Below, one piece after another: positions 1 to 28,650 of a stretch of 28,650 bases of DNA. How positions within the stretch are numbered: position 1 is the stretch's first letter; every line of letters begins with the position of its first letter. Source of the DNA: a virus; IMG/VR virus record IMGVR_UViG_3300032323_000132, positions 1 through 28,650 of that record. One strand, written 5' to 3'. Made by a program: the position numbers and the translations under genes. The notes under the pieces were generated by a model. It did not search any database. It saw only the letters and a program-made list of their open reading frames with translations, and had not been told where the DNA came from.

Positions 1-519
1 AAATCAAGATACAATAGCTTTGGTAAATACAATTTCCGTTCAGCTGAAGATATTTTAGAAGGTTTAAAACCATTTAACGAAAAGTATGGTGTATCTTTTA
101 CAATTACTGAAAGACTACTAAGCTCCGATAGTTTACCAATGATTGAATCTACTGTTACAGTATATGACAATAATGGTATTAATCAATTACAAACTACTGC
201 TATAGTAGGAGTAGATTTAAATCAAAAAGGAATGCAAGTACCACAGCAATTTGGTTCAGCTTCTTCTTATGCTAAAAAGTATGCTTTAGGAAACTTATTA
301 CTAATTGACGATACACAAGATTCAGATGCTACTAATAATCACGGTAAATCAGATGTTGTAAATACTGAAGCAACTGAAGAAAAGAAATGGTTAAACAAAA
401 ATACACCTGAATTTAATAAAGCTATTGAATACTTAAAAGGTGGTGGTAGTTTGAATACTATTGAAAATAAGTATAAATTAGCCAAAGCAGTTAAAGACGA
501 ATTGTTAAAAATAAAATAA
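1..519 (+). CDS. erf: ERF-family single-strand annealing protein, 5'-truncated
   Basis: The frame is open from base 1, so the gene begins before the window; the first ATG seen (139) is internal, because the upstream in-frame residues (KSRYNSFGKYNFRSAEDIL) are protein-like and fit the family. ERF proteins are phage recombinases that bind single-stranded DNA and anneal complementary strands for recombination or genome circularisation. The family signature is seen near the middle: QQFGSASSYAKKYAL followed by LLLIDDTQDSDA. The C-terminal third is charged and probably not part of the annealing core. Next comes an SSB gene, and a RecE-like exonuclease lies at 7896, the usual partners of an annealase. 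Confidence is high for the family; the N-terminus cannot be seen. Confidence 0.88.
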   Translation, partial: KSRYNSFGKYNFRSAEDILEGLKPFNEKYGVSFTITERLLSSDSLPMIESTVTVYDNNGINQLQTTAIVGVDLNQKGMQVPQQFGSASSYAKKYALGNLLLIDDTQDSDATNNHGKSDVVNTEATEEKKWLNKNTPEFNKAIEYLKGGGSLNTIENKYKLAKAVKDELLKIK

Positions 520-527
520 ATAAATAG

Positions 528-632
528 GTGCTTATCGCTGTCGGTTTACGGCAGTATCAGGAATAAGTTAAATGTGAGTTCGTCAAGCCTAAAATAAAAC
601 TGAATAGCTGACAACAGGAAAAAAAGGTAGGC
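528..632 (+). ncRNA. Candidate structured RNA / leader upstream of ssb
   Basis: The 132-base gap between erf and ssb is richer in G and C than its surroundings and can fold. A 6-bp hairpin pairs 538-543 (CTGTCG) with 549-554 (CGGCAG), loop GTTTA, with one G-U pair. It sits inside an outer 5-bp stem of 531-535 (CTTAT) with 563-567 (ATAAG), leaving a purine-rich internal loop on the 3' side. A second domain is closed by 587-591 (GCCTA) with 628-632 (TAGGC). Possible tertiary contacts are 544-547 with 597-600 and 557-560 with 600-603. No T-tract follows, so it is not a simple terminator. I do not recognise a named RNA family. It could be a cis-regulator of ssb or a separate small RNA. Confidence 0.35.
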
Positions 633-651
633 AAAGTAAAAAACAAATATT

Positions 652-948
652 ATGGGAGCATTAATTAATTTAAGCTTAAGAGTAGACCAATTACCTAAAG
701 AGAAATTCGTAGCTGGTAAAGATGGTAAAGTGTATTACAATTTTACAATCAATGTAAATGATAATGCAAATCAATTTAACCAAAACGTTTCAGCTTATGA
801 TTCACAAACTAAAGAAGAGCGTGAATCTAAAAAAGACAAAAACTATATTGGCAATGGTTCAGTAGTTTGGACTGATGGAAAAATTGTAGCTTTAAAGAAA
901 GAACAAACTGCAACTGCTAAAGAAGTATCTTCAGATTTACCTTTCTAA
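652..948 (+). CDS. ssb: Single-stranded DNA-binding protein
   Basis: A 98-residue OB-fold-type SSB that coats single-stranded phage DNA during replication and recombination. Seen: an N-terminal beta-rich stretch (INLSLRVDQLPKEKF, then GKVYYNFTINVND), a charged middle with KEERESKKDK, and a C-terminal tail ending SSDLPF. Acidic residues followed by P-F at the end match the SSB tip that recruits partner proteins. The protein is shorter than bacterial SSBs (about 110-180 residues), as is common for phage versions. It follows the candidate structured leader and is followed directly by an intrinsic terminator, so it may be made from its own short transcript. The start follows an A-rich leader (AAAAAACAAATATTATG), the Bacteroidetes pattern. 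Confidence 0.8.
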   Translation: MGALINLSLRVDQLPKEKFVAGKDGKVYYNFTINVNDNANQFNQNVSAYDSQTKEERESKKDKNYIGNGSVVWTDGKIVALKKEQTATAKEVSSDLPF

Positions 949-955
949 ATTAATT

Positions 956-990
956 GGGTGTGGTCAAGGGATATAGCCACACCCTTTTTT
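956..990 (+). terminator. Intrinsic terminator after ssb
   Basis: GGGTGTGG (956-963) pairs perfectly with CCACACCC (977-984), with a 13-base loop, followed by six T (985-990). The next gene starts at 1005, only 14 bases later, leaving no room for a full promoter, so downstream genes probably depend on read-through or on a promoter inside ssb. Confidence 0.85.
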
Positions 991-1004
991 AAATCAAAAA
1001 ACAT

Positions 1005-1853
1005 ATGAAAACAGTAAACTCAATTTCAGGTGGTCAAACATCAGCTTATATAGCAGCTAATTATCCTGCCGATTACAATATATTTGCATTAGTAACAACA
1101 GATGATATTAAATGTCAATACCCTGATGCAAAGTTAAGACAAGCTGTTTCTGATAAAATAGGTAAAGAATTTATAGGGACATTAGAAGATGATGTTATTA
1201 TAAAAACTATTTTAGAATTAGAGCAATTTATAGGTTCTAAAATTGATTGGGTAGTAGGAGAAAGCTTTGATAATGTAATTAATAATAATGGATTATTACC
1301 AAGTCCTTTAAGAAGATATTGTACTACAGAAATGAAAATGAAACCTATTTTTGAATTTTGGAATAAAAATATTAAAGAAATTGCAGAAGTAAGATTAGGA
1401 TTTAGAGCAAACGAAACTAATAGAATGCAAAATGTTTTAGATAAAACAAATAAAAATGGATTTTCTGAATTCAAAACTATTATAGGAACTTCAAATAATG
1501 GAAGAAATAAATGGAAGAATATAGAATGGCAAAAGCCAAGATTTCCTTTAATTGAAGATAATATATATAAAGATACAATTATTGAGTATTGGAAAGAAAA
1601 ACCTGTTACATTTGCATATATGAATAATTGTGTAGGTTGTTTTCATAAACAGCCACCACTTTTAAACTATATGTATAAAAATCACAAAGAAAAAATAGAA
1701 TGGTTTATTAAAAACGAAAGTAATAGAAAACACAATTGGGATAAATTTAGAGTAGATGGTTTAACATATGAAAAAATTATAAATTACAATTTTACTATAG
1801 ATATGTTCAATGATGATTTTAACGAATGTGATTCAGGATATTGTGGATTATAA
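1005..1853 (+). CDS. PP-loop ATPase / phosphoadenosine phosphosulfate reductase-like protein
   Basis: A 282-residue member of the PAPS-reductase/PP-loop superfamily, whose members activate a substrate with ATP or reduce an adenylylated sulfur compound. Seen: the PP-loop SISGGQTS (residues 6-13); RRYCTTEMKMKP near residues 103-114, a conserved Cys-containing motif in phage members; a cysteine pair in NNCVGCFHKQPP near residues 207-218; and a C-terminal ECDSGYCGL. The last resembles the catalytic ECGLH of CysH but lies at the extreme C-terminus. Phage members have no settled substrate; relatives include CysH and the DndC phosphorothioation protein. It stands two genes before a Mom-like DNA modification gene, so a role in DNA modification is possible but inferred. 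The start follows AAAAAACATATG. Confidence 0.75.
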   Translation: MKTVNSISGGQTSAYIAANYPADYNIFALVTTDDIKCQYPDAKLRQAVSDKIGKEFIGTLEDDVIIKTILELEQFIGSKIDWVVGESFDNVINNNGLLPSPLRRYCTTEMKMKPIFEFWNKNIKEIAEVRLGFRANETNRMQNVLDKTNKNGFSEFKTIIGTSNNGRNKWKNIEWQKPRFPLIEDNIYKDTIIEYWKEKPVTFAYMNNCVGCFHKQPPLLNYMYKNHKEKIEWFIKNESNRKHNWDKFRVDGLTYEKIINYNFTIDMFNDDFNECDSGYCGL

Positions 1854-1868
1854 AAACAAAAACATATT

Positions 1869-2717
1869 ATGGAATTAGATAAAGAAGCAGTACAACTTCT
1901 AATGGAGATGTACGAAGATGAATTAAGAATAGACCCTACACAAAAGATTGAACATCCTGAACCTGCTTTATCTTTAGGAACTAAAACTTATGAAACAAAA
2001 GATGGATTGAAAGAATATCCATTACCATTAGGTACATATGGAAACTTCAGTTTTGTACAAGCACCACCAAAGAGCAAGAAAACGTTTTTTGTTTCTTTAT
2101 TAAGTGCTATTTATATGAAAGGTAGATTAGATGCATTTGGTGGAGAATTACAAGGTTATAGCAACGGAAAACATTTAATACATTTCGACACTGAACAAGG
2201 GAATTTCCACGCTCAAATGGTTTTTAGAAGACCATTAGATATGGCTCAAATAGATACTAATAAATACCATACGTTTGCACTACGTCAATTAGGATTCAAA
2301 GAACGCATACAATTTATAGAATGGTACTTATACGACAAATTAGAAGCTAAAGATGTAGGTTTAGTTATTATAGATGGTGTTGCTGATTTATGTAGTGATG
2401 TAAATAACATAGAAGAAAGTAACGCTGTAGTACAAAAACTAATGAAATGGTCAAAAGAATTGAATTGTCACATTATAACAGTTATACATAGCAACTTCGG
2501 TTCAGATAAACCTACAGGTCATTTAGGTAGTTTTTTAGAAAAGAAAACAGAAACACAAATACAATTAGAACTTAACACAGTAAATAAAGAATTAGTAACT
2601 GTAAGTTGTAAAAGAAGTAGAAACGCATCATTTGAAACCTTTAGCTTTAAAGTAAACAACTTTGGATTACCACAAGTAGAAGGAGCAGTTTACGAACCAT
2701 TAAAAGGTGTATTTTAA
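1869..2717 (+). CDS. RecA-fold (RepA/DnaB-like) AAA ATPase
   Basis: A 282-residue P-loop ATPase of the RecA/RepA-like class found among phage and plasmid replication proteins. Seen: a Walker A-like loop APPKSKKT (residues 65-72), in which the usual GKT is KKT; HFDTEQG (105-111); Walker B VGLVIID (163-169); and a sensor-like ITVIHSN (203-209) followed by GHLGSFLEKK. The absence of a primase or zinc domain argues against a full helicase-primase. Its place between ssb and the modification genes suggests it moves or remodels DNA in replication or recombination. It starts 15 bases after the PP-loop gene and is separated from the Mom-like gene by 2 bases, so the three are probably co-transcribed. 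Exact role unknown. Confidence 0.72.
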   Translation: MELDKEAVQLLMEMYEDELRIDPTQKIEHPEPALSLGTKTYETKDGLKEYPLPLGTYGNFSFVQAPPKSKKTFFVSLLSAIYMKGRLDAFGGELQGYSNGKHLIHFDTEQGNFHAQMVFRRPLDMAQIDTNKYHTFALRQLGFKERIQFIEWYLYDKLEAKDVGLVIIDGVADLCSDVNNIEESNAVVQKLMKWSKELNCHIITVIHSNFGSDKPTGHLGSFLEKKTETQIQLELNTVNKELVTVSCKRSRNASFETFSFKVNNFGLPQVEGAVYEPLKGVF

Positions 2718-2719
2718 TT

Positions 2720-3664
2720 ATGAGCATAAAAGAAAAATATTCAGTAAAAAGTATAGATAGCTATCTTTGTAAAGATTGGTTATTAAATAAGCACTATGCT
2801 AAAAGACTTTGTAGTATTTCTTATTCTTTTGGATTATATTTAGATAATATTTTAAATGGAGTTATAACTTTTGGAATGCCACCAAGTAGTACATTATCTG
2901 AAAGTATTTGTGGATATAATTTTAAAGAAAATGTTTTAGAATTAAATAGACTTGTTGTCAACGACAATATAGACAAAAATATGTTGTCTTATTTTGTTTC
3001 AAATTCTATTAAAAAATTACCAAATAATAAAATTATAGTTTCTTTTGCTGATGCAAATATGAGTCATAACGGATATATTTATCAAGCAACTAATTTTATT
3101 TATACAGGTTTAACTTCTAATACTACTAAATTAATAGATAAATTTGGAGATGAATTTCATTTTAGAAATATTGGGCACTATCAAAAAAATAATAAAATAA
3201 ATGCAAAATTAATAAAAAGAAGATTAAACGAAGATAAAATTGATAAAGTTGAAATTGCTACATATTTAAAAAAAAATAAAGGACTTTGGACTTCTAAAAA
3301 ATTAGATTTAGAATTTGGATATAAAGATACAGCAGCTCACTGGTTTAGATTAGATGATGGTTTTAGTTTTCCAGATATAGACGATTGGAATAGATTAAAA
3401 ATATTATTAAATTTAGATAATACATTTGATGATATAATGTGTAGTTTTGAGTTAGTTCCTTGTTCTAAAGATATAATTAAAAAACTGGAATTGACAAAAG
3501 TTGAAATTTTACCAAAGCATAGATATATTTATTTTAAAGGAAGTAAAACTTTTAAAGATAAATGTAATAAAAATTTAAAACTTAAGATACAGCCATATCC
3601 AAAAGGAGAAAATAAAAGATATGATGCAAGTTATCAGCCAACTATTCAAGCAGAATTATTCTAA
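2720..3664 (+). CDS. Mom-like DNA modification protein with C-terminal accessory domain
   Basis: The first 150 or so residues of this 314-residue protein resemble Mu Mom, a GNAT-fold enzyme that converts adenine to N6-carbamoylmethyladenine and so protects phage DNA from restriction. Seen: an early HY (residues 25-26), GVITFG (47-52), LELNRLVV (73-80), and the hallmark SFADANMSHNGYIYQATNF (108-126) followed by YTG. The C-terminal half carries DTAAHWFRLDDGFSFP followed by DDWNRLK, a motif I associate with phage DNA methylases, and ends with YPKGENKRYD. This region may bind DNA or set specificity; that is inference. Mu Mom is about 240 residues, so the extra domain is real added length. The T- and A-rich codon use is even stronger than in its neighbours. 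Confidence 0.72.
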   Translation: MSIKEKYSVKSIDSYLCKDWLLNKHYAKRLCSISYSFGLYLDNILNGVITFGMPPSSTLSESICGYNFKENVLELNRLVVNDNIDKNMLSYFVSNSIKKLPNNKIIVSFADANMSHNGYIYQATNFIYTGLTSNTTKLIDKFGDEFHFRNIGHYQKNNKINAKLIKRRLNEDKIDKVEIATYLKKNKGLWTSKKLDLEFGYKDTAAHWFRLDDGFSFPDIDDWNRLKILLNLDNTFDDIMCSFELVPCSKDIIKKLELTKVEILPKHRYIYFKGSKTFKDKCNKNLKLKIQPYPKGENKRYDASYQPTIQAELF

Positions 3665-3665
3665 A

Positions 3666-3691
3666 TTGTTAATAACTTTATTATATATTTA
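3666..3691 (+). promoter_or_regulatory. Putative Bacteroidetes-type promoter
   Basis: A TTG (3666-3668, in TTGTTAA) and TATATTTA (3684-3691) resemble the Flavobacterium -33 TTG and -7 TAnnTTTG elements. The spacer of 15 bases is shorter than usual and the last G is A. It lies directly after the Mom-like gene, and transcription would begin at or beside the ATG at 3696, giving an almost leaderless message. Confidence 0.45.
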
Positions 3692-3695
3692 CAAA

Positions 3696-3995
3696 ATGAG
3701 AACAACTATTTTAAACCATATTAAAGAATTACAAACTACAGCATCACGCACAGGATTAATATATTCTGATAATCCAGTAATGTTTTCTTATTTTAAAGAC
3801 TTGCTTTTAAAGTTAGAACAAATAGAACAATTATTAGAGTTAGAAAACGAATTACACTTAACAGAAGTGGCTGATAGTTTAAAAGAATATTATCAAACAG
3901 ATACAGAATTAACGCATATAAAAGTAAATTTTCAAGTTAGACCTATACAATCAGAGAAGAAAGAATGTATTTTAAACGCAAAAATTTATTTATGA
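3696..3995 (+). CDS. Hypothetical small helical protein
   Basis: A 99-residue protein I do not recognise. An upstream in-frame ATG exists near 3621 inside the preceding gene, but I chose 3696 because it lies just after the stop of that gene and the promoter-like element, and because residues encoded between them (IYKMRT context) look like read-through of AT-rich spacer. Seen: a leucine- and glutamate-rich middle (LLLKLEQIEQLLELENELH) that should form a helix or short coiled coil, and a beta-like end (HIKVNFQVRPIQ). The stop overlaps the next start as ATGA. It is the first gene of the early/middle block that includes the sigma factor. Function unknown. Confidence 0.6.
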   Translation: MRTTILNHIKELQTTASRTGLIYSDNPVMFSYFKDLLLKLEQIEQLLELENELHLTEVADSLKEYYQTDTELTHIKVNFQVRPIQSEKKECILNAKIYL

Positions 3996-4207
3996 TTACA
4001 ACAACTTTATTAGCTTTAGTTTGTATTTTTTGGTTGCTATTAATGGCAATGCAAAAGTACGACATCGAATTAATTATTAGTCCAATTATGGGATTTATGT
4101 TTGGTGCTTTATACGATAGAGAAGCAGACTATAATAAGTACTACCATACAGTACAAATTGTATTGTTATTTGTAGCTTTTACCTTTACTTGGGAAACTAA
4201 TGAATAA
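3992..4207 (+). CDS. Small membrane protein with two transmembrane segments
   Basis: A 71-residue protein with two hydrophobic stretches: ITTTLLALVCIFWLLLMAM near the N-terminus and a C-terminal VQIVLLFVAFTF, with a shorter hydrophobic region (LIISPIMGFMFGALY) between them. An in-frame ATG at 3965 is possible, but 3992 gives an ATGA overlap with the previous stop, the arrangement used throughout this region. A small inner-membrane protein in a phage early block could be a superinfection-exclusion or host-takeover factor, or part of lysis; nothing in the sequence decides. The next gene, a sigma factor, overlaps its end (ATGAATAA). Confidence 0.6.
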   Translation: MITTTLLALVCIFWLLLMAMQKYDIELIISPIMGFMFGALYDREADYNKYYHTVQIVLLFVAFTFTWETNE

Positions 4208-4739
4208 CGAATGGTTAGCCAAAGTGGCAAAGTATCACGATGAATGGGTAAAAGTTATCCATACATTTGGTGAATATGATTACGCTGAAGACATAGTACA
4301 AGAATCATATATAGCGTTGTTTAAGTATGCTGATTCTGACAAACTAATAGATTCTAAAGGCGAAGTTAGAAAGGGTTATATGTACTTTACTTTACGTTCT
4401 TTATTTTACCAATACTATAACAAAAAGAAAAAGGTTAATAAAGTAGCTTTTGATGGTTGTTGGGAATTGTTTGATGATTCTAATATAGAAGAACAAAAAG
4501 CGTATAACGATATATGTATGCTTATTGATGAAGAGATAAAGAATTGGAATGACTATGATAGAAAACTATTTAAACTTTATAGAGATTCGGGTATGTCAAT
4601 GCGTGATATTGCAAAAGGAACTACAATTAGCTTAATATCAATATTTCATTCTATTAAGAATTACAAAGCAGTTTTAAAAGAAAAGTTCCAAAAGGATTAT
4701 ACCGATTACATAGAGAATGATTACAATTCAATATACTAA
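4200..4739 (+). CDS. Phage-encoded sigma-70 family (ECF-like) sigma factor
   Basis: A 179-residue protein with the two domains of a minimal sigma factor. Region 2 is seen at about residues 25-45 (YDYAEDIVQESYIALFKY), the helix that holds core RNA polymerase and opens the -10 region. Region 4 lies at about 125-165, with a helix-turn-helix reading MSMRDIAKGTTISLISIFHS followed by IKNYKAVLKEKF. Between them is a charged linker (YNKKKKVNK). Phage sigma factors usually direct host polymerase to late or middle promoters. It overlaps the membrane protein gene by 8 bases. The substituted promoters in this window (11319, 12945) are possible targets, but this is not shown by the sequence. Confidence is good for the fold, lower for the role. 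Confidence 0.72.
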   Translation: MNNEWLAKVAKYHDEWVKVIHTFGEYDYAEDIVQESYIALFKYADSDKLIDSKGEVRKGYMYFTLRSLFYQYYNKKKKVNKVAFDGCWELFDDSNIEEQKAYNDICMLIDEEIKNWNDYDRKLFKLYRDSGMSMRDIAKGTTISLISIFHSIKNYKAVLKEKFQKDYTDYIENDYNSIY

Positions 4740-4749
4740 ATAAATAATT

Positions 4750-5133
4750 ATGGCAAAAAGAAAAACACCTGCTCGTGGATTAGGAGATACCATAGAGCAA
4801 ATTACAGAAGCTACAGGAATTAAAAAAGTAGTTGAAGTATTTAGCAAAGCAACAGGTTTAGATTGTGGTTGCGAAGAACGTAAAGCAAAGCTTAACAACT
4901 TAATTCCTTATAGGAGAAAAGTTAATTGTTTAACTGAATCAGATTATGAAGCATTAAAGCAATATATTTCTCCAAAGAAAGGAAGTTTAACACCAAACGA
5001 ACAATGGGAAATACAAGCTATTTACTATAGAGTTTTTGAAGTTAAATTAGAAGATAGTAATTGTGCTTCTTGTTGGAGAGATATTATCAGCGACTTAAGA
5101 AAAGTTCATAACGAATACCAATTTAATGAATAA
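4750..5133 (+). CDS. Conserved phage protein with possible CGC/CxxC metal site
   Basis: A 127-residue protein of a type I have seen repeatedly in Bacteroidetes phages but which has no assigned function. Seen: a basic start (MAKRKTPARGLGDTIEQI), two related helices TGIKKVVEVFSKATG, then CGC (residues 39-41) followed by EERKAKLNN, and a CASC (104-107) near the C-terminus. The two cysteine pairs could bind zinc together. The N-terminal part is repetitive (ATG.KK, ATGLD), suggesting a short amphipathic segment. It lies 10 bases after the sigma factor and overlaps the nuclease-like gene by 8 bases. It could be a small DNA-binding or virion-associated protein. Confidence 0.6.
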   Translation: MAKRKTPARGLGDTIEQITEATGIKKVVEVFSKATGLDCGCEERKAKLNNLIPYRRKVNCLTESDYEALKQYISPKKGSLTPNEQWEIQAIYYRVFEVKLEDSNCASCWRDIISDLRKVHNEYQFNE

Positions 5134-5518
5134 TTGGAAAGAAAGCGACTTGTTTAACTACTTAAAAGAAAATGTTTACTTTGATTTAGTTAAGTCAAGA
5201 AATCAGATGTCAAGGTGGGATTGTTACAGTCCTGCCACAGGACATCGAATAGAGCTAAAATGTAGAACAAAGCACTATGATACTTTACTTTTAGAAAAGA
5301 AGAAATACATAGCAATGATTGAAGAATGTGAAAAGCATTTAGATATACCTATTTATATTAATTCAACACCTGAAGGAGTATTTAGTTTTAACCTACATAA
5401 AATCAATCCAACGTTTGAAACAAACACAAAGAATCCAGCTACTACGCAATTCTATAACACACAACGAATAGAGAAAGAAGTAACATATTTAGAAATCAAT
5501 CAAGCATTAAAATTATGA
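5126..5518 (+). CDS. PD-(D/E)XK-fold nuclease-like protein
   Basis: A 130-residue protein with a compact restriction-nuclease-like motif: a leading Asp in SRWDCYSP (D32), then HRIELKCR (E43, K45) that fits the ExK of the PD-(D/E)XK fold, after an N-terminal helix (ESDLFNYLKENV). The following helix TLLLEKKKYIAMIEE is expected in the fold. Such small phage proteins may be Holliday-junction resolvases, restriction-like nucleases, or inactive DNA-binding relatives. The beta-rich remainder (IPIYINSTPEGVFSFNL) completes an alpha/beta/alpha core. It overlaps its upstream neighbour by 8 bases (ATGAATAA) and the next gene by ATGA. Fold assignment is moderate, function uncertain. Confidence 0.55.
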   Translation: MNNWKESDLFNYLKENVYFDLVKSRNQMSRWDCYSPATGHRIELKCRTKHYDTLLLEKKKYIAMIEECEKHLDIPIYINSTPEGVFSFNLHKINPTFETNTKNPATTQFYNTQRIEKEVTYLEINQALKL

Positions 5519-5682
5519 GAAAAGCAACAATATATTTTGAAGATAAACCTGTACAAAGTTTAGAGTATGAATGGTTTGAAAGAATCGTAGAAACAGAAGA
5601 TTATAAATTTTATACAGGTCGAGGTTTAGTAGCAATAATTCCAAAAGAAAAATATTTAATAATTATAGAAAATGAAAGATAA
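5515..5682 (+). CDS. Hypothetical 55-residue protein
   Basis: A short gene starting at an ATGA overlap with the nuclease-like gene and ending 11 bases inside the next gene. The product begins MRKATIYFEDKPVQSLEYEW and continues with an aromatic, acidic stretch and a beta-like end (GLVAIIPKEKYLIIIE). It looks like a small alpha/beta protein. I recognise no family. The tight coupling on both sides and the protein-like composition support it as a real gene; no independent promoter is visible. Confidence 0.6.
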   Translation: MRKATIYFEDKPVQSLEYEWFERIVETEDYKFYTGRGLVAIIPKEKYLIIIENER

Positions 5683-6031
5683 TCCAATACAATTAGAATA
5701 CTTAAAAAGCGTACTACTATCACAGCTTTTATTAGAATGTAATGAGAATTTACGTTATACAAAGCAATATAACGGTGCTTTAAAGCATTTACTTAATAAA
5801 GTGAATAGTCACCTAGAAACAACTGTTTATGATGAATACAGAAAGATTTATAATACAGATGCAGAAATGACTACTAATATCTTAAATAGCATAGAAGATA
5901 TAGTTTTAAAACTAACTACTTCAGACTTGGATGAACTTGTAATGATTAACGCAGTTATTGAAAAGTATAAGGAGAATAAAGAATGGTTTAAAGAACACGG
6001 ACAAGCTGAATTTTTAAGAATCGATGGCTAA
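5672..6031 (+). CDS. Hypothetical helical protein
   Basis: A 119-residue, largely helical acidic protein with no motif I recognise. Seen: a leucine-rich N-terminal helix (LEYLKSVLLSQLLLECNENL), a middle helix (NGALKHLLNKVNSHLE), and a C-terminal DELVMINAVIEKYKENKEW. It overlaps both neighbours (11 and 8 bases). The composition suggests an all-helical soluble protein, possibly an oligomer or a partner of another phage protein. Function unknown. Confidence 0.6.
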   Translation: MKDNPIQLEYLKSVLLSQLLLECNENLRYTKQYNGALKHLLNKVNSHLETTVYDEYRKIYNTDAEMTTNILNSIEDIVLKLTTSDLDELVMINAVIEKYKENKEWFKEHGQAEFLRIDG

Positions 6032-6278
6032 AAAAAAGGTAGAGATTTACTCACCACATTATAGTGAAGTAGAAGCTATGGTGTATTGTGTTAAAAGAAA
6101 CGTAGCTTATTCATTAGAAGCTACAAAAGACAAAAGATTCTACATCGTAAAGTACATACCAAGTGATTATAAGAATGTAATCTACTTAAAAGAGAATAAC
6201 AAGAAAGTAGACTTTAGCGAATATGAAGCAACTAAAAAGATAATGGAATTATATAAGAACCAAAGCAAATTAATATGA
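6024..6278 (+). CDS. Hypothetical small basic protein
   Basis: An 84-residue lysine- and tyrosine-rich protein (MAKKKVEIYSPHYSEVEAMV start). The middle alternates charged and hydrophobic residues (RFYIVKYIPSDYKNVIYL) as expected for beta strands, then ends in a helix (EATKKIMELYKNQS). I recognise no catalytic motif. It overlaps the gene before by 8 bases and the MazG-like gene by 4 (ATGA), so it is part of the same translational chain. Confidence 0.6.
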   Translation: MAKKKVEIYSPHYSEVEAMVYCVKRNVAYSLEATKDKRFYIVKYIPSDYKNVIYLKENNKKVDFSEYEATKKIMELYKNQSKLI

Positions 6279-6496
6279 AAGAAAAAGATACAATGTCAGA
6301 ATGGATTGAATCACAAGTTAAAGATAGTGTTGTGCAATCAGTAATTAATAAGTTTAAACAACGTAGTGAAGTAGGAATCAAGAAATACAATACTACATTA
6401 GATAGAGAGGATTTAACAAACAAAGAATGGATTGAACACGCACAGGAAGAAGCTATGGATTTGATTCTGTATTTAGAAAAACTTAAGAGATTATGA
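6275..6496 (+). CDS. Small MazG-like / nucleotide pyrophosphohydrolase-type protein
   Basis: A 73-residue protein whose second half, VGIKKYNTTLDREDLTNKEW then EHAQEEAMDLILYLEKL, resembles the short phage MazG-like family. In MazG proteins an E-E-x(n)-D arrangement on two helices binds magnesium and the nucleotide triphosphate; here HAQEEAMDLILYLE supplies E-E and D. The protein is shorter than a full MazG domain (about 100 residues), so it may be a reduced or regulatory form. MazG-like proteins cleave (d)NTPs and in phages may tune the nucleotide pool or the stringent response. It is joined to both neighbours by ATGA overlaps. Family assignment is moderate. Confidence 0.5.
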   Translation: MKEKDTMSEWIESQVKDSVVQSVINKFKQRSEVGIKKYNTTLDREDLTNKEWIEHAQEEAMDLILYLEKLKRL

Positions 6497-6627
6497 AACA
6501 ATCACCATTACAAAGAATAAATAGAATTATGAAGTTCTATTATTTAAGAGGACAAAATAGAGAGAATGTGAATGAAGTATTTAGAAAGATTATTAAACTT
6601 AAATTGAATAAAGATGCCACTACCTAA
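6493..6627 (+). CDS. Hypothetical 44-residue basic protein
   Basis: A short gene starting at an ATGA overlap with the MazG-like gene and ending 14 bases inside the next gene. The product is strongly basic (MKQSPLQRINRIMKFYYLRG, then VFRKIIKLKLNK), which could bind nucleic acid. No family recognised. Support rests on the overlap pattern and on the absence of any other gene in this stretch, so confidence is moderate. Confidence 0.45.
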   Translation: MKQSPLQRINRIMKFYYLRGQNRENVNEVFRKIIKLKLNKDATT

Positions 6628-6757
6628 ACCAAGAGAAGGAGAACAAGAAAAAGATTTCATACAAAGATGTATGGTCGATGACAAAATGCAAAAAGAATTC
6701 CCTGAACGAGAACAACGTTATCAGGTATGTAGAACACAGTTTAAGGGTAGCAATTAG
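6614..6757 (+). CDS. Small conserved phage protein (EFPEREQRYQVC motif)
   Basis: A 47-residue protein reading MPLPKPREGEQEKDFIQRCM, then EFPEREQRYQVCRTQF. The spacing GE..KDFI.RCM...M..EFP...QR..VC is one I have seen both as short phage proteins and as a tail domain on phage head proteins. The two cysteines (in RCM and QVC) may bind metal. The stop codon TAG lies in the descending part of a terminator hairpin (6743-6768), so the gene's end is also the end of the operon. Function unknown; it may act in virion assembly. Confidence 0.6.
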   Translation: MPLPKPREGEQEKDFIQRCMVDDKMQKEFPEREQRYQVCRTQFKGSN

Positions 6758-6768
6758 CTACCTTTTTT
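6743..6768 (+). terminator. Intrinsic terminator overlapping a gene end
   Basis: GGTAGC (6746-6751) pairs with GCTACC (6757-6762), loop AATTA, followed by six T (6763-6768); the stem can extend by A-T and G-U pairs to 6743. The stop codon of the preceding gene (6755-6757) lies in the loop and stem. Confidence 0.88.
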
Positions 6769-6798
6769 ATTTGTTAAATTTTTGTTAAAATATAATAC

Positions 6799-6822
6799 TT
6801 GTTAAAAATTTGTTTATATTTG
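6799..6822 (+). promoter_or_regulatory. Putative promoter for the HNH operon
   Basis: TATATTTG (6815-6822) is an exact match to the Bacteroidetes -7 consensus TAnnTTTG. A TTG lies upstream at 6799-6801, with a spacer shorter than usual (13 bases); another TTG is at 6782. TTGTTAAA occurs three times just upstream (6771, 6782, 6799), possibly operator sites. From the -7 box to the ATG the 34 bases match those of the promoter at 12945 at 30 positions. It lies directly after a terminator, so a new transcript starts here. Confidence 0.65.
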
Positions 6823-6845
6823 CTTAAACTTTAAAACAAAATATT

Positions 6846-7340
6846 ATGTCAAGACCATCAATGAAAACAACAAAAAAACAAATTTTAGAATATCATTATG
6901 AAAATACTGATGAATGTGGAATGGGAGCAGATGCTTCAGAATGGCATTCGCATTGTTGGAGATGTGGACACCAAAGAGATACTCAAAGATGTCACATAAT
7001 ACCATTTGCTTTAGGTGGAGAAGATTTGCCAAGTAATTATGTATTGTTATGTGAAGATTGTCACGCAGAAGCGCCTAATGTAAATGATAAAGATTATATG
7101 ATGAAATGGATAAAAAGAACAAGCATATCTACATATGATACTTATTGGAAAATAAGAAATATTACAGATAAAAGAATGCGAGAAGTTAGTAAACATTTTG
7201 GAGCAACAAGACAAAATATGTTAACACCATCTACTCAGAGTTGGTTGGTTGAAAAAATAATAGAAGATTTAAAAGAAATATATGATAGCAACTATATTTT
7301 TATGTTAAAACACGTTGAAACTATATTAACTCAAAGATAA
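6846..7340 (+). CDS. HNH endonuclease
   Basis: A 164-residue HNH nuclease. Seen: CWRCG (C37, C40), then QRCHIIPFALGGEDLPSNY with the catalytic-type His after C49 and Asn at 64, then LLCEDCH (C69, C72, H73). The two cysteine pairs hold a zinc that supports the beta-beta-alpha-metal fold; the histidines act on DNA. After the HNH core there is a basic helical tail (MMKWIKRTSIS, and KHFGATRQNM), probably DNA-contacting. HNH proteins of phages can act in packaging with terminase or as homing nucleases; the terminase here is 4.5 kb away, so either is open. It is the first gene after a promoter, with a full A-rich leader. Confidence 0.8.
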   Translation: MSRPSMKTTKKQILEYHYENTDECGMGADASEWHSHCWRCGHQRDTQRCHIIPFALGGEDLPSNYVLLCEDCHAEAPNVNDKDYMMKWIKRTSISTYDTYWKIRNITDKRMREVSKHFGATRQNMLTPSTQSWLVEKIIEDLKEIYDSNYIFMLKHVETILTQR

Positions 7341-7345
7341 ACATT

Positions 7346-7591
7346 ATGATTTACAAGAATTACAAAATTGAATTAAACGAGAACTATCACGTTGCACACA
7401 AAGAAAGCAAATTTATCTTTTGGAATACAGAAGAATCAGAAGAAACGATTGGCTTTGCAGCTACAGTAGAAGAATGTGTTGAATTAATTAACCAAAGATT
7501 ATACCAAGATGACAAAGCAAGAAATCAAAACAGAATTAGAGAATGTAATCTATGTTTTAAAAACATTAGAAAACGATTACGCAGCACTTAA
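7346..7591 (+). CDS. Hypothetical small phage protein, long overlap with next gene
   Basis: An 81-residue protein with a small alpha/beta look: MIYKNYKIELNENYHVAHK, then FIFWNTEESEETIGFAATVE, then ECVELINQRL. I have seen similar short phage proteins with a strand-rich front and a final ECxxLI helix. The frame continues for about 28 residues past that helix, overlapping the start of the next gene (7509) by 83 bases, with a basic end (RIRECNLCFKNIRKRLRST) that looks less like the family. Either the overlap is real or the tail is dispensable. No frameshift signal is obvious. Function unknown. Confidence 0.55.
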   Translation: MIYKNYKIELNENYHVAHKESKFIFWNTEESEETIGFAATVEECVELINQRLYQDDKARNQNRIRECNLCFKNIRKRLRST

Positions 7592-7718
7592 ATTAAAGGC
7601 AGTTTTAAACGCTTTAACAGAAGATTGGAATCAATCTGAATATTATGCCGAACAAATAAACAAAGTGCTTAATATTGAAGAAACAATGAATGATTTAAAT
7701 AACATAAAAATACGATGA
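7509..7718 (+). CDS. Hypothetical acidic helical protein
   Basis: A 69-residue protein with helical repeats (MTKQEIKTELENVIYVLKTL, then YAALKLKAVLNALTEDW) and an acidic end (QINKVLNIEETMNDLNNI). No known motif. It starts inside the previous gene (83-base overlap) and overlaps the next at ATGA. The composition of the helices looks protein-like and agrees with the other small genes here, so I accept it. Function unknown. Confidence 0.5.
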   Translation: MTKQEIKTELENVIYVLKTLENDYAALKLKAVLNALTEDWNQSEYYAEQINKVLNIEETMNDLNNIKIR

Positions 7719-7912
7719 ATGAAGATGCAACAATAAAAATATTCAGTAAGATACAATCACTTGAGCGTGATTTACAATGGATATATCACAATTATTTTAA
7801 TGGTCAATTAAATGAAGACCAGTTTATGTCAATGATAGATTCAACTGAAAGAGATATACAAATACATTATTATATTTACGATTTAATTATACAAGATGCA
7901 AGAAAAAATTAA
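7715..7912 (+). CDS. Hypothetical helical protein
   Basis: A 65-residue protein, largely helical with aromatic residues (IKIFSKIQSLERDLQWIYHN, then STERDIQIHYYIYDLI). It is coupled by ATGA to the gene before and overlaps the exonuclease gene by 17 bases. The length and coil-like heptads suggest a small partner protein. Its position directly before the exonuclease may mean a role with it, but that is inference. Confidence 0.5.
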   Translation: MNEDATIKIFSKIQSLERDLQWIYHNYFNGQLNEDQFMSMIDSTERDIQIHYYIYDLIIQDARKN

Positions 7913-8669
7913 AACCTTCGACAACAAAATTTGGGACAAACAAGAACTATTAGACAATATGTACGATGATGACTTTTACTATGGGTATTTAGGAAAGAAC
8001 GCATTATCATCTTCAAGTCTTAAAATGGTGCTTAAATCACCTAAGACCTATAAGTATGTAACAAAGTATGGACAAGCAGAAACGCAACCATTAAGAGATG
8101 GCAAACTATTCCATACACTAATACTTGAACCTAATAAGATAGATACATTTACTTTTGTAGATTGTAAAACTAAAGCAGCAAAAGAATACAAACTCGCAGT
8201 AGAAGAACATCAAAATGTATTTACCACAAGTGAGTTAAGAGATGCTGAAAGATTAGCTGATGCAATACTAAAGAATAATGAAGCTACTGGATATTTTAAC
8301 AAAGCACAATTTGAAATTCCTGAAGTAGCAATGATAGATGGAATACCATTTAGAGCAAAAGCAGATATTCTAAGAAGCGATTGCATAGTAGACTTAAAAA
8401 CTACCACAGGCATAAATGAATTTAGATATTCAGCTGATAAATATGGATATGATTTACAAGCATACTTATACACTACAATGTTTAATTTAGATGAATTTGT
8501 GTTTATTACAATAGACAAAGGTAGTTGCGATATAGGTATATTTGAATGCTCAAAAGAATTCTATCAAAGAGGCAAGGATAAACTTGAACAAGGTATAGCA
8601 AACTATAAATACTTCTTTGGAAATGATGAAGTAGATTTAAACCAATATGTATTAAGAGGAATATTATGA
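7896..8669 (+). CDS. RecE-like PD-(D/E)XK exonuclease (DUF3799-type)
   Basis: A 257-residue exonuclease of the RecE/lambda-exonuclease fold. Seen: SSSSLKMVLKSPK (the conserved N-terminal block), KLFHTLILEP with His 73, IPFRAKADIL with Asp 157, CIVDLKTT with Asp 166 and Lys 168 as the DxK arm, and YGYDLQAYLY with Gln 188. This is the full H, D, DxK, Q set. Such enzymes digest one strand from DNA ends, leaving single strands for the annealase. Together with the ERF gene at the window start and ssb it forms a RecE/RecT-style recombination set, here split by about 7 kb. It overlaps the preceding gene by 17 bases and the next by ATGA. Confidence 0.82.
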   Translation: MQEKIKTFDNKIWDKQELLDNMYDDDFYYGYLGKNALSSSSLKMVLKSPKTYKYVTKYGQAETQPLRDGKLFHTLILEPNKIDTFTFVDCKTKAAKEYKLAVEEHQNVFTTSELRDAERLADAILKNNEATGYFNKAQFEIPEVAMIDGIPFRAKADILRSDCIVDLKTTTGINEFRYSADKYGYDLQAYLYTTMFNLDEFVFITIDKGSCDIGIFECSKEFYQRGKDKLEQGIANYKYFFGNDEVDLNQYVLRGIL

Positions 8670-8902
8670 AAGAAAAAGACAAAACAGTAGTAGAATTTTT
8701 ATTAAAAGAAATTGAAAATTTAACAGGTTCAAAAATTGCAGATGATGAACCAATAGTTATAAAAGCCAAAGAAATTTTTAAGAATCAAATCCAAAATGCA
8801 TTTTATAAAGGAATACAAGAGCAAACTGCAAGAGTTATAATTAATGCAGAAAAAACTACACCTGAACAATATTATATAGAAAACTATGAAAGTAACAGAT
8901 AA
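8666..8902 (+). CDS. Small phage protein, paralogue of the one at 11075
   Basis: A 78-residue protein coupled by ATGA to the exonuclease and overlapping the methyltransferase gene by 17 bases. It shares a block order with the protein at 11075: VVEFLLKEIE against AVEWLLKQME, KAKEIFKNQI against EAKEMEKQQI, and EQYYIENY against EQYYNETF. Proteins with this V-E-x-L-L-K and A-K-E pattern are common in Bacteroidetes phages but have no function known to me. The three blocks are helical, and the end carries tyrosines and acid residues. Confidence 0.6.
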   Translation: MKEKDKTVVEFLLKEIENLTGSKIADDEPIVIKAKEIFKNQIQNAFYKGIQEQTARVIINAEKTTPEQYYIENYESNR

Positions 8903-9530
8903 AATAACAATAACAAACGAAGACAATATGCTTTTAATGGCTCGTTATCCTGATAACTATTTTGACTTAGCTATTGTAGACCCTCCTTATGGTATTGATG
9001 TGACTAAAATGACACTTGGTAATGGAAAGAAAAAAGTAAATAGAGGTCAAACAGATTGGGATAGCAAGACACCTGAACAAGAATATTTTGATGAATTATT
9101 TAGAGTATCTAAAAATCAAATTATATGGGGAGCAAACTATATGATAGATAAAATAAAGAAACCATCTATGTGTTGGTTATTTTGGGACAAAGGTAATGGT
9201 GATAATGATTTTTCTGATGGAGAATTAGCTTGGACTTCATTTAATAAAGCATTAAGAAAATTCAAAAAAACTTGGGTAGGAGCTAATGCAAAAGATTATT
9301 TTGGTAGAGTACACGCAACACAAAAACCTATTGATTTGTATAAATGGATATTAGATAAATACGCTAAAGAAAATGATAAAATACTCGACACGCATTTAGG
9401 TTCAGGTTCAATAGCAATAGCTTGTCACGATTATGGATTTGAGTTAACAGCTTGTGAATTAGACAAAGAGTATTACGATAAAGCAATACAAAGAATAAAG
9501 AATCATACAAATCAAACAAAACTATTTTAG
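8886..9530 (+). CDS. Beta-class DNA N6-adenine (or N4-cytosine) methyltransferase
   Basis: A 214-residue methyltransferase with motif order of the beta class: the catalytic DPPYG (residues 32-36) comes first, and the AdoMet-binding motif DTHLGSGS (168-175) near the end, followed by GFELTACELDKEYY. RVHATQKPIDLYKW (141-154) is the conserved block before motif I. DPPY indicates adenine N6 or cytosine N4 methylation. At 214 residues the target-recognition region between the motifs is short. No restriction gene sits beside it, so it is an orphan that may protect phage DNA, possibly alongside the Mom-like protein at 2720. It overlaps the gene before it by 17 bases and ends on TAG. Confidence 0.83.
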   Translation: MKVTDKITITNEDNMLLMARYPDNYFDLAIVDPPYGIDVTKMTLGNGKKKVNRGQTDWDSKTPEQEYFDELFRVSKNQIIWGANYMIDKIKKPSMCWLFWDKGNGDNDFSDGELAWTSFNKALRKFKKTWVGANAKDYFGRVHATQKPIDLYKWILDKYAKENDKILDTHLGSGSIAIACHDYGFELTACELDKEYYDKAIQRIKNHTNQTKLF

Positions 9531-9532
9531 AA

Positions 9533-10030
9533 ATGGAAGAAAAGATAATAGAAATAATAGCACAAGAATTAGGAGTAGATATAACACAAGATTGTAGGAA
9601 AAGAGAAATAATAGAAGCAAGAGCATTATACTTCTACATAATTAAGAAGTTATATCCTAAAATGTCACTACAAAGAATAGGTGATAACTTAAATAAGAAT
9701 CACGCAACGGTAATACATTCACTTAAAAACTATCCTTATTATGAGAAATACAATCCGAAGTTAGAAGATGTAAAGAATAATATATTACATTTAGTTGGTC
9801 AAGCTGATGAGCCAGTAGATATTACTAAGATGCAAACTATAGAACTAAAGAAAAGAATACTTGATTTAGAAAATAGTTTACAACAAGAACGTAATCGACC
9901 AAGATACGAATTCACAATTATAGAACAATTAGAAAACCTTTTAAGAGATACTAAAGGAACAGAACAGCATAACTTAATCACTTTACGATTAGAAGCATTC
10001 TATTCAATGAATAAAAATATAAGACTATAA
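9533..10030 (+). CDS. DnaA domain IV-like DNA-binding protein
   Basis: Residues 22-66 of this 165-residue protein match the DNA-binding domain of DnaA: REIIEARALYFYIIKKLYP, then SLQRIGDNL, and NHATVIHSLKNY. The SLxxIGxxLxxxHxTVIHxxxK pattern is the DnaA signature helix. No ATPase domain is present. The remaining 100 residues are acidic and helical (MQTIELKKRILDLENSLQQE). A bare DnaA domain IV may compete for, or read, DnaA boxes, affecting host or phage replication or transcription. It begins 2 bases after the methyltransferase gene. A good DnaA box is not obvious in the window; the nearest match, TTATCCATA, is inside the sigma gene. Confidence 0.75.
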   Translation: MEEKIIEIIAQELGVDITQDCRKREIIEARALYFYIIKKLYPKMSLQRIGDNLNKNHATVIHSLKNYPYYEKYNPKLEDVKNNILHLVGQADEPVDITKMQTIELKKRILDLENSLQQERNRPRYEFTIIEQLENLLRDTKGTEQHNLITLRLEAFYSMNKNIRL

Positions 10031-10034
10031 TATT

Positions 10035-10253
10035 ATGACACTAAAAGAAAAATTTAAAAAGCAATTAGATACTGCAACACCTAAATTAAATAGACCTTGG
10101 TATCAAGCTAATCAATGCGAACAAATAGCAGATGATTACGCTGTTGAGTTTGCAAATTACTATGAAGAAGTTTTGGCAAGTGGAGATTTTATTTTATTTG
10201 ACAAAGATAAAAAAAAACTATTAGAAAAATTTAAAAAAGAAAAAGGATTATGA
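10035..10253 (+). CDS. Hypothetical small protein
   Basis: A 72-residue lysine-rich protein beginning MTLKEKFKKQLDTATPKLNR, with a middle PWYQANQCEQIADDYAVEF and a C-terminal lysine run (KDKKKLLEKFKKEKGL). No family with known function. The core resembles the next protein (TPKEKAEELF; QC or NC residues followed by IA or LIA), so the two may be distant relatives. It overlaps the next gene at ATGA. Confidence 0.55.
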   Translation: MTLKEKFKKQLDTATPKLNRPWYQANQCEQIADDYAVEFANYYEEVLASGDFILFDKDKKKLLEKFKKEKGL

Positions 10254-10453
10254 CACCAAAAGAAAAAGCAGAAGAATTATTTTATAAAATGGCTTATAAT
10301 AGTTCTGAAGAAGACCATAATTGTAGTCATTATGTTGCAATAAATTGCTCGTTAATAGCAGTAGATGCAATTTTAAATGTTGCAAAAGAAATAGCAACAA
10401 AAGAAAGTATTGATTATTGGCAAGAAGTTAAACAAGAAATAGAAAATATATGA
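10250..10453 (+). CDS. Small conserved Bacteroidetes-phage protein
   Basis: A 67-residue protein of a type often met in Flavobacterium phages: MTPKEKAEELFYKM, then INCSLIAVDAILNVAKE, and YWQEVKQEIENI at the end. The A-V-D-x-I and Y-W-Q-E-V-K-Q-E-I blocks are the recognisable part. Length and helical pattern are usual for the family, which has no function known to me. It overlaps both neighbours at ATGA and looks co-translated with them. Confidence 0.62.
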   Translation: MTPKEKAEELFYKMAYNSSEEDHNCSHYVAINCSLIAVDAILNVAKEIATKESIDYWQEVKQEIENI

Positions 10454-10815
10454 AAAACGCAGAAATAAGTAAAATTTTGCGAGAAGCGAATAACAATACT
10501 ATTTACCTATGGGATTTACCAAGACCACAATGGAAAGAAGAAGACTTTAAAGTATTAGAATCTATTAAGAATGGAGTAAAGTATAAAACTAAGAAAATAC
10601 TAATAGACAACTTAGAAATGTTTTCCAGTATCAATACATTATGCCAACCTAATAGAACTCTAATAAAAAGAAAAGTTGATGGCAAAATATACAATAGCAC
10701 TTATGAATGCGCTTATGATAATAACATATCAAGAACGCATTTAATGAATTGTTTAAAGTCAGATAAAGAGCATAGATATAAAGAAATGTTCGAACTAATA
10801 AATAATGAATTATAA
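10450..10815 (+). CDS. Hypothetical protein with NUMOD1-like DNA-binding motif
   Basis: A 121-residue protein. The N-terminal half has an aromatic/acidic sequence (TIYLWDLPRPQWKEEDFKVL). Toward the C-terminus, VDGKIYNSTYECAYDNNISR followed by THLMNCLKSDK resembles NUMOD1, a short helix-turn-helix found at the ends of homing endonucleases and in phage proteins. No nuclease motif is visible, so the protein may only bind DNA, or be a remnant of a mobile nuclease. Family support is moderate. It overlaps the previous gene at ATGA. Confidence 0.5.
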   Translation: MKNAEISKILREANNNTIYLWDLPRPQWKEEDFKVLESIKNGVKYKTKKILIDNLEMFSSINTLCQPNRTLIKRKVDGKIYNSTYECAYDNNISRTHLMNCLKSDKEHRYKEMFELINNEL

Positions 10816-10833
10816 ATTAAAAATAAATAAGAT

Positions 10834-11061
10834 ATGGGTTTAAAATATAGATTATTAGAAAAAAGCGATATGTTAATTAGTAATACCCAACCTTATTGGG
10901 TGATTGAAAAAAGAAATATATTTGGTTATTGGACTTCATATTTTGAAGAACATTCAAATAAAGGAGCAATTTTTTTTAATAAACAGGAAGCTGAAATATG
11001 GTATAATTATCATAAATGCAAAACAACACGAATGAAAACTAAAATAATTGCTCAACATTAA
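10834..11061 (+). CDS. Hypothetical small protein
   Basis: A 75-residue aromatic and basic protein (KYRLLEKSDMLISN, PYWVIEKRNIFGYWTSYFEE, FFNKQEAEIWYNYHKCK). The alternation suggests a small beta/alpha fold. No family recognised. The start follows AAATAAGATATGG, nearly the same leader as the gene at 11075 (AAAATAAGATATGG), which supports both starts. Function unknown. Confidence 0.55.
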   Translation: MGLKYRLLEKSDMLISNTQPYWVIEKRNIFGYWTSYFEEHSNKGAIFFNKQEAEIWYNYHKCKTTRMKTKIIAQH

Positions 11062-11074
11062 AAAAAAATAAGAT

Positions 11075-11305
11075 ATGGAACAAACAGCAGTAGAATGGTT
11101 ACTTAAACAAATGGAAGTTTGTAACTATATTTCAAAAAAACAATTAGAAAACTGTAATTCTTGGCTAACTCAAGAAGCCAAAGAAATGGAAAAGCAACAG
11201 ATTATTGATACTTGGACTGATGGTAAATATTGTAATACAATAGGTAATGAAATTAACTATGAAGATGGAGAACAATACTACAACGAAACATTTAAACAAC
11301 TATAA
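11075..11305 (+). CDS. Small phage protein, paralogue of the one at 8666
   Basis: A 76-residue protein beginning MEQTAVEWLLKQMEVCNY, with EAKEMEKQQIIDTWTDGKY in the middle and EQYYNETFKQL at the end. I recognise this as a small family common in Bacteroidetes phages (V-E-W-L-x-x-Q; K-E-M-E-K-Q-Q-I-I-D; Y-Y-N-E-T-F) with no function known to me. It is the last gene before the terminase operon, and a promoter-like sequence follows it. Confidence 0.65.
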   Translation: MEQTAVEWLLKQMEVCNYISKKQLENCNSWLTQEAKEMEKQQIIDTWTDGKYCNTIGNEINYEDGEQYYNETFKQL

Positions 11306-11318
11306 CTTTTATTTATTA

Positions 11319-11326
11319 TAAATTTG
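11319..11326 (+). promoter_or_regulatory. Putative -7 element before the terminase genes
   Basis: TAAATTTG (11319-11326) matches the Bacteroidetes TAnnTTTG -7 consensus, 19 bases before the terminase small-subunit ATG. No TTG is seen at the expected upstream distance, so it is weaker than 12945. The phage sigma factor might use a different upstream element. Confidence 0.4.
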
Positions 11327-11345
11327 AATAAACAAATTATTTCAA

Positions 11346-11606
11346 ATGGAAAATAAAAGTAAAGCAGGTGGAAAAAGAGATGGTGCAGGTAGAAAACCTA
11401 AAGCAGAAGAAGTAGCTTTGATTGAAAAACTATCTCCATTAGAGCCATTAGCATTTGCTGCATTAGAAAAAGGATTAGAAAAAGGTGATTTTAAATTCAC
11501 ACAACTGTTCTATAATTACTATGCAGGTAAACCAAGAGAAACAAAAGATGTTACTTTAACAACTGAACAACCTATATTCAATTTAGATGATTTAGGTGAC
11601 ATCTAA
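11346..11606 (+). CDS. terS: Terminase small subunit (putative)
   Basis: An 86-residue protein starting MENKSKAGGKRDGAGRKPKA. The G-G-K-R-x-G-A-G-R-K-P block is a well-known N-terminal mark of phage small-terminase and related DNA-binding proteins. The middle is helical (LAFAALEKGLEKGDFKFTQL) and the end acidic (FNLDDLGDI). The length is at the low end for TerS (about 100-180 residues), so it may be a reduced form. It is followed at 10 bases by the large subunit, the usual pair that recognises and packages phage DNA. Confidence 0.72.
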   Translation: MENKSKAGGKRDGAGRKPKAEEVALIEKLSPLEPLAFAALEKGLEKGDFKFTQLFYNYYAGKPRETKDVTLTTEQPIFNLDDLGDI

Positions 11607-11615
11607 TAAACGATA

Positions 11616-12782
11616 ATGGAATTTATAGTAACTACTGCGTTAAAGAAGTTATTGCGCCTTAAAAAGCGTATTAAGGTTGTTAGAGGTGGAACGTCTGCCT
11701 CTAAGACCTTTTCTATTTTACCTATATTAATAGATAGAGCAATTAAGACACCTAATTTAGAAATAAGTGTTGTATCTGAATCTATACCACATTTGCGTAG
11801 AGGAGCATTAAAAGACTTTTTAAAAATTATGATGGCACTAGGGAGATATAACGATAATCAATTTAATAAGTCTACTTTGAAATATACTTTTGGCAATGGT
11901 AGTTATATTGAGTTCTTTTCTGTAGACCAACCTGATAAATTACGTGGAGCAAGAAGAAACGTATTATACGTTAATGAGTGCAACAATGTAGATTTTGATT
12001 CTTATTACCAATTAGCTATTCGTACTTCAGGTGAGATATGGTTAGACTATAATCCTTCAAGTTTGTTTTGGGTTGATAGGGAGATAATAAATCAAGAAGA
12101 TGTAGATTTTATCACATTAACTTATTTAGACAATGAGGCACTACCTGAAACGATTGTAAAAGAAATTGAATCAGCAAAAGAAAAAGCAAAGACTTCTACA
12201 TATTGGGCAAATTGGTGGCAAGTATATGGACTTGGTCAAACAGGTTCTTTAGAAGGCGTATGTATTCCTGATTGGCAGGAGATTAATTTACCTAATGAAG
12301 CAAGGTTATTGTGTTATGGTTTAGATTGGGGATATAGTAATGACCCAACAAGTTTAATAGCTATGTACAAATACAATGACAGTTATATCTTTGATGAATT
12401 AATATACCAAAAAGGATTGCTTAATTCTGATATAAGTGACTTGCTAAAAACAAATAGTGTACAAGATATAATCTATGCTGATAGTGCAGAGCCAAAATCA
12501 ATAGCTGAGTTGAATAGTTATGGTCACAATGTGTTACCAGTTAGTAAAGGTAGAGATAGTATCGTATATGGTCTTAATTTAATTAATCAGAATAAGGTTT
12601 ATGTTACATCAAGAAGTAAGAATCTAATCAATGAATTAAGAAACTACATTTGGATGACTGACAAACAAGGTAACAAATTAAACAAACCAATAGATGCTTA
12701 TAATCACGCTATAGATGCAATGCGTTATGCTATAACATCACAATTAGAAAATCCAAATAAAGGAACTTATTACGTTTATTAA
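11616..12782 (+). CDS. terL: Terminase large subunit
   Basis: A 388-residue packaging motor of the PBSX/phage type. Seen in order: Walker A GGTSASKT (residues 24-31), Walker B VLYVNE (116-121), a coupling-type WLDYNPS (142-148), then the RNase H-like nuclease with acids at D237 (YGLDWGYSND), D289 (IIYADSAEPKS) and D367 (AYNHAIDAMRYA). The first half pumps DNA into the head; the second cuts concatemers. The length is normal for the group. It is separated from terS by 9 bases. The portal gene, its direct partner, lies more than 10 kb downstream, which is unusual. Confidence 0.93.
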   Translation: MEFIVTTALKKLLRLKKRIKVVRGGTSASKTFSILPILIDRAIKTPNLEISVVSESIPHLRRGALKDFLKIMMALGRYNDNQFNKSTLKYTFGNGSYIEFFSVDQPDKLRGARRNVLYVNECNNVDFDSYYQLAIRTSGEIWLDYNPSSLFWVDREIINQEDVDFITLTYLDNEALPETIVKEIESAKEKAKTSTYWANWWQVYGLGQTGSLEGVCIPDWQEINLPNEARLLCYGLDWGYSNDPTSLIAMYKYNDSYIFDELIYQKGLLNSDISDLLKTNSVQDIIYADSAEPKSIAELNSYGHNVLPVSKGRDSIVYGLNLINQNKVYVTSRSKNLINELRNYIWMTDKQGNKLNKPIDAYNHAIDAMRYAITSQLENPNKGTYYVY

Positions 12783-12784
12783 AT

Positions 12785-12934
12785 ATGAGTTACGGACAAA
12801 TAATAGCTACAATTCAATGTTACATACATCACGTTAAAGGTGTTGAAGTACAGATTAATCTACCTAGAAACTTTAAAGAAATAAAGTTAATGCAAGAAAT
12901 GTATTTAATTGCTTCAGCTTATTTGCAGGTTTAA
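12785..12934 (+). CDS. Hypothetical 49-residue protein
   Basis: A short gene 2 bases after terL, encoding MSYGQIIATIQCYIHHVKGV, then EVQINLPRNFKEIKLM and a final helix (MYLIASAYLQV). The mix of strand and helix is protein-like, and it fits exactly between terL and the next promoter. No family recognised. The putative -33 TTG of the next promoter lies inside its last codons. Confidence 0.5.
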   Translation: MSYGQIIATIQCYIHHVKGVEVQINLPRNFKEIKLMQEMYLIASAYLQV

Positions 12935-12952
12935 AATCTTTTTATATATTTG
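12923..12952 (+). promoter_or_regulatory. Putative strong promoter before the zinc-ribbon gene
   Basis: TTG (12923-12925) and TATATTTG (12945-12952) with a 19-base spacer fit the Flavobacterium consensus in full. From 12945 to the ATG at 12976 the sequence is a near copy of the 6815 promoter-leader (30 of 34 bases identical, equal length). Confidence 0.7.
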
Positions 12953-12975
12953 CTTAAAATTTAAAACAAATAACT

Positions 12976-13089
12976 ATGGAGTGGTACGATTATCAAAACG
13001 AATATCCTGAAAACGAATGTAGATTTTGTGGAGAACCTTGTGAAAAAACATATTGCAATAAAGAATGTGCAAGAGCAGATGAAGATTAA
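12976..13089 (+). CDS. Tiny zinc-ribbon protein
   Basis: A 37-residue protein with a four-cysteine ribbon: ECRFCGEPCEKTYCNKECAR. CxxC followed by CxxxC is a typical small zinc fold seen in phage accessory proteins. It has its own promoter and is followed by a terminator at 13135, so it forms a single-gene transcript. Small zinc proteins can act as regulators or anti-host factors; the family is not assigned. The gene is real by its promoter, codon pattern and cysteine layout, despite its size. Confidence 0.6.
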   Translation: MEWYDYQNEYPENECRFCGEPCEKTYCNKECARADED

Positions 13090-13134
13090 CCGTAATTAAA
13101 TATCTTCCCGAAGAACAGATTTTAATTCTTATTT

Positions 13135-13160
13135 AAGCTATCAGAAATGGTAGCTTTTTT
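13135..13160 (+). terminator. Intrinsic terminator after the zinc-ribbon gene
   Basis: AAGCTATC (13135-13142) pairs with GGTAGCTT (13149-13156), one G-U pair, loop AGAAAT, followed by a run of T to 13160. Confidence 0.82.
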
Positions 13161-13161
13161 G

Positions 13162-13262
13162 TTATATGCTATTACGTATAAAAATGCAATATAAAGCACT
13201 ATTATATGCAAAAACGTATAGATGCTTAGTTTTACTAAGATTAAATGCATTATAACGCACTA
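13162..13262 (+). repeat. Repeat-rich noncoding block between terminase and tail genes
   Basis: The 268-base gap 13090-13357 has no gene that I can support. Inside it, TTATATGC occurs at 13162 and 13202 and ACGTATA at 13174 and 13214, both exactly 40 bases apart. An 18-base unit occurs at 13184-13201 and again at 13245-13262 with two differences. The second unit type contains GCAATATAA or GCATTATAA, close to the reverse complement of TTATATGC, so each TTATATGC is followed by an inverted partner. A small hairpin (CTTAGT/ACTAAG, 13225-13239) lies between. Repeats like these often bind proteins: a packaging site, replication origin or operator are all possible. Confidence 0.6.
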
Positions 13263-13357
13263 ATGATTGTAATTTAACACAAAACAATACATTATGTCTT
13301 AAATAACGAACACTTAATACAATAATCTAATTAATTTATTAATAACTAAAAAACAAT

Positions 13358-14035
13358 ATGAAAATAGAATTAACAATACCAACTTCTTTAAGTGAAATAA
13401 AACTAGCACAGTATCAAAAGTTTTTATCTATACTTAAAGAGAATGAAGAATCAGAATTTTTGCAACAAAAGATGGTGCAGATATTTTGTGGTATAGATTT
13501 AAAAGATGTAGCACAAATTAGATATAAAGATGTAGCTGAAATTAATGTAAGTATTAATAATCTATTTACGCAAGATAATAAGTTCATACAAAGATTTAAA
13601 ATGGGTGGTGTAGAGTTTGGTTTTATACCTAACCTTGATGAGATGACTACTGGAGAGTATATGGATTTAGATGCTTATATAACTGATTGGGATACGATGC
13701 ATAATGCAATGGCTGTATTATACAGACCAATAACTAATAAGCTAGGAAACAAATATCAAATAGAAGAATATAAAGGTTCTATAACGTATGCTGATGTAAT
13801 GCGACACGCACCTTTAGATGTTGTTCTTGGTGCTATGGTTTTTTTTTACAATTTAGGGAACGACTTATTAAGCAGTACGATAAACTATTTGGAGAAGAAT
13901 CAGGAGGTACAGAATATTCTGAACAAGCACAATTCGGAAAACGGTGGGGATGGTATTCAAGTATCTATGCTCTTGCTCAAGGAGACGTTAGAAGATTTGA
14001 TGAAGTTTGCAAGTTACCAATACACCAAAGTTTAA
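13358..14035 (+). CDS. Tail assembly chaperone (frame-0 product)
   Basis: A 225-residue protein with the profile of Bacteroidetes-phage tail assembly chaperones, which coat the tape measure during tail building (analogues of lambda gpG). Seen: IPTSLSEIKLAQYQKFLSIL, a central FKMGGVEFGFIPNLDEMT, then MAVLYRPITNKLGNKYQI, and a C-terminal NGGDGIQVSMLLLKETLEDL. In this family the early stop yields the short form, and a -1 shift yields the long form. A run of nine T lies at 13839-13847 within codons for V-F-F-Y (see the frameshift entries). It lies after the repeat block with no good promoter visible. The position far from the tape measure is not typical. Confidence 0.65.
   Translation: MKIELTIPTSLSEIKLAQYQKFLSILKENEESEFLQQKMVQIFCGIDLKDVAQIRYKDVAEINVSINNLFTQDNKFIQRFKMGGVEFGFIPNLDEMTTGEYMDLDAYITDWDTMHNAMAVLYRPITNKLGNKYQIEEYKGSITYADVMRHAPLDVVLGAMVFFYNLGNDLLSSTINYLEKNQEVQNILNKHNSENGGDGIQVSMLLLKETLEDLMKFASYQYTKV
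13840..13846 (+). other. Candidate -1 programmed ribosomal frameshift site
   Basis: The heptamer T TTT TTT (13840-13846, in codons GTT TTT TTT TAC) fits the X XXY YYZ slippery pattern. After slipping back one base, translation continues to 14100. The nine-T run could also allow transcriptional slippage. No strong stem-loop was found just downstream. Confidence 0.68.
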
Positions 14036-14100
14036 CTTTTCTAACATTTGAAAAAGAAAAGACAGCTATAGAAATGAAATTAATAAATAAACGTAGTTAA
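13846..14100 (+). CDS. Frameshift extension of the tail assembly chaperone (gpGT-like)
   Basis: In the -1 frame relative to the preceding gene, 84 codons are open from the slippery site to a TAA at 14098-14100. The open stretch begins after a stop at 13792-13794 and has no ATG until about 14074, so it can hardly be made alone. The peptide is clearly protein-like: EYSEQAQFGKRWGWYSSIYA, then LAQGDVRRFDEV and LTFLTFEKEKTAIEMKLINK. The fused product would have about 247 residues (163 plus 84). By analogy with lambda gpG-T, the extension would link the chaperone coat to the tail tube subunit. The pattern W-G-W-Y and FDEV-x-K-L-P resembles small reading frames I associate with Bacteroidetes phages. 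Confidence 0.7.
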   Translation, partial: LQFRERLIKQYDKLFGEESGGTEYSEQAQFGKRWGWYSSIYALAQGDVRRFDEVCKLPIHQSLTFLTFEKEKTAIEMKLINKRS

Positions 14101-14113
14101 ATAAGAATAAATA

Positions 14114-14563
14114 ATGTATTACGACATAAGCACAAGAATAAAAGAAGAGTTAGATAAAGACCCTTTTGTAAATACAGTTACTATTGGAGATATATTTAAA
14201 GTTGATTTAAACAAACAAACTATATTTCCTTTGTCACATATAATGTTAAACAGCGTTACTTATATTGGAAGTACAAAGCAATATAACGTATCTATTTTAT
14301 GTATGGATATAGTAGACGAATCAAAAGAAGAAACTGAAGATATATTTAGAGGTAATGATAACGAGCAAGATGTTTTAAATACACAAGAAGCAGTTGCAAC
14401 AAGGTTTTTAGAATCAGCAAGACGTGGAGATTTAGCTGATGACTTATACGAATTAGGTGGTAACGCAACTATAGAATATTTTGTAGATAGATTTGAAAAC
14501 AAAATAGCAGGTGTTACTTTAACATTTGATTTGATTACTTATAACGATATGACTATTTGCTAA
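14114..14563 (+). CDS. Putative tail completion / terminator-like protein
   Basis: A 149-residue structural-type protein (STRIKEELDKDPFVNTVTIG, then FPLSHIMLNSVTYIGSTKQY, and a C-terminal YFVDRFENKIAGVTLTFDLI). The helix-then-strands order and the position before a gp10-like protein are those of a tail terminator or neck protein, which caps the tail tube; this is by context rather than by motif. The stop TAA overlaps the next ATG. I recognise it as typical of Bacteroidetes phages but not by a named family. Confidence 0.55.
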   Translation: MYYDISTRIKEELDKDPFVNTVTIGDIFKVDLNKQTIFPLSHIMLNSVTYIGSTKQYNVSILCMDIVDESKEETEDIFRGNDNEQDVLNTQEAVATRFLESARRGDLADDLYELGGNATIEYFVDRFENKIAGVTLTFDLITYNDMTIC

Positions 14564-15105
14564 TGGCAAAAGAATTAAAAAATGTAAATGATGTATTAAT
14601 TCGCTTTAGGGATTACGTTATACAACAAAGTAGAAGTAATTTATCTAAAAGTGATAAGAATGTTTCTAAGGAACTATATAATAGTTTGAAAGGAGAAATA
14701 TTAACTGAGAATAATTATTCAATCGTGGGATTCTCTATGGCTGAATATGGTCAGTTTGTAGATAAAGGAGTTAGAGGTAAAACAAGTTCAGCAAAAGCTC
14801 CTAACAGTCCATTTAGATTTGGTACTGGTTCAGGTAAAAAAGGTGGTTTAACTAAAAACATAGATAAATGGGTTCGAGCGAGAGGTTTTCAATTCCGAGA
14901 CAAAAAGAGTGGGAAGTTTTTGAGTTACGAGCAAACAGGATTTCTTATTTCTCGCAGTATTTTTCACAAAGGAATTAAGCCAAGTTTGTTTTTTACTAAA
15001 CCATTTGAAGCAGGTTATAAAAAATACATAGATACAGATTTAATGAAAGCATTTGGTCAAGATGTAGATACAATGGTAGATTCTAATTTAAAAGATATAA
15101 AATGA
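14563..15105 (+). CDS. HK97 gp10-like neck / head-tail joining protein
   Basis: A 180-residue protein of the gp10-like type. Seen: FRDYVIQQSRSNLSKSD, the conserved AEYGQFVDKGVRG (the Y-x-x-F-V-x-x-G-x-x-G block), then basic, glycine-rich TGSGKKGGLTKNIDKW, and a C-terminal SLFFTKPFEAGYKKYIDTDL. gp10-like proteins join the head to the tail. I chose the ATG at 14563, which overlaps the previous stop as TAATG, rather than the TTG codon at 14557. It overlaps the next gene by 4 bases. Confidence 0.7.
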   Translation: MAKELKNVNDVLIRFRDYVIQQSRSNLSKSDKNVSKELYNSLKGEILTENNYSIVGFSMAEYGQFVDKGVRGKTSSAKAPNSPFRFGTGSGKKGGLTKNIDKWVRARGFQFRDKKSGKFLSYEQTGFLISRSIFHKGIKPSLFFTKPFEAGYKKYIDTDLMKAFGQDVDTMVDSNLKDIK

Positions 15106-16160
15106 TAATATATTCAAGAAGTCCGTACTTCATAACAATTAACGAATCAGGTCAAGTTGGTTCACGCATAGAATTAAGATTGTGGAATGGTACAGGTTCA
15201 GCACCTACTGCTGCTACTTATACTTTTAGCAAACCAAGAGCATCTGCAACACAATTAGAAAACGTTTATAATATAAGTCCTTTTGTAAAAGAGTACATAG
15301 ATAATATAGCACCTATTTACTCATCATCACAAACCGATTCTACTTTAATGTGGGTAAACGTGCAAGTTAAAAGATTTAAAGAAACTTCTACAGGAACTTA
15401 TACATTATTAGATACTACAACCTATTTAGGCACAAATGGATATACTTCTTTTTCTGATGGATATAATTATACTGATTCATCAAATAGCTTTATGTTATTG
15501 TCAGACAATACTAAAGAGATTAAATATGACATTACAAAAGACATACCATACGTTAATGTATTAATAAATCCAACTTCAGGAGATACTATAGTAGCTACTT
15601 ATAAAGATTTAAGAGGAAGAAATGAAGTAGATGTAACATATACAGCTGCAAAAGGAATGTTAAAAATACCTTTATCAACTGATAGTATTAAATACAATAA
15701 AGGAAATACACTAGATATTACATATAATACTACAACTAAAAGCTATAGAGTTATTCCAATTTGTGAGCCTAAATATACTCCAGTAATTTGCTCTTATATT
15801 AATCGTTTTGGTGGATGGCAATTCTTAACCTTTTTTAAGACACGTATAGACAACATAAATGTAAAAGGTAGTACATTTAACTTATTACCAAGTTCAGTTA
15901 ATTATAACGTGTCTAAAGGACAAAGCAAAGGGTTTAATATTAATGGTAATCAATCAGTAAAATTAAGTAGTGGATTTGTACCTGAAAACTATTCTGATTT
16001 AATACAAGATTTGCTATTAAGCGAAACAGTATTATTAGATGGTTTACCTGTTAAAGTTAAGACACAAGCTACAACGTTAAAGACTTCTTTAATAGACAGA
16101 AATATAAATTACGAAATAGAGTTTGATTACGCATTTAATTTAATTAACAACGTTATTTAA
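15102..16160 (+). CDS. Tail structural protein (Bacteroidetes-phage type)
   Basis: A 352-residue, beta-rich protein rich in Ser, Thr, Asn and Tyr, with no signal peptide or membrane segment. Seen: IIYSRSPYFITINESGQVGS at the N-terminus, ENVYNISPFVKEYID in the first third, and CEPKYTPVICSYINRFGGWQ in the middle; the latter block I associate with tail proteins of Bacteroidetes phages. It stands before a larger tail protein and the tape measure, so a distal-tail or tail-tip role is likely. The ATGA overlap at its start and a shared base at its end with the next gene show tight coupling. Confidence 0.6.
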   Translation: MIIYSRSPYFITINESGQVGSRIELRLWNGTGSAPTAATYTFSKPRASATQLENVYNISPFVKEYIDNIAPIYSSSQTDSTLMWVNVQVKRFKETSTGTYTLLDTTTYLGTNGYTSFSDGYNYTDSSNSFMLLSDNTKEIKYDITKDIPYVNVLINPTSGDTIVATYKDLRGRNEVDVTYTAAKGMLKIPLSTDSIKYNKGNTLDITYNTTTKSYRVIPICEPKYTPVICSYINRFGGWQFLTFFKTRIDNINVKGSTFNLLPSSVNYNVSKGQSKGFNINGNQSVKLSSGFVPENYSDLIQDLLLSETVLLDGLPVKVKTQATTLKTSLIDRNINYEIEFDYAFNLINNVI

Positions 16161-18190
16161 TGGTAACAGTAGGATTATATATTTATATAAATGATGTAGC
16201 AAGAAGAATTGAATTATTTGACGATGAAAAGATATCAATAAATAGTTCAGTTCAAAACGCTTCAGACATTTCAAAAGTTTACACAGATTTCAGTCAATCT
16301 TTTACAATACCTGCTAATGAACATAATAATGCTATCTTTTCGCACTGGTATGAAAATAGTATAGATGGTGGATATGATGCAAGACAAAGAAAGAAAGCTT
16401 ATATTGAGTTAGATACTATACCTTTTAGAAATGGAAACATACAACTAGAAAAAGCTACTTTAAAAAATGGTGTGCCTGAAAATTACACTATTACTTTCTT
16501 TGGTAGTTTAGTATCTTTAAAGGACACTTTTGCAGGTAAGAAATTAAGTGAATTAGATTATTCTGCACATACTATTAATTATAGTGCTACTAAAGTAATT
16601 GATTCTGTAAAAGGTGAAGTAAATAACGATGTTAAATTTCCTTTAATTACTTCTAATCGTTTATGGGATGATGAAGCACCTGAAAATATAACTACAAGTG
16701 CTAAAGCTATTGAATATACAGAACTATTCCCTGCATTAAGAGTTAGTAAAATATTTGAAAGTATAGCTGATTTTTACAATATAACTTTCAATGGTTCATT
16801 CTTAACAGACCCAAGATTCACAAGGACTTTTTTATGGTTAAAAAATGCTGATGTATTTAAAGCTAAAAGTAGTGAGTTACTTATCAATATGGTATCTGCA
16901 AGTTCAGAAGACCCTATTATAGATGGAGTTATAGTTCCAAACTTTACAACTGATTTTTTTACATATAATGGTTTAGGTTGGTATAGTGATGAAATTGTAG
17001 GAGATAGATATATAATAGGATGTGAAGCTATACTTTATTTACAAGCAAACGTAGCAAATATACCTTGCACATTAAACGTTTACAAGAATGGTATTATAGC
17101 ATATTCAGTTCCTTTTTTATCTGCTACATCACCTTCTTCATCTATTGCTGTTATATTTGATGATGTTATAAACGGAACTGATTTAAGAGGTGACTATCAA
17201 CTAAAAGTTATATCTGATTCACCAATTACTTTTTCTTCAGAAATATTATTTATAATTAGATATGAAGGAGTTGATAATGAAGGGAATCCTGGAATACAAC
17301 AAAGAAATTATTTAATTACAAACGCAACAAATCAATCTACAAATTCAAGTTTAAACTTAGCTTCTTATATGCCTGATATTAAGGTTGAAGATTTCTTTAG
17401 TGGAATATTAAAAATGTTTAATCTAACTTGTTTAGGATATGAAGAAAACGTATATACTATAGAGCAGTTAGAAGATTGGTATAATGACGGAAGTATTGAA
17501 GATATAACACAATACACTATTAGCGACGATTTAGATATTAGCAAATTAGAAACATTTAAAAACATAAACTTTAATTACACAAAAAGTGAAAGTTTTATGA
17601 ATGTTGCCTATTTAGGAAACAATGGTTTTGAGTATGGAAACTTAAGAGCAGATTTGAATTCTGAAGGTTCAGATTATTCTGTTCAATTACCTTTTGAGAA
17701 TTTATTGTTTCAAAAGTTTAGTGGTCAAAACTTGCAAGTAGGTTACTCTTTAAAAACAGACTTTAAAGCTTACATACCTAAACCTATTGTGTTATACGAT
17801 TATGGTACTTTACAAAGTTGTAATTTCTTTTTAAAAGGTACATCTACTCCAGTTAATATAACTACATACAATGCTTTTGGTCAAGATACTTTAATTAGTA
17901 GTGTAAATCAAAGTCTAAACTTTGGTATAGAAGTTAGTTCATTATTATTAACTCCAATATCAAATACTTTATATTCTAATTACTATCAATCGTATTTAGA
18001 AAACATCTATAATTTAAAGTCAAGAAAGTATAATGTAAAAGCTGTATTACCTATTAGCTTATTAACTTCTTTAAAATTAAATAACAGATTAATAATACGT
18101 GATAAGAGATATATTATTAATAATATGAAAATAGACTTAACAAGTGGTGAAGTAGATTTTGAATTAATAAACGATTTTAGAGTAATATGA
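16160..18190 (+). CDS. Large tail protein (hub/tip candidate)
   Basis: A 676-residue beta-rich protein. The N-terminal block GLYIYINDVARRIELFDDEK, followed by VYTDFSQSFTIPANEHNNAI and FSHWYENS, is of the type seen in tail proteins of Bacteroidetes phages. Further in: PFRNGNIQLEKATLKNG, then a long region rich in Asn, Ser and Tyr, and a C-terminal YNVKAVLPISLLTSLKLNN followed by IDLTSGEVDFELIND, consistent with a phage tail hub. Size and place between the 352-residue protein and the tape measure suit a tail-tip or hub protein. No enzymatic motif is visible. Role is inferred from context. Confidence 0.58.
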   Translation: MVTVGLYIYINDVARRIELFDDEKISINSSVQNASDISKVYTDFSQSFTIPANEHNNAIFSHWYENSIDGGYDARQRKKAYIELDTIPFRNGNIQLEKATLKNGVPENYTITFFGSLVSLKDTFAGKKLSELDYSAHTINYSATKVIDSVKGEVNNDVKFPLITSNRLWDDEAPENITTSAKAIEYTELFPALRVSKIFESIADFYNITFNGSFLTDPRFTRTFLWLKNADVFKAKSSELLINMVSASSEDPIIDGVIVPNFTTDFFTYNGLGWYSDEIVGDRYIIGCEAILYLQANVANIPCTLNVYKNGIIAYSVPFLSATSPSSSIAVIFDDVINGTDLRGDYQLKVISDSPITFSSEILFIIRYEGVDNEGNPGIQQRNYLITNATNQSTNSSLNLASYMPDIKVEDFFSGILKMFNLTCLGYEENVYTIEQLEDWYNDGSIEDITQYTISDDLDISKLETFKNINFNYTKSESFMNVAYLGNNGFEYGNLRADLNSEGSDYSVQLPFENLLFQKFSGQNLQVGYSLKTDFKAYIPKPIVLYDYGTLQSCNFFLKGTSTPVNITTYNAFGQDTLISSVNQSLNFGIEVSSLLLTPISNTLYSNYYQSYLENIYNLKSRKYNVKAVLPISLLTSLKLNNRLIIRDKRYIINNMKIDLTSGEVDFELINDFRVI

Positions 18191-18339
18191 TAAAAGAAAT
18201 ATTAAATCTGTTAATGCTTGAAAACCATTACGGACAAAGTGAAACAATAGAAATAGCAAAAGGTAAATATGAATTACCAAGTAGTTGGAATAAAGGATTA
18301 AATCAAATTAAAAGACTTATTAAATGGCAAAGACAGTAG
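18187..18339 (+). CDS. Hypothetical 50-residue protein before the tape measure
   Basis: A short gene starting at an ATGA overlap with the tail protein and ending on TAG 16 bases inside the tape-measure gene. The product reads MIKEILNLLMLENHYGQSET, then IEIAKGKYELPSSWNKGL and a basic end (KRLIKWQRQ). It may assist tape-measure folding or tail start, but no family is recognised. Overlaps on both sides and the protein-like content support it. Confidence 0.55.
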   Translation: MIKEILNLLMLENHYGQSETIEIAKGKYELPSSWNKGLNQIKRLIKWQRQ

Positions 18340-19904
18340 AAGTAGATTTACAAGTAAATAACAATCTTGAACCAACTATAAAAAACTTAAGAGAATTAAA
18401 AAAGCAGTTAAGAGAAACTGCGGCAGGTTCTAGAGAGTTTGATAGATTAAGTGCTAGTATTCGTGATATGGAAGATTCTATATCTGATGCTAAAGCTACC
18501 AATGATGACTTTTTAGGTCAATTAGAAAACGCTTCTGGTCCATTAGGTGCGTTAGGACAAGGTATTCGTGGTGCAGAAAGAACATTCTCAAGTTTTAATG
18601 GTGCTTTAAAAGCTTCTATTATTGGTGCTATAGTTGCTTTAGTAGCAGGATTAGCTGCTGCGTTTAGTAATAATGAAAAAGCACAAAAGAAATTACAGCC
18701 ATTAATGCAAGCATTTGAGAAAATACTTGGTGGTGTATTTGCAGTTGTAGAGCCATTATTTGATGTATTTATAGATTTAGCTACAAAAGCTTTACCTTAT
18801 GTTAGTGATGCATTTAAAGTAGTTTATTCAAGTGTTACAGCAGTATTCCAATCTATAGGTAAATTAGGCTCAGCAGTTGGTAAATTAATATCAGGTGATT
18901 TTAGTGGTGCTTGGGAAGATGCTAAAGGCGCTGTTACTGGATTTAGTAAAAACTTTGATGCTGCTAAAAACAGATACGACAAAGGTTCTAAAGAAATGAC
19001 TGCTTTAGAAAAAGAAAACGCTGCTAAAAGAGCAGAAGCATTAGAAAAAGAGAATGAGCGTAAAAAAGCAGCAGCAGATAAAACAGAAAGTGAAGCTGCT
19101 GAAAGAAGACAAAAAGAAAAAGAAGCAGAAGAAAAAGCTTTAGAAGAAAGAAAGAAAAGAAGACAAGAAGAAATTGATTTTCAAATTGCTTTAGATAATA
19201 TAGGTAGAGAAAGAAGGGTAAATGAAGCTTTAGAAAAAGAAGCTGCTGATGCAAAAGTTTTATCTGATGCAACTGCTATGGTAGATGCTTTAGAAGCTGA
19301 AGACCAAAGAAGATTAGATAATGAAAAGAAAGTTAGTGAAGATTCTATTAAAAACGCACAAGCTGAAGCTGAAGCTAAAAGAAATATAAATAATTTAGCA
19401 ATTCAATCTGCACAAGGTTTAGTTAGTATATTAGCTTCTTTAGGTGAAAAGAATAAAGGTATTCAAAGAGCAGCTTTATTAGCAAATAGTGCATTATCTA
19501 TTGCTGAAATTATAAATAATACAAACGTTGGTGCTGCTAAAGAGGTTGCTACAAAAGGTATTCTTGGTTTAGGAACTTCTACAGTTTTATATGCTAAAAT
19601 GGCAATAAGTATAGGTTCTGTTCTTGCTGCTACTGCCAAAGGGTTAAGAGGATTAGGTGGTGGTTCTGCAGGTTCTGCTGGAGCTGCTGCAAGTGCAGGT
19701 AATCGTGGTGGTACTGAAAGTGCAAGTCAAACACCTGCCTCTGTATCACCTACATTTAACGTGGTAGGAACTTCAGGACAAAATCAAATAGCACAAACAT
19801 TAGGCAACCAAAGACCTGTTAGAGCATTTGTAGTGTCAAATGATGTATCTACTGCACAAGCTTTAGATAGAAATATAGTTAAGACTGCTACTTTAGGCAA
19901 TTAA
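18324..19904 (+). CDS. Tape measure protein
   Basis: A 526-residue protein with the features of a tail length ruler. Seen: a helical N-terminus (LRELKKQLRETAAGSREFDR), a hydrophobic segment IIGAIVALVAGLAAAF near residues 94-109 that may cross or insert in the host membrane, a charged coiled coil at about residues 230-345 (AAADKTESEAAERRQKEKEA), and an Ala/Gly-rich, flexible stretch near 440-480. No lysozyme or peptidase domain is seen. By the usual rule of about 0.15 nm per residue the tail would be near 80 nm, a siphovirus of modest length. The preceding genes are tail proteins, and the next is a head protease. Confidence 0.8.
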   Translation: MAKTVEVDLQVNNNLEPTIKNLRELKKQLRETAAGSREFDRLSASIRDMEDSISDAKATNDDFLGQLENASGPLGALGQGIRGAERTFSSFNGALKASIIGAIVALVAGLAAAFSNNEKAQKKLQPLMQAFEKILGGVFAVVEPLFDVFIDLATKALPYVSDAFKVVYSSVTAVFQSIGKLGSAVGKLISGDFSGAWEDAKGAVTGFSKNFDAAKNRYDKGSKEMTALEKENAAKRAEALEKENERKKAAADKTESEAAERRQKEKEAEEKALEERKKRRQEEIDFQIALDNIGRERRVNEALEKEAADAKVLSDATAMVDALEAEDQRRLDNEKKVSEDSIKNAQAEAEAKRNINNLAIQSAQGLVSILASLGEKNKGIQRAALLANSALSIAEIINNTNVGAAKEVATKGILGLGTSTVLYAKMAISIGSVLAATAKGLRGLGGGSAGSAGAAASAGNRGGTESASQTPASVSPTFNVVGTSGQNQIAQTLGNQRPVRAFVVSNDVSTAQALDRNIVKTATLGN

Positions 19905-19942
19905 ACAAAAACATAATAATTTAATTTATAAATAAAAATTCA

Positions 19943-20845
19943 ATGAGAATAGTAGAATTAATTATAGACGAAAAAGAAGATTTAGCAGGTGTTGAAGCTA
20001 TCTCTGTTGTAGAATTCCCTGCAATAGAAGAAAACTTTATAGCACTAAATCAGCAATTACAATTAGCTAAAGTAGATGATGAAAAGCGTATCTTAATGGG
20101 TGCTGCTTTAGTTCCAAATAAAAACATTTACAGAAGAAATGGTGATGACGAGTATTACATTTTCTTTTCAAAAGATACAGTAAGAAAAGCAAGTGAATTA
20201 TTCTTAATGAATAGCAACCAAAACAATGCTACATTAGAACACGAAAGTAAATTACAAGATTTGTCTGTAGTTGAATCTTGGATAGTAGAAGATGAAGAAA
20301 TGGATAAGTCTAAAAAGTATGGTTTAAACGCTACCGTTGGAACTTGGATGGTTAGTATGAAAGTAAACAATGATACTATTTGGAATGACTTTGTAAAAAC
20401 AGGAAAAGTAAAAGGTTTTTCTATAGAGGGAATGTTTGCTGACAAATTAGAAATGAGTTTGCAAAAAGAAAAAGAGCAAGAATTAATTGATAAGATAAAA
20501 GAAATTATCTTAAACAACGAAAAAAAAAAGATTAGTTTAGAAAGTTATAGCGACTATCCTGATGCAGTTAGTAATAATGCAAAAAGAGGAATTGAACTAA
20601 ACGAAAAAAATGGTAATAAATGTGCTACACAAGTTGGTAAAGTTAGAGCGCAACAATTAGCAAACAAAGAACCAATTAGTGAGGAAACTATTAAACGTAT
20701 GTTTTCCTACTTAAGTAGAGCAAAAGAATATTACAATGAAAACGACAAAGAAGCTTGTGGTACAATAAGTTATTTGTTATGGGGTGGTGATTCTGCTTTA
20801 AGTTGGTCTGAACGTAAATTAGAACAAATAAAAAATGATAAATAA
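19943..20845 (+). CDS. XkdF-like prohead protease with C-terminal fused domain
   Basis: A 300-residue protein in two parts. The first 170 residues look like the XkdF/S78 type of prohead protease that trims scaffold and capsid: AISVVEFPAIEENFI, NATLEHESKL with His 100, and VKGFSIEGMF with Ser 160, a matching pair for catalysis. The last 100 residues form a separate domain: SDYPDAVSNNAKRGIELNEK, then CATQVGKVRAQQLANKEPIS and CGTISYLLWGGDSALSWSER. I have seen that domain attached to other phage head proteins, but not with a known role. The gene lies after the tape measure and before scaffold and capsid genes. Confidence 0.7.
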   Translation: MRIVELIIDEKEDLAGVEAISVVEFPAIEENFIALNQQLQLAKVDDEKRILMGAALVPNKNIYRRNGDDEYYIFFSKDTVRKASELFLMNSNQNNATLEHESKLQDLSVVESWIVEDEEMDKSKKYGLNATVGTWMVSMKVNNDTIWNDFVKTGKVKGFSIEGMFADKLEMSLQKEKEQELIDKIKEIILNNEKKKISLESYSDYPDAVSNNAKRGIELNEKNGNKCATQVGKVRAQQLANKEPISEETIKRMFSYLSRAKEYYNENDKEACGTISYLLWGGDSALSWSERKLEQIKNDK

Positions 20846-20858
20846 ATTAATAGAAATT

Positions 20859-21041
20859 ATGAGTAAAACAACAAGTCCAAAAGGTGGTAAAAGAGGTTGT
20901 CTATGTAAAGACAATACCTATAATTCAAAATGTTGTAATGGTGAATTGCAAGAACAAGGTATAGGTACTACAGTTCAACAAGGTGGTGCTACTATTACTA
21001 TAGTTGATGGTACAAAAACTATTGTTAGAAGCAATGGTTAA
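20859..21041 (+). CDS. Small conserved Bacteroidetes-phage protein (GGKRGCLCKD type)
   Basis: A 60-residue protein: MSKTTSPKGGKRGCLCKDNT, then NSKCCNGELQEQGIGTTVQQ and a beta-like end (ATITIVDGTKTIVRSNG). The S-P-K-G-G-K-R-G-x-L-C-K-D and C-C-N-G-x-L-x-x-Q-G-I-G blocks are widespread in Bacteroidetes phages, near the capsid genes. An ATG at 20835 would add 8 residues, but the family start is the one at 20859. Its three cysteines could bind metal or form a disulfide. It may be a minor virion protein. Confidence 0.62.
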   Translation: MSKTTSPKGGKRGCLCKDNTYNSKCCNGELQEQGIGTTVQQGGATITIVDGTKTIVRSNG

Positions 21042-21102
21042 TTAACTAATTTATAACAAATAATAATAATAAGTATTAATAACAAAAATTAAATTTTTAA
21101 AA

Positions 21103-21660
21103 ATGAGTGTAATTAACGAAATCAAAACTCTTTTGGGTATGGAAGTAAAACTTGCTCAAATGAAACTTGACAATGGTACAGTTATCGAAGCTGAAGCTTT
21201 TGAACCACAACAAGCTGTATTTATTGTAAATGAGGAAGATAGAATTGCAATGCCTGTAGGAGAATACAAACTTGAAGATGGAAACATTTTAGAAGTTGAA
21301 GTAGAAGGTATTATTGCATCTATTGAAATGCCTGAAGAAGAAATGCCAGAAGCTGAAGTTGAAGCACCTGCTGAAGAAGAAGTAGTTGTTGAAGCTAATG
21401 CAGAAGCTGCTCCTAAAAAGGTAATTGAATCAATCACTAAAGAAATGTTCTTTTCTGAAATTGAAAAATTAAGAAATGAAATTGCTGAATTGAAACTATC
21501 TAAAGTAGAAGAGGAAAAACCTGAAGTTGCTAAAGAAGTTGAATTAAGCGTTGAGCCATTAACTCATTCACCTGAAGTGAAAGATGTTAAAGTTCAAAAA
21601 TTTGCAGCTAACAGACCAATGACTACTCAAGATAGAGTTATGGCAAAACTTTTTAATTAA
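21103..21660 (+). CDS. Capsid scaffold candidate
   Basis: A 185-residue, strongly acidic protein between protease and major capsid genes, where scaffolds lie. Seen: an N-terminal part with AEAFEPQQAVFIVNEEDRI and PVGEYKLEDGNILEVEVEGI, a Glu/Pro/Ala-rich stretch (EEMPEAEVEAPAEEEVVVEA), a helix-forming EIEKLRNEIAELKLSKVEE near residues 120-140, and a C-terminal NRPMTTQDRVMAKLFN. A coiled coil plus acidic spacer plus basic end is a scaffold layout. The protease at 19943 would remove it during maturation. Function is inferred from context and composition. Confidence 0.6.
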   Translation: MSVINEIKTLLGMEVKLAQMKLDNGTVIEAEAFEPQQAVFIVNEEDRIAMPVGEYKLEDGNILEVEVEGIIASIEMPEEEMPEAEVEAPAEEEVVVEANAEAAPKKVIESITKEMFFSEIEKLRNEIAELKLSKVEEEKPEVAKEVELSVEPLTHSPEVKDVKVQKFAANRPMTTQDRVMAKLFN

Positions 21661-21686
21661 TAAATAATAAAACTAAATAAATAAAA

Positions 21687-22640
21687 ATGGCTACTACTAC
21701 AAGTATTACTACAACTTATGCAGGGGAATTTGCAGGTAAATATATCTCTGCTGCTTTATTATCTGCTTCTACTATCGAAAATGGTGGAATCGAGGTAATG
21801 CCAAACGTTAAATACAAATCTGTTATCCAAAGAGTTGGAACAGATGGTATTGTTAAAGATGCAACTTGTGATTTCGATGCTACTTCTACAGTTACTTTGA
21901 CTGAAAGAATTATGCAACCAGAGGAATTTCAAGTAAATTTACAACTTTGTAAAAAAGACTTTCACGCAACTTGGGAAGCTGTATCTATGGGATATTCTTC
22001 TTTTGATTCTTTGCCACCAAGCTTTGCTGACTTCTTGATTTCTCACGTAGCTGCTAAAGTTGCTGAAAAAACTGAACAAAACATTTGGAGAGGTGTTAAT
22101 GCAAACGCTGGAGAATTTGCAGGATTCACTGCTTTATTGGCTGCTGATGCTGCTTTACCATCTGCTCAAGAAGTTGCAGGTACTACTGTTACTGCTGCTA
22201 ACGTTGTAGCTGAATTAGGAAAAGTTGTTGATGCTATCCCTGCTGCACTTTACGGAAAAGAAGATTTATACTTATATGTTTCTCAAAACATCGCTCGTGC
22301 TTATGTTCGTGCTTTAGGTGGATTTGGAGCTTCAGGTTTAGGTGCTAACGGTACTAACGCTCAAGGTACACAATGGTATAACAACGGTTCATTATCTTTT
22401 GATGGTGTTAAAATCTTTGTTGCTAATGGATTGGCTAATAACGTAGCTATTGCTGCTCAAAAATCTAACTTGTACTTTGGTACTGGATTGTTATCTGACC
22501 AAAACGAAGTTAAAGTAATCGATATGGCTGACATCGATGGAAGTCAAAATGTAAGAGTAGTAATGAGATTTACTGCAGGTGTACAATACGGAATCGTTCA
22601 AGATATCGTAACTTACGGAATCACAAACTCTGCTAACTAA
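21687..22640 (+). CDS. Major capsid protein (HK97-fold candidate)
   Basis: A 317-residue protein with the layout of a major capsid protein: MATTTSITTTYAGEFAGKYI at the start, then GIEVMPNVKYKSVIQRVG, a conserved FHATWEAVSMGYSSFDSLPP block, KTEQNIWRGVNANAGEFAGF, and a C-terminal VMRFTAGVQYGIVQDIVTYG. It lies after protease and scaffold genes and before two terminators. Codon use is unlike most neighbours: more AAC, ATC, TTC and CGT, as expected for a very highly expressed gene in an AT-rich genome. I recognise the GYSSFDSLPPSF type from Bacteroidetes phages. Confidence 0.82.
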   Translation: MATTTSITTTYAGEFAGKYISAALLSASTIENGGIEVMPNVKYKSVIQRVGTDGIVKDATCDFDATSTVTLTERIMQPEEFQVNLQLCKKDFHATWEAVSMGYSSFDSLPPSFADFLISHVAAKVAEKTEQNIWRGVNANAGEFAGFTALLAADAALPSAQEVAGTTVTAANVVAELGKVVDAIPAALYGKEDLYLYVSQNIARAYVRALGGFGASGLGANGTNAQGTQWYNNGSLSFDGVKIFVANGLANNVAIAAQKSNLYFGTGLLSDQNEVKVIDMADIDGSQNVRVVMRFTAGVQYGIVQDIVTYGITNSAN

Positions 22641-22657
22641 TTAGATTAGCTTTTTTT
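22632..22657 (+). terminator. First terminator after the capsid gene
   Basis: GCTAA (22632-22636) pairs with TTAGC (22646-22650), followed by seven T (22651-22657). The stop codon TAA of the capsid gene is in the loop. The stem is weak, but a stronger terminator follows. Confidence 0.45.
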
Positions 22658-22662
22658 AAATG

Positions 22663-22693
22663 AAAGGGGAGGTAAAATGCCTTCCCTTTTTTT
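22663..22693 (+). terminator. Second, strong terminator after the capsid gene
   Basis: AAAGGGGAGG (22663-22672) pairs with CCTTCCCTTT (22680-22689), one G-U pair, loop of seven, then T to 22693. It follows the weaker stem at 22632, giving a tandem stop. Confidence 0.85.
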
Positions 22694-22716
22694 ATTAACT
22701 TATAAAAAATATAAAA

Positions 22717-23244
22717 ATGGCTTGTGAAATCGCTTTAGGTAGAACGGAAAAATGTAAAGACACTACAGGTGGTCTTAAAGCAGTTTACTTTGTGAACTGG
22801 GGAGATATGACAGGAGTTACTTATGACGTTACTAATACAGATGCTATTAGTGCAGTTGCAGGTACTCCAAGTGCATACAAATATGAATTGAAAGGTAATA
22901 GTTCATTTGAACAAACTATCACTTCTTCAAGAGAAAATGGAACTACATTCTTTGAGCAAACTTTAAATTTAACTTTAAAGAAATTGTCTATTGTAGACCA
23001 CAAACAAATTAAATTACTTTCTTATGGTAGACCACAAGTTGTAGTTGAAGATAACAACGGAAACTTATTCCTATGTGGTTTAGAACACGGAATGGAAGTA
23101 TCAGGTGGAACTATTGTAACGGGTGCTGCTATGGGAGATTTAAGTGGATATACATTAGTATTAACAGGACAGGAGCAAGTTCCTGCAAACTTCTTGACTA
23201 CTACTTTAACTTCTGCTGGATTTACTGTAGTATCAGGTTCATAA
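22717..23244 (+). CDS. Putative major tail protein
   Basis: A 175-residue beta-rich protein that I associate with the major tail (tube) proteins of Bacteroidetes phages: IALGRTEKCKDTTGGLKAVY, then FVNWGDMTGVTYDVTNTD, YELKGNSSFEQTITSSRENG, QVVVEDNNGNLFLCGLEHGM, and GTAMGDLSGYTL-like GAAMGDLSGYTLVLTGQE. The strands and conserved G-D-L-S-G-Y-T-L fit a tail-tube fold, which the sequence alone cannot prove. It is placed between strong terminators, with no promoter I can name, and shares the high-expression codon choice of the capsid gene. It would stack around the tape measure. Confidence 0.68.
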   Translation: MACEIALGRTEKCKDTTGGLKAVYFVNWGDMTGVTYDVTNTDAISAVAGTPSAYKYELKGNSSFEQTITSSRENGTTFFEQTLNLTLKKLSIVDHKQIKLLSYGRPQVVVEDNNGNLFLCGLEHGMEVSGGTIVTGAAMGDLSGYTLVLTGQEQVPANFLTTTLTSAGFTVVSGS

Positions 23245-23269
23245 TTGTTTGTTTTTTTGATTGGAAATT

Positions 23270-23296
23270 GGGTGACTTCGGTTACCCTTTTTTTTT
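23270..23296 (+). terminator. Terminator with UUCG tetraloop
   Basis: GGGTGAC (23270-23276) pairs with GTTACCC (23281-23287), one G-U pair, around the very stable C(TTCG)G loop, and nine T follow (23288-23296). Confidence 0.9.
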
Positions 23297-23308
23297 GTTT
23301 TAAAACAA
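23295..23308 (+). repeat. Perfect 14-base palindrome before the small virion gene
   Basis: TTGTTTTAAAACAA directly overlaps the end of the terminator T-tract and lies 35 bases before the ATG at 23344. It could be a protein-binding site; a palindrome this AT-rich may also be chance. A following TATTTATA (23323-23330) only weakly resembles a -7 box. Confidence 0.3.
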
Positions 23309-23343
23309 TTTAACGTTTATTGTATTTATAAATAAAAAAATAT

Positions 23344-23673
23344 ATGATTATTTTAAGAGAGCAAGGAACTGCACAAACTTTAAAGTTCATACCAAGAAGT
23401 TATGGAGCAGATACCATAGTATTAAGAAATGAAACTACGAATGAAGTACAAACTATTTCAGCAACGTTTGTTTTAGATTCTTATTACTTATCTACTTCTA
23501 AAATATTTGATTTAAAAGAGAATACATTTTACAATCTAACTATTAAAAATGGTGTTGAGGTTGTATATAAAGATAAAGTTTTCTGTACAAATCAAGTATT
23601 AAAAGATTACACAGTAAACAAGGATGAATATGTAGCAAACACTACAAACAATGATTTTATAATTTATGAGTAA
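23344..23673 (+). CDS. Small beta-rich virion protein
   Basis: A 109-residue protein with repeated strands: MIILREQGTAQTLKFIPRSY, then TIVLRNETTNEVQTISATFV, KIFDLKENTFYNLTIKNG, and DYTVNKDEYVANTTNNDFII. No enzyme motif. This type is found near portal and tail genes in Bacteroidetes phages and is probably a small decoration or tail protein. It follows a terminator and overlaps the portal gene by 8 bases, so the pair is co-transcribed. Confidence 0.55.
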   Translation: MIILREQGTAQTLKFIPRSYGADTIVLRNETTNEVQTISATFVLDSYYLSTSKIFDLKENTFYNLTIKNGVEVVYKDKVFCTNQVLKDYTVNKDEYVANTTNNDFIIYE

Positions 23674-25396
23674 TATATCAATCGTTCAATTATCGGCTTA
23701 TACAAGTCCTGTAATTAAAGAAAGTAAAAAGGCAGATTATATTGAGTATGGCGTAGATAATAACTACTTTCAATACTTAATAGATAGATACTTGTATTCT
23801 GCGACAAACAACGCTATTATTACTGGTGTTACTAATATGATTTATGGTAAAGGTTTAGATGCTTTAGATTCTAACAAAAAGCCAAATGAGTATGCACAAA
23901 TGCGTAGTATTATTAAAGGTGACTGCCTTAAGAAAGTAGCTTTAGAAAGAAAGATGCTTGGAATGGCTGCTATGCAAGTAATAAAAGAAAAAGGAAAGGT
24001 TAAAAAGATTGACCATTTTCCAATGAGTACATTAAGAGCAGAAAAATGCAATGATAAAGGAGAAATTGAAGCTTGGTATTATTACCCTGATTGGACTAAA
24101 AAGAAACCTTCTGAAGAAGCTAAACGTATTCCTGCATTCGGATTCGGAAATGGTAATGAAGTTGAGATGTATGTGGTACATCCTTATGTTAGTGGATTTC
24201 ACTATTACACTCCTATTGATTATTCAGGTGCTTTACCATATGCTAAATTAGAAGAAGAAATAAGTGATTACTTAATCAATGATGTTCAAAACGGATTTAG
24301 TGGTACTAAAGTAATTAACTTTAATAATGGTGTACCTTCTGAAGAAATGCGTGACAAAATTAAACGTGATGTGTTAGGTAAATTAACAGGTTCACGTGGT
24401 GAAAAAGTAATTGTAGCATTTAATGCTAATGCAGAAAGTAAAACTACAGTTGAAGATATACCATTAAACGATGCACCTGCTCATTATGATTATTTATCAA
24501 AAGAATGTTTTGAAAAGTTAATTGTAGGTCATAGAGTAACATCTCCAATGCTTTTAGGAATTAGAGATACAGGTGGTGGTTTAAGCAACAATGCAGATGA
24601 AATTGAAACTGCTACTTTATTATTTGACAACATAGTAATTAAACCATACCAACTTGAATTAATTGCTGCTATTGATGAGATTTTAGCAGTAAATGATATT
24701 AGCTTAAAATTATACTTTAAGACTATACAACCTTTAGAATTTGTAGGTGTAAATGAAATGGATGCTGAAACAAAAGAAGAAGAAACAGGTATTAAAATGA
24801 GTTCTCATTTAGATAATATTGATTTAGATTCTTTTGGTGAAGAAATTGATTTAAATGAATGGGAATTAATAGATAGTAGACAAGTTGATTATGAAGAAGA
24901 AGAAAAATTAGATGCTGAATTAAAAGCATTAAATAATCCTAAAAAATCATTATTGTCTAAAATTTGGCATTTTGTAAGTACTGGAGTTGCTAATCCTAAT
25001 GCCCGTTCTGAACAAGATGGTGAATTGTTTAAATCAAGATATAGATATAGTGGTGAGGTTGGTGCAAATAGTCGTCCCTTTTGTGTTAAAATGCTTTCAG
25101 CTAATAAACTATATAGAAAAGAAGATATAATGCGTATGAGTCAATCTGAGGTGAACAAGGGATGGGGACCTGAAGGTGCAGATAATTACGATGTATTTTT
25201 ATATAAAGGTGGTGGTGCTTGTCATCATTTTTGGACTAGAGAAACTTATAGAAAAAGACAAGATGTTAATAGTCCTTTAGCTACACAAATATCACCTGCT
25301 ACGGCAAGAAAAGAAGGCGAAATATTGCCAAAAGACAATCCATTAGTATATGAAAAACCAATAAATATGCCTAATCAAGGATTTTTACCTAAATAA
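23666..25396 (+). CDS. Portal protein with C-terminal fused domain
   Basis: A 576-residue portal. The core (about residues 1-410) has the usual start with SKKADYIEYGVDNNYFQYLI, ATNNAIITGVTNMIYGKGLD, a central QNGFSGTKVINFNNG, and SPMLLGIRDTGGGLSNNADE, the conserved stretch before the long helix. The portal forms the DNA channel at one head vertex. A linker of acidic residues (ELDAELK-like EEEEKLDAELKALNN) leads to a second domain, about 440-545: SRPFCVKMLSANKLYRKEDI, then VNKGWGPEGADNYDVFLYKG and GGACHHFWTRETYRKRQDVN. This domain has Cys and His residues and is unexplained. The place after the capsid gene is unusual. Confidence 0.8.
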   Translation: MSNISIVQLSAYTSPVIKESKKADYIEYGVDNNYFQYLIDRYLYSATNNAIITGVTNMIYGKGLDALDSNKKPNEYAQMRSIIKGDCLKKVALERKMLGMAAMQVIKEKGKVKKIDHFPMSTLRAEKCNDKGEIEAWYYYPDWTKKKPSEEAKRIPAFGFGNGNEVEMYVVHPYVSGFHYYTPIDYSGALPYAKLEEEISDYLINDVQNGFSGTKVINFNNGVPSEEMRDKIKRDVLGKLTGSRGEKVIVAFNANAESKTTVEDIPLNDAPAHYDYLSKECFEKLIVGHRVTSPMLLGIRDTGGGLSNNADEIETATLLFDNIVIKPYQLELIAAIDEILAVNDISLKLYFKTIQPLEFVGVNEMDAETKEEETGIKMSSHLDNIDLDSFGEEIDLNEWELIDSRQVDYEEEEKLDAELKALNNPKKSLLSKIWHFVSTGVANPNARSEQDGELFKSRYRYSGEVGANSRPFCVKMLSANKLYRKEDIMRMSQSEVNKGWGPEGADNYDVFLYKGGGACHHFWTRETYRKRQDVNSPLATQISPATARKEGEILPKDNPLVYEKPINMPNQGFLPK

Positions 25397-25404
25397 TTAA
25401 ATAA

Positions 25405-25905
25405 ATGGCACAAGCATTATTCGTAACAAGAGAAGATATAGTTAAATACACAGCTATGAATGGAAATGTTGATACTGACAAATTCATTCAGTTTGTTAAA
25501 ATAGCACAAGATATACATATTCAAAACTATTTAGGAACAAAGCTATACGATAAGATAAATGATGATATTGTAGATGGTACTTTAGCAAGTCCTTATACAA
25601 CGCTTTTAAGCAAATATATTAAGCCAATGGTAATTCACTTTGCTATGGTAGAATATTTGCCTTATTCAGCTTATACGATAGCTAATAAAGGTGTATATAA
25701 ACACAATAGTGAAAATAGTACAAACGTTGAAAAGAATGAAATTGATTTCTTAATAGAAAAAGAAAGAGATGTTGCTCAACACTATACTAATAGATTTATA
25801 GATTATATGTCTTTTAATCAAAGTTTATATCCTGAATATAACTTAAATTCAAATGGAGATATGTATCCTGATTCAGAAGCGAACTTTATAAGTTGGGTAA
25901 TATGA
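25405..25905 (+). CDS. Head-tail connector / adaptor (DUF6712-like)
   Basis: A 166-residue helical protein: LFVTREDIVKYTAMNGNVDT, then DKFIQFVKIAQDIHIQNYLG, YDKINDDIVDGTLASPYTTL, KYIKPMVIHFAMVEYLPYSA, and NEIDFLIEKERDVAQHYTNR. This is the DUF6712 pattern (D-x-x-x-Q-x-x-L-G and a helical bundle), which sits below the portal as a head-tail adaptor. It starts 8 bases after the portal stop. The end overlaps a tiny gene at ATGA. Family assignment is fair and agrees with its position. Confidence 0.7.
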   Translation: MAQALFVTREDIVKYTAMNGNVDTDKFIQFVKIAQDIHIQNYLGTKLYDKINDDIVDGTLASPYTTLLSKYIKPMVIHFAMVEYLPYSAYTIANKGVYKHNSENSTNVEKNEIDFLIEKERDVAQHYTNRFIDYMSFNQSLYPEYNLNSNGDMYPDSEANFISWVI

Positions 25906-25988
25906 TGAAAAAAGAAACTTATAAACCAAAAGCTATTAACGTAAAAAAGCTTCAAATATTTTTAAATAAAATAAAAGATAAAAAATGA
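25902..25988 (+). CDS. Possible 28-residue basic peptide
   Basis: An ATGATG start overlaps the stop of the connector gene, and its own stop overlaps the next ATG (ATGA). The product (MMKKETYKPKAINVKKLQIF, then LNKIKDKK) is strongly basic. The gap between connector and the next gene would otherwise be empty, and both overlaps fit the translational chain of this region. The size is too small to be sure it is made. Confidence 0.35.
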   Translation: MMKKETYKPKAINVKKLQIFLNKIKDKK

Positions 25989-26323
25989 GTTTACAATTCA
26001 AACATATAAAGGGCGATACTTTTGACCAAGTAGATTTTCAATTAAAGATTAATGACGTAGCTGTAAATTTAACAGGTGCTGTTATTAGAATGCAATTACG
26101 TAAAAGCTATTCAGATACAACTGCTGCTTTATCACTCACTTCAGTATCTTCTGCAGGTATTACAATTACAAACGCTTTAGAAGGTAGGTTTAGAATAAAC
26201 ACACAAATTATAGACATAGAAGTTTATAATTATGTATATGATATACAAATCACCTTAGCAAGTGGTGTAGTTAAAACATATATTCAAGGTGGATTTAATA
26301 TAACAAACGAAGTAACAAGATAA
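25985..26323 (+). CDS. Small beta-rich structural protein (fibre-associated)
   Basis: A 112-residue beta protein: FKHIKGDTFDQVDFQLKIND, then AVNLTGAVIRMQLRKSYSDT, and YVYDIQITLASGVVKTYIQG with GGFNITNEVTR at the end. The GDTF...VDF and LTGAxIRMQLRK pattern resembles the N-terminal module of phage baseplate/fibre-associated proteins (BppU-like). It is separated from the fibre gene by 3 bases and probably forms part of the fibre attachment. Not a confirmed family. Confidence 0.58.
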   Translation: MSLQFKHIKGDTFDQVDFQLKINDVAVNLTGAVIRMQLRKSYSDTTAALSLTSVSSAGITITNALEGRFRINTQIIDIEVYNYVYDIQITLASGVVKTYIQGGFNITNEVTR

Positions 26324-26326
26324 AAA

Positions 26327-28650
26327 ATGGGAGATGATATTACTATTGGCGTAACGGAAATTGTAAATAATATTGAAGTTACTGCACAACCTAATGACCA
26401 AGTTGTTGAAATAGATGTAATTGATAATACAGATGAGGTTACTTTAAATATTACACCTACTGTAATTGAAATAAATGTAAACAAAGGAAGTTCATTTGCG
26501 AGATGGGGTACTATATTTGGTACATTATCAGACCAAGTTGATTTACAAAATGCTTTATTTAATAAAGCTGATTTAGTAGATGGAAAAGTTCCTGCTTCAC
26601 AGTTACCATCTTTTGTAGATGACATTATAGAAGTAGCTAATTTTGCTGCTTTACCTACAGTTGGAGAAACAGGTAAAATATATGTTACATTAGATAACAA
26701 TAAAATCTATCGTTGGAGTGGTTCTGTTTATATAGAAATAGCTTCTAATCAAGCTATATGGGGTTCAATAACAGGAACATTAAGTAATCAAACAGATTTA
26801 CAGAATGCTTTAAATGGTAAATTTAACAATCCAACAGGAAACACTACGCAATATATAGCAGGGGATGGTTCTTTGGTTACTTTCCCAATAGCAGGGCAAG
26901 CAGGTACGATTGTTAGAGAGGTAAGAAATACAACAGGAGCAACTTTAACAAAAGGAACAGTTGTTTATATTTCAGGTGCAACAGGTAATAAGCCAACAGT
27001 ATCAAAAGCAATAGCGACAGGTGATTCTACATCTGCTCAAACATTTGGTTTAATACAAGCAGATATACCTAATAATGCAAATGGATATGTAGTTTGCGTA
27101 GGTGATATATTAGGATTAGATACTTCTGCATTTACAGAAGGAACACAATTATATTTATCTTCAACTACTGCAGGAACTTATACAAGTACAAAACAATTAG
27201 CACCTAACCATTTAGTTTATATAGGTGTAGTTACACGTTCACATCCTACACAAGGACAAATTGAAGTTAAAATACAGAATGGTTATGAACTACACGAACT
27301 TCACGATGTTGCAATAGGTACATTAGCAAACAATAACTTTTTAGTATATGAAAGTTCTACTGATTTATGGAAAAATAAATCTTTAGGTACTGTATTAGGT
27401 GGCGCAAGTTCACAATTTGTAAAAGGCGATGGAAGTTTAGATTCTACTGCATACGTTCCTACTTCAAGAACTATAACAATAAATGGTTCAACACAAGATT
27501 TATCTGCCAATAGAACATTTAATATTGACGTAGGAGTTACAAGTTTTAATACAAGAACAGGAGCAGTTACATTAAGTTCTTCTGATGTTACAACTGCATT
27601 AGGTTACACTCCAGTTACACAAGCAAGAACTTTAACAATAAACGGAACTGCTTTTGATTTAAGTGCTAATAGAAGTTGGACAATACCTACTCACGATGCA
27701 GTAACGCTTGGAACTCCAAATGGTTTATCTTTATCAGGTCAAGTTTTAAGTTTAGGACTTGCAAGTGCTTCAGCAAATGGAGCATTAAGTTCTACTAATT
27801 GGAATACTTTTAATAATAAAATAGGTGGTTCAGGAACTCTTAACTACATTGCAAAATTTACAGATAGTGGTACAATAGGAGATAGTAATTTACAAGAAAT
27901 TTCAGGTGCTTTAGGTTTAGGAGTTACTCCAAGTAATTGGTCTATTCTTTATAAAACTTTACAAATAAGTAATGCAGCAGTTTTTGGAAACGAAGACTCA
28001 TCGTCTTTAAGTCATAATTTATTTGCAAATGGAGAGGATTTTACTTATATAAGTACAAGAGCTGCAAGTTTATATTCTCAAAATAGTGGAAGTCATTCGT
28101 TTTATACTGCTCCTATAGGAACTGCAGGAAACAATATGACATTAAGCACAAGAATGATTATAACTAATGGTGGAAATGTTGGTATAGGAACATCTAGTCC
28201 AAGTGATTTATTACAAGTTGGTGGTTCAAGTGGTGCTGTTTCTACTCCTACAGCTATTAGATTAGATGATACATATAGAACAGGAGGTGCTGCTTTTAAT
28301 GCTTTGAAATTTTATTTATTTAAAGGTTCAACTGAAACTTATGGGTTTGGATTAGGAGATTTAGCAGATGTGCAATATTGGGCAGGTTCAAGTTCAACAG
28401 GGACTCATAGATTTTTTACAAGTCAGACAGAACGTATGCGTATCACTTCTAGTGGTAATATTGGAATAGGAACAAGTAGTCCAACTTCATTTTCAGGATA
28501 TATAATTCAAACTATAAACGGTTCAAGTGGTTCATTTACAGAATGGCAGCAAAACGGAGGAAGCACTTTTAGGGTTGGTTCTGACAGTAGTCTTGGTGGT
28601 TTTTTATTTACTCAAAGTGCGCTTGGAATTAGATTTGGAACTAATGATTC
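26327..28650 (+). CDS. Tail fibre / receptor-binding protein, 3'-truncated
   Basis: The frame is open from the ATG at 26327 to the end of the window (774 codons seen, no stop). The start follows TAAAAA directly after the previous stop. Seen: an N-terminal region MGDDITIGVTEIVNNIEVTA, then a duplicated WGTIFGTLSDQVDLQNAL / WGSITGTLSNQTDLQNAL (26504 and 26759), a FAALPTVGETGKIYVTLDNN module, a repeated TITINGSTQDLSANR / TLTINGTAFDLSANR, and repeats of GNVGIGTSSP and GNIGIGTSSP with preceding RMIIT / RMRIT. Gly, Ser, Thr and Asn dominate, as in beta-solenoid fibres. The C-terminal end, which normally meets the host or carries a chaperone, is outside. It determines attachment to the bacterial surface by inference. 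Confidence 0.75.
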   Translation, partial: MGDDITIGVTEIVNNIEVTAQPNDQVVEIDVIDNTDEVTLNITPTVIEINVNKGSSFARWGTIFGTLSDQVDLQNALFNKADLVDGKVPASQLPSFVDDIIEVANFAALPTVGETGKIYVTLDNNKIYRWSGSVYIEIASNQAIWGSITGTLSNQTDLQNALNGKFNNPTGNTTQYIAGDGSLVTFPIAGQAGTIVREVRNTTGATLTKGTVVYISGATGNKPTVSKAIATGDSTSAQTFGLIQADIPNNANGYVVCVGDILGLDTSAFTEGTQLYLSSTTAGTYTSTKQLAPNHLVYIGVVTRSHPTQGQIEVKIQNGYELHELHDVAIGTLANNNFLVYESSTDLWKNKSLGTVLGGASSQFVKGDGSLDSTAYVPTSRTITINGSTQDLSANRTFNIDVGVTSFNTRTGAVTLSSSDVTTALGYTPVTQARTLTINGTAFDLSANRSWTIPTHDAVTLGTPNGLSLSGQVLSLGLASASANGALSSTNWNTFNNKIGGSGTLNYIAKFTDSGTIGDSNLQEISGALGLGVTPSNWSILYKTLQISNAAVFGNEDSSSLSHNLFANGEDFTYISTRAASLYSQNSGSHSFYTAPIGTAGNNMTLSTRMIITNGGNVGIGTSSPSDLLQVGGSSGAVSTPTAIRLDDTYRTGGAAFNALKFYLFKGSTETYGFGLGDLADVQYWAGSSSTGTHRFFTSQTERMRITSSGNIGIGTSSPTSFSGYIIQTINGSSGSFTEWQQNGGSTFRVGSDSSLGGFLFTQSALGIRFGTND

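Follow-up and report, generated by a model that had tools for sequence, protein, structure and literature searches.

How can a phage gene be given two different ends over the same bases, and is the choice between them made by the polymerase or by the ribosome? This question is raised by a gene on the plus strand of an IMG/VR virus record, at 13358-14035 of the window, the name used here for the whole stretch of 28,650 bases (G+C 29.5%) that was analysed. Our main reading is that the gene branches at a run of nine Ts, that its -1 product arises by RNA-polymerase slippage, and that its products are chaperone-like, a statement which, taken whole and with the polymerase step included, is given a probability of about 0.57.

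Two reading frames behind a run of nine Ts

In frame 0 the gene encodes 225 amino acids, made up of a common N-domain (residues 1-163) and a frame-0 C-terminus that closes at the stop codon 14033-14035. The T9 tract lies at 13839-13847 on the plus strand and is read in frame 0 as GTT TTT TTT TAC (V F F Y), with the heptamer T TTT TTT at 13840-13846. A slip of one base back opens 84 further codons on the same strand (13846-14100, with TAA at 14098-14100), and residues 1-163 joined to this extension make a product of 247 amino acids. The -1 frame is already open from 13795 and meets its first ATG only at 14074; no ORF of 60 or more amino acids starting with ATG, GTG or TTG is listed in it there. 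Of all out-of-frame openings on the plus strand in the 15 genes of the window that were checked, it is the longest, with 80 codons inside the gene. The earlier note had read the tract, its heptamer, the 84 codons and the late ATG in just this manner, and all of them hold. The +1 frame is closed just past the run by a TAG (13854-13856, plus strand), where a transcript one T short would end. This stop was considered as a conserved design feature and then dropped as evidence, since it is missing in many loci of a second branch of the family.

By AlphaFold2, the slip point lies inside a helix spanning residues 153-180, which the frame-0 model extends at fair confidence, its final residues being weak, while the -1 domain is predicted to be all-helical (pLDDT 76). 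Five single-chain viral proteins (A0A516L611, A0A516L5A8, A0A6J5N0W0, A0A6J5N3F3, and A0A6J7XA66) are matched by both models, some of them weakly, which supports the presence of the two halves in one polypeptide.

Conservation of the run and of both ends

The site, both of its open frames, their conservation and the limits on run length can be read directly from the relatives. The -1 peptide, which had been described as strikingly protein-like, has 525 relatives among the viral stretches examined, and a profile search made with it finds relatives in at least 595 IMG/VR stretches: judging by this breadth, it is real, far beyond chance. Its alignment core reads F-R ... W-G-W-Y. The N-domain search gives a relative set of its own, and the family loci reach down to about 30% N-domain identity. 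Relatives lie in contigs of Bacteroidota MAGs (Winogradskyella, Flavobacterium, and Psychroflexus), in keeping with the Bacteroidetes-type phage that had been proposed. A divergent branch at about 30% N-domain identity (L447-L456) carries T9 and a rather different -1 domain, ending in ...VYQWWHVIEEM... and not in WGWY.

The run itself counts nine Ts in 245 and ten Ts in 105 of the 350 distinct loci, and seven or eight in none. Among the first 92 distinct loci T9 is the only run length, and the offset is -1 and gapless except in two damaged contigs; farther out in the family the run is T9 or T10. The T run, the -1 offset and the shift point are preserved in every intact relative, with T TTT TTT in frame 0. 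The exceptions are all cut or damaged contigs: L269 is cut, L130 is without the site, L080 has an indel, and L404 and L444 are truncated. In L080 (the first 150 bases of contig IMGVR_UViG_3300046363_000007), the indel follows T9 and shifts frame 0 onto the -1 domain at the contig end; most likely this is an error, but it may be a natural fusion. A large part of the T10 loci was drawn by a DNA pattern demanding a non-T after six Ts, a sampling that biases the apparent upper run limit and leaves unbiased the lower limit and the codon contrasts given below, which concern other positions. Loci selected by protein alone still have only nine or ten Ts, and an upper limit of ten is weakly indicated. 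The phenylalanine of codon 4 (29 TTC, 0 TTT) was also taken up as evidence for a ten-T ceiling, and has been largely withdrawn, most of these loci coming from the pattern that called for a non-T at this very position.

An isolated phage offers a named example. Nonlabens phages P12024L and P12024S carry a homologue (genes 40 and 41), and in P12024L (L141 6001-6695, record positions 23946-24640) T9 is followed by ATCATTTAGGGAACGACTT and then by a -1 domain like the window's. P12024L shares with the window gene the T9 and the homologous -1 domain, and differs in its shorter frame-0 tail (28 residues, from the codon before the Phe pair). It was reached via the N-domain, the -1 peptide itself having no match in the annotated phage collection. 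Its published annotation gives two hypothetical genes, 40 and 41, the latter from an ATG inside the -1 domain; these should be one recoded gene. As had been foreseen, standard gene calling thus misses the -1 extension, and does so across hundreds of viral contigs.

This annotation, together with the error-prone sequencing of homopolymers, is what could be said for two separate genes or a sequencing error, with no recoding at all. Such an explanation is highly improbable in view of the 350 distinct loci that have the T9-T10 run and -1 offset, drawn from numerous metagenomes and one isolated phage, and of the constraint on both frames. It also sits badly with the start codons: no ATG, GTG or TTG occurs in the first 25 -1 codons after the run in 245 of 278 loci, and an ATG is found within 25 codons in only two. 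None of the contrary outcomes named beforehand was met with: the -1 peptide has homologues, the run is conserved, and relatives are without an ATG-started extension. This conservation argues strongly that programmed -1 recoding occurs, which we consider almost certain.

Is the frame-0 end then a real C-terminus, or is frame 0 past the run merely left open, encoding no functional peptide? Of 66 non-redundant near relatives, 63 keep frame 0 free of stops through 61 codons, as compared to about 0.9% (0.009) expected when synonymous -1 codons are randomised. Its stops concentrate at two positions, -1 codon 56 (122 loci) and 62 (117 loci), which account for most of 273 loci. The third positions of the -1 frame are the second positions of frame 0, and near relatives change them in 15 of 555 cases in the first 60 bases (13848-13908, plus strand, the dual-coded stretch under the strongest synonymous constraint) versus 71 of 456 past the frame-0 stop; upstream, third positions change in 899 of 4286. 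In a wider set of 104 pairs, the rates at two- and fourfold sites are 0.056 and 0.074 over the first 20 codons versus 0.147 and 0.211 past the stop, so that synonymous change in the -1 frame is about threefold lower directly past the run and recovers once frame 0 has ended. What favours a tail without function is its length, which differs by branch (about 26, 40, 57, and 65 codons, the second branch having the shorter ones of about 26 or 40), the low confidence of its last two helices, and the fact that some of its conserved residues (G197 and G199) are dictated by the -1 frame through its WGW codons. Since frame-0 length varies between branches, it is a lineage trait. A tail without function is unlikely, and by these comparative data the frame-0 end is real: two C-termini are encoded over the same bases, as the earlier note had supposed, and the check for selection in both frames across relatives that it proposed finds constraint in each.

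Slippage by polymerase or by ribosome

Within the main reading, a run of at least nine Ts would allow a one-base realignment of the rU:dA hybrid, with the added U moving translation into the -1 frame. Normal reading would give the frame-0 protein of 225 amino acids, and a fraction of events the longer one, with its common first 163 residues and its 84-residue -1 domain. The slippage, its level and its polymerase basis are what we infer here, and the evidence for a polymerase step lies in the length of the run. Any T9 contains an in-frame T TTT TTT, so the register cannot decide between polymerase and ribosome; length can.

The run reaches at least nine Ts across several codon settings: NTT TTT TTT TAN, N[ACG]T TTT TTT TTR, and TTT TTT TTT GTT. 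Where one T follows the Phe pair, the preceding codon is NTT in 174 of 174 loci; where two follow, it is something else (AGT, TCT, GCT, or AAT) in 10 of 103 (Fisher 3.8e-5; 0.014 on 73 clusters). Likewise the next aligned codon begins with T in 174 of 174 loci where a T is needed, and in 86 of 103 where it is not (2e-8; 0.0014 on clusters). Both contrasts thus hold up, if with weaker p values, at the coarsest clustering used. On a FastTree phylogeny, the exceptions in the class with two Ts after have at least three origins for the preceding codon and at least nine for the next. The second Phe is never TTC, neither in 278 loci nor in 73 clusters, while 21-23% of upstream Phe codons are. In the commonest arrangement a TTC there would be silent in frame 0, and silent in -1 too where the codon is TTA or TTG; the slippery heptamer would also survive the change, as T TTT TTC. 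A run of nine or more in every register, compensating codons and a final heptamer base (Z) that is never C fit selection on homopolymer length. It is this conservation of length (9-10), and not the heptamer alone, that points moderately to transcriptional slippage. The RNA:DNA hybrid is about 9 bp long, and a homopolymer of such length can realign without mismatch, which would explain a nine-T threshold. Transcriptional realignment has been associated with T runs over 8 nt (PMC3711429), and as runs grow longer the number of inserted bases increases exponentially (PMC5574713).

The same heptamer is what a ribosome would need, and it is correctly framed in every intact locus. With programmed -1 ribosomal frameshifting of the lambda G/GT kind, two Phe-tRNAs would slip back together at T TTT TTT, and the flanking Ts would be kept for coding or for higher slipperiness. 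The tail-chaperone frameshifts described to date take place on the ribosome (PMC5009743), and two chaperone genes of another family, tested experimentally, gave 6-7% (PMC3711429); a search of open-access papers turned up none that deals with transcriptional slippage in tail chaperones. Several observations also tell against the polymerase: the Ts at either end of the run are fixed in part by hydrophobic codons of the two frames, clustering makes the contrasts weaker, the independent changes are few (3 and 9), T9 elsewhere in the family loci is only mildly rarer than under a simple model (27 vs 37.5), and ribosomal slippage is always possible too at any T9. A ribosomal slip alone, however, needs neither nine Ts, nor a T-initial next codon, nor T over C at Z. 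No stimulator structure, a common though not obligatory companion of such frameshifts, was found either: downstream, RNAalifold returns an energy of 0 and fold z-scores are near 0 versus shuffles (models without pseudoknots), in agreement with the absence of clear structure already remarked. An upstream stem-loop that could stimulate slippage was searched for, and none was found. A ribosomal frameshift is a serious possibility, if a somewhat doubtful one; slippage of the RNA polymerase, as in mxiE, is favoured over it, by a little.

A probable tail-assembly chaperone and its counterparts

What would such a gene be for? It lies on the same strand as, and between, the genes for the terminase large subunit (11616-12782, plus strand) and the tape measure protein (18324-19904, plus strand; phrog_1535 and phrog_1538), the latter about 4.3 kb downstream and not adjacent. 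Unknown genes, tape measure, protease, and portal follow it on that strand. The N-domain matches PHROG 32199, a PHROG of unknown function; searches in Pfam, PHROGs, PDB sequences, and PDB folds brought up neither a known chaperone family nor an informative solved structure; among the named fold hits the best is one chaperone in BFVD, weak at E 0.30. The name of tail assembly chaperone given to the gene beforehand thus finds no backing in Pfam, PHROGs or PDB, and stands by its two-ended recoded architecture, position and size, from which this identity is probable. On the lambda model, the common N-domain would be expected to bind the tape measure protein, leaving the -1 domain to bring in tail tube subunits. 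A weak N-domain fold match in Flavobacterium phage 6H was set aside, since T9 is lacking at that position and the relation between the frames is unclear. Close to its end the match (L458 ~10340-10420, minus strand) apparently switches frame with no T9 present, possibly through recoding of another kind or a sequencing error.

A known counterpart is the gpG/gpGT frameshift in the tail assembly chaperone of lambda (PMC5009743, citing Xu, Hendrix and Duda). Shared are a tail-region gene upstream of the tape measure and a -1 recoding that links a common N-domain to a second domain. Lambda has a GGGAAAG-type site, the window family T9-T10; in lambda frame 0 ends soon after the slip, whereas in the family it continues for 26-65 codons. 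Unlike lambda, the window gene has two products similar in length (225 and 247 amino acids), and its family has no detectable chaperone sequence or fold match and a step that may be transcriptional. On comparative grounds the site is a real, deeply conserved programmed -1 recoding site of the G/GT type. This much of the lambda logic first proposed is kept, while a run length of 9-10 points moderately away from its ribosomal step.

Another counterpart is Shigella mxiE, for which transcriptional slippage was shown by experiment (PMC1088944): there too two overlapping ORFs are connected at a U run of the mRNA, through the insertion of one non-templated nucleotide, in a bacterial regulator gene and not in a phage structural-assembly gene. 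In dnaX, Thermus thermophilus uses transcriptional slippage on A9 and E. coli ribosomal frameshifting for the same purpose (PMC1088944). Thermus dnaX shares with the window gene a nine-base homopolymer that sets the ratio of products with a common N-terminus, and differs in its A run and in that slippage gives the shorter product. In the textbook case tail chaperones are recoded by a ribosomal frameshift. What is conserved here appears to be the length of the homopolymer, and therefore the same outcome may, as in dnaX, have evolved via the polymerase, the homopolymer being a slip site that may work during transcription. We rate at even odds a wider reading, in which a large family of Bacteroidota siphophages would set the ratio of tail-chaperone isoforms by polymerase slippage on a length-limited T9-T10, giving the -1 fusion, the frame-0 form with a dual-coded C-terminus of its own and possibly a +1-truncated N-domain. 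Such a system would be the equivalent, in transcription, of lambda's ribosomal G/GT frameshift. The family also provides abundant natural material for the study of dual coding and of how long a run must be before slippage can be used.

Other long runs occur in the window. Nine-base runs are found as A9 at 3268, 10209, and 11060 and as T9 at 23288, three of the four in genes and one between the genes 22717-23244 and 23344-23673. A runs of nine or more are about fivefold rarer in the family loci than a simple model expects. A ten-A run stands at 20520-20529, just past the protease domain and inside the predicted prohead protease gene (19943-20845, Peptidase_S78_2), and is a possible second slippage site.
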